Positions 1-64,000 of a stretch of DNA of 64,000 nucleotides are shown piece after piece. The translations under genes were made by a program, and so were the position numbers. The stretch is from Phycisphaeraceae bacterium (GTDB lineage Bacteria > Planctomycetota > Phycisphaerae > Phycisphaerales > UBA1924): positions 3,575,649 through 3,639,648 of the forward strand of contig CP075368.1 of NCBI GenBank assembly GCA_019454185.1. Direction: 5' to 3'. The number at the start of each line of letters is the position of its first letter. The first letter of the stretch is position 1. Below the pieces are notes generated by a model. It searched no databases, was not told the DNA's origin, and was given only the letters and a program-made list of their open reading frames with translations.

Positions 1-1050
1 GCGCATCGCGCCGTGCGAGCGCGCGATCGTGACCACGTGGTCTTCGAGGGGTTGGCGGAGCGTTTCGAGAACGGGGCGAGGAAACTCGGGGAGCTCGTCG
101 AGGAAGAGCACGCCGCGGTGCGCGAGGGAGATCTCGCCCGGTCGTGGGATCGCGCCTCCACCGACGATCGCGGGTGAGGACGCGGTGTGGTGTGGGCAGC
201 GGACGGGGCGGATGGAGACGAGCCCTTCCGGGCCGGACGCCTCGTGGAGTTTCCCTGCCGCAGAGTAGATGCGAGTGATCTCGAGCGCTTCTTCGGGCGT
301 GAGCGCGGGGAGGACGCCGGGAAGGGCCTTTGCCATCATCGTCTTGCCGGTTCCGGCGGGGCCAAGCATAAGAAGGTTGTGAAGGCCGCTCGCCGCAACA
401 ACGATCGCACGCTTCACGGACTCCTGGCCTCGGACTTCAGAGAAGTCGATCGGCGCGGCGGCGGAGCGGAGGAGCGTGGAGATATCGACGCGTGGTGTGG
501 GGTCGAGTTCGATTGCGCCCGTGATGAGGCCAACCACTTCGGCGAGTGTTCGCACGCCGTAGACGTCGATGTCCGGGACGAGCGCGGCTTCGCGTGCGTT
601 CTCTGCGGGGACGATCACGGAGCGCATCCCCTTGGACTTGGCGAGTGCGGAGAGGGCGATTCCGCCCCGGATCGAGCGGACGCGTCCGTCGAGCGCGAGC
701 TCACCGGCGATCAGGGTTGAGCGGAGATCGAGGCCGTCTTCGCGGTTCGGGGCGGCGGTGCGGATGACGCCTTGTGCCGCGAGAAGACCGATGGCCATGG
801 GCAGGTCATAGACGGGTCCTTCTTTGCGGACATCGGCGGGCGCGAGGTTGATGAGCACTTTCTGGCTCTGGGTGAAGTATCCGGAGTTTGCCATCGCGGC
901 GCGGACGCGCTCGGTGGCTTCTTTGACCGCCATGTCGGGGAGGCCGACAACGGTTGTGCGCGCTTCCTCGGCGTCTTCGACGTGGACCTCAACCTCGCAC
1001 GAGAGTGCGTCGATTCCTTGCAGCAGGTACGATTGGACTCGGGCCAGCAT
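1..1050 (-). CDS. comM: ComM/YifB-family Mg-chelatase-like AAA+ ATPase, 5' part (C-terminus beyond window)
   Basis: AAA+ ATPase of the YifB/ComM family; ComM is known as a hexameric branch-migration helicase that helps integrate DNA during natural transformation. The first 350 residues are present (start ATG at 1050) and the reading frame is open to base 1; the full family is about 500 residues. Seen: an N-terminal ChlI-like fold domain (about 1-170), Walker A GPAGTGKT at 230-237, a CPHH motif at 285-288 and Walker B LFLDE at 315-319. It starts about 100 bp from the divergent aldehyde dehydrogenase. The separate dprA gene at 36.6 kb adds to a competence theme. The family call is firm; the cellular role here is inferred. 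Confidence 0.93.
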
Positions 1051-1151
1051 GGCTACAGAGTACCGAACGGGATGCGAGCGGGCGCGGACGAGTGGTTCGG
1101 TTTCCAGAGTCGCGGGGCGCACCCCCCGAAAGAGCCACGGAGGGTAGAGGA

Positions 1152-2867
1152 ATGGCGGCATCGACGCGCGGTGGATCAGCTTCCCTTGCTGCTTCAAACG
1201 CATTGCAGGACAAGCACTTGCAGCGTGTTGTCGGTCGTTCGTGGGTCGCCGGGCGACTGTCTGAGGGCGGCGCGGACGCGGATCCGTACCCCTTTGTGGC
1301 TTCCATTCCCCCGGGGGGCGATGCCATTCCGGTGGCCTTTCATCCGGCATCGGGCGAGGAGATTGACCGGGCGGCACAGGCCGCGTGGAGAGCGTTTCAC
1401 GCAAGTGGAGCCCGATCGCGAGAGGACCGTGCGGCACTGCTCGACCGGATCGCCGCGAACATCGAGGTGCTCGGAGATGATCTGGTTGCATGGGCGTGCG
1501 CAGAGACCGGACTGCATGCCGCTCGCATCCGGGCGGAGCGCGATCGCACAACGTACACGCTGCGCTTGTTCGCGCAGACGGTGCGGAATGGGAGCTGGGT
1601 GCGTGCGGCGATCGACCTCGGAGAGCCGGGGCGGAAACCCCTCCCGAAGCCGGATCTGCGACGGATGCTTCGTCCGCTCGGGCCGGTAGCGGTCTTCGGC
1701 GCGGGGAACTTTCCGCTTGCGTACTCGGTCGCGGGTGGCGACACGGCTTCTGCGCTCGCATCCGGCTGTCCTGTTGTTGTGAAGGGCCACCCGGGGCATC
1801 CCGGAACGGGCGAGCTTGTGGCGGAGGAGATCACGAAGGCCGTAGCGGAAGTGGGGCTTGATCCGGGCACGTTCTCCTATCTGCACGCGGGCGGCCCGCG
1901 CGAGACGGAGATCGGCGCGACGCTTGTGAAGCACCCCTGCATCCGCGCGGTCGGGTTTACCGGCTCTGTCGAAGGGGGAACCGCGATCGCCAGGATTGCT
2001 TCCGAGCGTCCGGATCCGATTCCGGTCTTCGCGGAGATGGGCTCGACGAACCCTGTCTTTGTGCTGCCCCACGCGGCTCGCGCGGGGGCAGAGGGAATCG
2101 CGGAGAAGCTCGCGGCTTCCATCACGGGCTCGAACGGACAGATGTGCACCTGTCCCGGGCTGATGTTCATGCTCAAGGGAGAAGAGTCCGAGTCTCTGCT
2201 GCGTCATATGGCATCGCTGCTGGAGGCCACGCCTCAGCAACCGATGCTGAACCGGCGCACGATGGAGACGCTTGCGCGGCGTGTTGTTGAAGTGACTCGG
2301 ACAAGGGGTGTCGAGACGCGGGTCGGCAGAGGGCTTGTGAGCGATCCGAGTTCGCGTGCGGTTGCGTCCGGGCCGGGGCTCTTCCGGGCCACGCTGGCGA
2401 CTTTCCGTGCAGAGCGGACGCTGCACAAGGAGTGCTTCGGACCGGTTGCGATTGCGATCGTGTGCGAGTCGGAGCAGGAGATGCTCGAGGGAGCGTCGTT
2501 GATCCAGGGCTCGCTCACAGGGTCGATCTTTGCTTCGGCGATGGACGCGACGCTCGCGGCCAAGCTGCAGGGGATTCTCGAGCAGCGTGTGGGGCGTCTG
2601 ATCTTCGGGGGCGTGCCCACAGGGGTTGAGGTCTGCCACGCGATGACGCACGGCGGGCCGTTCCCTGCGACGAATCAGCAGCACACGACGGCGGTTGGGC
2701 CGCTGGCGATCGAGCGTTGGTGCCGCCCGGTGTCGTATCAGAATGCGCCGGAGATGTTCCTGGCCCGGGAGCTGCGGAACGAGAACCCGTTGGGGATCGA
2801 GCGCACGGTGAACGGGGTACGCACGACGGAGCCGATTCGGGTCGGTGCGGTTCGTCCTGAGTCGTGA
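1152..2867 (+). CDS. Aldehyde dehydrogenase (NADP+), 2,5-dioxovalerate/ketoglutarate-semialdehyde type
   Basis: Cytosolic NAD(P)-dependent aldehyde dehydrogenase, 571 aa. The pattern is that of ketoglutarate semialdehyde dehydrogenases, which oxidise 2,5-dioxopentanoate to 2-oxoglutarate in sugar-acid or hydroxyproline breakdown. Seen: cofactor-binding [12 protein letters not shown] around 181-192, catalytic Glu in FAEMGS at about 295, nucleophile Cys in GQMCTCPG at about 332, and the characteristic C-terminal [17 protein letters not shown] segment. The start at 1152 follows a purine-rich AGGGTAGAGG stretch; longer upstream reading would run back over the comM promoter. It has an N-terminal extension of roughly 25 residues before the first conserved block. 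Substrate is inferred from family; no sugar-acid dehydratase or other pathway gene is adjacent. Confidence 0.9.
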
Positions 2868-2871
2868 TCGG

Positions 2872-4626
2872 TCACGCGTGGGCGTCGAGGCAGCGACGGA
2901 TTCGGGCGAGGGCGGAGTTGCGGCCGAGAATCGCGAGCGTTGCGCCGAGCGGGGGCGAGACGGCGGCTCCTGTGACGGCGACGCGCAGCGGCTGGGCCAC
3001 CTTGCCCATGCCAAGGCCCGTCTCCGCAGCATGGGCGTCGAGCAGCGCGTCGATCGACGCGACGTCGAAGGCGGGGAGGGCCTGGAGCTTCGGCGCTAGG
3101 GCGCGGAGCGTCGCGAGGCCGGCGCCGTCGTCGGCCCTCAGGTGCTTCTCAACGTCCTTGGCATTGAACGCGTAGGCGTCGTCGTCGACCAGGGCGAAGG
3201 AGACGAGGGAGCGGACGTCCTTCAGCGTGCGGCAGCGTCCCTTGATCGCGCCGACAATGAGTTTCAGGCGCGTGAGGCCGACGCGGTCGAGTGTCTCGCG
3301 GTCGTCGCGGCCCGCCCACGCCGCCCAGCGCGTCAGAAACTCTTCGTCGCTCAGTTGTGCGATCGCATCCTGATTGAACGCGATCAACTTGGCGCGGTCG
3401 AACTTGGACGCGCTCTTGCCGACCCGATCGAAGGAGAACTTCTCCACCAGGTAGCCGGTATCGAAGCGTTCGAGGTCCTTGCCGTCCGCGGCTTTCTCGC
3501 CGGGGTTCCAGCCGAGCAGGGCGATGTAGTTGAGCACGGCCTCCGGTAGATAGCCGCTGCGCCGGAAGTCGTCCACGGCGATCTCGGGGAGCTCGACGCC
3601 GATCACGGAGGCGAGGTCCTCAAGGGCGTGGGTCTGAAGCTGGCGCGTCTTATCGCCGAGCCATTGGTCAAAGTCGGCGGGCGGGAGGGCGTCGAAGTGG
3701 GGGAGCGGCCTCGCACCGGCCTTCACGCGGACATCGGCGGCCGACTTGATGTTGAGCTCGCGGCACTTCGCCCGTGCCGCTTTGTCGCGATCGCGCTTGG
3801 ACATCTTGCTGTTGTCCTGGTTGGCGATCACGGTCAGGTGCGCGAACTTGGGGGTGCGGAAGGGCTCGTTGGTCTTCTGGTTGACGAGGACCCGCATGAG
3901 CGCGACGTGGCGGGGCGTGTTGTTCAGGTGTTCCTGGCCGCGCATGATGTGCGTCGTGCCCATCAGCTCGTCATCGATCACGACGGCGAAGTGGTAGGTG
4001 GGGAAGCCGTCGGCCTTGCGGATGACGAAATCGTCGAGCTCATCAGCGCTCACGGTGATCTCGCCGAGCACCTCGTCGGTGAAGTTGATGGGCGTGCCGG
4101 GCATCTTGAAGCGGATGGGGCAGGGCTCGCCGGACCTCATGCGGGCGAGCGCGGCGTCTCGGTCGTAGTCGGCGGCCCGCCGGTAGACGAACGTGCGTTT
4201 CTCCTTCTCGGCGAGCTGGCGCATGGCGGTGAGGGCTTCGGCGGTGTCAAAGGCGGGGTAGGCCAAGTCACGCTCGATGAGCCAGTTGATGTAGGTGTCG
4301 TAGATGTCGCGCCGGTCGGATTGGTAGAAGGAGCCGACCTCGCGCGGGTTGCCGCCGAGCGTGGTGACGGTGCCGTCGGCGTTCTCGCGCTTGAAGACGG
4401 GGCCTTCGTCCCAGTCGATGCCGAGCCACGCGAGGTCTTCGAGGATGCCCCGGCTGGCGGCTTCGCTGGAGCGTTTCTGGTCGGTGTCCTCGATGCGGAG
4501 AAGGAACGCGCCGGAGTGGCGCCGCGCGTAGGCCCAGCAGAAGAGAGCGGTGCGCGCCCCACCGATGTGGAGGTGCCCGGTGGGCGAGGGAGCGAAGCGC
4601 GTGATGACCGGGGGAGAGGGTGGCAT
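2872..4626 (-). CDS. gltX: Glutamate--tRNA ligase with an insertion after KMSKR
   Basis: Class I aminoacyl-tRNA synthetase that charges tRNA-Glu (and perhaps tRNA-Gln). 584 aa from ATG 4626. Seen: the N-terminal FAPSPTGHLHIGG signature at 11-23, RIEDTDQKRS at 44-53, GQEHLNNTPRH at 230-240 and KMSKR at 274-278. After KMSKR there is an unusual stretch of about 65-70 residues (280-350) before the usual GYLPEAVLNYIALLGW block at 358-373; canonical GluRS joins these almost directly. This makes the protein about 100 residues longer than typical bacterial enzymes. The start was chosen because it directly precedes the conserved block and avoids overlap with the upstream methyltransferase. Converges on the aldehyde dehydrogenase with a 4-bp gap. 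Confidence 0.95.
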   Translation of the reverse strand: MPPSPPVITRFAPSPTGHLHIGGARTALFCWAYARRHSGAFLLRIEDTDQKRSSEAASRGILEDLAWLGIDWDEGPVFKRENADGTVTTLGGNPREVGSFYQSDRRDIYDTYINWLIERDLAYPAFDTAEALTAMRQLAEKEKRTFVYRRAADYDRDAALARMRSGEPCPIRFKMPGTPINFTDEVLGEITVSADELDDFVIRKADGFPTYHFAVVIDDELMGTTHIMRGQEHLNNTPRHVALMRVLVNQKTNEPFRTPKFAHLTVIANQDNSKMSKRDRDKAARAKCRELNIKSAADVRVKAGARPLPHFDALPPADFDQWLGDKTRQLQTHALEDLASVIGVELPEIAVDDFRRSGYLPEAVLNYIALLGWNPGEKAADGKDLERFDTGYLVEKFSFDRVGKSASKFDRAKLIAFNQDAIAQLSDEEFLTRWAAWAGRDDRETLDRVGLTRLKLIVGAIKGRCRTLKDVRSLVSFALVDDDAYAFNAKDVEKHLRADDGAGLATLRALAPKLQALPAFDVASIDALLDAHAAETGLGMGKVAQPLRVAVTGAAVSPPLGATLAILGRNSALARIRRCLDAHA

Positions 4627-4678
4627 GGGGAGGAAGGGTAGGAAGAAGGCATTACGCAAGAGGCAGGGAGTCGCGGGG

Positions 4679-5680
4679 TCAGTGACGCGTGGCGGCTTGT
4701 ACCGGCTTGTGCTCGACGGCAGTACCGGGCATGGCAGGCGCGGCCCGATCAACATGCACGCGAAAGGGCGAATCGGGGTGCATCCACAGTTCGTCGCGGA
4801 GATGGGGCCACGAGGGCTCGTGCAGAGGGAATCGCGCGGGACGGAATCGTCGGGGCGCGATCGTGCGAAGGTCGAACGTCCACCCCTGGTATCCCGCGTG
4901 TTCGATCGCTTGGCGAGTCTGCGCGGCGTTTGTTCCGTTCATGCGGAGCGCGGCGGGGTTGATCTCGGTGACGATCAGGGGCTTGAGCTCTCTGTTGAAA
5001 TCGACGAGCGAGGTCAGGATCGCGCGTTCTGCACCTTCGACATCGATCTTCAGGAAGACGCGACGGTTCGAGCCGGGCCACGAGGGGGCGTCGGCGGCTG
5101 CCGTGCGGATGGCGATCGTGTGCGTGCGTGAGACGCGATCGGCAAGGTGGGGCAGGGGTGTGCCGATCGTCCCGCTGCCGGTGTTCTTTCCGATCACACT
5201 GAGCGTGAGCGTGTCGTCGCGGGCGCCGAGGGCGTAGGGGTGGAGCGTGATGTTTCGGAACGGGCTTGAATCGACGTGGTGTTTCAGGCGCGCGAAGACA
5301 TCGGGGTTGGGCTCGTAAGCGTGGACCGAGCCGCGGGTGCCAACGAGGCGTGCGGCGTGGAGCGAGACAAGGCCGAGGTTTGCACCGATGTCAACAAAGG
5401 TGTCACCGGGCTTCAGTACGCTGTTCATGAGGAGGAGGAGCGGGAGTTCGTGGTATCGACCGAGGAACCAGGCGCTGCGTTCCCAGTGCTCGGCGAGATC
5501 GAGTTCAACGTTTGCGCGGCACCAACGCAGCCGGACCGGCATGCGCGGGGCTTCATTCCAGCGGGCATCATCGAAGACGCCGGCGCGGACCATGACACGG
5601 CGCGCGCCTGGCACGCCGCGCCGGGCGAGCGCACACGCCAGGCGCTGGGTCGGGGTGAGGTTGAAAGTGCCGGCTTGCAT
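4679..5680 (-). CDS. FkbM-family SAM-dependent methyltransferase
   Basis: 333-residue protein with the FkbM methyltransferase fold. Seen: the SAM-binding FVDIGANLGLVSL segment (DIGAN at 97-101), the second-strand acidic motif AYEPNPD (121-127) and the late block FLKIDVEGAE, all typical of FkbM proteins, which O-methylate glycans or natural products. The target here is unknown. The ATG at 5680 is the most plausible start; the frame stays open upstream but there only overlaps metG. It lies between metG and gltX on the same strand, 70 bp downstream of metG and 52 bp upstream of gltX, so the three may be co-transcribed. No glycosyltransferase neighbours help define a substrate. Confidence 0.85.
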   Translation of the reverse strand: MQAGTFNLTPTQRLACALARRGVPGARRVMVRAGVFDDARWNEAPRMPVRLRWCRANVELDLAEHWERSAWFLGRYHELPLLLLMNSVLKPGDTFVDIGANLGLVSLHAARLVGTRGSVHAYEPNPDVFARLKHHVDSSPFRNITLHPYALGARDDTLTLSVIGKNTGSGTIGTPLPHLADRVSRTHTIAIRTAAADAPSWPGSNRRVFLKIDVEGAERAILTSLVDFNRELKPLIVTEINPAALRMNGTNAAQTRQAIEHAGYQGWTFDLRTIAPRRFRPARFPLHEPSWPHLRDELWMHPDSPFRVHVDRAAPAMPGTAVEHKPVQAATRH

Positions 5681-5750
5681 GAATGCGGTACATGAAACGG
5701 AGTGCGTGGTCTTGCGAGGGTGCCGTCGTGGCGCGCGATGGGGAGACGCA

Positions 5751-7577
5751 TCACGCCTTCGTCGGCGCGGGCTCCTTCGGGTCAGCGCGCATGAAGAGGG
5801 CGTCGCCCTTGGCGATCTTCTGGCCGGGCTTGAGGCCGTGCACCGGGTGTGCCCACTGGGCGAGTTCCGAGAGAGGGGCCTTGAATGCGGAGTTGCAGTC
5901 GTCAGGATCGGTGAGGGGTGAGCAGTTCCAGAGTCGCCAGAGCGACGCCATCTTCTCCGGCATGGCCGGGTACAGCATGAGCGACGCGATGCGGAGCGCT
6001 TCGGCGCAGGCGTACAGGATCGCGCCGAGCGCTTCGCGCGAGCCGGGAAGATCGTCGATGCGCTTGGCAAGCGTGAACGGGGCCGTGTGGCTGATGAATT
6101 CATCGACAAACTGGACTGCAACGATGCCATTGCGCACCGCTTCGTCGAGTTGGCCAGTGTGGAGAGACTCCGCAAAGCGATTCGACCAGTACGCGGTCTT
6201 CTCAGGGAACCGGTAGCCCTTCAATCTGTCGCTTTCCGATGCGGGTTTACCGGCATCTGCTCGCGCTTTGAGCGCGATACTCAACTCGCTGTCGAAGTTG
6301 TCCGCTGTGTAGAAGTGACTGAGGTTTCCCTCCCAGTTTGGCGCGGGCACACTCCCCTCAAAGTACTTCTCGATCATGTTCGCCACGCGGCTGGCGCAGT
6401 TGCCGATCCCGTTCGCCAGGTCCGCGTTGTAGACCTCGACGAAGCGGCCATACGCGAAGTCCGCATCCGTCGCCCCCAGCGGCCCCTGCGTCGCGAGGTA
6501 CCAACGCACCGCATCCAGCGAGTAGCGATCGGCATAGGCCTTCAACTGGTCGATCTCGATGAAGTTGCCGAGGGACTTACTCATCTTCACGCCCTCGGAG
6601 ACGAAGTAGGCGTGGGCGTAAACAGTCTTGGGGACCGGCTCGCCGAGGGCCATGAGCATCGCCGGCCAGATCACGGCGTGGAACCACAGGATGTCCTTGG
6701 CCATGAAGTGGACGATCGGCGCCGTCACCAGCGGCTCGCCCGTGTTCGGCTTGCCGCTTCCCTGCGGCCAGTAGGTGCGACGCTCAGGCGTATCGACAAC
6801 CGTCAGATAGTTACAGAGCGCCTCGATCCACACGTACACGCGATGGTTCGGATCGCCCGGCATCTTGATGCCCCAGTCGGCATCGCCCGGTTTGATCGCG
6901 CGGCTGACCGGCACACGCTGCAGCCCGGTCTTGATGCGCCCCAGCACCTCGTTCTTCCGCTGTTCGGGAAGGATCTGGATCTCGCCGCTCTCGATCGCAC
7001 GCCGCAGACGCGCCTCGTACTTCGGCAGGTCGAAGAAATAGTTCTTCTCTGTCCGGCGTTCCAGGGGCTTCTTCGTGACCGGGCTCTTGAAGTCGTTCTC
7101 TTTCGCCACGGTCTCGGTGAGGTACTCCTCCTGCGAGGCGTCCCACCACCCTTCATAGTCCCCCAGCGCGATATCCCCTGACTTGACGAGCTTCTCGATA
7201 TAGGCCGAGGCGCGGGTGATGTGGCGCTCTTCGGTGGTCCGCACGAAGTCGTCGTTGGAGAAGTTCATGGCCTTGAACGCAGCGCGGAACTCCGCGGCGT
7301 TCTGGTCGGCCCACTGGATCGGCGTCAGGCCGCGCTGGGAGGCGGAGGCGACAACCTTCTCCGCATGCTCATCGGTGCCAGTCAGGAAGAAGACGTCGCG
7401 ACCGATCAGGCGGGCCATGCGGGCCGCGACGTCGCCGACGAGGGTCGTGTAGCAGTGCCCGATGTGGGGGCGGTCGTTGACGTAGTAGATGGGCGTGGTG
7501 ATGTAGAGGGGGCGCTTCTCGGCGGTGGGCATGTTGGGCATTGGCGTGTGTCCGGACGCGGGATTGGGCGTGTGCAT
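5751..7577 (-). CDS. metG: Methionine--tRNA ligase
   Basis: Class I synthetase that charges tRNA-Met, 608 aa from ATG 7577. Seen: ITTPIYYVNDRPHIGH with HIGH at 38-41, FLTGTDEHA at 64-72 and KMSKSLGN at 331-338, followed by the helical anticodon-binding domain. There is no C-terminal EMAP-like tRNA-binding domain. The insertion that normally carries zinc-binding cysteines reads YEGWWDASQEEYLTETV and then KSPVTKKP, with no cysteines, so this looks like a zinc-free variant. In-frame ATGs at 7541 and 7532 and a TTG at 7586 are alternative starts; none has a strong Shine-Dalgarno sequence. Confidence 0.95.
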   Translation of the reverse strand: MHTPNPASGHTPMPNMPTAEKRPLYITTPIYYVNDRPHIGHCYTTLVGDVAARMARLIGRDVFFLTGTDEHAEKVVASASQRGLTPIQWADQNAAEFRAAFKAMNFSNDDFVRTTEERHITRASAYIEKLVKSGDIALGDYEGWWDASQEEYLTETVAKENDFKSPVTKKPLERRTEKNYFFDLPKYEARLRRAIESGEIQILPEQRKNEVLGRIKTGLQRVPVSRAIKPGDADWGIKMPGDPNHRVYVWIEALCNYLTVVDTPERRTYWPQGSGKPNTGEPLVTAPIVHFMAKDILWFHAVIWPAMLMALGEPVPKTVYAHAYFVSEGVKMSKSLGNFIEIDQLKAYADRYSLDAVRWYLATQGPLGATDADFAYGRFVEVYNADLANGIGNCASRVANMIEKYFEGSVPAPNWEGNLSHFYTADNFDSELSIALKARADAGKPASESDRLKGYRFPEKTAYWSNRFAESLHTGQLDEAVRNGIVAVQFVDEFISHTAPFTLAKRIDDLPGSREALGAILYACAEALRIASLMLYPAMPEKMASLWRLWNCSPLTDPDDCNSAFKAPLSELAQWAHPVHGLKPGQKIAKGDALFMRADPKEPAPTKA

Positions 7578-7602
7578 CTGCGGCAATGGGCCTGTAAGTG
7601 TA

Positions 7603-7630
7603 TTGCTTTCAGCAATTTATGCGGTATAAT
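7603..7630 (+). promoter_or_regulatory. Sigma70-like promoter (TTGCTT-16-TATAAT)
   Basis: The -35-like TTGCTT (7603-7608) and a perfect -10 TATAAT (7625-7630) are 16 bp apart. This AT-rich island lies between divergent metG and the small gene at 7869 and points at the latter, leaving a leader of about 230 nt. Confidence 0.55.
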
Positions 7631-7689
7631 CAACTGTGCAAGCGTGGTCCGATAAAGGTGTGCTGGTGTGTTTGTGATCGCAAACTTGT

Positions 7690-7717
7690 TTGTGCTTTGG
7701 GAGCGATGTGGTATACA
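7690..7717 (+). promoter_or_regulatory. Second candidate sigma70-like promoter (TTGTGC-16-TATACA)
   Basis: TTGTGC (7690-7695) and TATACA (7712-7717) with 16-bp spacing, 150 bp upstream of the start at 7869. It is weaker than the site at 7603-7630. Either or both could drive the two-gene retropepsin cassette. Confidence 0.35.
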
Positions 7718-7868
7718 TCATGGTGGCTGGAGGGGCGACGGAGTTGGTAGTGTCGGCCGCGTTCGAGAGTACGAGCGGGTTGTCCGGTTCGTTGTGTAGA
7801 CCTTTCATTTGTTCTCGGCCGCGGCTCATGCCGAGCCGATGAACTGTACGACTCCCGGAGTGTGGACA

Positions 7869-8111
7869 ATGCCCGAGCGATTCGCGAGTGAGAAGCGGGT
7901 ATACGAGGCGCGGCGCGAGCAACTGCTTCGCGACCAGAACGAGGGCAGGTTCGCGGTGATCAAGGGCGAGACGTTCATCGGCGTTGCGCACTCGTTCCCG
8001 GAGGCGATCGAGACCGGCATCCTGAAGACCAACGGTCGCGAGTTCTTTGTCCAGCGGATCCAGCCGGCGGGAACCATCGAGTGGATGTCGCACATCGAGC
8101 GTCCGGCCTGA
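7869..8111 (+). CDS. Small conserved protein, partner of the downstream retropepsin-like gene
   Basis: 80-residue protein without signal peptide or membrane segment. The middle reads GRFAVIKGETFIGVAHSFPEAIETG, a pattern (strand, turn, strand, then an 'eEAie.G' helix) that I recognise from short proteins encoded just upstream of retropepsin-like aspartyl protease genes in many bacteria. The function of this partner family is not known to me. The start at 7869 is favoured by CGGAG at about 7856-7860, eight bases upstream. The gene is preceded by two promoter-like sites and followed after 57 bp by the protease gene. Confidence 0.7.
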   Translation: MPERFASEKRVYEARREQLLRDQNEGRFAVIKGETFIGVAHSFPEAIETGILKTNGREFFVQRIQPAGTIEWMSHIERPA

Positions 8112-8168
8112 GAGCGGGTCCTCGCCTGGGCCTGTCACGGGCTCTCGTTTCCCGCTGCCACTTGAACC

Positions 8169-8726
8169 GTGAACTGCTGTACGGGGGTCGTCCATTTGAA
8201 GAACTGGATTCCTTTCGCCCGCCATGGCGTTCCTGAGCTTGACGTTGTCGTCGGTATCAGTGAGGTTGAACTCCGGCTATTGAAGAAGCTCGGGGTATCG
8301 ATCCCTGAGACGACGGAGATGGCGCCCACCTCAGCCCTCTTGGACACGGGCGCGCACCGCTCGTTCGTGCCGCAGGAGTTCGTCGATCGCCTTCGCCTCA
8401 TTCCCTGCGGGCAGTCAGAGATCCACACGCCGATCACAGGGGCGGTCATGGTCGACCTGTACGCGGTCTCGCTGCACGTGATGGTGCGCGGCCGCGGCGC
8501 GTCGGGTTGGCAGGGTGAGGGGCTTGCCGGAACGGTGCAGGTGGGAGTGATTCCGACCAACACGTCCGGGCGCGGCCGGGCCTTTCCGAAGCCGATCATT
8601 GGTCGAGATGTGCTGTCGACGTGCCGCTTTGAGTACGACGGCCCGGGTCAGCGGCTCGAGTTCCGCCACCACCAGATGCCGAGCCGCAGGGGCTTCATGT
8701 CACGCTTGCTCCTTCCACGGCGATGA
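8169..8726 (+). CDS. Retropepsin-like aspartic protease
   Basis: 185-residue single-domain protein. Seen: the aspartyl-protease active-site motif ALLDTGAHRSFVP (DTG at 59-61 from the first possible start) and the late IIGRDVLSTCRFEYDGPGQRLEF block, which matches the conserved strand-turn-strand end of bacterial retropepsin-like domains. Such monomers usually act as dimers with one Asp each. No signal peptide is visible, so a cytoplasmic role is likely. The start is uncertain: GTG at 8169 gives the longest form, and TTG at 8196 has a better-placed GGGGG upstream. It probably forms an operon with the 80-residue gene before it. Substrate unknown. Confidence 0.75.
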   Translation: MNCCTGVVHLKNWIPFARHGVPELDVVVGISEVELRLLKKLGVSIPETTEMAPTSALLDTGAHRSFVPQEFVDRLRLIPCGQSEIHTPITGAVMVDLYAVSLHVMVRGRGASGWQGEGLAGTVQVGVIPTNTSGRGRAFPKPIIGRDVLSTCRFEYDGPGQRLEFRHHQMPSRRGFMSRLLLPRR

Positions 8727-8916
8727 ACCAACGTCGTGCTTCGATGGAGGTTCGCGGTGCGACCGGGTGGCAGCCAGCGGCGGGGGCTGTTCTGTTCGGT
8801 CTATGATTGGATGGGGATCCGATAGACTTTGGTTGCTGCGAACTTGTCGCGGCATTTGGTACGAATAGACAGTAGAGAATCGCGGTATCGAGAGCGCGGC
8901 ACCGTCACGGAGCACG

Positions 8917-10659
8917 ATGATGAGACATAAAGCACTCTTCCTCATCGGATTATCCGGGTTGGCCCTGTCTTGGTACGCTTCCGATGCTCACGGCCAGAAC
9001 GCGCTTGGTGACGGACGCAACCTTGATCGCAGTCTCAACACGCAGTCGAACTACAACAGCGGCAATTCGCGCGGCGCGTTCCATCAGCGCCTTCAGCAGG
9101 GGAACGCCGTTGTGACGGGCAACGCCGCGGGCGGCAGGTCGTTCCGGGGTGATGTCGGGTACACGGGCTCATCTGATTTTCGTGGCTCGCTGGGATCAGA
9201 GGACATTTTCACGTTCCGGCGTGATGCGAGTTTCGCGGGCGGCTTCAACAGCGGTGCCTCCAGGGGTCTCGCGGGGCTCCAGACGCAACTCAGTTCAACC
9301 ACCGGCTCAGGCGCATCGCAGGGCTCTGGCGGCTTCACGCCGCGAGACCAGGGTGGCTTGCTTGTCAGGCGTGCGGGCTCGGGGTCGATGGGCACGGACA
9401 TCATGGGGCTTGATTCTTCGGGTTCGCGCAGAACCTCGCCGCGTGGAATCGGGAGCTCTGATGTTGTCGATCTCCGCACGGACTTCAGCGACACGCAGAG
9501 CATGGGTTCTGCCCCGCAGTTGGGTGTCGGCTCACTGCGTTCGACATCAGCCCATTCGACCAGCCAGTCCTTCAATCCATCATTGATCGGCCAGCGGCGT
9601 GAGCAGGACGGCTCCGTGACGAGTCTCACCGCGTCGAGTCTGCGCGGGGTGCGCTCCAGCACGACGGGTCCTGACGGCCAGCCGCTTCCGGTCTTGCCGG
9701 GCTCGAACAACGCGACGCCTCGTTCGGCGACGCCGGGGTCGCCGACGACAATGGTCTCGACACAGGCGGGGCTGACGAACCCCGCATCGCCGCGCACGGC
9801 GGTTGCCCCGGCGAAGACCGCCTATGACGCGCTGATGGATCGGTACAAGGAGCAGACGGGTACGGCTTCTGCTGCGGGTCCGGCGGGCGATCTCGAAAAC
9901 TGGCAGAAGCAACTCGAAGAGATCCGGTCCACGCTTGAGGGGAGCAACGATGCCGCCTCGACGCTTCTGACCAATCTCGGCGCGGAGGGTCTGCCGGTTG
10001 ATCCGAGCACGCAGGACCCTGTCCGTCTCTACAGCCAGCGGACGATCGACATGATCCTCAAGCAGGCGGGTCAGACCAACGAGCTGCTTCTCACGGCGGA
10101 GGGGCGTCTTGGGGCGTTCGGCGAGCGCATGCGTCGGGGCGAGCGGGCACTTGCCGAGGGGCGGTACTTCGATGCGGAGGAGTCCTTCTCCACGTCGCTG
10201 ACGCTGCGACCGGGGGATGTTGCTGCTTCGATCGGGCGGGTTCACGCCCAGCTGGGTGCGGGCATGTACCTGTCCGCTGCTTTGAATCTTCGGATGACAC
10301 TCGGCGCAAACCCCGCCGCCGTCGGTGAGCGGTACGGACCCGCGCTGCTTCCGTCTGCGGCGCGTTGCGACGAGATCATCGAAGAACTGCGCACGAACGC
10401 GCGCAGCGAGGACCGGCTCGGCTACGAGTCTGCGGTGCTCCTCGCCTACATCGGCTACCAGACATCTCGACGCGATGCCATGGAAGAGGGCTTCGCGGCG
10501 ATCGAGCGACTTGCCTCGACCACATCAAGGCCGATCGACTCGCGATTCGTCGAGCTCGTGCGTCGTGTCTGGAGACCGATCCTGGATCGCTCTTCCGTTG
10601 CCCCGACAGGCCCAGCCGCACCCGCCGAAGAGGCGGGGGGAGACCCGGTTGGCGGTTGA
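8917..10659 (+). CDS. Secreted protein with a C-terminal TPR-like region
   Basis: 580 aa with an N-terminal signal peptide (MMRHKALFLIGLSGLALSW, ending near SDAHGQ). Residues about 30-280 are a Gly/Ser/Asn/Arg-rich, low-complexity, probably disordered region. From about 285 it is helical, with a TPR-like stretch around 400-470 (RGERALAEGRYFDAEESFSTSLTLRPGD, then an AALNLRMTLGANP helix). GGAG lies just upstream of the start. The stop overlaps the TTG start of the SpoIIE-type phosphatase, so the two products are made together. I do not recognise a named family; an envelope or periplasmic scaffold is possible. Confidence 0.8.
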   Translation: MMRHKALFLIGLSGLALSWYASDAHGQNALGDGRNLDRSLNTQSNYNSGNSRGAFHQRLQQGNAVVTGNAAGGRSFRGDVGYTGSSDFRGSLGSEDIFTFRRDASFAGGFNSGASRGLAGLQTQLSSTTGSGASQGSGGFTPRDQGGLLVRRAGSGSMGTDIMGLDSSGSRRTSPRGIGSSDVVDLRTDFSDTQSMGSAPQLGVGSLRSTSAHSTSQSFNPSLIGQRREQDGSVTSLTASSLRGVRSSTTGPDGQPLPVLPGSNNATPRSATPGSPTTMVSTQAGLTNPASPRTAVAPAKTAYDALMDRYKEQTGTASAAGPAGDLENWQKQLEEIRSTLEGSNDAASTLLTNLGAEGLPVDPSTQDPVRLYSQRTIDMILKQAGQTNELLLTAEGRLGAFGERMRRGERALAEGRYFDAEESFSTSLTLRPGDVAASIGRVHAQLGAGMYLSAALNLRMTLGANPAAVGERYGPALLPSAARCDEIIEELRTNARSEDRLGYESAVLLAYIGYQTSRRDAMEEGFAAIERLASTTSRPIDSRFVELVRRVWRPILDRSSVAPTGPAAPAEEAGGDPVGG

Positions 10660-12355
10660 TCCTTCATCGACACATCAGGTCACAATCGGACGGGCCGCGG
10701 GGCGTGCTCCCGGAGCGCGTTCTATTCGCGAGTTTCTGAGCGACGGCTCGCTCGCCAGACTCTGCGCCGAGCTCTCTCATCTGATCGGCCTGCGCATCGA
10801 CCTTCGGGACGAGGCCGGCAGATCGATTGTTCCCGGCGACCTGCATCGCCCCTGGCGCGTGCTGGAGCAGCCCCCCGTCCAGGAGGAAGGTCAGGTATCG
10901 ATACCGCTGCGCCTCGGCGAGCAGTCGATCGGCTCGATCGTCATGGGCGCGGGGCTGCCGCATCTCAGCACCGATGCCCGCACACAGGCAACCCACGCGC
11001 TCGAGTTCGTCGCCGCGGCCGTGTCCGAGCTCTGCAACGATGACGAGGAGCTGCGCCACAGGATCAAAGAGATCGGCGCGCTCTACCGGCTGAGCGGCCT
11101 GCTTGTTCAAGCGAGGGGCGGCATCGAGCAGATCCTTCAGATCGCGCTCGAGTCCGCGCTCGACGCGCTCGAGCTCGACTCCGGCAACGTCGTCCTTCTC
11201 CCCGACAACGCGGACGGCGTCGCGAAAGAGAGCGAGGAGGACTTGCGCCACGCCGCGGCGAGCGGACTGAGCGCGGCATGGATTCACAGCCCGCTTCCTC
11301 TGTCCAAGGCCAGAGAGTTCGATCGGCTCGCCCTGCGGGGCGAGGCCGTGACATCCGAGGATCTCCTGAAGGATGAGCGCGTCCTGATCCCAGAGCAGGT
11401 CCGCTCGGAGGGCGTGCGATCGTTCATCTGTGCCGGGCTGGTTGTGCGAGGGCGACCAATCGGCGTCATCCGCTTGTACGGAAGGAGCCCGCGCCCCTTC
11501 AGCGAGTGGGACAAGCGCCTGATCCGCTCGATCGGCAATCAGGCGGCGGCCGCGGTCGATCAGGCGCGGCTCTTCCGCATCGAGGACCACGAAAAGATCG
11601 TGCAGCGCCAGCTCGCCATCGCCAGCGATGTGCAGCGCCGCATGCTGCCGAGGTCGCTCCCCACCGCGCCGGGTCTTGATATCGCGGCTCGCTACGAGCC
11701 GTCTCTCGAACTCGGAGGCGATTTCTATGACGTCTTCGAACTGGGCAGCCAGATCGGCATGGTTGTGGGCGATGTGGTCGGCAAGGGGATCGCCGCAGCA
11801 TTGCTGATGTCGCACGTGCGGGCCACCCTGCGTGCGCACGTGCAGGACGTGTATCACATCGACGAGGTGATGCGCCGAGTCAACCGGGCTCTCTGCCGCG
11901 ACACGCTCGAGAGCGAGTTCGCAAGCGCGTGGTACGGCGTGGTGGATCCGCAGTCGCTGCGCCTTACGTATGTCTCGGCCGGACATGAGCCGCCGTTCCT
12001 CATCAGGCGTTCTGCGCCGGGTGCGCCTCCGGAGGTCACGGAACTGCGCGGCGGCGGGCTGGTGCTCGGCATCGATGCGTCGGAGTCGTATGAGCGGATC
12101 CCCTTCCAGCTCCAAAGGGGCGACATCGTTGTTGCCTACACCGACGGACTGATGGACGTGCGGAACTTCGCGGGCGAGAAACTGGGCCGCACGCGCCTTG
12201 AAAGCACCGTGCGGGATCTTGTCGCGAAAGAGCCGGAGGGATCGGTGACGGCGGCACGGATCCTTGAGCACCTCATGTGGACCGTCAGGCAGTTCGCGGG
12301 GCTGATGCCGCGCCCCGACGATATCACGATCGTTGTGCTGCGCGCACTCGCGTGA
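10649..12355 (+). CDS. GAF-domain PP2C/SpoIIE-type serine/threonine phosphatase (RsbU-like)
   Basis: 568-residue soluble signalling phosphatase. Order of domains: an N-terminal PocR-like sensor segment (about 30-125: LARLCAELSHLIGLRIDLRDEAG), a GAF domain (about 150-310), then a SpoIIE/PP2C domain (about 340-568) with metal-binding motifs GGDFYDVFEL, VGDVVGKG, YTDGLMDV and PRPDDITIVVL. Family members dephosphorylate anti-anti-sigma factors in partner-switching systems; no such partner is in this window. The TTG start at 10649 is chosen because GGGGGGAG lies six bases upstream and it overlaps the stop of the secreted gene before it, indicating translational coupling. Confidence 0.88.
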   Translation: MAVDPSSTHQVTIGRAAGRAPGARSIREFLSDGSLARLCAELSHLIGLRIDLRDEAGRSIVPGDLHRPWRVLEQPPVQEEGQVSIPLRLGEQSIGSIVMGAGLPHLSTDARTQATHALEFVAAAVSELCNDDEELRHRIKEIGALYRLSGLLVQARGGIEQILQIALESALDALELDSGNVVLLPDNADGVAKESEEDLRHAAASGLSAAWIHSPLPLSKAREFDRLALRGEAVTSEDLLKDERVLIPEQVRSEGVRSFICAGLVVRGRPIGVIRLYGRSPRPFSEWDKRLIRSIGNQAAAAVDQARLFRIEDHEKIVQRQLAIASDVQRRMLPRSLPTAPGLDIAARYEPSLELGGDFYDVFELGSQIGMVVGDVVGKGIAAALLMSHVRATLRAHVQDVYHIDEVMRRVNRALCRDTLESEFASAWYGVVDPQSLRLTYVSAGHEPPFLIRRSAPGAPPEVTELRGGGLVLGIDASESYERIPFQLQRGDIVVAYTDGLMDVRNFAGEKLGRTRLESTVRDLVAKEPEGSVTAARILEHLMWTVRQFAGLMPRPDDITIVVLRALA

Positions 12356-12420
12356 CCGGCGACACGGGGACTTCTCACGTCTCTATGAAGTGGAAGAGAC
12401 GAAGGCGATATCCGTGCGTC

Positions 12421-13761
12421 TTACTTCAGAAGCCGCTCCAGATAGTGGATATCCACGCCGCCCTTGCGGAAGTCAGCGTTCTCCATCAGGCGCTGGTGCA
12501 GCGGGATCGTCGTCTTGATCGGGCCGACATTGAACTCGCGGAGCGCGCGGGCCATGCGGTTCATGCACTGCTCGCGATCGTCGGCGTGGACGATCAGCTT
12601 GCCGATCATCGAGTCGTAGTTCGGCGGCACCGTGTACCCGGTGACGACATGCGTGTCCAGGCGGACTCCCGGGCCGCCCGGCGGCTCGAACGTCGTGATC
12701 CGTCCGGCGCACGGCATGAAGTTCTTGTCGGGATCCTCGGCGTTGATGCGACACTCCATCGCGTGCCCGCGGATCTCGATGTCCTTCTGCTTGTAAGGCA
12801 GCGGCTCGCCCGACGCGACGAGGATCGACATCTTGACGATGTCGACGCCCGTGATCATCTCGGTGACCGGGTGCTCGACCTGCACGCGCGTGTTCACCTC
12901 GAGCATGTAGAAGTTCTGCTTCTCGTCCATCAGGAACTCGACGGTCGCAGCCCCCGAGTACTCCGCGGCCTTGATGAGCCGCGCCGCGGCCTCGCACGCG
13001 GCATCACGCTTCTTGCGGTCGATCAGCGGGCCGGGGGCCTCTTCGATGAGTTTCTGGTGGCGGCGCTGCGTGGAGCAGTCGCGCTCAAACAGGTGGATGG
13101 CGTGCCCATGCTTGTCGCCGAGGCACTGGACCTCGACGTGGCGGGCATGCTCAAGGAACTTCTCGATGAAGACCGCGCCGTTCCCGAAGGCGGCAAGGGC
13201 TTCCTGGCTGGCGATGCGGAGGTTGGTGCGGAGGGTCGCCTCGTTGTGGCAGACCTTCATGCCGCGCCCGCCACCGCCGGCAGAGGCCTTGATGATCACC
13301 GGATACCCGATCTCGGCGGCGACATTGACGGCCTCTTCCTCGTCCTCGATCGCGCCCTCCGAGCCGGGGAAGATCGGAACCTTCGCGGCCTTGGCCGTCC
13401 GCTTGCACTCGACCTTGTCACCGAGCTTCGCCATCGCCTCGGGAGAGGGGCCGATGAACTCGATCTTGCAGTCGCGGCAGATCTGCGCAAAGTCGGCCCG
13501 CTCAGAGAGGAAGCCGTAGCCGGGATGGATGGCGTCGACGTCGGCGATCTCCGCCGCAGCGATGATCTTGGGGATGTTGATGTACGACTCGCGCGCCGGA
13601 GGCGGGCCGATGCAGATCGCGCGATCGGCGAGCTTGAGGTACGGCGCGTCCTTGTCGGCAGTGGAGTACACGCAGACGGCTTCGACGCCGAGCTCGCGGC
13701 AGGCACGGATGATGCGAAGGGCGATCTCGCCGCGGTTGGCAATGAGGATGCGTCTAAACAT
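12421..13761 (-). CDS. accC: Acetyl-CoA carboxylase, biotin carboxylase subunit
   Basis: 446 aa, full length. It carboxylates biotin on AccB using ATP and bicarbonate, the first half-reaction of malonyl-CoA synthesis. Seen: MFRRILIANRGEIALRI at the N-terminus, the glycine-rich ATP-grasp loop KASAGGGGRGMKV, the catalytic EVNTRVQVEHPVTE segment and a biotin-carboxylase C-domain ending in HYLERLLK. In the usual arrangement accB directly precedes accC; here the two are separated by about 480 bp holding a four-helix-bundle gene between inverted repeats. The ATG lies three bases from the end of the repeat array, with no evident Shine-Dalgarno sequence, so the array sits in the translation initiation region. 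Confidence 0.97.
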   Translation of the reverse strand: MFRRILIANRGEIALRIIRACRELGVEAVCVYSTADKDAPYLKLADRAICIGPPPARESYINIPKIIAAAEIADVDAIHPGYGFLSERADFAQICRDCKIEFIGPSPEAMAKLGDKVECKRTAKAAKVPIFPGSEGAIEDEEEAVNVAAEIGYPVIIKASAGGGGRGMKVCHNEATLRTNLRIASQEALAAFGNGAVFIEKFLEHARHVEVQCLGDKHGHAIHLFERDCSTQRRHQKLIEEAPGPLIDRKKRDAACEAAARLIKAAEYSGAATVEFLMDEKQNFYMLEVNTRVQVEHPVTEMITGVDIVKMSILVASGEPLPYKQKDIEIRGHAMECRINAEDPDKNFMPCAGRITTFEPPGGPGVRLDTHVVTGYTVPPNYDSMIGKLIVHADDREQCMNRMARALREFNVGPIKTTIPLHQRLMENADFRKGGVDIHYLERLLK

Positions 13762-13763
13762 TC

Positions 13764-13803
13764 AGTGACGGAGTGACGGAGTGACACAGTGACGGAGCGA
13801 AAG
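13764..13803 (+). repeat. 8-bp tandem repeat array, accC-side arm of the inverted pair
   Basis: Five units: AGTGACGG, AGTGACGG, AGTGACAC, AGTGACGG and a degenerate AGCGAAAG at the inner end. It is inverted relative to the array at 14199-14246. The degenerate inner unit is matched on the other side by CTTTCACT (7 of 8 complementary), which suggests the two arms are ends of one element. In the acc transcript the arms could pair into a long stem enclosing the four-helix-bundle gene. Confidence 0.9.
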
Positions 13804-13828
13804 GCACGCCGTCCCGGGGTCCACGTCC

Positions 13829-14197
13829 TTACTCTCGCTCCTTGTCTTCGAGACTGCGGATCAGTCCTTGGATGACTCGATCGGTTTCTGCAACGAGGTC
13901 AATGATGCTCTGGTGCGGCTGGGCCAAGCGAAGGCGAGATACGAGTTCGAGCTGGGTGCTGACTTCGGCAACAGATCCGCGTGCGACACGCAGAGAGCGA
14001 AGAAACTCAGCGGGCGTCCCGCGTCCGTAGCCCTCTGCGATGTTGGATGGGATTGATACCGCCGCGCGACGAAGCTGGCTCCGCAGACCAAATCGTTCAC
14101 TCTCCGGCAGGGAATCAACGAAGCCGTACATCATCTCGGCGAGTTCCATTCCTCGCTGCCAGCCGATGATGTCTCGATAGCTCCGGATGCTTCCCAC
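13829..14197 (-). CDS. Four-helix-bundle protein (23S rRNA intervening-sequence type)
   Basis: 122-residue all-helical protein. Seen: IIGWQRGMELAEMMYGFV, then LRSQLRRAAVSIPSNIAEGYGR, the signature of the four-helix-bundle family (TIGR02436, 23S rRNA intervening-sequence protein) known from intervening sequences in 23S rRNA genes. Biochemical function is unknown. The GTG start at 14197 directly abuts an 8-bp repeat array, and the Shine-Dalgarno-like GGAG comes from that array. It lies between accB and accC on the same strand, so it is transcribed within the fatty-acid operon. It resembles an inserted cassette rather than an acc gene. No rRNA is nearby. Confidence 0.88.
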   Translation of the reverse strand: MGSIRSYRDIIGWQRGMELAEMMYGFVDSLPESERFGLRSQLRRAAVSIPSNIAEGYGRGTPAEFLRSLRVARGSVAEVSTQLELVSRLRLAQPHQSIIDLVAETDRVIQGLIRSLEDKERE

Positions 14198-14198
14198 T

Positions 14199-14246
14199 CT
14201 TTCACTCCGTCACTCCGTCACTGTGTCACTGTGTCACTGTGTCACT
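14199..14246 (+). repeat. 8-bp tandem repeat array, accB-side arm of the inverted pair
   Basis: Six units: CTTTCACT, CCGTCACT twice, then GTGTCACT three times. It is inverted relative to 13764-13803. The array overlaps the accB stop codon at one end and touches the start codon of the four-helix-bundle gene at the other. Confidence 0.9.
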
Positions 14247-14730
14247 ACGGCTTGACCAAAAACAGCTTCTGCCCGAACTCGACCGCGTCGCCGTTCTTGA
14301 CCAGCACGCGCTCGATCGTTCCCGAGACCTCGGACTTGATCTCGTTGAACACCTTCATCGCCTCGACGAGGCAGACGACCGAGCCGGGGCCGACCTGCGA
14401 GCCGACCTTCGCGAAGGGGGGGGAGTCCGGGTTCGAGGCGGAGTAGAACGTCCCGACCATCGGGGACTCGATCGCCACCAGGCCGGCGTCGGAGGAGGGG
14501 GCCGAGGAGCCACCCGGTGCCGCCTGTCCGGGTGCCGATGCCGGGATCGCCATCGGCATCATCATCTGAGGCGTCATCATCTGAGGCGTCATCATGTGGG
14601 GGGGGAGTTGGACGCCAGACTGGCCGCGCTTCAGAACGACGGCCTCGTTCTCATCGCGAAGTTCCAGTTCTGTGAGACCGTTGTCGGTCATCAATTGGAC
14701 CAACTCGGCTAACTTCTTCATGTCGATCAT
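14245..14730 (-). CDS. accB: Acetyl-CoA carboxylase, biotin carboxyl carrier protein
   Basis: 161 aa from ATG 14730. It carries the biotin that shuttles CO2 between AccC and the carboxyltransferase. Seen: N-terminal MIDMKKLAELVQLMTDNGLTELEL, a flexible Met/Pro/Ala/Gly-rich linker (about 50-88), and the C-terminal biotinyl domain with the lysine in VEAMKVFNEI. An alternative start is the ATG at 14721 (MKKLAEL). The stop codon TAG overlaps the first unit of the 8-bp repeat array that begins the insertion before accC. Confidence 0.95.
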   Translation of the reverse strand: MIDMKKLAELVQLMTDNGLTELELRDENEAVVLKRGQSGVQLPPHMMTPQMMTPQMMMPMAIPASAPGQAAPGGSSAPSSDAGLVAIESPMVGTFYSASNPDSPPFAKVGSQVGPGSVVCLVEAMKVFNEIKSEVSGTIERVLVKNGDAVEFGQKLFLVKP

Positions 14731-14878
14731 GTGTAAGGGTCCGCGAGATTCGCACGGACACCGAACGGGTACGCCACGCTCGGGCCGGTCGGAAGCCGGG
14801 CATGATACGCGAAGACGCCAGCAGCGGCGAACACCTGACAACGCCCCAATCGTCGGCGGCGGTGGGTAGACTGCGCCA

Positions 14879-16534
14879 ATGTCGGCAGATCAGGACCAAC
14901 CCGATGGTGCCTCGCAGGAGCGAGCTGGCCGCGCTCCGCCTCGCTTTGCGAGCTGGTGCGCGATCGCGCTGGCGGGATCTGTCCTGCTTCTGCTCACGCC
15001 TCTGATCGTCGCGTTCTTCCCTCGGGGTGCGCCAGTCGGAACGGCACCCGGCGCGTTGGAGACGATGCTTCCCAAGACGGGTCCGCTGGTGCTCAACTCT
15101 CTGCTGGCATCGGCTGGTGTCGGTGTGTGCGCGACCGGGCTGGGCTTGGCTGTGGCGTGGACGACGCGCGGTCTTCGGGGAGCTGGCCTTCTCTCGCACA
15201 TGGCGGTGCTCCTGCCTCTCATGCTCCCCGCGTATCTGTCGTACTCGGGGTGGAGCGTGCTGCGCGCGCCCGGGTCATGGCTCGGCGACTGGATCGGTTC
15301 GCTTCCCGGGACACGTGCCGGGGATGTCGGGCGCGCTGCGAACATCGGGTTTGCCATCCTGGGCATGACGCTCTGGCTCTGGCCATTGGCCGCGGTTCTG
15401 GTGACGGCGAACATTCGCAGACTCGACGCCGATCTCTTCCACATGCTGCGGCTCGAATCGGCACGCGGCCCGGCCCGCTGGTGGCTCGTGGTCCGCCTGC
15501 TTCGCCCGAGCATCCTCCTTTCTGTCGTCACGATCGGCATCCTGGTGATGGGCACGGCGATACCGCTCCACGTCGCGAATGTGCCGACGCTCGCCATCTC
15601 GGTCTGGCTTGCACTCGACCGTTCACCCCCCGGCGAGGCGTGGCGGGCACTTCTCGCGGCGTGGCCCCTATGGACGCTCGCGATTGTCGCTGGGTGGTGG
15701 CTCGGGGGGCGCGCGTCCGACTGGGCGACAGGCAACCGCGCGACATCGTCGAGCTTCAGCGTCTCGCACCGGCAGAGCATCCTGCTCTACGGCGCGACAT
15801 CGCTCTCGGTGGTCATCCCGGCCGCCCTTCTTGTGAACGCGACCAGAGATTCGGCATCGCTGATGCGATTCTGGCGAATCAGTGGCGATGGCGTGCTCCA
15901 CGGGCTTGGTCTCGCGACAGCAACCGGCGTGATCGTCGCCCTGATCGCCATCGCGACGGGTGTGGCGGTCGGTTCACGGGCCTGGGCGGCATCGGTCGGC
16001 AAGGGTTTCGTTCGCGTCATGCTCATGCTCGGCTTTGCCCCCGGTGTTCTCATCGGCACTGGGCTTGTCAGCGGCTGGAACCGGCTCGATTCCAGCGGGT
16101 TCGTCACCTCGGGGGTGATGATTGAGGGACTCGCCCAAGTGTGCCGCTATGGGTGGATCGGCGCGATCGCCGGGTGCGCTATGGTCCGCATGGAGCACCC
16201 GCACCTCCGGGACCTCCGACAGGCGGACGGCGCGGAGACGCTCGCGGGCTTCGCTCGCACGGGCCTGCTGCTGAACTTGCCGATTCTCGCCGCGTCGGGG
16301 CTTGCTACGGGCATGCTCTCGTTCACAGAGATCGAGGCGACGGTCGTGGTTCAGCCCCCGGGCACGGGCGATCTCGCGCGCCAGATCCTGAACTACCTCC
16401 ACTATGCCCGTATGGAAGAGATGTCCGCAGCGGCGGCGTGGATCGTGGGTTCAGGGATCCTTCTCACCGCTTTCATCGGATGGTTGCTCATGCTCGTGGA
16501 GAGGGCCAAGCGAACGAGCCGCGAGGTATCGTAA
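14879..16534 (+). CDS. ABC transporter permease, two-domain (iron/thiamine type)
   Basis: 551-residue inner-membrane protein with about 11-12 hydrophobic segments and two permease halves, like the FbpB/ThiP class. Seen: an EAA-like loop in the first half (HMLRLESARGPARWWLVVRLLRPS) and an equivalent in the second (RQADGAETLAGFARTGLLLNLP). The family moves ferric iron or thiamine with a periplasmic binding protein and an ATPase; neither is encoded next to it here, so the substrate is open. It starts divergently from accB and is followed after one base by the NHL-repeat lipoprotein, suggesting an operon that continues into the VWA cluster. Confidence 0.8.
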   Translation: MSADQDQPDGASQERAGRAPPRFASWCAIALAGSVLLLLTPLIVAFFPRGAPVGTAPGALETMLPKTGPLVLNSLLASAGVGVCATGLGLAVAWTTRGLRGAGLLSHMAVLLPLMLPAYLSYSGWSVLRAPGSWLGDWIGSLPGTRAGDVGRAANIGFAILGMTLWLWPLAAVLVTANIRRLDADLFHMLRLESARGPARWWLVVRLLRPSILLSVVTIGILVMGTAIPLHVANVPTLAISVWLALDRSPPGEAWRALLAAWPLWTLAIVAGWWLGGRASDWATGNRATSSSFSVSHRQSILLYGATSLSVVIPAALLVNATRDSASLMRFWRISGDGVLHGLGLATATGVIVALIAIATGVAVGSRAWAASVGKGFVRVMLMLGFAPGVLIGTGLVSGWNRLDSSGFVTSGVMIEGLAQVCRYGWIGAIAGCAMVRMEHPHLRDLRQADGAETLAGFARTGLLLNLPILAASGLATGMLSFTEIEATVVVQPPGTGDLARQILNYLHYARMEEMSAAAAWIVGSGILLTAFIGWLLMLVERAKRTSREVS

Positions 16535-16535
16535 G

Positions 16536-17672
16536 ATGACGGCCATGCAGATGGGAGGCCGCGAGGATCCATCCCGGGAACCGCCCACGTGTCTGACGCG
16601 TGCGCCGTCTTCGCCGGTCGGGTTCGTTGCTGTTGTGCTGGCGGCTCTGGCTCTCTCAGGATGCGGATCGGATCCTGAAACAGACGCGCGGCCCCTCGAA
16701 GTCGTCGCGACCATCGGCTCTGTCGGGATCTGGCCCGGTCAGTTTGCGACACCTCGCGCGCTGGACACCGACGGATCGACGCTCTGGGTGATCGACAAGG
16801 CGGCACGGATCCAGCGCCTCGACGCCCAGACGGGTGCGCCGCTCTCAGAGTGGAAGACGCCGCGACATGCGAACGGAATGCCCGTCGGCGTGACCTGCGC
16901 GGTGATCGACGGCCGTCCTCTGACGTTCGTCGCAGACACGCACGAGCACCGCGTGCTCGTGTATGAGCCGGGGAGCGATCCGACCGCCGAGGCGCGCATC
17001 GTTGCGGAGTTCGGCTCGTACGGCACCGGCCAGGGGCAGTTTATTTATCTGACCGACGTGGCGGTTGTTGCCGACCCGGCTCTGGGCGTTCGGATCTATG
17101 TCTCGGAGTACGGCGGATCAGATCGGGTGAGTGTCTTCGACGAGCGCTTTGAGTTTCTGTTCTCCATCGGCGAGTTCGGCACCGGGGAGGACCCATCGCG
17201 CATCGAGTTCAACCGTCCGCAGGCGCTCGCGATCGACGAGCAGGCCAGAGAGCTCATCGTGGTCGATGCCTGCAACCACAGGATCGGCAGGTTCACGCTC
17301 GAAGGCGAGCTGATCGCGTGGATCGGTTCTCCCTCAACCGCCGGGCGCAAGCTCGGGCAGTTCAAGTACCCGTACAGCATCGCGCTCCTGGACGACGGCA
17401 CCGCCCTCGTGGTTGAGTATGAAAACGCCCGCATCCAGCGGATCGACATGCGCACCGGGCGCGGGATCAAGACCTACGGCAAGCCGGGGCGCGGCACGGG
17501 CGAACTCGTCACGCCCTGGTCGATCGCGATGGTCGGGCGCACTGCGTTTGTGCTCGATGCCGGGAACAACCGCGTGCAGGCGTTCCGGGCTCCCCGCCCC
17601 GGGCAGTCGCGCGCGACCGAGGTCGCCTCTCTCGGCTCGCTGCAAGCGACCGATCAGAAGGGGGGGCGATGA
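16536..17672 (+). CDS. NHL-repeat (beta-propeller) lipoprotein
   Basis: 378 aa. A hydrophobic N-terminal segment ends in the lipobox LSGC (near residues 43-46), so it is likely a lipoprotein. The rest consists of repeated blocks such as GQFATPRALDTDGSTLWVID, GQFIYLTDVAVV, FNRPQALAIDEQARELIVVDACNHRI, GQFKYPYSIALLDDGTALVVEY and LVTPWSIAMVGRTAFVLDAGNNRVQ, typical of NHL six-bladed propellers. ATG 16536 sits one base after the permease stop; its own stop overlaps the next start (ATGA). It may bind a ligand or protein for the permease or the VWA complex; this is inference. Confidence 0.82.
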   Translation: MTAMQMGGREDPSREPPTCLTRAPSSPVGFVAVVLAALALSGCGSDPETDARPLEVVATIGSVGIWPGQFATPRALDTDGSTLWVIDKAARIQRLDAQTGAPLSEWKTPRHANGMPVGVTCAVIDGRPLTFVADTHEHRVLVYEPGSDPTAEARIVAEFGSYGTGQGQFIYLTDVAVVADPALGVRIYVSEYGGSDRVSVFDERFEFLFSIGEFGTGEDPSRIEFNRPQALAIDEQARELIVVDACNHRIGRFTLEGELIAWIGSPSTAGRKLGQFKYPYSIALLDDGTALVVEYENARIQRIDMRTGRGIKTYGKPGRGTGELVTPWSIAMVGRTAFVLDAGNNRVQAFRAPRPGQSRATEVASLGSLQATDQKGGR

Positions 17673-20600
17673 TGGAGAGCTCGTGGATCCATCACGCGAT
17701 GGGGCTACACGCGATCGGGCGTGCAGGTGCGAGCCCGCTCGCCTCGATCACGCTCGGCCCGGTCCAGTTCGATTCTCCGGTGTTCTTGATACTGCTACCG
17801 GTGCTGATTGCGCTCGCGATCTGGATCGCGCGTCGGAATCTCTCGGGGCTGAGTTCCGCCTCTCGCAAGGTCGCCATCGGGATTCGCCTGCTCCTCATCA
17901 CGCTGCTCGTGCTCGTGCTCTCGGAGCCCCAGACTCGTAGGACCAGCAAGGACGTCAGCGTGACGGCCGTGTTGGATGCAAGCCGCTCGATCCCCGCGCC
18001 GCTGGTGGCGCAGATGGACCGTTTCATCGCGGAAGCCGCACAGCTTCACAAACAATCCGGCGACCGTCTGGGCGTCATCACGGTTGCCCGCGATGCCCGC
18101 GTGCAGGATCTGCCCCGCCCGCAGGTGCAGGGTGTGGATCGCAAGGACACGGGGCCGCTGGACGGGACCGATCTCGCCTCGGCGATACGTCTGGCGATGG
18201 CAGTGATGCCGAAGGATGCCGCGAACCGGCTCTTGCTGATCTCCGACGGAAACGAGACGGCTGGTTCGCTTCTGCAGGCGGCCCAGGCAGCGCGGGCCGC
18301 GGGCGTTCCAATCGATGTCGTGCCGATCGTGTACGAGCACAAGAGCGAGGTCATCGTCGAGCGTCTCGTGGTTCCCGCCACGGCCCGGATGGGTGAGACG
18401 GTCGCGGTCAAGGTGGTGTTGACGGCGACAGCCCCCGTCGAGGGGCTTCTGTCGATCATGCAGAACGGCACGAAGATCGATCTCGATCCGGACACGCCCG
18501 ATCTCTCGATGCCGGTCTCTCTCACAGCGGGCGTGAACGTCAAGGTCATCCCGCTGACGCTCTTCGCCGCAGGGCCGCAGGAGTTCGAGGCGATCTTCGA
18601 GCCGCTCGTCGGCGAGGGGGGCGAGTCGGGCGATGCGATCATGGAGAACAACCGGGCACTCGCGGTCTCCTTTGTCGCGGGGCGCGGCCGGGTCCTCCTT
18701 GTCTCCCGAAGCGAGCAGGAGTCGAGGCCGTTTGCAGAGGCGATGGCCGCGGGCCGGATCGACGCCAGCGTCATCCCGTCCGAGCAGTTCCCGGGCTCGC
18801 TCACGGAACTCAACGGCTTCGACGCCGTGGTCCTGATCAACCAGAACGCGTACGAGTACACGCTCGCGCAGCAGGTCGCGATGCGTCAGTATGTCCACGA
18901 CTCGGGCGGCGGGCTCGTCATGATCGGCGGACCGGATTCCTTCGGCGCGGGCGGGTGGATCGGCTCGCCGATCGAAGAGGTCCTCCCGGTTCGCCTCGAT
19001 CCTCCGCAGAAGCGTCAGATGCCGCGCGGTGCGCTGGTCCTGATCATCCACTCTGTCGAGATGCCGCAGGGCGTTTTCTACGGCAAGCAGGTCGCGAACG
19101 CGGCGGTCGACGCCCTCTCTCGCCTCGATCTCGCGGGGATCATCGAGTACTCATGGGGCAACGCGACCGACTGGGTGCATCCGCTGGTCGAGCTGGGGGA
19201 CAAGAGCCAGATCAAGCAGGCGATCAACGGCTTGCAGTTCGGCGATATGCAGGACTTCTCGCCGTCATTCAATCTGGCATTGCAGGGGCTGCTGCGGGTT
19301 CAGGCAGGCCAGAAGCACGTGATCATGATCTCGGACGGCGATCCGACGCTGCCGCCACGCTCGCTGCTCCAGAAGTTCGTTGACGCGAAGATCTCTGTGA
19401 GCACAGTCGGCGTCTTCCCGCACTCACCGGCGGACACGGCGCGAATGAGCACGATCGCGCGCGACACCGGCGGCCAGCACTACGAGATCACAACCCAGGC
19501 GGCGCTCGCGACACTCCCGCAGATCTTCATCAAGGAGGCGCAGACGATCCGTCGCTCGCTGATCTGGGAGGGGCAGGCATTCGCGCCGCGGATCGTCGAT
19601 GCCGCCGCCGAAACGATGCGGGGTATCTCGGGCGTGCCGCCGATCTCGGGCTACGTCGTGACGGCGGATCGCGAGGGTCTGAGCGTCGTGACGATGCGAG
19701 GACAAGAGAACGACCCGATCGCTGCCCAGTGGCAGTTCGGGCTCGGGCGTTCCGTGGCCTTCACATCGGATGCCGCCACGCGCTGGAGCCCGGCGTGGGT
19801 CTCGTGGCCGGGCTTCAACCAGTTCTGGCAGCAGCACATCCGCTGGGCGATGCGCCCCTCGGGATCCGCGAACGTCCGCGTGACGACGGAGAACAGGGGC
19901 GACCAGACGCTCATCTCGATCGACGCGCTCGACCAGAACGGCGAGCGACTGAACTTTGCCCAGTTCCGAGGGCGCCTTGCCCTCCCCGATGGCGGAGGAC
20001 AGGACGTCCAGGTGCAGCAGATCGGGCCCGGGCGATACGAGGCCCGTGTGCCGACCGAGCAGGCGGGGACCTACTTGCTCGGGCTGAGGTACGCCGCTCG
20101 TCCCGAAGAAAGCGGCCCGATGATCGAGGGAACCGTGCAGGCGGCGATCACCAGACCCTTCGCCGATGAGTTCCGCGCGATCCGCGACAACGCGCCGCTC
20201 CTGAGGCAGATCGCTGAGATGACCGGCGGCAAAGTCCTGTCATCCGACCCGCGTCAGGCGGAGCTTTGGAGGCGGGACGACATCAGCATGCCGGTCGCGA
20301 CAACCCCGATCTGGCTGACGCTCGCCATCTGCTCGATCGCGCTCTTTCTGGCCGATGTCGGTGTGCGCCGTGTCCGCATCGATCCCCACGCGATCGCAAG
20401 GCGCATCGCAGGGCTCTTCGGTGCTTCCAAAGTGAAACAAGGTGCGCAGATCGGGTCGTTGCAGGCCGCTCGCGACAAGGCACGCGAGCGCATGAGCGAA
20501 GCGGACCGAGGAAGCAGGACAGATCGCGCCGCCGATCCGGCACCGACGCCGATCGCAGACGTCGCGGCACGCAAGTTCGAGAGCGGCCCGGGCACAAAGC

Positions 20601-20791
20601 CCGACGCCTCCAGCCCTCTGTCGAGCATCCGCTCATCCGACGCACCGGGCGAGAGACCGAAGCCCCGCGCGGGTGCGAGCGAGATCAAGAGCGCGGAAGA
20701 GGGAATGTCCGCCTTGATGAAGGCCAAGAAGCGAGCCCAGGAACAGATCGACGACCAGTCGCGCCCGCGCGACGACAAGAAGCAGGACTGA
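17669..20791 (+). CDS. Membrane-anchored VWA and glutamine-amidotransferase-like protein
   Basis: 1040 aa. Two N-terminal membrane segments (about 36-54 and 68-85) are followed by a VWA-like domain with the metal-site motif DASRS (103-107). A class-I amidotransferase-like domain with GGPDSFGAGGW lies in the middle, a second VWA-like segment (KHVIMISDGDPTLP) follows, and another membrane span (IWLTLAICSIALFLADVG) precedes a charged tail of about 150 residues. The family is common in planctomycetes next to moxR and DUF58 genes. The ATG overlaps the previous stop and follows a run of six Gs. A role in a MoxR-dependent envelope complex is inferred. Confidence 0.8.
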   Translation: MMESSWIHHAMGLHAIGRAGASPLASITLGPVQFDSPVFLILLPVLIALAIWIARRNLSGLSSASRKVAIGIRLLLITLLVLVLSEPQTRRTSKDVSVTAVLDASRSIPAPLVAQMDRFIAEAAQLHKQSGDRLGVITVARDARVQDLPRPQVQGVDRKDTGPLDGTDLASAIRLAMAVMPKDAANRLLLISDGNETAGSLLQAAQAARAAGVPIDVVPIVYEHKSEVIVERLVVPATARMGETVAVKVVLTATAPVEGLLSIMQNGTKIDLDPDTPDLSMPVSLTAGVNVKVIPLTLFAAGPQEFEAIFEPLVGEGGESGDAIMENNRALAVSFVAGRGRVLLVSRSEQESRPFAEAMAAGRIDASVIPSEQFPGSLTELNGFDAVVLINQNAYEYTLAQQVAMRQYVHDSGGGLVMIGGPDSFGAGGWIGSPIEEVLPVRLDPPQKRQMPRGALVLIIHSVEMPQGVFYGKQVANAAVDALSRLDLAGIIEYSWGNATDWVHPLVELGDKSQIKQAINGLQFGDMQDFSPSFNLALQGLLRVQAGQKHVIMISDGDPTLPPRSLLQKFVDAKISVSTVGVFPHSPADTARMSTIARDTGGQHYEITTQAALATLPQIFIKEAQTIRRSLIWEGQAFAPRIVDAAAETMRGISGVPPISGYVVTADREGLSVVTMRGQENDPIAAQWQFGLGRSVAFTSDAATRWSPAWVSWPGFNQFWQQHIRWAMRPSGSANVRVTTENRGDQTLISIDALDQNGERLNFAQFRGRLALPDGGGQDVQVQQIGPGRYEARVPTEQAGTYLLGLRYAARPEESGPMIEGTVQAAITRPFADEFRAIRDNAPLLRQIAEMTGGKVLSSDPRQAELWRRDDISMPVATTPIWLTLAICSIALFLADVGVRRVRIDPHAIARRIAGLFGASKVKQGAQIGSLQAARDKARERMSEADRGSRTDRAADPAPTPIADVAARKFESGPGTKPDASSPLSSIRSSDAPGERPKPRAGASEIKSAEEGMSALMKAKKRAQEQIDDQSRPRDDKKQD

Positions 20792-20846
20792 CCAAAGACG
20801 ACCCACCGGCCGGACACCGTTCGGCACACAGGACGGAGCGTGAATC

Positions 20847-21902
<1,056 letters not shown>

Positions 21903-21907
21903 GGGAG

Positions 21908-21927
21908 CCCCGAGCGCAAGCTCGGGG
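21908..21927 (+). terminator. GCAA-tetraloop hairpin after moxR (no T-tract)
   Basis: A perfect 8-bp stem, CCCCGAGC / GCTCGGGG, closes a GCAA loop (a GNRA tetraloop) six bases after the moxR stop. No run of T follows, so it is more likely an mRNA stabiliser or attenuation point between moxR and the genes behind it than a strong terminator. Confidence 0.5.
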
Positions 21928-22033
21928 AGTACAACGAGGTCGTGCGGCTCAAGATGCAGAGAACGCAGATCGAGGACCCGCTTGGGCGGGGGCCGCAGAG
22001 AAGCGCGGAGTGACGCAGAGAAAGGAAAGCTCC

Positions 22034-22567
22034 ATGGACCGAGCAGTCATCGCAATGGGCATCGTTGGACTGGGGATCCTCGCGGGCGGCTGCAAGTCTC
22101 ACCAAAGCCCGATCTTCGCGAAGTCCGAGTACGTCCGAGCATCATCCCTCGCCGGCACGTGGACATCGACCGACGGACGCACGTTCACGATCCGCGAGAC
22201 GCCCGGAGGCGGGCTGGTGATCGGCGAGGGGAGCGAGTCGCACACCGGCGTGCTCGTCAACATCGGCGGCTCATCCATACTTGAGATCCCCATGAGCGAT
22301 CCCTCGCGTATGTCCGTCGACGCCTCGCCCGTCTACCACTACGGACTTGTAAAGGTCAGCGGCGACACGATGGAGCACCAGGGCCTGAGCCCGGCGTGGC
22401 TGGCGAGCCAGCAGCAGCAGAGCAGCGCGATCGTTGCCGCGCCCCTCGCGAGCGGCACGGGAACCGTGACGGCGACGGACCCTGAGACGATGCGCGGGCT
22501 GCTCAAGAAAGCCGTCGCGGATCCGAACGCCTGGGGAGCGAAGGAAATCCTGACACGCAGGCCATAG
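22034..22567 (+). CDS. Small lipoprotein of unknown function
   Basis: 177 aa. The N-terminus MDRAVIAMGIVGLGILAGGC ends in a lipobox with Cys20. The mature part has a short beta-rich block (SLAGTWTSTDGRTFTIRETPGGGLVIGEG) that resembles small lipocalin-like or copper-resistance-type folds, but I cannot name a family. AAAGGAAAG lies just upstream of ATG 22034. It lies between moxR and the GxxExxY element, and copies of an AGAGAACGCAG sequence flank it on both sides (about 21955 and 22596). Confidence 0.7.
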   Translation: MDRAVIAMGIVGLGILAGGCKSHQSPIFAKSEYVRASSLAGTWTSTDGRTFTIRETPGGGLVIGEGSESHTGVLVNIGGSSILEIPMSDPSRMSVDASPVYHYGLVKVSGDTMEHQGLSPAWLASQQQQSSAIVAAPLASGTGTVTATDPETMRGLLKKAVADPNAWGAKEILTRRP

Positions 22568-22621
22568 TCCAGCATGGTGTGTGAGTGAGGCAAAGAGAAC
22601 GCAGAGGACGCAGGGGTTCTT

Positions 22622-22650
22622 GAACGCGAAGATCGCGAAGGTCTCGAAGG
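22622..22650 (+). repeat. Left arm of inverted repeat around the GxxExxY gene
   Basis: Three 9-bp units of the form NNCGCGAAG: AACGCGAAG, ATCGCGAAG, GTCTCGAAG. The first 20 bases (22622-22641) are the exact reverse complement of 23109-23128. The arm ends just before the Shine-Dalgarno sequence and start of the enclosed gene. Confidence 0.92.
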
Positions 22651-22658
22651 AAGGCGAT

Positions 22659-23150
22659 GTGAATGAGCCGCTCGACAACTCAGGGGCTTTCCGGAAGGAG
22701 TTGCCCGCCGATCTTGAGCGGATCGCGCACACACTGATTGGTGCCGCGATTGAGGTTCATCGCGAGCTTGGCCCCGGGTTGCTTGAATCCGTTTATGAGG
22801 AGGCTCTCGTGCATGAACTTTGCACACGGGGCCTGCGAGCACAGAGGCAAGTTGCGCTGGACGTTGTATACAAGGGCGCGGTGATCAAGGGGCAGCGGCT
22901 CGACCTAGTCGTGGAAGGACTGATTGTTGTGGAACTGAAGGCCATTGCAAAGCTGGCGGACTTGCACGGAGCCCAGTTGCTGTCATACCTGCGAGCGGCT
23001 CGTTTGCCACTCGGCTTGTTGTTCAACTTCAATGTGATGGTCCTTCGTGACGGTATGAGGCGAGTTCTCAATGAGCGTGCCATAGAGACTTTCTCTCCTC
23101 TTGTTGTCCCTTCGCGATCTTCGCGTTCTTCGCGTTCAGGAATGGATTGA
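22659..23150 (+). CDS. GxxExxY protein (PD-(D/E)XK nuclease-like fold)
   Basis: 163 aa. Seen: HRELGPGLLESVYEEAL with the family motif G-L-L-E-S-V-Y at 40-46, and a PD-(D/E)XK-like core RLDLVVEGLIVVELKA (Asp82, Glu92, Lys94), matching the GxxExxY family (TIGR04256 / PDDEXK_3). Biological function is not established. GTG 22659 follows GAAGGAAGG; a longer form from GTG 22581 would translate the left repeat. The last residues (SRSSRSSRSGMD) are encoded by the right repeat arm, and the stop overlaps the DUF58 ATG at 23150. The gene thus interrupts the moxR/DUF58/VWA operon as a cassette bounded by a perfect 20-bp inverted repeat. Confidence 0.88.
   Translation: MNEPLDNSGAFRKELPADLERIAHTLIGAAIEVHRELGPGLLESVYEEALVHELCTRGLRAQRQVALDVVYKGAVIKGQRLDLVVEGLIVVELKAIAKLADLHGAQLLSYLRAARLPLGLLFNFNVMVLRDGMRRVLNERAIETFSPLVVPSRSSRSSRSGMD
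23109..23140 (+). repeat. Right arm of inverted repeat around the GxxExxY gene
   Basis: Units CTTCGCGAT, CTTCGCGTT, CTTCGCGTT. Bases 23109-23128 are the exact reverse complement of 22622-22641. The arm lies inside the 3' end of the GxxExxY frame, and the CAGGA after it serves as the likely Shine-Dalgarno sequence of the DUF58 gene. Confidence 0.92.
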
Positions 23151-24082
23151 TGCTGCGTACAACCACCATCTCCCGCCCCACCTCGATCGACGACCTGCTC
23201 GACGGCCGCCTCGCCGCGCGAATCTCGCAGCTCGACCTCGCCTCCAAGAAGATCTTCGCCGGCAAGATGAAAGGCGAGCGCCGCTCCAAGAAACGAGGCG
23301 AGTCCGTCGAGTTCGCCGATCACCGCCCCTATGTCACCGGCGACGACCTCCGCCACATCGACTGGAACATCTTCGGTCGCCTCGACCGACTCTTCCTCAA
23401 GCTCTTCCTCGAAGAGGAAGACCTCTCGCTGCACGTCGTGATCGATGCGTCGGCCTCCAGCGACTGCGGCGAGCCCAACAAGTTCCTCTTCATGCAGAAG
23501 GCCGCCATGGCCCTCTCGTACCTCGGCCTCGCCAACTACAACCGCGTCGCCGCGACGGCGATCGGCGGCGGGCCGCGCGCCGAGGGCAGCATCTCGGGGA
23601 GCATCCGCGACCTGCGAGGCAAGCGCCGCGCCCTGGAGATGGGCTCATTCCTCTGTGGGCTGACGCCCGAAGGCCCGACCAACTTCGGCGAGGCCGCCAA
23701 GCGCATCTCCCTTACCCGGCGAGGCAGGGGCGTCATGGTCGTCCTCTCCGATTTCTTCATGAAAGAGGGCTACGAGACCGGCCTGCGCCTGTTGGTGGGC
23801 CGCGGCTACGACGTCTTCGCGATCCAGGTCCTCAGCCCGCAGGAGGTCGCGCCCGAGATCGCCGGCGACCTGCGCCTGAAGGATGTCGAGGATGGCGACA
23901 TGGCCGAGGTCACGATCTCCGCCCCGCTCATCAAGAAGTACAAGCAGAATCTCGCCGCCTACTGCGACCAGTTCCGCCTCTTCTGTGCAAGGCGCGAGAT
24001 CACCGCCATCACCGTGCAGAGCGACCTCTCCGTCGAGGCCCTGATCCTCGACTATCTCCAGACGAGGGGGCTCTTGCGATGA
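23150..24082 (+). CDS. DUF58 domain-containing protein
   Basis: 310 aa, cytosolic. Seen: SRRxKRGESVEF-like block (about 45-55), DHRPYVTGDDLRHIDWNIFGRLDRLFLKLFLEEEDL (57-91), the DUF58 signature, followed by the degenerate VWA-type strand HVVIDASASS. DUF58 proteins sit beside MoxR ATPases and VWA membrane proteins. ATG 23150 (preceded by an in-frame TTG at 23147) has AGGA eight bases upstream, supplied by the inserted element's right arm. Its stop overlaps the next start (ATGA). Confidence 0.9.
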   Translation: MLRTTTISRPTSIDDLLDGRLAARISQLDLASKKIFAGKMKGERRSKKRGESVEFADHRPYVTGDDLRHIDWNIFGRLDRLFLKLFLEEEDLSLHVVIDASASSDCGEPNKFLFMQKAAMALSYLGLANYNRVAATAIGGGPRAEGSISGSIRDLRGKRRALEMGSFLCGLTPEGPTNFGEAAKRISLTRRGRGVMVVLSDFFMKEGYETGLRLLVGRGYDVFAIQVLSPQEVAPEIAGDLRLKDVEDGDMAEVTISAPLIKKYKQNLAAYCDQFRLFCARREITAITVQSDLSVEALILDYLQTRGLLR

Positions 24083-26178
24083 CCTGGCTCACCCCATGGG
24101 TCGGCGCGATCGCCGCGGCTGTCGCGATCCCCGCCCTCCTCATCCTCTACTTCCTGAAGCTCCGGAGACGCGACGTCGAAGTCTCCACCACGCTCCTCTG
24201 GAAGAAAGCGATCCAGGATCTCCAGGCCAACGCGCCCTTCCAACGCCTCCGCAGGAACCTGCTCCTTCTCCTCCAGCTCATCGTCCTCGCCGCCGCGCTC
24301 TTCGCCCTCGCGCAGCCGCAGTTCAAGGGTGCGACCACCAAGGGCCAACGCCACATCATCCTGATCGATCGCTCCGCATCCATGCAATCGCTCGACGCGC
24401 CATCGCCCTCGGGCGCGCCCCGCCCGGTGCAGCGTCTGGAAGCCGCGAAGAAAGAGGCGATCGATCTGATTGAGTCGCTGCGCGAGGCCAACGCCTTCCA
24501 GCCCAACATCGCGGACGAGGCGATGGTGATCGCCTTCGACACGACCGCCGAGGTCGTCGCCAACTTCACCTCCGACAAGGGCGCGCTCAAACGCGCCGTC
24601 GAATCCATCGCCGCCACCGATGGCGGTTCGCTCCTTGAAGAGGCGATGCGCCTCGCCCAGGCCCACGCCCCGCGCCGCGTCGTTGAGGGTCAGGCCATCG
24701 AGGGCTTGATCGCCGGCGAGCCCGTCACGATGCACCTCTGGTCCGATGGCGCGATCGCCGACGCCTCGCGCATCCTTCCCGGTGTTGAGAACGAGGTCGT
24801 GTACCACGCGGTCGGGCAGGAGGTCACCGCCAACATCGGCATCACCAGCATCAGGGCCGAGCGGGACTTTGAGAACCCGACCCGCCTTGCCGTCTACATC
24901 TCGCTCCAGTCGTGCGACGACCGCGAGCGGACACTCGATGTCGAGCTCACGATCGACGGCGTTGTCGCCGGCGTGAAGACTGTCACACTCCCCGCGACCG
25001 AGCGCACGCCCGAGATCACGCCGGAGGCCGCCGAAGCCGGGAAGGCACCGGATCGCCCTGCCGCCGCGACGGGAGGCGTTGTCTTCGCGCTCGATCTCCC
25101 CCAGGGCGCGGTCATCACAGCCCGGCTGCGCACCGGCGGCGATGACGACCCTCGCGCAGACGTCCTCCGCGTGGACGACCGCGCCTCCATCATCGTGCCC
25201 CCCGCCAAGCGTCTCTCTGTAGCGATCGTGACGCGAGGCAATCTGTTCATTCAGGCCGCGCTCGGCGGGCTTCCTCTGGCGCGGCTCGTGACGTTCACCC
25301 CCGAACAGTTTCAGCAGGAGATCGACGCGCGCCGCTCGCGCGAGTTTGATGTCGTCATTCTGGACTCATGGCTTCCCCGTCTGCCGCAGGGCGAGACGCT
25401 CCCCCCGGGCAGGTGGCTGGTCTTCAACGCGGTTCCCGGCGGCACGCTGGGATTGATCGACGATGGTCCCGGCGATTCGGCCCTCTTCGTCGATTGGGCA
25501 CGCGAGCACCCCGTGATGCGCGGCCTCGTCCTCGACAACGCCGTGATCGCTGAGTCACGTCGCGTGCGCATTCCCGAGGGCAATCCCGTCGCGGTCCTCG
25601 CCACCATGTCCACCGGCCCCTCGATCACGGAGATCATCACGCCCGAGGCACGCGCGATCGTCGTCCCCTTCGATATCGCGCAGACAACCTGGCCCTTCGA
25701 CGTCTCATTCGTTGTCTTCAGCGCGTCCGCCGTCACGTATCTCGGTGCTGACGGCTCCGATCCCTCCACCCTCCGCATGCTCAGGCCCGGAGGCGTGCTC
25801 GCCGACGCGATTCCGCTCGGAGCCAGCGACCCGGTCCTGATCGAGCCGGACCAGCGCGAGACGCCCCTCGTCCTCGCCCCCGACAACCGGATCACCTTCG
25901 GCCCGATCCGACGCGCCGGCCTCTACCAGGTCAGATGGTCGGGCAGCGCGACCGATCCCGGCGCGGCACGCCCGCTCCGCACCTACGCAGCAAACATGAC
26001 CGACGCCTTCGAGTCTGATGTCAGGGCGCACAAACGCCTCGTGCTCGCATCCCGCACCATCGCCTCGGACCAGCAGGGCAAGGTACTCGACCGTCGCCTC
26101 TGGCCGTGGCTGCTTCTTGCCGCCTTGGCCGTGCTGATGTTCGAGTGGTACGTCTACAACCGCAAGGTTTACTACTAG
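24079..26178 (+). CDS. BatA-like membrane protein with VWA domain
   Basis: 699 aa. N-terminal membrane segments at about 7-26 and 60-78 flank the LWKKAIQDLQANAPFQRLRRN motif typical of the BatA N-terminal domain. A VWA domain follows with metal-site motif DRSAS at 97-101. A final membrane span, LWPWLLLAALAVLMFEWYVY, lies near the C-terminus. The family works with MoxR and DUF58 proteins in the bacterial aerotolerance-type locus; its exact activity is unknown. It is translationally coupled to the DUF58 gene by a 4-bp overlap and is the last gene of the cluster, converging on the nitroreductase. Confidence 0.87.
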   Translation: MTWLTPWVGAIAAAVAIPALLILYFLKLRRRDVEVSTTLLWKKAIQDLQANAPFQRLRRNLLLLLQLIVLAAALFALAQPQFKGATTKGQRHIILIDRSASMQSLDAPSPSGAPRPVQRLEAAKKEAIDLIESLREANAFQPNIADEAMVIAFDTTAEVVANFTSDKGALKRAVESIAATDGGSLLEEAMRLAQAHAPRRVVEGQAIEGLIAGEPVTMHLWSDGAIADASRILPGVENEVVYHAVGQEVTANIGITSIRAERDFENPTRLAVYISLQSCDDRERTLDVELTIDGVVAGVKTVTLPATERTPEITPEAAEAGKAPDRPAAATGGVVFALDLPQGAVITARLRTGGDDDPRADVLRVDDRASIIVPPAKRLSVAIVTRGNLFIQAALGGLPLARLVTFTPEQFQQEIDARRSREFDVVILDSWLPRLPQGETLPPGRWLVFNAVPGGTLGLIDDGPGDSALFVDWAREHPVMRGLVLDNAVIAESRRVRIPEGNPVAVLATMSTGPSITEIITPEARAIVVPFDIAQTTWPFDVSFVVFSASAVTYLGADGSDPSTLRMLRPGGVLADAIPLGASDPVLIEPDQRETPLVLAPDNRITFGPIRRAGLYQVRWSGSATDPGAARPLRTYAANMTDAFESDVRAHKRLVLASRTIASDQQGKVLDRRLWPWLLLAALAVLMFEWYVYNRKVYY

Positions 26179-26199
26179 GCCAACCTCGAAATCACGAAC

Positions 26200-26865
26200 T
26201 CAGGCCCGCATGACCAGGATCTCGTCAAGTGGCTTCCGCGTGATGTCCGGCACCACACAATCCTCCGATGCATAGCCGATCGGGATGAGCAGGTACGGCC
26301 GCTCATGCTCGGGCCTGCCCAGAATCTCTCCGAGAAACTTCATCGGGCTCGGCGTATGCGTCAGCGTCGCCAGCCCCGCATGGTGCGCCGCCGCGAGGAG
26401 CATCCCGACAGCGATCCCGACACTCTCGTTCACGTAATACACCTGCCCTCCCTCATCCGTCTTCATCATCTTGAAGACCACGATCAGCCAGGGCGCGATC
26501 TCCAGAAAGTCCTTGTTCTCATCCGTGCCGAAGGGTGCAAGATCGGCCAGCCATTCGGGCGGCGCGATCCGCCCGTAGAACTCCCGCTCTTCCTGCTCCG
26601 CCCCTTCGCGGATCTTCCGTTTGAGGGCCGGGTCCGACACCGCCACGAATCGCCACGGCTGCTTGTTCGCGCCCGACGGTGCGCTCCCCGCGGCACGGAC
26701 AACCCACTCGATCGTCTCGGCCGAGACGCTCCGATCGCTGAACATCCGGACTGAGCGTCGGCGGCTTATCACCTCGTAGAACGAACGCGCCGCCCGCTCC
26801 GGCGTCTGATCGGGCTTGAACGGGGTGTGAGGTAGATGGTTCGGGGGAAGCGCCACGGGCATCAT
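26200..26865 (-). CDS. Nitroreductase-family flavoprotein (iodotyrosine-deiodinase-like)
   Basis: 221 aa, cytosolic, FMN-dependent fold. Seen: the FMN-phosphate motif [14 protein letters not shown] near the N-terminus, [22 protein letters not shown], and the late [21 protein letters not shown] and [18 protein letters not shown] blocks. These blocks, including the active-site lid region, resemble bacterial homologues of iodotyrosine deiodinase more than classic NfsB. Substrate unknown. Divergent from the large secreted protein at 26965. Confidence 0.87.
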
Positions 26866-26964
26866 CTCCGGCTTCGGGGGTGCAGATCAGAATGAGCGTA
26901 CCGAACACCGTCCTACGGTGCGTGCGATGCACGACCGGGCCGCAACCGGCCGATAGATGGTCTG

Positions 26965-29826
26965 ATGCACGCCCGCTCGCCGAGTTCCGTGGTGCGACTC
27001 TTCCTGTGCCTGGTCGCACTTGGAGCCCCCTTGCAGCCGCGCGCGTTGGCGGACGGTGCCGAGCCCGAGAGCCACCCCGCTCGTCCGAAGTTGGCCGGAC
27101 GCGTCGTCAAGCACTTTGACTTCGAGGAACGGCTCACGAATCCGCTCGAAGTACCGAGGCACTGGTACAGGTCACAGAACGACCCCAGCGGCACGACTCG
27201 CCCCGGCTTTCCCCCCTGGAACGCCGGCGAGCTCGACTACCAGACTGCTCGCTCCGGCGAGGGAAGTGTGCGACTGCCCGTCTCGGGCGGCTCCGCCTGC
27301 CTGCGCCTCGAACCGGGTGTCATACCGGTGCTCCCCGACGCGGACTACAGCGTCAGCGCGTACATGCGAACCGCCGGAGGCACACACGCCCGAGCCCGGC
27401 TCGCCGCACGCTTGCTCGATGCCTCTGGCGCGGTGATCCCTGGGAGTGAGCGAACGACCGATCCCGTCAGCACACGCGGCGAGTGGGTATCGAGGTCGCT
27501 TCAGATCCGGGGCACATCGCCGGATGCCGCGTTCCTGCAGATCGATATGGAGATGCTCCAGCCCAGGGAATGGCAGTCCCCGTCACTTCCCGACTTCGTC
27601 GTGTGGCCTGAAGACTTCAACGCCGAGGCGTGGTTCGATGATGTGCGTGTCACCCAGCTCCCCCGTGTGGAGCTGCGCATTGAGCATCCCGGCCGCGCAC
27701 ACTCGCCGGGTCAGGTCGGGATCGTCCGATCCGAGATCGCGCCGTCGATCCGAGCACACCTGCGAGACCTGACCGGACAGTCGCTCGTCGCCAGACTCTC
27801 AATCCGCGGGCTCGACGGCCATCTGATTGATTCCATCACATTCGCCGCAGATCGCGGGCCTGGGGGCACGCGCTGGTCTCCCACCCTCCCTGCCAAGGGG
27901 TGGTTCGAGGCCCAGATGGAACTCTTCGCAGACGGCGAGTTCGTCGGCTCGGCGGTTCTCCCCTTCGGTTGGCTCGATCCTCACGATCGCCCCGATCGGG
28001 ATGGCGCGCGATTCCTGATTCTGGCCGATGCACTTCCCCCAGCAATGTTCGACAAGCTCGCCCCGTTCGCTCGCACCACGGGGGCGGGCTCACTCGTGCT
28101 TCCCGCCTGGCGCCCGGAGATGCGGGCCGATTCGATCGAGTCCGATCTGACTCCGATCGAGGGGGCCATCACAGAGTCGCTCGGGGCCGGGCTCGAGGTC
28201 GGCCTCGCGCTCGCCTCGATACCCACGGAACTGGCCTCTCGCGCTCGCCTGGACCCGCGCGACACCCTCCGATTGATCGCTGATCAGGGCGAGATCGCCA
28301 GGCCGTACATCGATCCTCTCATCGATCGATACGGGCAGTCCGTGCAGCGATGGTTCTTCGGAAGCCCATCGGTCGGACCGATGACGATCGGCGACGAGCT
28401 GGTGACGCAGCTCACGCGAGCGGACCGCCTCATCGGCGACCTTGTGCCCGGCCCGATTCTCTCGATCCCGTGGGATGGTGCGACAAGCGTCTCGCCCGCC
28501 ATCGCCGGCTTCGCGCCGGACGGGCTCTTTGTCACGATCCCCGAGGGGATCGGTGCGGGCGGCATCGGGCCATGGATCGACGCCCTCGCAACCTCGCTGA
28601 TCAACACGGATCGACGCTCGAACGACCCGATCGAACTCACGATCCTTCCACGCCTGCTCGACCACGAGCGATTCGGCCGAGAGATCTCGATCGACCAGTT
28701 CTGCAAGATGGTTGTCGAAGCGTGGAGCCGGATCGACGACCTCGACGAGGCAGGCATCAGACTCCGTTTCGGTCTGGTTGATCCCTGGCTCGCGTCTGAT
28801 TCGAATGACCCTGACATGGCTCCGGCCCCCGCGATCGTGGCCATGAGCGGGCTCGCATCACACCTCGTTGATCGACGGGTGATCATGCGCCTCCCGACAA
28901 ATCCCGGCATCCACGCGTATCTGCTCGGACCCGCGGGCTCATCCAAGCAGTCGAAGACCGGTGCAATCGTCGTCTGGTCCGACGGAAGAGATCCGCAGGC
29001 GACCCTCTCTCTGTACCTCGGCCCGGATCAGATCACGCTGAGCGATGTCTACGGGAACCGTTCGGCACTCGCACCGTTCAGCCCGTCCGAGGGTGACAGA
29101 ATCCGCACCCACGATGTGCCGCTGACCGAGGCACCGGTGATCGTTGAGGGCGTGGACGAAAGGATCGTCGTGCTGGGCGCGGGCTTTCGGATCGAGCCGC
29201 CCTTCATCCCGGCGATCAACGAATCGCACGAACGCGAGCTGGTCATCGCAAACCCGTTCAGTTCTCCGATCGATATCCGCTACTTCATCACGCGCCCCGG
29301 CTCAGACGAGCAGGGCCGACGCGACCGCTCGTGGTCCGTGACCCCGCGATCGGGCAGCATCCAGATCGAACCCAAGGGCGAGGGACGGATCCCCATCACC
29401 GTCGTCCCCTCCGCAGTTGAAGAAGCAGGACCAAAAGAGTTCGTGCTCGATGCGCAGGTCACATCCGATCGTGCCTACGGCTGGATCCGTATGGTCACCA
29501 TCGCCGAGCTCGGGCTGCCCGGCATCCGCGCCGACGTGAACGCGACACTCTCGCCGGCTCCGTCGGGTCCTGATGTCACGGCCGATGTCCTCATCGTCAA
29601 CACCGGGACCGAACCGATCACACTCGAAATCGCGGCATTCGCCCCCGGATATCCCCGGCAACGCTCGGCGGTCAGCTCGATCCAGCCCGGCGCATCGGCG
29701 GTTCGTCGCTTCACGTTCCCGCGCGGCGTTTCACGCCTCCAACGCGAACGGATCGTGGTCAGCATCGTCGACACCGCGAGCGGCGGACGCCTCAACGCCG
29801 GCGTCGCAGTGCCGACAGTCCCATAA
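26965..29826 (+). CDS. Large secreted protein of unknown function
   Basis: 953 aa. A signal peptide (SSVVRLFLCLVALGAPLQPRALA) is followed by an N-terminal beta-rich domain (about 40-235) that resembles a carbohydrate-binding module: VVKHFDFEERLTNPLEVPRHW, then AWFDDVRVTQL. The middle (about 300-700) includes DPLIDRYGQSVQRWFFGSP and could be a TIM-barrel-like glycan-binding or hydrolase domain, but I see no certain catalytic pair. The C-terminal third is Ig-like (GRIPITVVPSAVEEAGPKEF). No close family is recognised. Export and a polysaccharide-related role are inferred. Alternative starts within 20 residues are possible. Confidence 0.75.
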   Translation: MHARSPSSVVRLFLCLVALGAPLQPRALADGAEPESHPARPKLAGRVVKHFDFEERLTNPLEVPRHWYRSQNDPSGTTRPGFPPWNAGELDYQTARSGEGSVRLPVSGGSACLRLEPGVIPVLPDADYSVSAYMRTAGGTHARARLAARLLDASGAVIPGSERTTDPVSTRGEWVSRSLQIRGTSPDAAFLQIDMEMLQPREWQSPSLPDFVVWPEDFNAEAWFDDVRVTQLPRVELRIEHPGRAHSPGQVGIVRSEIAPSIRAHLRDLTGQSLVARLSIRGLDGHLIDSITFAADRGPGGTRWSPTLPAKGWFEAQMELFADGEFVGSAVLPFGWLDPHDRPDRDGARFLILADALPPAMFDKLAPFARTTGAGSLVLPAWRPEMRADSIESDLTPIEGAITESLGAGLEVGLALASIPTELASRARLDPRDTLRLIADQGEIARPYIDPLIDRYGQSVQRWFFGSPSVGPMTIGDELVTQLTRADRLIGDLVPGPILSIPWDGATSVSPAIAGFAPDGLFVTIPEGIGAGGIGPWIDALATSLINTDRRSNDPIELTILPRLLDHERFGREISIDQFCKMVVEAWSRIDDLDEAGIRLRFGLVDPWLASDSNDPDMAPAPAIVAMSGLASHLVDRRVIMRLPTNPGIHAYLLGPAGSSKQSKTGAIVVWSDGRDPQATLSLYLGPDQITLSDVYGNRSALAPFSPSEGDRIRTHDVPLTEAPVIVEGVDERIVVLGAGFRIEPPFIPAINESHERELVIANPFSSPIDIRYFITRPGSDEQGRRDRSWSVTPRSGSIQIEPKGEGRIPITVVPSAVEEAGPKEFVLDAQVTSDRAYGWIRMVTIAELGLPGIRADVNATLSPAPSGPDVTADVLIVNTGTEPITLEIAAFAPGYPRQRSAVSSIQPGASAVRRFTFPRGVSRLQRERIVVSIVDTASGGRLNAGVAVPTVP

Positions 29827-30735
29827 ATCATGGGTTCACATCACCCTGACGCACTCCGAGTATCGCCGACAGGCCACCGGAGAGAATCTTCGCATTGACA
29901 CTTGACAGCACCCGAATCGTATGGATAATACTTGGATACCATCGTCCAAACCATAGGGCATGAAAGTATCGTGCCTGATCCAGAGTTCGGTCGATGGAAA
30001 GGGTGTCGATTGTCGGGGTGCGAGCATGATCTTGGCCACGCACACACCGGGTCGTTCGAGCGAGCGTGATGTGAACGCATCGCGTATCGATCGCACGACG
30101 CGGCTCGGAAGCAGGCCCGATCCTCTCGTCACCGACCGTCACTTGTCGGAACGTTTGCGGTGGAACCGCTGCTCCGTTCGCATCGTTCGTGTCGGCGCAT
30201 GCCCGGATGCCTCAGCGTCCCGGCGAGGAAGACGCGCAGGCACGAAGCCGGGGCATGCCCTTCGTGGCCTGCCATCCGGCGAGCACGCACAGGGATGGCG
30301 TCATGGTTCCTACACGACCTTTCAGTGGACGAGCTTCCAGCGGTCCTGCTTCCATCGTTCAGGGTCGCTCGGAGGCATCAGGTGGTCACTCTCCCGCCAA
30401 CGAGCCGCTTGTTCGTCTCGGCCCGGGCGGCATGTTCGTTTCGGAGTACCGCTGCGCTCCGTCGCTGGGCCGCTTCGCCCGGCTCTCGCGGGTCGATGCG
30501 GATCTGCTGCCCGATGGGTGCTCCGCGTGCCGCACACGCGGAACTCAATCCCGGCAAACACCGGCGGAGCCAGATCGTGTCCTGTTGCTCGGGCGTCTCT
30601 CGCTCGCCCATGTAATGCTGGCCTCTCAGATCCAGGCCGGCCGTCGTCTGCTCATGACCGTGCGCGGCCTCAGGGCTTCGCTCGGAGAGTCTCGCACACC
30701 GATCGTTCCCGCAACCGACTTGGAGGGTTCGCGCC
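29827..30735. other. 0.9-kb stretch before lexA with a promoter and one doubtful ORF
   Basis: No confident gene. It holds a strong promoter-like site at 29902-29929 and an open frame (30189-30938) with codon use partly like a gene but without recognisable domains. The last 15 bases contain the lexA Shine-Dalgarno GGAGGG (about 30723-30728). I found no tRNA, convincing terminator or clear SOS box by eye. Confidence 0.6.
29902..29929 (+). promoter_or_regulatory. Strong sigma70-like promoter (TTGACA-16-GATAAT)
   Basis: A perfect -35 TTGACA (29902-29907) and a -10 GATAAT (29924-29929), 16 bp apart; a second TTGACA lies at 29895-29900. It is one of the best promoter matches in the window. It points toward lexA, 800 bp away, so it serves either a long leader, a small RNA or the doubtful ORF at 30189. 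ATGG and CCAT half-sites 14 bp apart lie on and after the -10. Confidence 0.6.
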
Positions 30736-30938
30736 ATGAATCTCACACCGAAGCAGCTCCGCATTCTTCAGCTCATCCGCGACTGGCGGGTTCGCCGGGG
30801 CTATTCCCCGACCATGCAGGAACTCGCGGACGAGATCGGCGTCAGCAAGGTCACGGTCTTCGAGCACGTCGAGGCGCTTATCCGCAAGGGCGCCCTGGTC
30901 CGCGAACCGAACAAGGCACGCTCTTTGTCGATCGCTGA
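30189..30938 (+). CDS. Doubtful hypothetical protein overlapping the start of lexA
   Basis: 249-codon open frame from GTG 30189, with in-frame ATGs at 30258 and 30303. Between 30258 and 30735 its third codon positions are GC-rich as in the real genes here, but no domain, signal peptide or motif is visible. The last 200 bases run inside lexA in another frame, which is implausible for two intact genes. It could be a remnant that lost its own stop, a short real protein with a frameshift, or chance in GC-rich DNA. Confidence 0.2.
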   Translation: MSAHARMPQRPGEEDAQARSRGMPFVACHPASTHRDGVMVPTRPFSGRASSGPASIVQGRSEASGGHSPANEPLVRLGPGGMFVSEYRCAPSLGRFARLSRVDADLLPDGCSACRTRGTQSRQTPAEPDRVLLLGRLSLAHVMLASQIQAGRRLLMTVRGLRASLGESRTPIVPATDLEGSRHESHTEAAPHSSAHPRLAGSPGLFPDHAGTRGRDRRQQGHGLRARRGAYPQGRPGPRTEQGTLFVDR

Positions 30939-31353
30939 CGGCATCCCCGTCCCCGACGAGTCGCGCCCCCTCCGCTTCCCCCTTGTCGGCAAAATCGCCG
31001 CCGGCTACCCCATCGAGAAGGTCCCCGATGCCGACGAGATCGACCTGACCGAGTTCCTCTTCCCGACCGCCCGCGGCGAATCAACCTTCGCGCTCAAAGT
31101 CGATGGAGACTCCATGCGTGACGAGGGCATCTTCAGCGGCGACATCGTGCTCGTCGAGCGCACCCAAGTCGCCCAGAACGGCGATCGCGTTGTCGCTCTC
31201 CTCCCCGATGGCTCCACCACTCTCAAGACCTTCTACAAGGAAGACGACCACATCCGACTCCAGCCCGCAAACCCCGACTTCGAGCCCATCCGTGTCCGCT
31301 TCTGCCAGATCCAGGGCATCGTCAAGGGCGTCGTCCGCCGCTACGGCCGCTGA
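30736..31353 (+). CDS. lexA: LexA repressor
   Basis: 205 aa. SOS transcriptional repressor that self-cleaves when RecA filaments form. Seen: N-terminal winged helix (1-65, LTPKQLRILQLIRDW with SPTMQELADEIGVSKVTVFEHV), a hinge, the Ala89-Gly90 cleavage bond in GKIAAGYP, and the catalytic dyad Ser126 (GDSMRDEG) and Lys164 (TTLKTF). GGAGGG seven bases upstream supports the ATG. It converges on ispD across a repeat hairpin. Confidence 0.97.
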   Translation: MNLTPKQLRILQLIRDWRVRRGYSPTMQELADEIGVSKVTVFEHVEALIRKGALVREPNKARSLSIADGIPVPDESRPLRFPLVGKIAAGYPIEKVPDADEIDLTEFLFPTARGESTFALKVDGDSMRDEGIFSGDIVLVERTQVAQNGDRVVALLPDGSTTLKTFYKEDDHIRLQPANPDFEPIRVRFCQIQGIVKGVVRRYGR

Positions 31354-31359
31354 CTGGAC

Positions 31360-31485
31360 AGTGACACAGTGACACAGTGACACAGTGACACAGTGACACA
31401 GTCTGACGATATCATCTAGATCTCCGTCACTCCGTCACTCCGTCACTCCGTCACTCCGTCACTCCGTCACTCCGTCACTCCGTCT
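31360..31485. repeat. Inverted 8-bp repeat arrays forming a hairpin between lexA and ispD, no gene inside
   Basis: Five AGTGACAC units (31360-31399) and eight CTCCGTCA-type units (31422-31485, the last ending in CT) face each other across 22 bases. The units are the same family and orientation as the arrays around the four-helix-bundle gene at 13.8-14.2 kb. GTGAC pairs with GTCAC in every unit, with about two mismatches per eight. The last unit touches the ispD stop codon. It may act as a bidirectional transcription end for both genes. Confidence 0.88.
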
Positions 31486-32309
31486 CAGAACCTCTTATGC
31501 GTCGCCCGGCTCTCCGGCTCGCGAACGCCCAGGATGTTCCTACACAGGGCTAGGTCGCTCGGTCGCGTGATCTTGATATTGCGTGCCTCTCCCGGCACAG
31601 TGATCACCCGCTCACCGAGTCGCTCAACCAGCCCCGCATCGTCCGTGCTCGAAAGATCATCCTGCGCGTACGCGCGAACGATCAGGCCCCGCTCAAAGAC
31701 CTGCGGCGTCTGCACCATCACCAGACGCGTGCGATCGATCGTCTGCTCGACACGCAGATACGCCGTGCCCTGCGCCGCCGAGGCCCCCTCCGAAAGAATC
31801 ACGGCGAAGGGATCCGGCTTCGGATCCGGCACGCGATCTTCGCTCACTCGCTTGATCGTGTCGCCGACTTCCATCACCGGGATCACCGCCGCAAACTTGG
31901 TTGCGCCGTCGAACACGCGATCAAGCAACTCGCGCGACACGCACGGACGGGCCCCATCGTGGATCGCAACGTGCGTCGCATCATCCGGAACATGATCGAG
32001 CGCGGCCCGAACCGTCTCCCATCGGTGGGTCACGCCGCCGCTGACGATGCGCGCTCCGAGCAACCCGAGTTTGTCGCCGTGCCGGGTACGGAACCGATCC
32101 ATCTGCGCGGGGTCGTGCGGGCCGGCGACAATGATCGAGCCGATCACGACCTCTTCGTGCTCGTAGTTCACGAATGCTTCGACCGTGCGCTGGAGCACAG
32201 GCCTCCCGCCGAGATCCTCATCAAGCTTGGAGCGGGGAACCTCCATCCCCTCGACATACCGCCCGCTGAATCCTGCTGCTGGAATGATCACGGCAACGCG
32301 AATGCTCAT
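31485..32309 (-). CDS. ispD: 2-C-methyl-D-erythritol 4-phosphate cytidylyltransferase
   Basis: 274 aa. MEP-pathway enzyme that couples CTP to methylerythritol phosphate for isoprenoid synthesis. Seen: the N-terminal nucleotide loop IPAAGFSGRYV, HDGARPCVSRELLDRVF, VMEVGDTIKRV, TPQVFERGLIVRAYAQDD and a final VPGEARNIKITRPSDL block. It is longer than the usual 230 residues, with insertions near the first loop (VEGMEVPRSKLDEDLGG) and in the middle. No ispF is adjacent. Only 88 bp separate it from the ECF operon upstream on the same strand. Confidence 0.85.
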   Translation of the reverse strand: MSIRVAVIIPAAGFSGRYVEGMEVPRSKLDEDLGGRPVLQRTVEAFVNYEHEEVVIGSIIVAGPHDPAQMDRFRTRHGDKLGLLGARIVSGGVTHRWETVRAALDHVPDDATHVAIHDGARPCVSRELLDRVFDGATKFAAVIPVMEVGDTIKRVSEDRVPDPKPDPFAVILSEGASAAQGTAYLRVEQTIDRTRLVMVQTPQVFERGLIVRAYAQDDLSSTDDAGLVERLGERVITVPGEARNIKITRPSDLALCRNILGVREPESRATHKRF

Positions 32310-32397
32310 GCCTCACGATAGGGGGCGAGCGCCGCCATCCGCACGCCGGCCGACGGGTCGTCTCGGCCTCAACAGTCCGCCCGGCTCCTCTGGTACA

Positions 32398-32736
32398 TCA
32401 CTTGAGCAGCGCGACGGCCATCGGGTCCGTCGGCCGGATACCCGCCATGATCGGCTCTGCAGGGCCACCAGTACCCCCCGCGGCGAGGGGCGGCCAATCG
32501 ATCGCGGAGTACACCACCTCCGGCTCCGAATGCTCGATCGGCGAAACGGCGGACCGGTTGAGAAAGAAGGCACCCGCACAGAGCGCGATCGCGCACACAC
32601 CGACACCCGCCCGCGTCACGCGCCGCACGGTCCGACGACGATGGACCCGACGCATGAACATCTCGGGCGGCTCCGTTCGCGCGCTCCCGTTCGCTCTTGC
32701 GAGCCCGTCCAGCATGGTCTCAAGATCGTGGCTCAT
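32398..32736 (-). CDS. Small single-span membrane protein, probable anti-sigma partner
   Basis: 112 aa: a cytoplasmic N-terminal part (1-40) rich in Arg/Glu, one membrane segment (AGVGVCAIALCAGAFFLN) and a short external tail. Its ATG overlaps the stop of the sigma factor gene by 4 bp, the usual place for an anti-sigma factor. No HxxxCxxC zinc motif is visible, so it is not a standard zinc-finger anti-sigma. Role inferred from position and topology. Confidence 0.65.
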   Translation of the reverse strand: MSHDLETMLDGLARANGSARTEPPEMFMRRVHRRRTVRRVTRAGVGVCAIALCAGAFFLNRSAVSPIEHSEPEVVYSAIDWPPLAAGGTGGPAEPIMAGIRPTDPMAVALLK

Positions 32737-33335
32737 GGCGTCACCCTCACTGTATCGCGAGCACACTCGATCACGCGGGTGCCGCCCAAAAGACGTTCGA
32801 GTTCCTCGATCGCACGCCGGTATCTCCCCGCGATGGTGCTCCGGTTCTGATCGAGCGAGAACGCGAGCTGGTCGAAGGTCAGTCCGCCGACATGGCGCAG
32901 CAGCACGACCTCTGCCAGTTCGTCGGGCAGTGATGCGATCGCCTCACTCAAGCGTTCGTCACTGCGCTCGCTGATCGTTGCACGGCCCACATCAGCGCGA
33001 TGCACGCCCGCGATGCCGGCGTCGTGTCCATGGCGGGTGTGGCGGCCATTGCTTCGCACATCGTTGATCGCAAGCCGCCTGACCATGCACGCGAGGAACA
33101 CGCTCACATCGCGGATCTCGCGTACTTGCCTCTCCCGCAGTTCCAGCACGCGGCACATCGCCTGCTGAACCACATCCTCCGCGCGCTGCGCGTCCCGCGT
33201 CACCGCTCTGGCCACCGCAAGCAGCGACGGGCCCACACGAGCCCAGAGCTCGCGTGCGGCCCGCTCGTCGCCCTTTCGTATCAGGCGAACAAGCTCAAGA
33301 TCGCTGCCGGCGTTCGTCAAGGGTGCCTCGCTCAA
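32733..33335 (-). CDS. ECF-subfamily RNA polymerase sigma factor
   Basis: 200 aa. Seen: region 2 (VRLIRKGDERAARELWARVGPSLLAVARAV, then AQRAEDVVQQAMCRVLE) and region 4 (SLPDELAEVVLLRHVGGLTFDQLAFSL, then STIAGRYRRAIEELERLL). It would direct RNA polymerase to a specific set of promoters in response to an envelope or other signal. It starts three bases after the preceding secreted-protein gene and overlaps the membrane-protein gene after it: an apparent three-gene signal operon. Confidence 0.92.
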   Translation of the reverse strand: MSEAPLTNAGSDLELVRLIRKGDERAARELWARVGPSLLAVARAVTRDAQRAEDVVQQAMCRVLELRERQVREIRDVSVFLACMVRRLAINDVRSNGRHTRHGHDAGIAGVHRADVGRATISERSDERLSEAIASLPDELAEVVLLRHVGGLTFDQLAFSLDQNRSTIAGRYRRAIEELERLLGGTRVIECARDTVRVTP

Positions 33336-33338
33336 GGT

Positions 33339-34418
33339 TTACTTGACCTGTCCAAGGCGCTCCACGATGGCCTTGAACGACTCGTTCGATCGATCGACTG
33401 ATGCGCGGCTCTTCGCGAAGTTGGGCACGAACACCTGCGCGATCAGGCCGTACTCACCCGCGAGCACCGCCTCGTGGATGCGGTCGAGTTCCTCAGGTGC
33501 GTCGGGTGCGGACCACGCCGCGATCATGTCGTCATACGCGCGGCCAATGCCGTCAAACTGTGCCGCCAGGGCCGCCTCGTCGAGCAACCCGAGGCCCTTC
33601 ATGGCATCGCCCCGGTCCTCCACCATCGCCTGCAGGACCTGAACAAGCTGTGCGCCGGCACGTGGGCCCGAGTATGCTGCCCGCATCCACTCGACGGTCA
33701 TCCACTTCTCTGTCACGAACGCTTCCGGAAGCCGGAAGTCGCCCGCCCGCTCGATCCGTTCGATCGCTCCGAGCAACGACTCTGCGTTAGCTCGATCGAT
33801 CTTGCCCAGGTCGAGCATCGTGCCGATACGCTCGATCGCGGTCTGTGTCATCGCGATCGACACGAGCGAAGAAATCATGATCCGATCCTGCGAGATGTGC
33901 TCGGCAATCGCGAAGATTGCTGCGATGCTCTCCACCGCGCCGGAAACGTCGCTGCGATCCAGAAGCTGGGCGGCCCGAGCGTCGAGCATGATCACGATGC
34001 CCCGCATCGGCCCCGCGTGATCAACGAGCGCGAGCGGCCCCTTGGAATACTGCACACCCCAGTCGCAGCGTTCGAGCCGGGTCGCCTCGATGGCGAGCGC
34101 GAGGTTTCCAGAGTTGTTCTCCAAGAGGGCGGCGATCTCGGGCATCTCTCGTATGGCCATGCCCTTCGAGCGTGCGTCGCGAACCTGTTGGATCGCATCG
34201 GCCCCGATGAGGCGCATCGCCCGTGCATAGAGCAGCGCGGCGTTCGTCGGCTCGCGCATGCCCTCGGGCAGAGCGGGAACGACTTCTGGAGTGCGGATCT
34301 CCTGGGCATGTGCGCTGCCGGCGCATGGCGAGAGACCCGTCGTACCGGCGATGACCGTCACGAGCGAGATCGACCGAGCGAACCTTGCAGACGCGAGCTT
34401 CATATGCCGCATGACCAT
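33339..34418 (-). CDS. Secreted protein of unknown function in the ECF operon
   Basis: 359 aa with a long signal peptide (ISLVTVIAGTTGLSPCAGSAHAQ). The mature part is almost entirely helical (for example ATRLERCDWGVQYSKGPLALVDHAGPMRGIVIMLDARAAQLL); similar helical secreted proteins of unknown role are common in planctomycetes. GGAGG lies seven to eight bases before the ATG at 34418. It is co-directional with the sigma factor and the membrane protein, with a 3-bp gap. It may be the sensed or sensing component, which is inference. Confidence 0.75.
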   Translation of the reverse strand: MVMRHMKLASARFARSISLVTVIAGTTGLSPCAGSAHAQEIRTPEVVPALPEGMREPTNAALLYARAMRLIGADAIQQVRDARSKGMAIREMPEIAALLENNSGNLALAIEATRLERCDWGVQYSKGPLALVDHAGPMRGIVIMLDARAAQLLDRSDVSGAVESIAAIFAIAEHISQDRIMISSLVSIAMTQTAIERIGTMLDLGKIDRANAESLLGAIERIERAGDFRLPEAFVTEKWMTVEWMRAAYSGPRAGAQLVQVLQAMVEDRGDAMKGLGLLDEAALAAQFDGIGRAYDDMIAAWSAPDAPEELDRIHEAVLAGEYGLIAQVFVPNFAKSRASVDRSNESFKAIVERLGQVK

Positions 34419-34570
34419 CACACTGCCTCCAATCGGTACGACGCGCACCCCGCCGCGATGGGCGTCATTGTCTCTGATCTGACACCGCCGATGAGCGTTC
34501 ATGTGCCGGCATCCAACATTTCTTTGCATCAGTCCGATCGCACACCTTCCGAACCCCTAGTGTCTGGCGC

Positions 34571-35413
34571 ATGACCAAGACGGACCCATCCCCAACACCC
34601 ACAGGACATGAGGGGGATCGCACCGACGGCCTCTACGGCCAGCCGGATCTCTACGACATCCTGCACGGGCCTGATACCGAATGGGAGGTCCGCGGCCTCT
34701 TCAAGATCGCCCGCCGATTCCTCGGCCCGCGCGATCCGGCCACCATGCGCTGGCTCGAGCCCGCCTGCGGCACGGGACGCTATCTGCGGATTGCCGCGAA
34801 GCGCGGCGTGCGCGTCGTCGGCTTCGATCGGTCGCCGGAGATGATCGCCTACGCCGAGGCACGCATGAAAGATCTCGGCGTCTCGCGTCGTGCCAACCTA
34901 TTTGTCGGCGACATGGTTGGCTTCGAAGAGCACGTCAAGCCCGCCTCAATCGACCTGGCATTCAACCTCATCAACACCATCCGCCATCTTCCCAGTGATC
35001 GCGCCATGCTGGCCCACCTCGCGGGCATCCGCGCCGTCATGAAGCCGAGGGGGGTGGTTATCGTCGGCATCTCCCTCTCCGCGTACGGCAAGGAAGAAGC
35101 CCAGGAAGACATCTGGCGCGGCAAGCGCGGACGCATCGAAGTCACGCAGATCGTCAACTACGAGCCCGCCGAAGATGGACCCGGCAAGCGCAAGGAGATG
35201 GTGTACAGCCACATGCTCGCGCGCGGCCCCAAAGGTGACGCCCACTTCGACGATGCCTACGCCCTGCGGAGCTACGACCTCCCTCAGTGGCGAGAGATCA
35301 CCTCCCGCGCCGGCTTGGAGTGCATCGCCGTCATCGATGAGCAGGGTCAGGACATCGAGATCCGCGAGCCCGGATACGCGATCCACGCGTTCCGAGCCAA
35401 GCCCTCGCGCTGA
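34571..35413 (+). CDS. Class I SAM-dependent methyltransferase
   Basis: 280 aa, cytosolic. Seen: the SAM-binding LEPACGTGRYLRIAAKRG (motif I), VVGFDRSPEMIAYAE (motif post-I) and the motif II/III region SIDLAFNLINTIRHLPSD. The fold is that of small-molecule methyltransferases; the substrate is unknown. It converges on dprA with a 3-bp gap and has no operon partners that would suggest a pathway. Confidence 0.85.
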   Translation: MTKTDPSPTPTGHEGDRTDGLYGQPDLYDILHGPDTEWEVRGLFKIARRFLGPRDPATMRWLEPACGTGRYLRIAAKRGVRVVGFDRSPEMIAYAEARMKDLGVSRRANLFVGDMVGFEEHVKPASIDLAFNLINTIRHLPSDRAMLAHLAGIRAVMKPRGVVIVGISLSAYGKEEAQEDIWRGKRGRIEVTQIVNYEPAEDGPGKRKEMVYSHMLARGPKGDAHFDDAYALRSYDLPQWREITSRAGLECIAVIDEQGQDIEIREPGYAIHAFRAKPSR

Positions 35414-35416
35414 GAG

Positions 35417-36667
35417 CTACCGCCCGATCCTCTCAAAGTGCGTGCCGACGCGTCGAATCCGACGCTGGATCTCGAGCATCGTCAGACGAGATCGTAACTC
35501 ATGGGTCGGCGTCTCCGTGCGGACCGCAAGCTGATCGGGCGTCAGCGGCTCATCGAGCGCGCCGAGGATCTTCGCATCCAAGGGATCGACAGGGATCGCA
35601 GAGACCTCGGGCGCGCCAGCTTCCTTCGGCCCGATCGGCCCGAGCTCGCGCAGCGCCGGCGATCGCTTCCGCTCCAGCTCAGTCGTTCCGAAGAGCCCCC
35701 CGTCTCTCCCGCTGTCCGTGGAAACTCCGTGCTCCGCTGCTCGCTCGTCCACAAGCGAGAACGTTGTCGCGTCGCGCAGGGAAGCGAGGATGTCGGCCGG
35801 CTCCGTGACCATCGCCGCGCCACCCGTCTTGATCAGATCCAGCGAGCCGGCGGAGTGTGCCGAATCGACTCGACCCGGAATCGCGAAGACCTCGCGCCCG
35901 TGGTCCTCCGCCGCCAGACGCGCCGTGATCAACGACCCCGAGCGATGCCCCGCCTCGATCACCAGCGTGCCGTGCGACATGCCGGAGATGATGCGGTTTC
36001 GCGCGGGGAAGTTCTCGGCGGTGGGGGGCGTGTGAAACGGGAGTTCGCTGAGCAGGCAGCCCCGTTCGGCGATCCGCGCGAACAGGTCCTCGTTCTCGGG
36101 TGGGTACGCCCGCGCGAGCCCGCACCCCATCACGGCGATCGTCCTTCCCCCCGCGTCGATCGCGCCCTTGTGCGCCGCCGTGTCGATGCCCCGCGCACCC
36201 CCGGAGACGATCGTCACCCCTGTCTGGGCAAGCATGCCGGCGAATCTGCGAGACTGCTCCAGACCATAGTGCGAGCACTTCCGCGACCCCACGACCGCCA
36301 GCGTCGCCCGATCGAGATCGCCGGTCCGCATCTCACCTTTGACATAGAGCACCGGCGGCGGATCGTCGATGTGCGCGAGCAGCATCGGGTACCCCGGCTC
36401 GCCCAACACCACCAGATGCACGCCCGCATCCGCGATCGCGCTCAACTCGGCATCGACCAATCGTTCGAGATCCGCGCGGGACCGATCGATCGTCTCCGCC
36501 TTTGCCTCCCCTATCCCTTTGACCGTTCGAATCTCCGCGGCAGACGCGCGGAGCACCGCGTTCGCCGAGCCGAACTTCTTCAAGAGCCGCGAGATCAACA
36601 CGGGGCCGAGCCCCGGCACGAGCGTCAATCGCAGCAGGTCGATCGCGTTCGGAGAAAGGTCGGGCAT
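35417..36667 (-). CDS. dprA: DNA-processing protein DprA
   Basis: 416 aa. Loads RecA onto incoming single-stranded DNA in transformation. Seen: an N-terminal helix-hairpin-helix region (1-70, VPGLGPVLISRLLKKFGSANAVL), the Rossmann-like core with GSRKCSHYGLEQSRRFA, SGGARGIDTAAHKGA, VMGCGLARAYPPEN, FPARNRIISGMSHGTLVIEAGHRSGSL and a C-terminal DML1-like winged helix (about 345-416). Full length and intact. comM at the left end of the window is also a competence-linked gene, though the two loci are separate. Confidence 0.95.
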   Translation of the reverse strand: MPDLSPNAIDLLRLTLVPGLGPVLISRLLKKFGSANAVLRASAAEIRTVKGIGEAKAETIDRSRADLERLVDAELSAIADAGVHLVVLGEPGYPMLLAHIDDPPPVLYVKGEMRTGDLDRATLAVVGSRKCSHYGLEQSRRFAGMLAQTGVTIVSGGARGIDTAAHKGAIDAGGRTIAVMGCGLARAYPPENEDLFARIAERGCLLSELPFHTPPTAENFPARNRIISGMSHGTLVIEAGHRSGSLITARLAAEDHGREVFAIPGRVDSAHSAGSLDLIKTGGAAMVTEPADILASLRDATTFSLVDERAAEHGVSTDSGRDGGLFGTTELERKRSPALRELGPIGPKEAGAPEVSAIPVDPLDAKILGALDEPLTPDQLAVRTETPTHELRSRLTMLEIQRRIRRVGTHFERIGR

Positions 36668-36694
36668 ATGAACAGCGTATCACGCTCCGGGCGA

Positions 36695-37129
36695 TCAGGG
36701 GGTGCTGGAACCCAGGAACTGGTAGGTCTGCACCTTCGCCGACGTCACAAACTCGCTGGTCCGGGCGTACACATCGATCGGCACCGTAGTCTCGACCGTT
36801 GTGAGAAGTTCTTGCGTGACAATGACTTGCGGGTACATGTACGAGGGGTCCGGCTTCCTCGCCGTGACGGTGACCGTCGCCTTGTCCAGAGAGGGCGTGA
36901 CGTGATCGAGCGTGAACGTCCACCCGGGCGTCGGCGCCTGCATGATCAGCCGATAGACCCGGCCGGTCCGATCGATCTGGATCGGCGGGCCGTCATACCG
37001 CGCATCGCTCAGACTCGGCTTGTTCGAGCGACACCCCGAAGCAGCCAGCACCGCAGCTGCGAGCAAAGCACCCATCACAAGCCGGGGCCTCGCGATACTC
37101 CGAATCGTTCCGATCATGTGTGCGATCAT
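36695..37129 (-). CDS. Small lipoprotein of unknown function
   Basis: 144 aa. The N-terminus contains a hydrophobic helix ending in a lipobox (VLAASGC), so it is probably lipid-anchored. The mature part is beta-rich (GRVYRLIMQAPTPGWTFTLDHV, then YPQVIVTQELLTTVETTVPIDVYAR), with no family I can name. Divergent from the SpoIID-like lipoprotein at 37233, sharing an intergenic space of about 100 bp. Confidence 0.75.
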   Translation of the reverse strand: MIAHMIGTIRSIARPRLVMGALLAAAVLAASGCRSNKPSLSDARYDGPPIQIDRTGRVYRLIMQAPTPGWTFTLDHVTPSLDKATVTVTARKPDPSYMYPQVIVTQELLTTVETTVPIDVYARTSEFVTSAKVQTYQFLGSSTP

Positions 37130-37232
37130 TGGGCGTACTCCGGTGGTCGAGACGATGATACTGTCGCGCACGCGGAGCCGCCGGTGGAGTCCCACGCGCC
37201 GTATCCAAAGAACGTTCACGACCGAGAAGACC

Positions 37233-38567
37233 ATGCAAGCACGTTCCACCAGCCGATCACTTCTCTTTCGCTCCAGCACGGCGATCCTTGCGGCCCTTGT
37301 CGCCCTCGGCGTCGGCTGCGAGTCTGCCTCGAAGCCCGAGCCCCTGACCGACATCAGGCCCTTCGGCGTAGAGCCGGACATCCGCGTGCGGATCCGTGAC
37401 GGTGTCGAACTGGCCGACATCGGAGCCGCCAACGCCTCGTCGCGCCTTGTCGCACGCGGGCTCGCCGGACGGACCGAGACCATGAACGCCCCCGTCAAGG
37501 CCCGGGCCGGGGTCGGCGGCATCGAACTCACCGACCTCTACGGCCGGCGCATCGTGTTCGGTGATGGCGCAGACGTGCAGATCACCATGCCCGACGCCAA
37601 CGCCGGCGCGGGTCTGGTTCGTGTCGACGGGACGCCCTATGCGTCGAGCGTTGTCATCAAGCAGCGGTCTGACCTCGGAGGGGGCGCGGGAGGCCGGGGC
37701 CGCTTCGACATCATCGCCACGCTCCCCATGGAACAGTACATCGAGGGCGTCGTCTCCAAGGAACTCATCGCCTCGTGGCCCCTCGGCGCGTACGAGGCCC
37801 AGGCGATCGCCGCTCGCTCATACGCCATGCACGAGCGCACACGCGCCCGCGCCCAAGGGAAGTCGTTCGACGTGGAGTCCACCACTGCCGACCAGGTCTT
37901 CGGAGGCAGCACCACGCTCGAAGTCGCCAAGGCCGGCACTCGCAACACCCGTGGCCTTGTCCTTGTCGAGGGTGGACGCACGCTCCGGGCCTACTACTCC
38001 AGCACGTGCGGCGGGAAGCCCAACGGGGCCACCGATGTATGGCCCTTCGGTCCCGGCTATGAGTACAACCGCTCGCCCTCACTGCAGGCCCGCTCGCGGG
38101 CCTTCGGATGCCAGGGCTCGCCCCTCTTTCGCTGGCGTGTCGAGCGTGACCTCGGCCAACTCAGCCAGCGCGTCCGCGCCTGGGGACAGACAAACGGCGG
38201 CGGCGTCGGCCAGATCGGCACCATCCGTTCTATCGAGTCCCTCGAGCAGAACATCGTCGGACGTCCAACAAAGTTCCGCCTCACCGACGACAAGGGAAAG
38301 ACCTACACACTGAGCGCAGAGCAGCTCCGATTCGCCGCAAACCAGAACGTGCCGGGCCTCCCCGATATCACGCGTGAAGTCCGCATGCACAGCGGCAACT
38401 TCCAGGTGCTGTTCTCCGGAAACCGCGCCGTCTTCGAGGGTGGCGGCTTCGGCCACGGCGTCGGCATGTGCCAGTACTGCGCCAAGGGGTGGGCCGATCA
38501 GGGCCTCTCCTATCGCGAGATGCTCGCGCGGTTCTATCCCGGCGCGACCGTCCAGCGTCAGTTCTGA
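37233..38567 (+). CDS. SpoIID/LytB-domain lipoprotein
   Basis: 444 aa. A signal with lipobox (ALGVGC near residues 24-29) is followed by a SpoIID domain: MEQYIEGVVSKELIASWPLGAYEAQAIAARSYA, then YYSSTCGGKPNGATDVW, and at the end the GFGHGVGMCQYCAKGWA block. SpoIID is a lytic transglycosylase acting on peptidoglycan stems without peptides in spore formers; homologues in non-spore-forming bacteria probably remodel cell wall. Location and role here are inferred. Start: ATG 37233 just before the hydrophobic segment, after GAGAAG. Confidence 0.85.
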   Translation: MQARSTSRSLLFRSSTAILAALVALGVGCESASKPEPLTDIRPFGVEPDIRVRIRDGVELADIGAANASSRLVARGLAGRTETMNAPVKARAGVGGIELTDLYGRRIVFGDGADVQITMPDANAGAGLVRVDGTPYASSVVIKQRSDLGGGAGGRGRFDIIATLPMEQYIEGVVSKELIASWPLGAYEAQAIAARSYAMHERTRARAQGKSFDVESTTADQVFGGSTTLEVAKAGTRNTRGLVLVEGGRTLRAYYSSTCGGKPNGATDVWPFGPGYEYNRSPSLQARSRAFGCQGSPLFRWRVERDLGQLSQRVRAWGQTNGGGVGQIGTIRSIESLEQNIVGRPTKFRLTDDKGKTYTLSAEQLRFAANQNVPGLPDITREVRMHSGNFQVLFSGNRAVFEGGGFGHGVGMCQYCAKGWADQGLSYREMLARFYPGATVQRQF

Positions 38568-38607
38568 TCTTGGGTGGGTCGGCTCTCCGAGCCGACATCC
38601 AGACGCC

Positions 38608-39039
38608 TCAGGCGTACAGGTCGATGAACTTCGCCACCAGCGTCGGACGCGACAGGTTCAGCACGATCGCGCCCTGACGCGTCGTCCTCTGTTCACCGGC
38701 GTTCGATTCACTGCGAGCCGCATCCACTGGCCGCGCGCTCTCGGGCGATGTCAATGCGGGCGCGATCCCCGACTCTGGAGCGATTCTGCCATCCCCGCCC
38801 GACACTGCATCGCTCCCCACAGCCAGACGGGGGTGCTCGAACGCCAAGCGGCGGTTCTCGTGGTAGAGAAAGTCCGCAAACGGGACAGGACCTCGCTCGA
38901 AGCAGTCTGCGTCGCGCTCGGTAACGCACGGATCGTGACAGGCCGACGCACGCTCGCAAGCCGCGTGGCGATGCTCGATCCGGCCTGCATGCGGGGCGAA
39001 GTCAACAAAGTCCGAGGATGTCCCGATCGCGGGGCTCAT
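38608..39039 (-). CDS. Hypothetical protein
   Basis: 143 aa, no signal peptide or membrane span. Codon use matches its neighbours. N-terminal half: FADFLYHENRRLAFEHPRLAVGSDAVSG; the C-terminus LNLSRPTLVAKFIDLYA ends 41 bp from the SpoIID-like gene, convergent. Several Cys and His in residues 15-45 (HAACERASACHDPC) could bind metal. I do not recognise the family. The start lacks a clear Shine-Dalgarno site, so it is uncertain. Confidence 0.5.
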   Translation of the reverse strand: MSPAIGTSSDFVDFAPHAGRIEHRHAACERASACHDPCVTERDADCFERGPVPFADFLYHENRRLAFEHPRLAVGSDAVSGGDGRIAPESGIAPALTSPESARPVDAARSESNAGEQRTTRQGAIVLNLSRPTLVAKFIDLYA

Positions 39040-39261
39040 CGCCAGACTGGGGTGCGAGTGTCGTGCCGCCCGTCGGACCGTTCACTCGAGGCCCATAATC
39101 TCCGGCCCTCCACCGCACGATCGCGCAGGACTCTTGTTCTGGGACGCGCGGCGTGGGGCGCGTGATGCCGGGCGTGGTTCGCACGCTTCGGGGCGTGTGG
39201 CGTCGATGCAACACCCGCCGATCCCTGAACGGGGGTCGGTCTTTCAGGAGCAGAGTCTCAC

Positions 39262-40422
39262 GTGCGGACAAGCGAGCTGGAGTATGAGTTGCCCGAGGGC
39301 GTGATCGCCACGCGAGCCGCCGAGCCGCGCGATGCCGCTCGGCTGATGGTCGTCAGCCGCTCCGACGCTTCGCTCTTGGAACACCGCCACGTTCGTGATC
39401 TGCCTGAGTACCTTCGCGCCGGCGACATGATGGTCTTCAATCGCACTTCGGTCCTGCCCGCGCGGCTCATCGGAGCGAACCTCTCGACCGGCGGCAAGGT
39501 CGAGGGGCTCTTTCTCCACGAACTCGCCGGCAACCCACCCGGCGCCGCACGCTGGCAAGTGCTCATCAAGGCACGGCGCGCCCGACCCGGCTCCACCCTC
39601 ACCCTCCTCGATCCGAACGATCAGCCCTCGGACATCGTGCTGACGCTGGTCGAGCGTGCCTCGGGCGATGAAGGCGGCTGGATTTCAGATGTCGCAGTGG
39701 GGGGGCGTCCGGTCGCTGCCGGCGAGCACCTCAGAATCCTGGCCGCGATCGGGCGCACGCCGCTGCCCCCGTACATCCTTGCGGCGCGACGCGAGAGCGC
39801 CGAGAACGTCCCCGATCCCAGCGACCGGGCCCGTTACCAGACCGTGTACGCAGACGCAGACGCTCCCGGATCTGTCGCCGCACCGACCGCCGGGCTCCAC
39901 TTCACTTCCGAGTTGCTGGCGCGCCTCGAGGCCAAGGGCGTGCTGCAGGGCCGCGTCCTTCTCCATGTCGGCACGGGCACCTTCAAGCCGGTCGAGACCG
40001 AATCCCTGCTCGACCATCCCATGCACTCGGAATGGTGCTCCATGGGCGTTGATCTGGCGGCGCAGATCATGCAGAAGAGAGCCACACATGCCGGACGCAT
40101 CGTCGCCGTCGGCACAACCAGCATCCGAACGCTCGAGTCCTACGGAGCCCTGATGCCCGATGCCCGGCTCCCCGATCCCTGGCCGGACCACATCGACACG
40201 CGCCTGCTGATCTCACCCGGCTATCGGCTCCGCTTGGTCGATGGGCTCATGACCAACTTCCACCTTCCTCGCTCGACGCTTCTCGCGCTCGTCGCCGCCC
40301 TCTTCGAGCGTGAAGGCCACCCCGGCTCAGGGATCGCACGGGTCCGCACCCTGTACGCCGAGGCGATCCGGTGCGGGTATCGCTTCTACTCCTACGGCGA
40401 TGCGATGCTCATCCTGCCCTGA
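39262..40422 (+). CDS. queA: S-adenosylmethionine:tRNA ribosyltransferase-isomerase
   Basis: 386 aa. Transfers and isomerises ribose from SAM onto preQ1 in tRNA to make epoxyqueuosine. Seen: MRTSELEYELPEGVIATRAAEPRDAARLMV at the start, GDMMVFNRTSVLPARLIG, the long middle block with YQTVYADADAPGSVAAPTAGLHFT, HVGTGTFKPVE and the C-terminal MTNFHLPRSTLLALVAALFE. Starts with GTG; TTCAGGAG lies about 11 bases upstream. No tgt gene is next to it; murE follows after 178 bp. Confidence 0.95.
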   Translation: MRTSELEYELPEGVIATRAAEPRDAARLMVVSRSDASLLEHRHVRDLPEYLRAGDMMVFNRTSVLPARLIGANLSTGGKVEGLFLHELAGNPPGAARWQVLIKARRARPGSTLTLLDPNDQPSDIVLTLVERASGDEGGWISDVAVGGRPVAAGEHLRILAAIGRTPLPPYILAARRESAENVPDPSDRARYQTVYADADAPGSVAAPTAGLHFTSELLARLEAKGVLQGRVLLHVGTGTFKPVETESLLDHPMHSEWCSMGVDLAAQIMQKRATHAGRIVAVGTTSIRTLESYGALMPDARLPDPWPDHIDTRLLISPGYRLRLVDGLMTNFHLPRSTLLALVAALFEREGHPGSGIARVRTLYAEAIRCGYRFYSYGDAMLILP

Positions 40423-40600
40423 AGATCCCCTTTGGCCCCATGCGAACGGTTGCAGGTCAGGGTGCTGCCGCTCTTCTGATCTGCCGCGACTCGCGCACCC
40501 GGTGTGCAGACAATGTGGGTATCCGAGTGCTCGGGGATTGAGCGCAGGCACCACGCTCGATCCGATGATTGAGCGTGGTCTGTTCGACGTGGAGAGCGAC

Positions 40601-42199
40601 GTGAAACTGTCCGATCTCATCGCTGGGCTAGACGTCAGGATCGCCCGGGGCGATCCCGATGCCGTCCGTATCTGCGATGTCACCGAGGACAGCCGCACCG
40701 TCATGCCAGGATCCCTCTTCGTCGCTCGATGCGGCTGGAAATCCGACGGACGCGCCTTCGTCGGCCAGGCCTGCGAGCAGGGCGCGGTCGCCATTGTCTC
40801 CGATGATCCGCGAGTCTGCGAGGGGGGTATCTGCGAGCCCGGCGCACACCACCGCGACCTCGGCAAAGACGTCGCCGTCGTTGTGACACCCAACATCCCT
40901 CGCGTCTCCGCCCTCATGGCCGAGCGCTTCTACGGCAACCCCTCCTCCAAACTCGCCATGGTCGGCGTCACCGGCACCAACGGCAAGACAACAGTCGTTC
41001 ATCTCATCCACCAGATCACTAACGCATCATCCCTTCGCTGCGGGATGATCGGCACGGTCTTGATCGATGACGGGCGCGAGATCGCCCCGGCGACCATGAC
41101 CACGCCCCCCGCCGTCGAGGTCAGCCGCACCCTCGCGACCATGGTCGAGTTCGGCTGCGGCGCCTGCGCGATGGAGACATCGAGCCACGCACTCGACCAG
41201 GGGCGCGTCGCCGCCATCCGCTTCAGGGTCGGCGTCTTCACCAACCTGACAGGCGACCACCTCGACTACCACAAGACCATGGAGCGGTACGCAGACGCGA
41301 AGGCCGCTCTCTTCGAGTCCATCCCGACCGACGGCTTCGCCATCGTGAACGCCGAAGACCCCGCCCACCAGCGCATGCTGCGCAACTGCAGCGCACACGT
41401 TCTATGCTGCGTCGCAAGGGGGCTGACAGAGAGCGAAAGATCATCCGGTTCCTCGTGCGGCGTCACCATCACCGCCCGCTCGACCAAGGGGATGGAACTC
41501 ACGATCGAGGGGCCGTGGGGCGGCATCCACGCGACCTGCCCGCTGATCGGCGATCACAACGCCATGAACGCCCTCCAGGCCGTTGCGGTCTGCCACGTCC
41601 TCGGGCTCTCGAAAGATGCCATCGCGTCCGGTCTTTCCGGCTGCACAACACCCCGCGGCCGGCTCGATCCCGTCGTCCTTCCGGGGCTCACACGCGCGCA
41701 GCGCGCCGCACTCCCGACTGTACTTGTCGATTTCGCGCACACCGACGACGGGCTCAGGAATGCCCTCCGCGCTGTGCGGAGCGTGCTCCCCGCGCCTGTC
41801 GATGGCGAGCCGGCACCACGTCTCTGGGTCGTCTTCGGTGCGGGCGGAAACAAGGACCGCGCCAAACGCCCGCGCATGGGGCGGATCGCCGCCGAGCTTG
41901 CCGACGTCGTTGTCCTGACGAGCGACAACCCGCGGAGCGAGCGTCCATCGGACATCATCAACGAAATCATCGCGGGCATCGAAAGTCCTGAGGCAAGGTC
42001 GCGCGTCGTCGTTCACGCCGACCGGGGCGAGGCGATCGAGCACGCCATACGCAACGCCGCGCCGCTCGATATCGTGCTCATCGCGGGAAAGGGCCACGAG
42101 GCCGATCAGGAACTCCCCGATGGGCGAGGCGGCACCTACAGGGTCCCGTTTGATGACGCGGCCATCGCCGCAGCGGTCCTGGCGGCGCGGCGTGCATAA
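40601..42199 (+). CDS. murE: UDP-MurNAc-tripeptide ligase (MurE)
   Basis: 532 aa. Adds the third stem-peptide residue to UDP-MurNAc-L-Ala-D-Glu. Seen: P-loop GVTGTNGKT (about 123-131), FTNLTGDHLDYHKTMERYADAKAALF, and late DNPRSERPSDIINEI with the DNPR sequence associated with diaminopimelate-adding enzymes (lysine-adding ones differ there), followed by GKGHE. GTG 40601 is preferred (GGAG seven bases upstream and typical KLSDLIAGL start); ATG 40565 would add 12 residues. First of three adjoining murein genes. Confidence 0.93.
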   Translation: MKLSDLIAGLDVRIARGDPDAVRICDVTEDSRTVMPGSLFVARCGWKSDGRAFVGQACEQGAVAIVSDDPRVCEGGICEPGAHHRDLGKDVAVVVTPNIPRVSALMAERFYGNPSSKLAMVGVTGTNGKTTVVHLIHQITNASSLRCGMIGTVLIDDGREIAPATMTTPPAVEVSRTLATMVEFGCGACAMETSSHALDQGRVAAIRFRVGVFTNLTGDHLDYHKTMERYADAKAALFESIPTDGFAIVNAEDPAHQRMLRNCSAHVLCCVARGLTESERSSGSSCGVTITARSTKGMELTIEGPWGGIHATCPLIGDHNAMNALQAVAVCHVLGLSKDAIASGLSGCTTPRGRLDPVVLPGLTRAQRAALPTVLVDFAHTDDGLRNALRAVRSVLPAPVDGEPAPRLWVVFGAGGNKDRAKRPRMGRIAAELADVVVLTSDNPRSERPSDIINEIIAGIESPEARSRVVVHADRGEAIEHAIRNAAPLDIVLIAGKGHEADQELPDGRGGTYRVPFDDAAIAAAVLAARRA

Positions 42200-42253
42200 C
42201 AGCGAAGAACCGCGCCGGATGATCCGGCGTGTGCGTATCGATCGGAGGACGGG

Positions 42254-43753
42254 TTGACCGAGCATGCAAGGTTCTGGACACCGGATGGAATCCGTGCGGC
42301 CGCGGGCGGCACATGGCTCGCCCGTCCCGATCCGGGCTCAGACCAGACGCTGACCGGCGTGGCGATCGACTCGCGCGCTGTTCAGCCCGGAAACATCTTC
42401 ATCGCGATCAAGGGTGAGAACACCGACGGGCACCTCTACGTTGCAGAGGCCGCGCAAGCCGGTGCATCGCTCATCATCGTCTCCGCCGATGTGGATCTCC
42501 CGTCGCTCGGAAGCGTGAGCGTGCTCCGCGTCAGCGACACGCGGGCCGCGCTCCTCCGGCTCGGAGCCGCCTGGCGCCGACTGCTGGAAGGGACCCGCGT
42601 GATCGCGGTTGTCGGCTCCAACGGAAAGACGACGACCGTCCGTCTGATCGACGCCGCGCTCGGCTCGGCGATGCGCGGCTCCGCCTCGATCAAGAGTTTC
42701 AACAACGAGATCGGTGTTCCCCTGACGATCCTGCGCGCCAAGCGTGGCGACCAGTACCTCGTCTGCGAGGTCGGCACCAGCGCGCCCGGCGAGATCGCAA
42801 CGCTCTCTCAGGTGGTCCAGCCCGATGTCGCGGTCATCACGAGCATCGGCCGCGAGCACCTTGAGTTCTTCGGCTCCGTCAAGGGCGTCGCGACCGAGGA
42901 GTCCAGCGTGCTCGATCACCTCCGGCCCGGTGGGCTGGGCGTCTTCACCGCCGAATCCGCCGAACTCGATGATGTGCTCAAGGCAAGATCGCTCCGAAGC
43001 GACGCAGGATCTGGCCCCACCATGATCAGGTTCGGCACGTCCTCGACCGCGGACATCCGCGTCGTGAGCGTCGAGCAGGACGACTCCGGCCTGGACTTCA
43101 CGCTCAACGACCGTGCACGATTCCGTGTCCCGCTGATCGGTGCCCACAACGCGTGCAACGCCGCCGCCGCAGTCGCCGTCGCCCGCCGACTTCGCCTCTC
43201 GGACGATGACATCCATCGCGGGCTCGCCTCGGCTCGGGGCGAGTCGATGCGGCTCGAGAGAACGCGCATCGGCGACATCGATCTGATCAACGACGCCTAC
43301 AACGCGAATCCTGACTCCGTTCTCGCCGCGCTGGAGGCCCTCGGGGCTCTGAAACCGAAGCCCGGCGCGGGACGGGTTCTGGTTCTCGGCGACATGCTCG
43401 AACTCGGGCCGGATGGTCCCTCGCTTCACGACGACGTCCTCCGTGCCGTCGCGGGCGAGGCGGGCATCGATCGCGTCGTGCTCGTGGGCCCCATGATGTC
43501 GGCCCGCGCCGATCTGCTCGCGTCACGAGGCGATCTCGCCCGCGTGCTGGCTCTCGCAGATTCCACGCCCGAGCAGGCCGCCCGCGCCGCCTCCATGGTT
43601 CGCCCCGGCGATGTCGTGCTTCTGAAGGGCTCACGCGGGATGCGCCTCGAACGCATCGCCGACGCGATCGCCGCTCGCCACGCCTCGCCCGACCAGCACA
43701 CGCTCCGCTCCCACTCGGCCGAGCCGGCCCAGACACGGAGCGTAAACGCCTGA
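42254..43753 (+). CDS. murF: UDP-MurNAc-tripeptide--D-Ala-D-Ala ligase
   Basis: 499 aa. Adds D-Ala-D-Ala to complete the peptidoglycan pentapeptide. Seen: GVAIDSRAVQPGNIFIAIKGENTDGHLYV (about 36-64), P-loop VVGSNGKTTTV, NNEIGVPLTIL, TSIGREHLEFF and NDAYNANPDSVLAALEAL. It starts with TTG at 42254, supported by CGGAGG five bases upstream, and its stop overlaps the mraY ATG (TGATG). Confidence 0.95.
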   Translation: MTEHARFWTPDGIRAAAGGTWLARPDPGSDQTLTGVAIDSRAVQPGNIFIAIKGENTDGHLYVAEAAQAGASLIIVSADVDLPSLGSVSVLRVSDTRAALLRLGAAWRRLLEGTRVIAVVGSNGKTTTVRLIDAALGSAMRGSASIKSFNNEIGVPLTILRAKRGDQYLVCEVGTSAPGEIATLSQVVQPDVAVITSIGREHLEFFGSVKGVATEESSVLDHLRPGGLGVFTAESAELDDVLKARSLRSDAGSGPTMIRFGTSSTADIRVVSVEQDDSGLDFTLNDRARFRVPLIGAHNACNAAAAVAVARRLRLSDDDIHRGLASARGESMRLERTRIGDIDLINDAYNANPDSVLAALEALGALKPKPGAGRVLVLGDMLELGPDGPSLHDDVLRAVAGEAGIDRVVLVGPMMSARADLLASRGDLARVLALADSTPEQAARAASMVRPGDVVLLKGSRGMRLERIADAIAARHASPDQHTLRSHSAEPAQTRSVNA

Positions 43754-44937
43754 TGCTCTACGTCCTGCTCTCCAACATCCGCGACTGGCTCGAGGCGAAC
43801 AACCTCTACTGGACCATGGGCATCCTCGACCAGATCCAGTTCCGCGCCCTCGCCGCGCTCCTGCTCGCGTTCTTCATCGTCCTCGTCTTCGGCCGGCGCG
43901 TGATCCGTCTCCTCGTCCGTCTCAAGATCGGCGACACCGGCGCGACCGACGCCGAGGCACTCCGTGCCCACTCCCAGGGCAAGGCGAACACGCCCACCAT
44001 GGGCGGCGCGCTGATCGTCGGCGCGATCGCCATCGCCACGATCCTTCTCGCCGATGTCACGAAGTTCTACGTGCAACTCGCACTGATCGTCATGCTCTGG
44101 ACCGCGATCCTCGGAGGGTTCGACGATTGGCTCAAGCTCACGGCCGCACGGCGCGGCGGCAGCCGCCAGGGCCTCTACGCGTGGGAAAAACTCGTCTTCC
44201 AGCTCGGGCTCGGCCTGCTCGTCGGGTTCTTCGTCTTCAATCACGCCGACACCGCCGCAGCCCACGACCTCGGCCACGTGCTCAACCTCCCGTTGCAGAA
44301 AACCTATGAGTCTGCCCAGGGCGATGTCTCGGATCAGCTCATCTACCTCGGGCGCGGCGCGTTCATCATGCTCGCCGTGCTCATGCTGACCGGCATGAGC
44401 AACGCCGTCAACATCACCGACGGCATGGACGGCCTCGCGGGGGGCATCAGCGCGGCGGTCTCCGTCGGTCTTCTGGTCCTCGCCCTGATCGCCGGCAGCG
44501 AGCAGGCCTCTCGATACCTGCTTGTGCCGCACATCCCCTTCGCCGACGAGCTCGGCGTGGTCGCCGGCGCGATGATCGGCGCGTGCCTCGGCTTCCTGTG
44601 GTGGAACTGCTCACCGGCTCATGTCTTCATGGGCGACACCGGCTCGCTCGCGCTCGGCGCGCTCATCGGTTACATCGCGATCGTGACCCGCCAAGAGGCC
44701 GTGGTCCTGCTCATGTCCGGCATCTTCCTCCTTGAGATCGCATCCGTCACGATCCAGGTCGGTGTCTTCAAGGCCACCCGCATGGCCACCGGCACAGGCA
44801 GGCGCGTCTTCAAGATCGCGCCGTACCACCACGCCCTCCACCTGTCGGGATGGAAAGAGCAGCAGATCGTCGCCCGCGCATGGATCGTCGCCGTGCTTCT
44901 CGTCGCCGTCGCGCTCTGGACACTCAAGGTCCGCTGA
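43753..44937 (+). CDS. mraY: Phospho-N-acetylmuramoyl-pentapeptide-transferase
   Basis: 394 aa, about ten membrane segments. Makes lipid I from the MurF product and undecaprenyl phosphate. Seen: KANTPTMGGALIV near 77-89, ILGGFDDWLKL, NAVNITDGMDGLAGG, the catalytic-type aspartates, MGDTGSLALGALIGYIAI, and FKIAPYHHALHLSGWKEQQIVARAW. Last of the murE-murF-mraY run; no murD, murG or ftsW follows, as the next genes face the other way. Confidence 0.97.
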   Translation: MLYVLLSNIRDWLEANNLYWTMGILDQIQFRALAALLLAFFIVLVFGRRVIRLLVRLKIGDTGATDAEALRAHSQGKANTPTMGGALIVGAIAIATILLADVTKFYVQLALIVMLWTAILGGFDDWLKLTAARRGGSRQGLYAWEKLVFQLGLGLLVGFFVFNHADTAAAHDLGHVLNLPLQKTYESAQGDVSDQLIYLGRGAFIMLAVLMLTGMSNAVNITDGMDGLAGGISAAVSVGLLVLALIAGSEQASRYLLVPHIPFADELGVVAGAMIGACLGFLWWNCSPAHVFMGDTGSLALGALIGYIAIVTRQEAVVLLMSGIFLLEIASVTIQVGVFKATRMATGTGRRVFKIAPYHHALHLSGWKEQQIVARAWIVAVLLVAVALWTLKVR

Positions 44938-44949
44938 ACCCGCACGCCC

Positions 44950-46182
44950 TCAACGCGGCGTGATCCTCAGCAGCGGCGCGATCAGGGTCGGCCTGTCCTG
45001 AACAGCCCCGAACTCACCGGGATCCACGCGAACCACCATGCAACGAGGGCGATCAGCCATCTCAAGACGAACCGCGAGCGTCGGTGTGCCCGCGTTGAGT
45101 CGCCCTCTCCATCGCTCGGTCGAGCGTCCGGCATCGCCGGCAAGGATCACGACCTCGCAGTCGCCCCAGTCTCGATACGCCTCGGGAAGCACGACCTCGC
45201 ACGAGAGCCCGTCCGTTCCCTCAGGCAACTCCCACTCGATCGACGACGGACCCGGCAGCAGAATATCCGGAGCACCCAGCGTCGCAGTCGCCGCATCCGC
45301 GATCGTCGGCTGATCTGTCCATGGCCTCGGTTCAACCGGTGTCACGCCGATGAGCTTCGCCGACGCGAGCGGGCTCAACCGCTTCGCATCCGGCATCCAC
45401 CCGATCACGTTGTCCAGCACGATCGTCGTGCCAGATCCCGTTCCATCGCCCGGCGTGACACCCTGCTCTGATTCCGTCTCGCGCCGAATCCCGTCGATCG
45501 GCGTCAGCCGGACCAGCCCCGGCCCCGCCGCGACGGCCTCACGCACGCCGATGGCAGATCCGTCCGAGAGCCACACACGTGGCCCGCTCGCTGCGGTCTG
45601 CGGGTTCGAGATCAGCACAACCGAGACAGTCTCGAGCCCGAGCCGCCTCCGCGACCCCGTGTCCAGATCGATCAGCAGCACGGAACCGCCGGCGAACGCA
45701 TCCCCCTCCGCGCTCGGCGCAAGACCGGCAACAAACCCGCGCAGCAGGTCGCCGTTGCTCAGGATCACGGTGTCATCGCCCGGCGTGAGCATCGGCGACG
45801 GTTCGCTCGCCTCGGAGATCGAACGGACGCGATCCAGCGCAACATGCAGCCGACCCAGCGTGGGATGCACGACCGCGATCGTCTCCTCGTCCCCCTCCAC
45901 ATGCTCGACCATGCCCACGAGCCGCTGCCCGTCCGAAGTCACCACCGCACGCAGCCCATCGACCGGCGCGACCCGCGTTCCCGAAGCGGCGTACACGGCC
46001 AGAATCTGCGAGGCGGGCGCGCTCCGCCTCACCCCCGCCCCATCGACGTACGACATACCCGAGAGTTCGAGCCGCTCGGGCGTGACGGTCTGGCGCGAGA
46101 GATCCGCGCCGACAAGCGTGCGGCTCGCCGGATCGGGTCCGGAGAAGAGCGACAACGCCGCGATGATCAGCGAAAGGTTCAT
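44950..46182 (-). CDS. Secreted protein of unknown function, last gene of the DUF4175-like operon
   Basis: 410 aa with an N-terminal signal peptide (LSLIIAALSLFSG). Beta-rich throughout: VDGLRAVVTSDGQRLVGMVEHVEGDEETIAVVHP and VILSNGDLLRGFVAGLAP resemble SH3- or LSM-like repeated strands, and the end looks like a galactose-binding/NPCBM-type sandwich (GDAGRSTERWRGRLNAGTPTLAVRLE). No firm family. Its ATG overlaps the stop of the alpha-toroid gene by 4 bp. Confidence 0.72.
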   Translation of the reverse strand: MNLSLIIAALSLFSGPDPASRTLVGADLSRQTVTPERLELSGMSYVDGAGVRRSAPASQILAVYAASGTRVAPVDGLRAVVTSDGQRLVGMVEHVEGDEETIAVVHPTLGRLHVALDRVRSISEASEPSPMLTPGDDTVILSNGDLLRGFVAGLAPSAEGDAFAGGSVLLIDLDTGSRRRLGLETVSVVLISNPQTAASGPRVWLSDGSAIGVREAVAAGPGLVRLTPIDGIRRETESEQGVTPGDGTGSGTTIVLDNVIGWMPDAKRLSPLASAKLIGVTPVEPRPWTDQPTIADAATATLGAPDILLPGPSSIEWELPEGTDGLSCEVVLPEAYRDWGDCEVVILAGDAGRSTERWRGRLNAGTPTLAVRLEMADRPRCMVVRVDPGEFGAVQDRPTLIAPLLRITPR

Positions 46183-47351
46183 TTCTGAAAGATCGGCAGA
46201 TACCGCTTCGGCATCTGAAGCACAAGCAGCGCCATCGCCGTCGAATACGTCGGCCCCACGGATCGATCGTCCCACGAGCCGTTGTCCTGCTGCTGCGCGA
46301 GCAGCTCCTCGCGGGTCGCGGGCCACCACCTGGACCACCACTCCCCGCCCGCGAGGTACATCGCCTGCACCGCGTAGTAATGCCCATAGAAGTAGTGCGT
46401 GCGCGGCGCGCGGCCCGTGCCCGGCATCGCCGCCATGGTGAGATACGCCAGCCCGCGATTCAGCGACTCGTCCTCATAGATCCCCGCGTAGTACAGCGCG
46501 GCCACGCCCGCCGCAGAACGAGGCCACGCCGACGCTCCCACGTCGAGCTGATACTTGAACCCCCCGTCAGGATTCTGGCACTGGCGCACATAGGTCACGG
46601 CGCGATCGATCGTGTCGCGAGAGACCTCGATCCCCGCGTTCCGCGCCGAACGAAGACCCATCACAAGACAGATCGTGACCGACACATCCGCGTCGTACGG
46701 CACCGGGTTGTACCGCCACCCGCCCTGGTCGTTCTGCGTCGCCTCGATCAGGCGCACGGCCTTCACCAACGCCTCGTGCGTCCGCTGCGCCAGGCGAGTG
46801 TCTCCACCGCCCGCCGTCATTCCATAGACCTCGCCAAGGAACAGCGTCGCGAACCCGTGCCCGTACATCGGCCCGTTCGCGGCGTCCGACGCCAGCAAGC
46901 CATTCTCCGCAACGTTCGCCAGCACGAAGTCGAGACCTTTGGAGACGTGCTCGGCGTACGGGCCCCGTCCCGGCACACTCCCGTCGGCCATGAACGCAAG
47001 ACACGCGAGCGCGGTGATCGCGATGTTCCTCTCGTATCGCAGATCCCCGAACGAACCGTCAGAATTCTGCTGCTGCGCGAGATACGCGAGCCCCCGGGTC
47101 ACCGACGCATCCAACTCAGGCGTGATCTCGTTCTCGAGCACGAAGTTCTGCGCGCTGATACGCCCCTCGATCGCAATGTCGCTCAAGGGATCAGGCCGCG
47201 CTGCCGGACGCTCCGCAGTTGGTGCGGAGACTGGTGGGGCGGCCGGTGGGATGTCCTGTGCTGCCGAGTGTCGATGCGCCAGAGCGCACGCGATGAGCAG
47301 GCACACACGCGGAACACCACACCTGAACAACCTCGGCCGCACGCGGATCAT
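46179..47351 (-). CDS. Prenyltransferase/squalene-oxidase-repeat (alpha-toroid) secreted protein
   Basis: 390 aa. Signal peptide near the N-terminus (CGVPRVCLLIACALAHRHSAAQ). Then repeats of the alpha/alpha toroid: VTRGLAYLAQQQNSDGSFG, ALVKAVRLIEATQNDQGGWRY, AVTYVRQCQNPDGGFKY, LAQQQDNGSWDD. This resembles squalene cyclase and prenyltransferase subunits, but the catalytic DxDD and QW-specific pattern is not convincing, so a binding role is as likely. It has 4-bp overlaps with both neighbours. Confidence 0.82.
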   Translation of the reverse strand: MIRVRPRLFRCGVPRVCLLIACALAHRHSAAQDIPPAAPPVSAPTAERPAARPDPLSDIAIEGRISAQNFVLENEITPELDASVTRGLAYLAQQQNSDGSFGDLRYERNIAITALACLAFMADGSVPGRGPYAEHVSKGLDFVLANVAENGLLASDAANGPMYGHGFATLFLGEVYGMTAGGGDTRLAQRTHEALVKAVRLIEATQNDQGGWRYNPVPYDADVSVTICLVMGLRSARNAGIEVSRDTIDRAVTYVRQCQNPDGGFKYQLDVGASAWPRSAAGVAALYYAGIYEDESLNRGLAYLTMAAMPGTGRAPRTHYFYGHYYAVQAMYLAGGEWWSRWWPATREELLAQQQDNGSWDDRSVGPTYSTAMALLVLQMPKRYLPIFQK

Positions 47352-48025
47352 CGCTTGGGCTCCTCGGCGAGCCGCCTGTAGTACTGCTCCGTCATCGTCT
47401 GGTAGATCGAACTGAAACGGTCGCTCGAGCCCTGCACCAGCGCGTCGCGCAGGCGTGCCGGCAACGCGCCCCACGCCGCGGCGTTCAACTCGACGCTGTT
47501 CATATGCCCGTCGCGCCGCCCGGGCGGGGTTCCCTCGCTCGGATCGCCCTGCGAGTTCTCCTGGCTCTGCGCCTCCTGCTGCTCGCGCTGCTGCTGGTTC
47601 GGTTGTTGCTGTTGCTCCTGCTGCGAGGACGACGAGGAAGACGACGACGAAGAACTCTGCTGGTTCTGCATCGCCGCGGCGATCACCGCGTCGAGCTTCC
47701 GCACCGCGTCCTCTTGCAGACGCTGCGTGACAAGCCCGATGTCCTGCCCCGGATCGAGCCGCGCCGCTGTCTGCTCCATCAGACGCACGGCCTGCTGGAA
47801 CGCCTCGGCCGCCTCTTCCGCCGACAACTTCTCATCAAGCGCGGTGCGCCCGGGCTCCTCAGGAAGGCGGACTTCCGCATCTTCAGCACCGGCTTGTCGC
47901 AGCCCCAGCAACTCGTCGAGCGACGGCAGGCGCTTCGGCGGATCGACAACGACACCGGCGTTCGCGCCGAACGCAGTGCCCGCAGCCAGCACGAGAGCAA
48001 GACGGATTCGCTTCCGATCGGTCAC
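47348..48025 (-). CDS. Secreted Ser/Gln-rich protein
   Basis: 225 aa. Short signal peptide (RLALVLAAGTAFGANAG), then a helical region with EKLSAEEAAEAFQQAVRLMEQTAARLD, a run of 11 Ser followed by a Gln/Asn-rich tract (about residues 125-160) and a C-terminal helical region with LPARLRDALVQGSSDRFSSIYQTMTEQYYRRLAEE. The tail pattern resembles the C-terminus of planctomycete DUF4175-associated proteins. GTG start overlaps the stop of the large gene before it. Confidence 0.75.
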   Translation of the reverse strand: MTDRKRIRLALVLAAGTAFGANAGVVVDPPKRLPSLDELLGLRQAGAEDAEVRLPEEPGRTALDEKLSAEEAAEAFQQAVRLMEQTAARLDPGQDIGLVTQRLQEDAVRKLDAVIAAAMQNQQSSSSSSSSSSSQQEQQQQPNQQQREQQEAQSQENSQGDPSEGTPPGRRDGHMNSVELNAAAWGALPARLRDALVQGSSDRFSSIYQTMTEQYYRRLAEEPKR

Positions 48026-51000
48026 GACCGCCCCTCCATTCCTGTCGCTCTCCCCGAGATCCCGGGTCCGCGCTCGATGGGCCGTGTCTCGGGTGCCTCC
48101 GGACCGGTCGGCAGAGACTGTGTCGGTTGTGCCATCGATTCGAGCAGCGCGCGACCCTGCTCGGCGATCTCTCGCTGGAGCCGGCCCATCGACTCGATCT
48201 CATCCGCCGTCGCGCTCGAAGGATCGTCGTCCGCGGCGCGTGTCGCTTCGAGCACATACTGCTGCATCTCGCGCAAGAGGCGGAGTTTCGCAAGATCCGG
48301 GATCATCCGCTCGTTCCCCTGCCCTTGGCCTCCCCCTCCGCCGCCCTGCTCACCCCCCGCCTGATCCCTGAAATCACGCTCATCCTTCGGATCGGCGAGC
48401 GCGTTCAGCAGCGACTGCAGCAATCGCGCCGCGGTCTCCTGACGCCGGACCACACCCCGATCGACGCGTGCCTCGCGGAGCGACTCTGCCGCGCTGCGCA
48501 TGTCCTGGTCCATGCGCTCGTGCGCAAACGCGAACACCTGCACCTCGGCGAGTTCCTCTGTCTTCTGGCGAAGCTCATCCAGCATCTGGCGAAGCCCGTC
48601 CTGCTGCTCTCCCGCCTGCCGGACGCCCGCCCTCTCGCGTCGATCCAGCTCCCGTCCGGCCAGCGGCTCACTCCGGCGGAGCAGGTCGATCTGCTGCTCA
48701 AGGGCCTCCCGGTATGCCGCCCGAAGCTCCTTGCGCTTCCGGCCCGCATCGCGTTCGGCCGCCTCCTTATCCAGACGCTCCGCCTCGGCCTTCGCATCCC
48801 GTAGCCGCGTCGCGCTCAAACGCTCCGCGCTGTCCGCGCTCTCAAGGTCAAGCGGCTCACGCAGCGAGGCGATCGCGATCCCCTGCGCAGTCGACGCCGC
48901 AAGAACCAGATTCCCCACACCCTCCATCCCCCGCCCCGCTGCGGAGATCTGATCGATCACACCCAGCGTGTTCTGGCTCAGCCGGATCATCCCCGTGTCG
49001 AGCCCTGCCGTCGGTCCGCCGCCCCTCGCGCGGGCCAGCAACGCGATCTGAACATCCTGCTGCGCGATCAGCGATTCCAGCGACTCGATGATGCTCGCCA
49101 GTTGCCGGCGAAGCGCCTGGTCACGACGCTGCTCCGCGCTGTCAAGATCGCGCAGCATCTCCTCCAGCGTCTCGATCGCCTCCTGCTGGCGCCGGGCCGC
49201 GGCATTCGCCTGATTCTGCGCGATCTGCTGCGCCGCCTCCTCAAGCTTCGGCGCAATGTTGCTCGATCGGCCGCGCTGTGTCGCGATCGCCATCGCCTGC
49301 GACTGGGCCGCGTCCGCTTCGCGCAGATCTCTGCTCCGCTCGGAGAGCTCGTCGAGCGCGCCCGTGGCCGCGTCCGCCGCGTCCTGCTGGCGATCTGCGA
49401 TCCGCTCCAGCTCGGTTCGCTCGTCGGGGGTCAGCGCCGAGACATCCCGGCCCGTGGTCCGTGAGGCGATGTCCAGCGTCTGCTGGAGCAGGCGCCGCTG
49501 CTCGGAGAGCAGCCGCTCGACCGAACGCCTCGCAACCCACGCGTCCTGCCCGTTGTCCAGCAGCCGAACCAGTTGGCCAAGCTCGTCCCGCACCTGCTCC
49601 TGGTCGCTCGCGATGCGTTCCTGCATCGCGGGATCTTCTTCGGACGCCTCCAGCTCCTGCGAACGCTCGAGCCCGGCCGCCCGCTCCTGGATTCCCTCGG
49701 TCGCGCGCTGCGACGCAGCCGCAGCGCCCTCGACGAACGACCTCGCATCGCCGAGAATGCTCTCGAGCGCGGTATCCCGCAAATTGTTCCGCTCCGTGCG
49801 CTGCGCCAGCCGCTCGATCGTCTCACGCTGCGCCGCGATCCGTTCGCCGAGGGCCGCCTGACGCTCGGCCAGATCGCGAGGCGGCGGCACCCGCTCACCC
49901 GCGCGCGTGATCTCCGACTGTTCCGCATCCAGGCGAATCGCCGCCTGACGCACGGACTGAAGCTCCGCCCGAACCTGCTCGATCAGGCGCGGCTCAGAGA
50001 TCACCCTGAGGCGTCTCGTCGTCGATCGCACCGCCCCGTGCGATGCACCGTCGAGCGCATACCCGTCGGTCGCGATCGCGTGCAACCACACCTCGTCGCC
50101 CTCGCGAAGATCCAGCGACGCCAACTCGAGCACCGTCCGCGCGCTCTGCGTCCGAGTTGCAGACTCCGGAGCAAGTGGTCCCGCCGCCACTCGCGGCTCA
50201 CCGACACCTTCCGGCCCGACGCCCGAACTCGGAGCGGGCGGGCGCGCAACCTGAAGATCAAGCGCGACGCTCGCGACCGCGATATCGTCGCGCGCCTCCG
50301 CGGTCGCGGGGATCACGGCCGTCGCGAGCACCGCCTCATCCTGCGCCGGCTCCGTGACCGCAGCGGTCGGCGCCGCATCATCGATCGCATCAAACGCCAG
50401 CGTCACCTCGTCCGCAGACCTCAGCCCGTGCCGATCGACAACCATGACACGAAGCGTCATCGGGTCGCGAAGCGTCCACTCGAACGACCAACGGTCCGGC
50501 TCCAGTTTCGCACGCAGATCATCCGGTAAAGATTCGAGGCCGAGCGCCTGCCGGAGGAACCCCGAATGCCCCGCCTCACCCTGCAGCGTCGCCGGCACGG
50601 GCTTGCTGTGCTCGATCGTCAACGCGACCCGAGAGCCCTTGAGCGCGGGCGCGATCGCACCGCTCCGGTCTCTCTCAGGATCGACGATGGTCGTCGCCGT
50701 CACGCGCTCCGGCTCCAACGCCGCGAGCGCATCGCGAGCATACGCCGGAGCGTCCACCACGATCGACGCACGCCTCACGCTCGGAGGCCGGACCACAAGC
50801 ACCCGCACCGGCTCCGTGCGGCTGTCCTCAGACTGAAACCAGTATTCAACCTCGAACTCATCACGCGATGCCGCCACGTCGGCCGAGTGCCCCATCGCGA
50901 GCGAGCCCGGCTCGATCAGACGCTCGAACAGCTCCCCGCTCGTCGGGTCTCCTCGACGCTCCACCTCAGGCACTTCGACCACACGATTCTGCGACGTGAG

Positions 51001-51765
51001 CACGACCGTCTGCGTCTGCCCCGGTTTGGCACCGTCGATCACGCGGAACTGCGCCGTCACACGCGTCTGCCCTTCGCGTCTATTCGTCCGGGTCAGCACC
51101 GCCCGCAACGCGAGTGCCTGATTCGCCGGATGGACCTGAACGTTCGTTCCGTCAGCGACCAGCGTCCGGGTCGGCCAATTCACGCTCGACCACGGCGTCA
51201 GCACCCGCCGCGCCGCCGTCGTCACCAGTTCAGGCCAGACAAACACCGGAGCAACCGCGATGAACACCGCAGCAAGCAGCATCCCGCCCGCGACCGCAGC
51301 GGATCTCGGCGCGAGCATCGCCCCGACCAGACGGGGCGACCACAGCCGCGACGAACGATCCGCAACCTGCTCGGCCAGCGCACGCTCGATCGGCGTCTGT
51401 CCCTTTGAATCCGCGAACTCAAGGCCCGACGCCAGGACACCCTCAAGCCCCGCTTCGCGACCCGCCCTGCTGCGCTCGACGCGCAACGCGACCTCGTGCA
51501 ACGGGGGCCGGAACCGAACGCCCGGGAGCACGAACCGAACGAACCCCCACGCGAGGAAGACCCCCAGCCCGATCAGGAAGACAACACGGAATCCGCGCGG
51601 GAAGCGCAGCACAAAGTCGAGCATCCCGACCGTCACCATCGCGACGATGACAGCCGCGAGCACGATCGCCACGCCACGCCCGATCAGCATGAAGCGGGCC
51701 GTCGTGCGCAGACGCCTCAGCCCGCGCTCGATCTGACTCGCGATGCCGCGGGCGTCCGTTCCCAT
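48022..51765 (-). CDS. DUF4175-like large membrane protein with coiled coils
   Basis: 1247 aa. Two or three N-terminal membrane segments (about 30-170, for example MLIGRGVAIVLAAVIVAMVTVGML). A beta-rich periplasmic-type part follows (about 190-600), then about 500 residues of Glu/Gln/Arg/Ala-rich helix predicted as coiled coil (ERQAALGERIAAQRETIERLAQRTERNNLRD). Matches the layout of the DUF4175 family. ATG 51765 has AGAGGA upstream; a longer ATG lies at 51780. It begins a four-gene run in which each gene overlaps the next by 4 bp. Confidence 0.78.
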   Translation of the reverse strand: MGTDARGIASQIERGLRRLRTTARFMLIGRGVAIVLAAVIVAMVTVGMLDFVLRFPRGFRVVFLIGLGVFLAWGFVRFVLPGVRFRPPLHEVALRVERSRAGREAGLEGVLASGLEFADSKGQTPIERALAEQVADRSSRLWSPRLVGAMLAPRSAAVAGGMLLAAVFIAVAPVFVWPELVTTAARRVLTPWSSVNWPTRTLVADGTNVQVHPANQALALRAVLTRTNRREGQTRVTAQFRVIDGAKPGQTQTVVLTSQNRVVEVPEVERRGDPTSGELFERLIEPGSLAMGHSADVAASRDEFEVEYWFQSEDSRTEPVRVLVVRPPSVRRASIVVDAPAYARDALAALEPERVTATTIVDPERDRSGAIAPALKGSRVALTIEHSKPVPATLQGEAGHSGFLRQALGLESLPDDLRAKLEPDRWSFEWTLRDPMTLRVMVVDRHGLRSADEVTLAFDAIDDAAPTAAVTEPAQDEAVLATAVIPATAEARDDIAVASVALDLQVARPPAPSSGVGPEGVGEPRVAAGPLAPESATRTQSARTVLELASLDLREGDEVWLHAIATDGYALDGASHGAVRSTTRRLRVISEPRLIEQVRAELQSVRQAAIRLDAEQSEITRAGERVPPPRDLAERQAALGERIAAQRETIERLAQRTERNNLRDTALESILGDARSFVEGAAAASQRATEGIQERAAGLERSQELEASEEDPAMQERIASDQEQVRDELGQLVRLLDNGQDAWVARRSVERLLSEQRRLLQQTLDIASRTTGRDVSALTPDERTELERIADRQQDAADAATGALDELSERSRDLREADAAQSQAMAIATQRGRSSNIAPKLEEAAQQIAQNQANAAARRQQEAIETLEEMLRDLDSAEQRRDQALRRQLASIIESLESLIAQQDVQIALLARARGGGPTAGLDTGMIRLSQNTLGVIDQISAAGRGMEGVGNLVLAASTAQGIAIASLREPLDLESADSAERLSATRLRDAKAEAERLDKEAAERDAGRKRKELRAAYREALEQQIDLLRRSEPLAGRELDRRERAGVRQAGEQQDGLRQMLDELRQKTEELAEVQVFAFAHERMDQDMRSAAESLREARVDRGVVRRQETAARLLQSLLNALADPKDERDFRDQAGGEQGGGGGGQGQGNERMIPDLAKLRLLREMQQYVLEATRAADDDPSSATADEIESMGRLQREIAEQGRALLESMAQPTQSLPTGPEAPETRPIERGPGISGRATGMEGRS

Positions 51766-51953
51766 CCCTGTTCCTCTCATGGCCTGCGAACCGTTCAACC
51801 CCACCCGACCCCTATCAAACATTCGACGGTGGAGAAGGTTGAGATCATTGAATCTCCAACGATCCGAAATCTCGCCGAACCCAGACCCCATCATCTTACC
51901 GAACGGATCGGGATCAAGGTTCACCCACTCGTATCCTCCGACGACAAACTGAA

Positions 51954-51981
51954 AGGGGCTTCCCCGAATCGGGAAGCCCCT
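51954..51981 (-). terminator. Hairpin after ftsK (intrinsic-terminator-like)
   Basis: Perfect 11-bp stem AGGGGCTTCCC / GGGAAGCCCCT with a 6-base loop, 30 bp past the ftsK stop. On the ftsK strand it is followed by TTTCAGTTTGT, a weak T-tract. It separates ftsK from the DUF4175-like operon. Confidence 0.6.
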
Positions 51982-52010
51982 GAGCATCCAATGACATTCC
52001 TGCCCGCCGC

Positions 52011-54968
52011 TCAGGCCGCGCCCTGGTTCCGACGCTGGTCCGGACGGATCACCCGAGGGTCCGGCGGCTCATCGTCCCCCTCCTCGCCCTCTTCGTCGAT
52101 CTCCTCGGTCATCTCGGCGACATTGCCTTCATCATCCGACTCGTCCTCGTTCTCATCGGTCTCATCATCAAAGGAAGTCTCCGATTGCTCGTCGTCTTCC
52201 CACGGTGCCTCCTCCGAAGCCGGCGCAACGCTCCTGCCTGAGCCATCTCCCTCGTTCTCGCCCGCAAAGAGCGTCCCCGCGCTCTGCTCACGCTTCTCGT
52301 CTTCCGCCGCCAGACGCTTCATCGCCTCCCACTGCTCGATCGTGATGAGCACGTCCCGCGCCACCGATCCCTTGTGGTCGGAGATGATCCCCGCGATGCC
52401 CATCAGATCAATCAGGCGGCTCGAGCGTGTGTACCCGATCGCGAGCCGTCGCTGCAAGAGCGACACCGATCCGCGTCCGGACTCCAGCACGATCTCCACC
52501 GCGCGGTCGAACATCGGGTCTTCCTGCGCCGCCGCGAGCGATGCCGACGAGTTGTTCTCGCTCTCGATGAGCCGCTCCTCGTCCGTGCCGCCCGAACGAA
52601 TCTGCATGAGCTGGCGCTCGAAGGTCGGCCCCGCGATGTCGCGCATGAACCGGACGACCCGCCGGATCTCCTTGTCGTCGACCAGCGTCCCCTGCGAACG
52701 CACCAGCTTGCTCGTCCGTGGCGACAGGTACAGCATGTCGCCCTGACCCAGCAGCAACTCGCCCCCCTTCTGATCGAGCACGATCCGCGAGTCCATCCCG
52801 CTCGCCACCTTGAACGAGATGCGGCACGGCATGTTCGACTTGATCAGTCCCGTCACCACGTTCGCCTGCGGCCGCTGCGTCGCCAGGATCAGGTGAATCC
52901 CGACCGCGCGGGCCTTCTGCGCGATGCGGATGATCGAACCCTCGACCTCCTTGTTCGTCATCATCAGGTCGGCCAGCTCGTCGATGATGAACACCATGTA
53001 GGGCAGGCGACGCGGGATGCGCGCCTCCTCCTCGGGTGACGCAGGGTTCAACGCCGCCTTCAGATCCTCCCACTCCAACTCGTTGTACGACGCGATGTCG
53101 CGGCAGCCCGCCTCCGCCAGCAGCTCGTACCGCTCGTCCATCTTCTTGCACGCCCACTCAAGGATCGCCGCCGCCTTCGCCATCTCCGTCACCACCGGGC
53201 ACATCAGGTGCGGAATGTCTTTGAACTGGCTCATCTCCACCATCTTCGGATCGACGAGGACGAGCTTGAGCTCGTTGGGCTTCTTCGTATAGAGGAAGCT
53301 CATGATGATCGTGTTCATGCACACCGACTTGCCGGAACCCGTGGTTCCCGCGATCAGCATGTGAGGCATCTGCGTCAGGTCCGCGATCAGCGGATCTCCC
53401 GCCGCGTCCTTCCCCAGGAACATCGGCAGCTTCATCTTCGCGAACGCCTCGGAGTTGCTCATCAACTCCTTCAGCCGCACGCGCTCCTTCGTCGGGTTCG
53501 GCACCTCGATGCCCACCGTGTCCCGCCCCGCCTGGTTCGGCACGATACGGATGTTCACGGCTTTCAGCGAGCGGGCGATGTCCGAATCGATCGCATTCAA
53601 CTGCGCGACCTTCGTCCCGGGCGCAAGCCGCACGTCGTACAGCGTGATCACCGGGCCGGACTCGATCCCCACCACCTCGCCGTCGATCTTGTACTGGCGG
53701 AGCGCGCCCTCCAGCGCCTGGGCCTGCTCCCGCACCATCTCCTCGAGCACCTGCGAGAAGTTCTCCTCCGGGGCCTCGAGCAGGTCGAGCCCGGGGAACT
53801 GGTACCCCTCCATCTCAGAGACGCCCTGCAGGTCACGCAGGTCATCCTCGGTCGCGACCTTGCGCGTATCACGCCCGAAGCGCACCGGCAGCTTCGCGAT
53901 CTTCTCGCGCAGCTCGTCCTCTGAATACACCTGCGGAGCGCCCGGCGCATCCTCGTCGTCCTCCTCATCCCGATCGTCATCCACGGGCACGAGCTTCCCG
54001 GCCTCCAGCGTCGGCCTCGGGCCGCTCTGCTCCTCCTCGTCCCTCTCGACGCGCTGCTTGCGCTTCTTGGGCTCGATCTCGATCGGCTGTGTGCCGCCGA
54101 GCCCGCCCGCATCCTCATCGATCGGTGCCGCCGCGCCAGCGATGATCGCCTTGGTCCCCTTCGCTCGCCCGTTCGCGCGGGCCCCGCCCCGCTGGGCCAC
54201 CGGCTCATCATCCAGATCGTGCTCGCGGATGCGCGTCCCGCGCTGCTTCCTGAACAGCGCAACGATCGCCGCCAGGATCCCCCCCGATGCCTTCGCGCCG
54301 ACGCGAACCGTCGTCTCTCCCACGCCCACCGCCGTCGCGCCCGCGACCTCCGCCGTCCGCTTCGCCGCCGGACGCAGCGACTCGAACACCAACGCGGGAA
54401 TCGCCAGCACCCAGCGATCAAACACCACGATCAATCCGATCACCATGAACAGCAGCAGCCACAGCATGCTGCCCAGCTGCTTGAACCGCGCGAACAACTC
54501 CTCCGCGACGACCGCCCCGATCGTTCCGCCCGCAAGACCCTCGATCGGCCCCAGCCGCGGCGCGACCAACGCAACGATCCCGCTCACCGAGCAGGCGATA
54601 ATCACGACTCCCGCGGCTCGCACCATCATGTGCGTCACCGCCCGCCCCAGCATCGGCATCACCATCGCCAACCCGCTGAACCCGATCAGCAGCCACGCCC
54701 CCCAACCCATCAACTTGAAAAGGTGGTACGAGGCCATCGCCCCCACCGGACCGCACAGATTCGCGACCGGGTCGTTCTGAGGCCACACCGCGTGTGACGG
54801 AGGGTCCGCAGGATCGAACGAGACCGCGGCCAGCGCAATGAACGCCCACGCCGTGATCCCCACAAGCCACGCGACACGCCTGCCGAGCGGCGACGAATCG
54901 GCGTCCCCCTTCGAGGCCCTCTGTGCGCGCGGAGTCTTCCCGTTCTTCTTCTTGGTGTGTCCAGACAT
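52011..54968 (-). CDS. ftsK: FtsK/SpoIIIE-family DNA translocase with an acidic C-terminal tail
   Basis: 985 aa. Pumps chromosomal DNA at the division site. Seen: four membrane segments (about 35-195), a charged linker rich in Asp/Glu (300-350), the motor domain with Walker A GTTGSGKS (541-548) and FIIDELADLMM, and a gamma winged helix (VLESGRGSVSLLQRRLAIGYTRSSRLIDLMGIAGII). After gamma there is an extra tail of about 100 residues, highly acidic (for example DDETDENEDESDDEG), whereas gamma is usually the end of FtsK. Start ATG 54968 is inferred from the domain start; no strong Shine-Dalgarno site. Confidence 0.93.
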   Translation of the reverse strand: MSGHTKKKNGKTPRAQRASKGDADSSPLGRRVAWLVGITAWAFIALAAVSFDPADPPSHAVWPQNDPVANLCGPVGAMASYHLFKLMGWGAWLLIGFSGLAMVMPMLGRAVTHMMVRAAGVVIIACSVSGIVALVAPRLGPIEGLAGGTIGAVVAEELFARFKQLGSMLWLLLFMVIGLIVVFDRWVLAIPALVFESLRPAAKRTAEVAGATAVGVGETTVRVGAKASGGILAAIVALFRKQRGTRIREHDLDDEPVAQRGGARANGRAKGTKAIIAGAAAPIDEDAGGLGGTQPIEIEPKKRKQRVERDEEEQSGPRPTLEAGKLVPVDDDRDEEDDEDAPGAPQVYSEDELREKIAKLPVRFGRDTRKVATEDDLRDLQGVSEMEGYQFPGLDLLEAPEENFSQVLEEMVREQAQALEGALRQYKIDGEVVGIESGPVITLYDVRLAPGTKVAQLNAIDSDIARSLKAVNIRIVPNQAGRDTVGIEVPNPTKERVRLKELMSNSEAFAKMKLPMFLGKDAAGDPLIADLTQMPHMLIAGTTGSGKSVCMNTIIMSFLYTKKPNELKLVLVDPKMVEMSQFKDIPHLMCPVVTEMAKAAAILEWACKKMDERYELLAEAGCRDIASYNELEWEDLKAALNPASPEEEARIPRRLPYMVFIIDELADLMMTNKEVEGSIIRIAQKARAVGIHLILATQRPQANVVTGLIKSNMPCRISFKVASGMDSRIVLDQKGGELLLGQGDMLYLSPRTSKLVRSQGTLVDDKEIRRVVRFMRDIAGPTFERQLMQIRSGGTDEERLIESENNSSASLAAAQEDPMFDRAVEIVLESGRGSVSLLQRRLAIGYTRSSRLIDLMGIAGIISDHKGSVARDVLITIEQWEAMKRLAAEDEKREQSAGTLFAGENEGDGSGRSVAPASEEAPWEDDEQSETSFDDETDENEDESDDEGNVAEMTEEIDEEGEEGDDEPPDPRVIRPDQRRNQGAA

Positions 54969-55296
54969 ACCAAACAGGTATCGGTCAACATGGCCAGAAA
55001 GCGGCAATCTTCGCGCGTCCACCTCGATCTCTCGCGCCACCCGCCGCAGACTCTCTTTGGAGGGGCACCACCCGGAGGCATGTCCCTCTCAAAGACCTGA
55101 CACTGGCAGCGGCGATACAACACCGAATGACGATCCGGCGACCAGTTCAGGGCTTCGTGCCCGGCGTCGAGAGTGCCCTGGTGAACGCGTCACTGACCAG
55201 CATCGGACGCAGCATCCGCCCCCCGCGTCCGCCGATCTCCGAACCCGAAGGCGGCGTTGGATAACGCAAACGGAAATGAACGTGGGCCCCGCCCGC
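54969..55296. other. Gap between pgpH-like gene and ftsK: no gene seen
   Basis: 328 bp without a credible gene, between the stop of the HD protein and the ftsK start. The ftsK promoter should lie here, but I see no good -35/-10 pair, nor a hairpin with T-tract. The gene that usually follows phoH and the HD protein, ybeY, is not present. Confidence 0.6.
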
Positions 55297-57729
55297 TCAA
55301 CCGCTCTGAGGCAGATCCGTGCCGCGCGAAGTTCCGCGTTCCGCGCCGCCTCCCCCGCCCGAAGCCGTCCCCAGCGTTGTTCCCGACGCCGTGCCCGGTG
55401 CAACGTTCCGTGTCTCGCTCGTGGTCGTGTGCGTTCCCATGTTTCGGGCGATCTGCTCGGTGCTCGCGTAACTGATGCGTCCGTGATAGATCGACGCCAG
55501 CGTCTTCGAAACCGATTCCACGATCAACTGCAACTCACGCAGCGTCAGGTCACACTCATCGAACTGCCCGTCCGTCAATCGCTTGGTCGCGATCGCACGC
55601 ACCAGCGCGTCGATGCGGCTCGGCGTCGGCTCCACCAGCGTCCGCGTCGCACTCTCCACAGCATCCGCGACCATCAGGATCGCGACCTCTTTCGTCCGGG
55701 GCCGCGGGCCCGGGTACCGATACTCGAACTCGCTCGGCGAGTCCTTGTCGTCCGAGCCGGGACGCTCCGCCTGCTTCTTCGCGCGATTGAAGAAATACTC
55801 CACAAGCGTCGTGCCGTGGTGGGCCTCGATGAAGTGCATCAACTTCCGGGGAAGCCCGTACTCACGGGCCATCTCCATCCCGTCCTTCACGTGCCCGACA
55901 ATCACAAGCAGCGACATCGCCGGGCTCAGTTTGTCGTGCTTGTTCGGACCGCCGAACTGGTTCTCGACGAAGTACTCCGGCTTGTTGATCTTTCCGATAT
56001 CGTGGTAGAGCGCGCCGACGTATGTCAGCAGCCCATCCGCGCCGATCGCGTCCGCCGCCGCTTCAGCGATCGTCGCCACGTTCAGCGAGTGGTTGTACGT
56101 CCCCGGCGCGCGCTGCTGCAACTCGCGAAGCAGCGGCTGCTTCGGGTCGCGCAACTCGATCAGCGTCATCCCCGTCGTGATGTCAAAGAGACGCTCGATC
56201 GTCGGCAAGAGCCCGAGCGAGACAAAGCCGACGGCAAGCCCGCCCACCGCGGCCCATCCCGCGTCGAACCCCGCGTGCACCAGCGTCGTCTCCGTGATCG
56301 GCCGATCGATCAGACTCACCACCACCATCCCCACGGCCATCGCCGCCGCGTCGAGCACCGCCGTCGCCACCAGCGAGTTGCGATGCCGGATCTCTTTCAA
56401 CCTCCACACCATCACCCCGACGCCCACGATGATCAGCGCCATCACGCCGATCGGCTGGTTGAGCGCGATGCACACCAGGATCCCGTGCAGCACGCCGAAC
56501 GCCAGCGCGACCCGCTGGTCATACGCGATCACCACAATCACCGCGAAGAACACCGTCGGCGCAGTGACCGTCAATCCGAACAGACGCGGATCCGACACGG
56601 TCCCCACGCACGCCAACGCCAGCATCCCGACCGCCAGTGCCGCGAGCGCCGCCATCCGCAGCGGATTCCGCCTCACCGCAGGGCAGAAGAGTACCGCGTA
56701 CCCGGCCATCGCCAGCCCGATCGCCGACACCGCGCCCAGCAGACTGATGTTCCGAACCCGCAGACGCCACGGCTCCGCGAGTTCCTTCCACGCCTCCGCC
56801 TCGGCCCGAACCAGATCGAGCTGCGCTTGCGTCAGCACCTCGCCGCGCCGGAAGAGAATCTGACCCGCCGCGATCGTCCGCACCTCCTGCTCGACCGACT
56901 CCGCCGCGATCGCCTGAGCCGCCGCCGTCGCGCCCGTGTCGAGCGAGTACGTCGGCCTTCCCAACGACCTCACGCGGTTCATCACAAGATCGGCGAGCAC
57001 GCCCGAGAGACCCGCCTGCGTCGCCATCGCGCGCACATCTTCTGAGAAGTGAACCGGGTCCTCCAGGTTCAGCACCGCGCGCCGATTCACGTCCTGCACC
57101 AGACGCGATCCGACCCTGAGCAGGATCGTCGCGTGCAGACCCTCCTGCGACTCCTTCTGGTACGTCGACTTGTCAAGAATCGGACGCCGCTTCAGCGACT
57201 CCACCAGACGCAGCACCCGATCCGACCAGGTCGGCGTGGTCTCCGGCGTGATCGCGCGGATCGCCGCCAGCATCTCGGGCGTAAGCCCGAAAGCCGTCCG
57301 GATCGACGCGTCCACACCATCCAGCGACTCAACCCCCGCCAGCGTCGCCGGCAGGTTCGTCAGAGACTTCGTCAGTTCCTCGAACAGCACATCATCCGCA
57401 ACATACACCCGCGGCGTGCGCTCCCTCGCCTCATCGCGTTTCCGGCGCGTCGTCTCCGGGTCCTCCACCTTGAACTCGACCCGAGACACGTGCGTCCAAT
57501 TCATCACCCGCCCGGATGCGACCAGCGGGTGTGCCCGCGTCCACACCGTCAGGGACCAGCACGCCGCCACAAACAGCAGCGTGATCGCCGCGCCCCACCC
57601 AAGACGAGGCGATTGCAGCATCGTCCCGATTCGTTCCCGCATGGAACGCCCGCGCAACCGCGACACCCGCCGCGGCCGCGCCGAGCGCCGCGTTCCCTTC
57701 GCCAGCGACTTTGAAGGCAGTCCGCTCAT
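55297..57729 (-). CDS. 7TM-HD phosphohydrolase (PgpH-like)
   Basis: 810 aa. N-terminal membrane anchor (about 45-62), an extracytoplasmic region (about 80-320), six or seven membrane segments (about 330-510) and a cytoplasmic HD domain with H547 (YNHSLN) and HD at 576-577 (ALYHDIGKINKPEYF). Family members such as PgpH hydrolyse cyclic-di-AMP. Whether this organism makes c-di-AMP cannot be seen in this window. Its start overlaps the phoH stop by 4 bp (ATGA), as in the usual phoH-pgpH pair. The C-terminal 40 residues are Gly/Thr-rich. Confidence 0.88.
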   Translation of the reverse strand: MSGLPSKSLAKGTRRSARPRRVSRLRGRSMRERIGTMLQSPRLGWGAAITLLFVAACWSLTVWTRAHPLVASGRVMNWTHVSRVEFKVEDPETTRRKRDEARERTPRVYVADDVLFEELTKSLTNLPATLAGVESLDGVDASIRTAFGLTPEMLAAIRAITPETTPTWSDRVLRLVESLKRRPILDKSTYQKESQEGLHATILLRVGSRLVQDVNRRAVLNLEDPVHFSEDVRAMATQAGLSGVLADLVMNRVRSLGRPTYSLDTGATAAAQAIAAESVEQEVRTIAAGQILFRRGEVLTQAQLDLVRAEAEAWKELAEPWRLRVRNISLLGAVSAIGLAMAGYAVLFCPAVRRNPLRMAALAALAVGMLALACVGTVSDPRLFGLTVTAPTVFFAVIVVIAYDQRVALAFGVLHGILVCIALNQPIGVMALIIVGVGVMVWRLKEIRHRNSLVATAVLDAAAMAVGMVVVSLIDRPITETTLVHAGFDAGWAAVGGLAVGFVSLGLLPTIERLFDITTGMTLIELRDPKQPLLRELQQRAPGTYNHSLNVATIAEAAADAIGADGLLTYVGALYHDIGKINKPEYFVENQFGGPNKHDKLSPAMSLLVIVGHVKDGMEMAREYGLPRKLMHFIEAHHGTTLVEYFFNRAKKQAERPGSDDKDSPSEFEYRYPGPRPRTKEVAILMVADAVESATRTLVEPTPSRIDALVRAIATKRLTDGQFDECDLTLRELQLIVESVSKTLASIYHGRISYASTEQIARNMGTHTTTSETRNVAPGTASGTTLGTASGGGGGAERGTSRGTDLPQSG

Positions 57730-58709
57730 GCGCCGCCCGCCCCCCCCGGCACGCCGCCATCCGCGCGCCCCTCGGCTTCCGCTGCATACGCGTCCACGAT
57801 CTTCTGCACCAATGGGTGCCGCACCACATCCTCACGCGTCAGATTCACAAGCCCGATCCCCTGCACCCGGCGAAGCCGACGGACCGCATCGATCAGCCCC
57901 GACTCACGCGGGTCCGGCAGATCGATCTGCGTCGTGTCCCCCGTGATGATCATCTTTGAGCCGTGGCCCATCCGCGTCAGGAACATCTGCATCTGCCCGC
58001 GGGTCGTGTTCTGCGCCTCATCCAGGATGATCGCCGCGTTGTTCAGCGTTCTGCCTCGCATGAACGCCAGAGGCACAAGCTCCACCACATCGCTCTCCAT
58101 GAAGCGACGAATCTGCGCATACTCCATCATGTCGTGCAGCGCATCAAGCAGCGGCCGCAGATACGGGTTCACCTTCGCCTCGATGTCCCCCGGCAGGAAT
58201 CCGAGCTTCTCGCCCGCCTCGACCGCCGGTCTTGCAAGCACAACCTTCCGCACCTGCTCCGTCCGCAGCAGATGCACCGCCGCCGCTACCGCGAGATACG
58301 TCTTGCCCGTCCCCGCCGGCCCGGTCGCGATCACGAGGTCGTTGCTGTTGATCGCATCGATATAGACCCGCTGGTTCTCCGACCTCGCGGTGATCTGGCG
58401 ACCGCCCGCATACGCCGAAAGCCGGAACCCCGATCCGTTCTCCGAGTCCCTTCGCCCCGACTCCGTCGCGATCAGGTCCAGCACCTGCTCGCGCGACAGG
58501 GGCTCACCCTGACGCGAAGCCCGCCCGATCCGGTCGATCACCGCCCTGGCCACAGAAACCGCCGCGTGATCTCCGCTCACTCGGATGGTATCGTCACGTG
58601 CCGTAACACTGACCCCGAGTGTCTCGCGCAGCATCTTCAGGTTCCGCTCCGCAGACCCAAGCAGGCCCACACGCTCAGGACCAGCAGGAACGTGTATCGT
58701 GAGTTCCAA
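57726..58709 (-). CDS. PhoH-family ATPase
   Basis: 327 aa. Seen: an N-terminal KH-like segment (about 1-65, HAAVSVARAVIDRIGR), GPAGTGKT P-loop at 130-137, VLARPAVEAGEKLGFLPGD, RTLNNAAIILDEAQNTTRGQMQMFLTRMG and GDTTQIDLPDPRESGL. PhoH proteins are ATPases implicated in RNA metabolism and usually lie before an HD phosphohydrolase and ybeY; here the HD protein follows but ybeY does not. Confidence 0.92.
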   Translation of the reverse strand: MELTIHVPAGPERVGLLGSAERNLKMLRETLGVSVTARDDTIRVSGDHAAVSVARAVIDRIGRASRQGEPLSREQVLDLIATESGRRDSENGSGFRLSAYAGGRQITARSENQRVYIDAINSNDLVIATGPAGTGKTYLAVAAAVHLLRTEQVRKVVLARPAVEAGEKLGFLPGDIEAKVNPYLRPLLDALHDMMEYAQIRRFMESDVVELVPLAFMRGRTLNNAAIILDEAQNTTRGQMQMFLTRMGHGSKMIITGDTTQIDLPDPRESGLIDAVRRLRRVQGIGLVNLTREDVVRHPLVQKIVDAYAAEAEGRADGGVPGGAGGA

Positions 58710-58885
58710 GTGTCGATTGCTCCGGTGTCCGGCTGCCCCGGACCAGACTCAATGATCCTGACCCAATGAACCAGTGTATGGAGAGATCGGTTCGATCGAG
58801 ACCGATCAAAGACCGTTCAAGCCACATGACACCTGTACAAGGGACATCATCACACCCCATCGGCCCGCCGCCGCAGAGCCAACCC

Positions 58886-59326
58886 ATGACACCCCGTAAG
58901 CCCCTCGCACTGCTTGCCGCTCTGTATATAGGTGGCATCACCGGGGCGATGGGGGGGTGCGAGGGCGTCCCCGCCACCATCGACCGCAAAGAAGGCAGCT
59001 CGGCCCAGGATAGCGGCCTCAGCGATGCCGACGACATCAACGTCTCCATCGATGCCGCACTCGCACGTGCCGGGATTGCCCCCGTCGCCGTCGAGAACAG
59101 GCCCGATGGCTCACGCGTCTGGGAACTCCGTAACGCCCGTGACGAACCCGGCGAACTCATCGTCAGGGTCGGGTCTGCCCAGACCGAAGGCGGGCCGATC
59201 CCTGTCCACATGACGTGCCGCATCGGTCGCTTCGGCGACCCAGAGACCGAACGCCTCATCCTCGAATCCGCCGCCAAGCGGATGGAGCAACTCCGGGGCC
59301 GCGGCGTCTACCGCATCACGTGGTAA
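58886..59326 (+). CDS. Small lipoprotein of unknown function
   Basis: 146 aa. The hydrophobic start LALLAALYIGGITGAMGGC carries a probable lipobox with Cys near residue 23. The mature part has an ISIDAALARAGI-like helix and a short strand-rich C-terminal part (GELIVRVGSAQTEGGPIPVHMTCRIG). ATG 58886 is preferred because it places the signal at the N-terminus; longer in-frame starts at 58826 and 58766 exist. The last 11 bp overlap the convergent sensor kinase gene. Confidence 0.65.
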   Translation: MTPRKPLALLAALYIGGITGAMGGCEGVPATIDRKEGSSAQDSGLSDADDINVSIDAALARAGIAPVAVENRPDGSRVWELRNARDEPGELIVRVGSAQTEGGPIPVHMTCRIGRFGDPETERLILESAAKRMEQLRGRGVYRITW

Positions 59327-60803
59327 GCCGGGCATCGCTGCCCGCCGACCCTGTCTCAACCGCATCCGGCAGCTCGACGCGCATCGTCGTTCCCTGCTTC
59401 CACACCGAGTCCACCGAGATCCGCCCACCCAGCGCACGCACCGCGTGCTTCACGATCGCCAGACCCAGCCCGGTGCCGCGCTTCCCGTTCCCCGCTCGCG
59501 CGGGATCCGCCTGAAAGAACCGCTCGAAGATCCGCGCCTGCAGCCCGATCGGGATGCCGATGCCCAGGTCGATCACTTCGACGACCAGATCCGCTCGCTC
59601 CGTCAGGTCGCTCTGCTGCGCTCCCGGCGTCAGACGCACGCGCACCGTCGATCCGGCATACGCGAATTTCGTCGAGTTCTCGATCAGATTCCGCAGAATC
59701 AGCCCGAACAGCCGCTGATCCGTCCGAATCACGCGCGTGCTCGGATCGATCTCAAAGCTCAGCGTCAGCTTCCTCTCAGCGCACGCAGACTCGAAGTGCC
59801 CTGAGAGCTCGTCCGCCACCGCGTCCATCGACACCGGCACACGCTCAACCGAAGTCTCGATCGTCTCTACTTTCGAGAGATCCATCAGATCGCGGCAGAG
59901 ATCCTCAAGCCGCGTCGTCGCGCCCGCGATCGTCCGCAGAAACCTCGCCCTCGCCTCAGGGTCATCGTCCGCCGCGTCCTGGATCGTCTCGACAGACGCC
60001 CGAATAGCCGCCAGCGGCGTGCGCAACTCGTGCGACGCGTTCGCCACGAAGTCCGTCTTCAACTGCACCGCCGTCGCCAGTTCCGTCACATCCCGAAAGG
60101 TCATCGCAACCGCGCAGCGGCGCGGCCGTCGCACCCCGTCCTCCTCAATCGCCGGCACCACACCCGGGGCCAAGCCCTCCTCCCGATCCGCCCGGCTCCC
60201 GAGAGGCATCGCCGAGACATCCAGAATCAGTGCGCCGCCCGGGCGGGCCAGACGCACGCGCGCCTGACGCGCTGAGCCGCGCCGCGCCCCAGATGCCAGC
60301 GCAACCACGACCGGCTGCGTGAAGATCTCTTCGACGTGGCGTCCCTCGAGCGAAGGACCGAACAACGCGTGCGCCGCGTCGTTCGCGATCCACGCGACCC
60401 CCGAAGGGTCGAGCCCGATGATCGCCACATCAATCTCGACCACGAGCGCCTCGAGCGCGTCCCGCCTCTCGCGGATCCCTTGACCCGATCGATCAATACG
60501 CTCCGCCAACTCACTCGTCGTCTCAGGCCCAGCGACTGGCGAGTCGCCCACTCGCTCCCACACCTCACGCACCAACTCGCGCCGCGCCCACTCGCGCTCG
60601 GCACTTAAGAGATCGTTCGCACGCAGCAGCGCGACCGTCCCGACCACGCCCAGCAGGATCAGCAGCGGAGCCGCAACCCAGCTCGCCAACCCGACAGAGA
60701 GGCCGATCCCAACGCACACCAACAGCGCGGCCATCGCAATGGCGACGAATCTCGCGCGGGCGACCGCGGCCGAACTCTGGTTCCTCTCACGATCCGCACT
60801 CAT
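59316..60803 (-). CDS. Sensor histidine kinase (PhoR-like)
   Basis: 495 aa inner-membrane kinase. Two membrane segments (about 18-60), a PAS-like sensor region (about 118-245), then HisKA with the phosphorylated His258 in FVANASHELRTPL, and HATPase with the N box LRNLIENSTKFA, G1 DLGIGIP and G2 GTGLGLAIVKH. The short external loop and PAS domain match PhoR-type kinases. It lies just downstream (58 bp) of the response regulator on the same strand. Confidence 0.88.
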   Translation of the reverse strand: MSADRERNQSSAAVARARFVAIAMAALLVCVGIGLSVGLASWVAAPLLILLGVVGTVALLRANDLLSAEREWARRELVREVWERVGDSPVAGPETTSELAERIDRSGQGIRERRDALEALVVEIDVAIIGLDPSGVAWIANDAAHALFGPSLEGRHVEEIFTQPVVVALASGARRGSARQARVRLARPGGALILDVSAMPLGSRADREEGLAPGVVPAIEEDGVRRPRRCAVAMTFRDVTELATAVQLKTDFVANASHELRTPLAAIRASVETIQDAADDDPEARARFLRTIAGATTRLEDLCRDLMDLSKVETIETSVERVPVSMDAVADELSGHFESACAERKLTLSFEIDPSTRVIRTDQRLFGLILRNLIENSTKFAYAGSTVRVRLTPGAQQSDLTERADLVVEVIDLGIGIPIGLQARIFERFFQADPARAGNGKRGTGLGLAIVKHAVRALGGRISVDSVWKQGTTMRVELPDAVETGSAGSDARLTT

Positions 60804-60861
60804 GGCATGCCGATTGTCGCACCATCACCCGCACAACGCGAACCAGACCCGCCGCCCTCGC

Positions 60862-61569
60862 TCACTCATCCCCCTCGTCCGGCTCGTCCGCGATGCGGTA
60901 CCCGACGCCCCGCACCGTCTTCACGAGGTGCGACCAGCGCCCAAGCTTCTTCCGGATCGCCGTCACATGCACGTCGATGGTCCGCTCCGTGACCGTGATC
61001 CCCGGCCCCATCGCTCGCGCCATCAACGCCGAGCGGCTCAACACGCGACCGTTCGCCTGCAGCAGCGAGACCAACAGGCGAAACTCCGTCACGGTCAGTT
61101 TCACCGGCTCGCCGTCGACCGTGGCCTCATGCGTCCCAAGATCCAACTGAACGCCCTGGATCTCCAGCGTCTGTCGATCCTGCGTCGGTCCCCTCGACCG
61201 ACGAAGCAGCGACTCGACCCTCGCCATCAGCACCTTCACCGAGAACGGCTTGGTCACATAATCATCCGCGCCCACGGTCAGGCCGACGACCTGATCGACC
61301 TCCTCGCTCTTGGCCGTCAGCATGATCACAGGCAACTTTGCCGTCGCCGCCTCCGAACGCAAGCGCGTCAGCACCTCAGTTCCAGACAGCCCCGGCATCA
61401 TCACATCCAGGATCACAAGATCCGGATGCACCTTGGCGACCTGCTGCAACGCCTGCCTCCCGTCAGTGGCGATAGAGGTCTCATAACCACTTTTCTTCAA
61501 GTTGTATGACACCAGATCAACAAGATCGCTCTCGTCATCGACGACCAGGATGTGGGCCGCGGCAGGCAT
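60862..61569 (-). CDS. OmpR/PhoB-family response regulator
   Basis: 235 aa. Receiver domain with acidic pair D11/D12, phosphoacceptor Asp55 (ILDVMMP), conserved Lys in VTKPFS; then a winged-helix DNA-binding domain ending in TERTIDVHVTAIRKKLG and VKTVRGVGYRI. Closest in layout to PhoB. Start ATG 61569 (MPAAAHILVV); a longer TTG form begins at 61590. Divergent from a phosphate-type porin across 462 bp. Phosphate control is an inference from the neighbours. Confidence 0.9.
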   Translation of the reverse strand: MPAAAHILVVDDESDLVDLVSYNLKKSGYETSIATDGRQALQQVAKVHPDLVILDVMMPGLSGTEVLTRLRSEAATAKLPVIMLTAKSEEVDQVVGLTVGADDYVTKPFSVKVLMARVESLLRRSRGPTQDRQTLEIQGVQLDLGTHEATVDGEPVKLTVTEFRLLVSLLQANGRVLSRSALMARAMGPGITVTERTIDVHVTAIRKKLGRWSHLVKTVRGVGYRIADEPDEGDE

Positions 61570-62031
61570 GTGTAAACCGCCTATTCGCAATGGATTACGG
61601 TCATTCGATCAAAAACCGATTCGATTGTGAAGAGCGTAGACGCACCCCCCCGGCCTCTGCCAGCCCTTTCCCGTTTGGATTGCGCGAAGTGTGGCGAGCA
61701 TCGCACTCACCCGGTAAAAATCCCTTTCCTCTGTCCTGGCAAGCACTTGCGCCAGAATAGGGGGGCTGGGGCCTGCTGTCGGGGGTCTGAGCGCACATCC
61801 TGCGACTGGACAGCAAAGAGAGTAAGTACTAGCATATTTCTCCGAGATTGTGTTGAACTCTCGGACGTTCGGACCGATGGACCCTGTGGACCAACCCGGC
61901 GATGCCTCCTCGTGGGGCGCACCAATCGGCGGGACACGCGGCGTCAAACCCGCAGTTTGAAAAGCGTAGTCAGGACTAGCATTGGAACTTGCGGCTGCTA
62001 ACATGCAGCCCACCCTTCGAAGGAGTTAAGC
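61570..62031. other. Intergenic region between PhoB-like gene and porin: candidate control sites
   Basis: No gene seen. It contains an inverted repeat TCAAAC-N5-GTTTGA at 61944-61960 and two copies of ACTAGCAT (61828-61835, 61975-61982). ATTCG occurs three times at 61583, 61603 and 61619 near the regulator start. I do not see a canonical Pho box. GAAGGAG before the porin start is a strong Shine-Dalgarno site. Confidence 0.5.
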
Positions 62032-63309
62032 ATGAAGAAGACGACTGCACTGTTTCTCGTGGCGGGCCTGGCGACCATCGCCAGCGCTCAGGACCCCACC
62101 CTTGACCAGTCTCGCGCTGAGCTGGCCAACATGAAGGCCGACGCCGCCAATCGCACCTCGCTCCTCGCCGCTGGCGCTGACGCCGGCCACGATGGCAAGG
62201 GCTTCTACATGGCGGACGGCGACAACTTCCGCCTCAACGTCGGCGGACAGGTCCAGTTCCGCTACAACATGAACTTCCGCGATCGTGACTCCGCTCCCGA
62301 TCAGAACGACGAGTTCACCCACGGCTTCCAGACTCGCCGCACCAAGCTCGAGTTCACCGGCAACGTCCTCAACCCCAACCTCCACTTCATGGTTGTCGGT
62401 GCCTTCAACGCCGGCGACAAGACCACCGAGGTCGGTGAGGAGTCCTTCAGCAGCGGCGGCGGCAACTTCGTCCTCGAGGACGCCTGGGTCGCTTACGACT
62501 TCAACGAGAACCTGACCATGTCCTGGGGTCAGTTCAAGGTCCCCTTCAACCGCGAGGAGATGGTCTCCAGCAAGTACCAGCTCGCGGCTGATCGTTCCAC
62601 CATGAACGAGACCTTCAACGCCGACCGCACCCAGGGCCTCGCCCTTGAGTGGCACAACGACAACTTCCGCATCATCGGCGCCTTCACCGATGGCTACCGC
62701 GCTGCCAACAGCGACTTCACCAGCAGCGCTGAGGCCGACTACGCCCTCACCGCACGCATCGAGTACAACACCGTCGGTTCCTGGAGCCGCTTCAAGGACT
62801 TCACCTCGTGGCGCTCCGCTGAGAACGTCGGCCTCCTCTTCGGTGGTGCGGTCCACTGGCAGGACGGCGGCGAGACCGGCGGCACCATCGACTCCGAGCT
62901 CTTCGGCCTCACCGCCGACGTCAGCGTCGAGGGCAAGGGCTGGAACCTCTTCGGCGCGGTCATCTGGACCAACACCGAGCCCGCCAGCTCTTCCGATCGC
63001 GATGACTGGGGCTTCGTCGTTCAGGGCGGCGTCTTCGTCACCAACAAGGACGAGCTCTTCGCCCGCTGGGACATGCTCTTCCCGGATAGCGACGCTGCCG
63101 GCGACGATGACTTCACGACCCTCACCTTCGGCTGGAACCACTACTTCGTCGAAGAGTCCCACGCCGCCAAGCTGACGGTTGACGTCCTCTGGTACCTCGA
63201 TCGCACTGACGAGACCGACATCGTTTCCCCCAGCACCGGCTACAACCTCCTCCCCTCCTCCGATGACGATCAGTGGGGCATCCGGGCCCAGTTCCAGCTC
63301 CTGTTCTGA
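62032..63309 (+). CDS. Phosphate-selective porin (OprO/OprP-like)
   Basis: 425 aa outer-membrane beta-barrel. A clear signal peptide (KKTTALFLVAGLATIASA, cut before QD), a helical start, then alternating amphipathic strands; NFRLNVGGQVQFRYNMNFRD, TRRTKLEFTGNVLNPNLHFMVV, WVAYDFNENLTMSWGQFKVPFNRE and a C-terminal aromatic strand ending in QFQLLF, as in porins of the OprO/OprP family. Family members take up phosphate or polyphosphate. GAAGGAG upstream and highly biased codons (GCC, CTC, ACC) suggest strong expression. It is followed by an intrinsic terminator. Confidence 0.9.
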   Translation: MKKTTALFLVAGLATIASAQDPTLDQSRAELANMKADAANRTSLLAAGADAGHDGKGFYMADGDNFRLNVGGQVQFRYNMNFRDRDSAPDQNDEFTHGFQTRRTKLEFTGNVLNPNLHFMVVGAFNAGDKTTEVGEESFSSGGGNFVLEDAWVAYDFNENLTMSWGQFKVPFNREEMVSSKYQLAADRSTMNETFNADRTQGLALEWHNDNFRIIGAFTDGYRAANSDFTSSAEADYALTARIEYNTVGSWSRFKDFTSWRSAENVGLLFGGAVHWQDGGETGGTIDSELFGLTADVSVEGKGWNLFGAVIWTNTEPASSSDRDDWGFVVQGGVFVTNKDELFARWDMLFPDSDAAGDDDFTTLTFGWNHYFVEESHAAKLTVDVLWYLDRTDETDIVSPSTGYNLLPSSDDDQWGIRAQFQLLF

Positions 63310-63392
63310 TCCTGGCTCTACTTGGGATCCAGGGCTGAAACACACACCCAGGCCCTCAAGGCCAGTTCTCCGGGTGTGAAAACGCGACTACA

Positions 63393-63427
63393 CCGGGCGG
63401 GCCGCAAGGTCCGCCCGGTTGCTTTTT
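63393..63427 (+). terminator. Intrinsic terminator of the porin gene
   Basis: An 11-bp stem (CCGGGCGGGCC / GGTCCGCCCGG, one G-T pair) with a GCAA loop at 63393-63418, followed by TTGCTTTTT. This is the clearest Rho-independent terminator in the window, 84 bp after the porin stop. Confidence 0.93.
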
Positions 63428-63595
63428 GCTTCCTGCATGCCGCGGTGGACGGCTCAGCGATCGCCTGACTGAGCCCGGCAACACGCCAGTTCGTAGGCAA
63501 GTCTTGCACTCATCGTGCATCAGCTCGATGACCGCCCCCTTTGCCCCCTCCGCCCCTTCCTGCCTCCGCGGCTCCTGCCTTATGCCTTCCCCACT

Positions 63596-63627
63596 CTGTC
63601 ACTGCGTCACTTCGTCACTCCGTCACT
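63596..63627 (+). repeat. Single-sided 8-bp repeat array
   Basis: Four degenerate units ending in GTCACT: CTGTCACT, GCGTCACT, TCGTCACT, CCGTCACT, then a run of T. Same family as the arrays at 13.8-14.2 kb and 31.4 kb, but without an inverted partner nearby. Confidence 0.75.
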
Positions 63628-63687
63628 TTTTTCCTCCCTCCCCTATCCCCTTCTCTCCCAACGACTTCCAATATCTGTTCCAACAGA

Positions 63688-63709
63688 CACTGACAGACGT
63701 CTGTCAGTG
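63688..63709. promoter_or_regulatory. Perfect 22-bp palindrome, candidate operator
   Basis: Half-site CACTGACAGAC followed directly by its exact reverse complement, centred on GACGTC. It lies 52 bp before the ATG at 63761. The size and symmetry fit a dimeric repressor operator, for example of the TetR class; no regulator gene is visible in the window. Confidence 0.7.
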
Positions 63710-63760
63710 ACGCACCCACCCCGCGCTTGCATCCACGCGGCCGCGTCGTACATTCCAGGC

Positions 63761-64000
63761 ATGATCGCCTCACCCGACCTCACACACGACGCGCCCCACC
63801 ACGCCACCCCCGCCGACCCCATTTCCCCGCGCCAGCGCTGGGCCCACCTCCTCGTCCTCGACATGCTCAGGGCCAACCTCCCCCTCGACCGCCTCGCGGC
63901 ACACCTCAACATCCCCTTCCTCACACTCATCGACTACATCAACACGCCCGAGGTCCAGGCCGAGATCGACGCCTACGACCAGCTCCTCACCATCCGCGCC
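63761..64000 (+). CDS. Unknown protein, N-terminal part (continues beyond window)
   Basis: The first 80 codons, open to the window end. The start reads MIASPDLTHDAPHH; then from residue 24 a helical segment, QRWAHLLVLDMLRANLPLDRLAAHLNIPFLTLIDYIN, which looks like a small helix-turn-helix, followed by TPEVQAEIDAYDQLLTIRA. It could be a transcriptional regulator that binds the palindrome upstream, but that is inference. Codons are C-rich like the other genes here. Confidence 0.65.
   Translation, partial: MIASPDLTHDAPHHATPADPISPRQRWAHLLVLDMLRANLPLDRLAAHLNIPFLTLIDYINTPEVQAEIDAYDQLLTIRA

Follow-up and report, generated by a model that had tools for sequence, protein, structure and literature searches.

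In REP/RAYT systems, one small gene, which encodes a Y1 HUH transposase, lies between inverted repeats, and gene-less copies of these repeats are dispersed in the genome. The intervening sequence (IVS) in the 23S rRNA of Coxiella burnetii has a length of 428 nt, encodes the protein S23p, carries three to four tandem heptamers (GACAGAT) in front of its open reading frame and was shown to be excised by RNase III (PMC4990558). Dispersed heptamer arrays have been described in Xanthomonas (GGGAATC, with 70-75 convergent pairs per genome) and Nostoc (GGGGA(C/T)T) (PMC4692102) as well as in Beggiatoaceae (TAACTGA; PMC4679880). A four-helix protein related to the PF05635 family, Avd, belongs to the diversity-generating retroelements (PMC10053308), and PF05635-type genes have been reported in cas loci (PMC3936711). 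The protein family, the rRNA intervening sequences and the heptamer arrays are already known; in the open-licence literature, which is weak evidence of absence, we found no paper that links either PF05635 genes or GxxExxY genes to short arrays at their flanks, and the papers on the Xanthomonas, Nostoc and Beggiatoaceae arrays (PMC4692102, PMC4679880) do not connect the PF05635 gene to them.

Here, we analysed a PF05635 gene that is bracketed by inverted 8-bp arrays between accB and accC in a 64,000-nucleotide stretch of contig CP075368.1, hereafter the window (Table 1). We consider it likely that this segment is a small mobile element consisting of one gene and two inverted-array ends, related to the rRNA intervening sequences and using operon junctions as safe sites. 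Like the 23S IVS, it encodes a protein of the family that bears the name of that element (S23p/23S IVP), is of similar size and sporadic distribution, and has complementary ends forming a stem around the open reading frame. Unlike the IVS, it lies between protein genes and not in an rRNA gene, and PF05635 elements have arrays as arms on both sides, dispersed gene-less copies, and filled and empty sites with 5-bp duplications. None of the 182 analysed PF05635 loci matched the 23S gene of its own genome. Because the element works like an IVS but the rRNA location was looked for and not found, we regard it as an IVS-like variant. PF05635 elements share 7-bp tandem units and an intergenic position with the heptamer arrays of Xanthomonas, Nostoc and Beggiatoaceae. 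Gene-less copies of the terminal repeats are dispersed in the genome as in REP/RAYT systems (58 matches here), whereas the protein is a helical bundle with no Y1 HUH domain and the units form 7- or 8-bp tandem arrays. In contrast to insertion sequences and MITEs, for which a known transposase is encoded or ancestral, none was found here, and unlike a diversity-generating retroelement the accB-accC element consists of one gene plus arms with no reverse transcriptase nearby.

Table 1. Positions of the accB-accC element, its neighbours and related features in the window
Feature	Position	Strand	Basis or remark
Whole element (arm, PF05635 gene, arm) between accB and accC	13762..14246	-	break points of the alignment with same-genus G067 at 13761 and 14246
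5' arm (gene sense), tandem 8-bp units AGTGACAC/AGTGACGG	14195..14246	-	
Four-helix-bundle gene, PF05635/TIGR02436, 122 aa	13829..14197	-	profile match
3' arm (gene sense), inverse 8-bp units	13764..13803	-	
accB, biotin carboxyl carrier protein, upstream neighbour	14245..14730	-	TIGR00531
accC, biotin carboxylase, downstream neighbour	12421..13761	-	TIGR00514
Gene-less inverted pair, unit class of the accB-accC element (ACAGTGAC x5.6, CTCCGTCA x7.9)	31358..31484	.	RNA fold z = -3.95
Solitary array, unit class of the accB-accC element	63592..63627	-	unit matches
GxxExxY gene (PF13366, PD-(D/E)XK family) inside inverted 9-bp arrays	22581-23150	+	arms 22617-22650, 23109-23142

The original prediction, made from the letters of the window, described a gene between inverted 8-bp arrays that had settled in an mRNA operon, and the units, the coordinates and the profile matches of the gene and of both neighbours bore this out. 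The left array has the limits given there, while the right arm, which had been placed at 14199-14246, actually starts at 14195. Five units make up the left array (AGTGACGG, AGTGACGG, AGTGACAC, AGTGACGG and AGCGAAAG), and the inverse units of the right arm read CACTCTTT CACTCCGT CACTCCGT CACTGTGT CACTGTGT CACTGTGT CACT. The two arms are 83-93% complementary across 29-41 nt, and their innermost units correspond as had been noted (AGCGAAAG and CTTTCACT, the reverse complement of CTTTCACT being AGTGAAAG). From 14195, the right arm overlaps the GTG start of the PF05635 gene through the inner unit AGTGAAAG, followed by AGTGGGAA. The arms had also been expected to reach into the neighbouring genes, and the outer end of the right (5') arm indeed overlaps the accB stop codon (14245-14247), with 2 bp separating the outer end of the left (3') arm from the accC start codon. 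The product, which had been assigned to the protein family of the 23S intervening sequences, matches PF05635 with E=6e-30, above the curated cut-off. Structures of relatives have been solved (2gsc and 2rld), and R, S, N, E and R are invariant within and around the motif GxxRxxxSxxxNxxE. Profile searches returned PF05635 as its sole domain match, with no known nuclease or transposase domain and no Y1 HUH transposase encoded by the element gene.

The pattern AGTGACNNAGTGACNNAGTGAC matched the 3.8-Mb genome 58 times compared to 5 times for the reversed control, in clusters dispersed across the genome, and an equally strong flanking inverted repeat was present at only 2.4% of 419 window positions; because of these two results, we do not attribute the accB-accC arms to chance. 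In the predicted RNA fold, the arms form a stem that encloses the gene (z = -2.98, with 1/100 shuffles equally good), in agreement with the folding that had been proposed. The window's genome encodes two further PF05635 genes, one flanked by inverted 7-bp arrays of the unit TCGGCAT and the other by short CCAAAGAT/TTGGCCCT repeats. The gene-less pair at 31358-31484 adjoins two genes, one per side, and is 97 bp shorter in G067, a length difference which indicates that the arrays alter their length in place.

PF05635 genes were collected from 100 genomes of the bacterial family, 66 of which have one, and 102 loci were scored. A broad sample of 80 named loci of many phyla (79 scored) takes in, by record titles, Bacteroidota, Cyanobacteria, Pseudomonadota, Clostridia, Acidobacteria, Gemmatimonadetes, CPR bacteria and one archaeal MAG. 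The arm score compares the 220 bp preceding the gene with the reverse-complemented 220 bp that follow it, with a threshold of 28, and flanks taken from different loci (cross-paired) served as control. The association between gene and arms extended across phyla: the threshold was reached by 88% of the 102 family loci (5.5% cross-paired) and by 84% of the 79 broad loci (4% cross-paired), compared to 0/29 for accC genes. In a divergent PF05635 clade, 80% of 20 loci reached 28 at a higher cross-pair rate of 13%. Approximately 12-16% of the PF05635 loci are without clear arms.

The repeat unit is locus-specific in sequence and differs between elements, and its period was 7 or 8 bp in 155 of 156 matching loci. 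In 149/153 loci, the arm on the 5' side of the gene is the G-rich one. When the period was mapped onto the protein tree, 17 changes were counted, compared to 44 on average and never fewer than 38 after shuffling, and loci have the period in common in 91-100% of cases if their proteins exceed 60% identity and otherwise in about half. Arm similarity correlated with protein identity overall (Mantel rho 0.14) and within the family set below 70% identity (rho 0.27), with 0/500 permutations in both cases. Because this correlation was absent within the broad loci taken alone, we base the claim that unit and protein belong together on the family set and the period. The element span has a median of 481 bp (5-95% 426-605). 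Judging neighbours from the longest open frames, we found the gene co-directional with them in 76 of the 91 loci whose neighbours share a direction. In 93/154 loci, a long upstream frame has its stop codon no more than 12 bp from the arm, compared to 6/131 and 4/96 at shifted positions, a count that is somewhat inflated because the arrays themselves can contain stop triplets. An exception to the usual co-direction is L325 (1498-1866) on a Nostoc edaphicum plasmid, in which the PF05635 gene lies between the genes for the two ribonucleotide reductase subunits, in the opposite orientation.

Arrays of this kind might instead be host-made hairpins growing at operon junctions, either to stabilise messages, as attenuators or through slippage, with the PF05635 gene lodged between them as a passenger or regulator. 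Gene-less arrays do outnumber genes with arms, the array at 31358-31484 does change its length in place, and the accB-accC stem does touch the accC start. However, we consider host-made hairpins quite unlikely because the polarity of the arms is fixed relative to the gene, the period is inherited with the protein, the element span is uniform, and clean empty sites lack the entire unit. Polarity, heritable period and filled and empty sites support the view, already put forward in the original prediction, that the arms and the gene are the ends and the body of one element.

Direct comparison of related sequences revealed such sites. The same-genus genome G067 has a PF05635 element of approximately 547 bp that is absent from the window's genome, in which the two flanks adjoin each other to within 1 bp and the empty counterpart is an operon junction of the form TGA-4 nt-ATG. 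Among Nostocales plasmids that are approximately 97% identical, L327/L333 are filled and L330-L332 are empty; the insert has GTAAT on both sides, which is present once in the empty site and spans the stop codon (by eye). TTCTA is likewise duplicated in L328/L342, filled, compared to the empty L341/L343, with a 1-bp difference beside it (by eye). Derivatives were also found: at the L326/L336 site, which is empty in L335 and L337, L340 (1318-1579) has gene-less arms, and for the L327/L333 site, L334 (1245-1378) retains one arm and a truncated PF05635 gene. No clear target duplication is visible in three other filled/empty pairs, the L326 and L323 plasmid sites and L203, and 5-bp duplications are clear at two plasmid sites only. 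The L001 site in the same-genus genome was rejected as an empty site since a different stretch of approximately 675 bp is present there. A search of phages gave no match.

The accB-accC junction was read in 83 genomes of the family. It is short in 39 of them (<85 bp, minimum 11), has a gene-less gap of 85-230 bp in 32 and contains a PF05635 gene, always in the operon direction and with differing units, in 10; two further genomes have a long junction with no scored gene. A gene present in every relative with no arms, which would have spoken against the predicted element, was not the pattern observed. In G034, the junction gene is present and the arms are not clear. Clear inverted repeats (score of at least 20) were found in 17 of the 32 gene-less gaps (53% compared to 10.9% cross-paired and 0.9% shuffled). 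We found no close relative in which the position of the window's own insert is cleanly empty; G067, with approximately 90% DNA identity, has a different, gene-less 163-bp pair with a 9-bp unit at the exact insert point. Sister genomes differ in junction state within the genera g1, g3 and g51, and the PF05635 proteins of the junction fall into at least two groups on the protein tree. Because units, states and protein groups differ, the junction appears to have been colonised repeatedly and not to carry one inherited insert.

That the insert goes back to one ancestral functional insertion, vertically inherited and regulating the AccB:AccC ratio, would fit the partial clustering of site labels on the protein tree (6 changes compared to 9.7 when shuffled) and the occupation of the junction in many genera, always in the operon direction. 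We rejected this explanation as highly improbable because units and periods differ among genera and even between two same-genus genomes, the protein groups at the site are distant, sister genomes are in different states, and many genomes have the short junction. A 392-bp accB-accC gap in L077 (G003) contains the remains of a GAGACGG-type array and possibly a decayed PF05635 frame.

For a mobile element of this kind, we propose that entry into the accB-accC junction would have occurred at the accB stop codon, with the gene reading with the operon. Because the protein has no known transposase domain, it is proposed to bind its own unit and hold the ends together: the four-helix protein would recognise the repeat unit of its own element, keep the two arms joined as a hairpin or synapse, and drive or recruit a staggered insertion, by a putative chemistry, that duplicates approximately 5 bp; it might cut DNA itself or bring in a nuclease of the host. 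Internal deletion could then leave gene-less array pairs, perhaps mobilised in trans. Arrays of AGTGACNN occur in 16 of the 100 family genomes, and the genomes in which a gene with AGTGAC-type arms was found (G000, G029, G050, G060 and G078, and G010 by coordinates) are all among these 16, a co-occurrence that is partly circular because the arms themselves match the pattern. In G010, G060 and G078, AGTGACNN arrays are located on other contigs too, and other genomes have such arrays with no matching gene found. Action in trans on gene-less copies would be in keeping with this co-occurrence. At the RNA level, the arms would fold as a stem whose processing we infer by analogy with the rRNA intervening sequences, and RNase III-type processing of the accB-accC stem, as for the Coxiella IVS, is plausible. 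With such a stem, the insert may be tolerated in the host message or shed from it, as is the case for rRNA intervening sequences, and it might conceivably shift the AccB:AccC ratio, as the original prediction suggested.

Reverse transcription is another conceivable route of movement, in which the four-helix protein would play the part of Avd and the reverse transcriptase would be provided in trans, given that PF05635 resembles Avd of the diversity-generating retroelements (PMC10053308) and that the arms would give a stable RNA. This appears unlikely to us from the distribution of the reverse transcriptase domain RVT_1, which does not support such a dependence. It was detected in only 20/100 family genomes, some of which are drafts and in which reverse transcriptases outside RVT_1 escape the search, and in none of G051, G080, G091, G050, G010 and G009, each of which has 6-9 PF05635 genes. 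In the window's genome, the RVT_1 matches at 910895 and 1502906 are megabases from the element at 3589519.

Beyond the accB-accC junction, the elements may constitute an unrecognised class of prokaryotic transposable element in many phyla, in which a four-helix-bundle protein recognises inverted 7- or 8-bp arrays, transposase chemistry of a known kind and a reverse transcriptase are both lacking, and stop-codon operon junctions are used as sites. Its special cases and remains would then be the rRNA intervening sequences and some of the dispersed heptamer arrays, and GxxExxY nuclease genes with 8-11-bp arrays would form a parallel class; for this wider reading, we see the balance as even. If it is true, a very widespread gene family whose function is unknown would gain a biological role, the rRNA intervening sequences would be tied to the heptamer repeat arrays, and such genes inside operons (nrd and plasmid transfer genes; cas loci, PMC3936711) would be explained as passengers and not functional partners. 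It would also caution against calling such genes Avd, Cas or ribosomal proteins from their context, and it poses the question of how a helical protein of approximately 120 residues without a known active site would move DNA.

The arms of GxxExxY genes are a second lead, analogous to but separate from the PF05635 claim. Among the GxxExxY loci of the family, 29/31 reached an arm score of 28, at a cross-pair rate (20%) that is higher because of a core common to the loci; many of the arms have the common core C[AG]C[AG]GAG with a spacing of mostly 8-10 bp. The GxxExxY genes of the family score in two groups, a high-scoring multi-copy group, which the arm survey covered, and a lower-scoring group that has approximately one copy in each genome and could represent a host gene. 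Where the window carries its GxxExxY element, a different GxxExxY-like frame, flanked by CGCGGAGGA-type arrays of its own, is present in G067 (L093/L094, approximately 26330-26880 of the joined stretch), which indicates that this junction also turns over. Within accB itself, positions 14555-14599 contain a 15-bp in-frame tandem repeat (GGCGTCATCATCTGA), which in G067 is shorter by one 15-bp copy.
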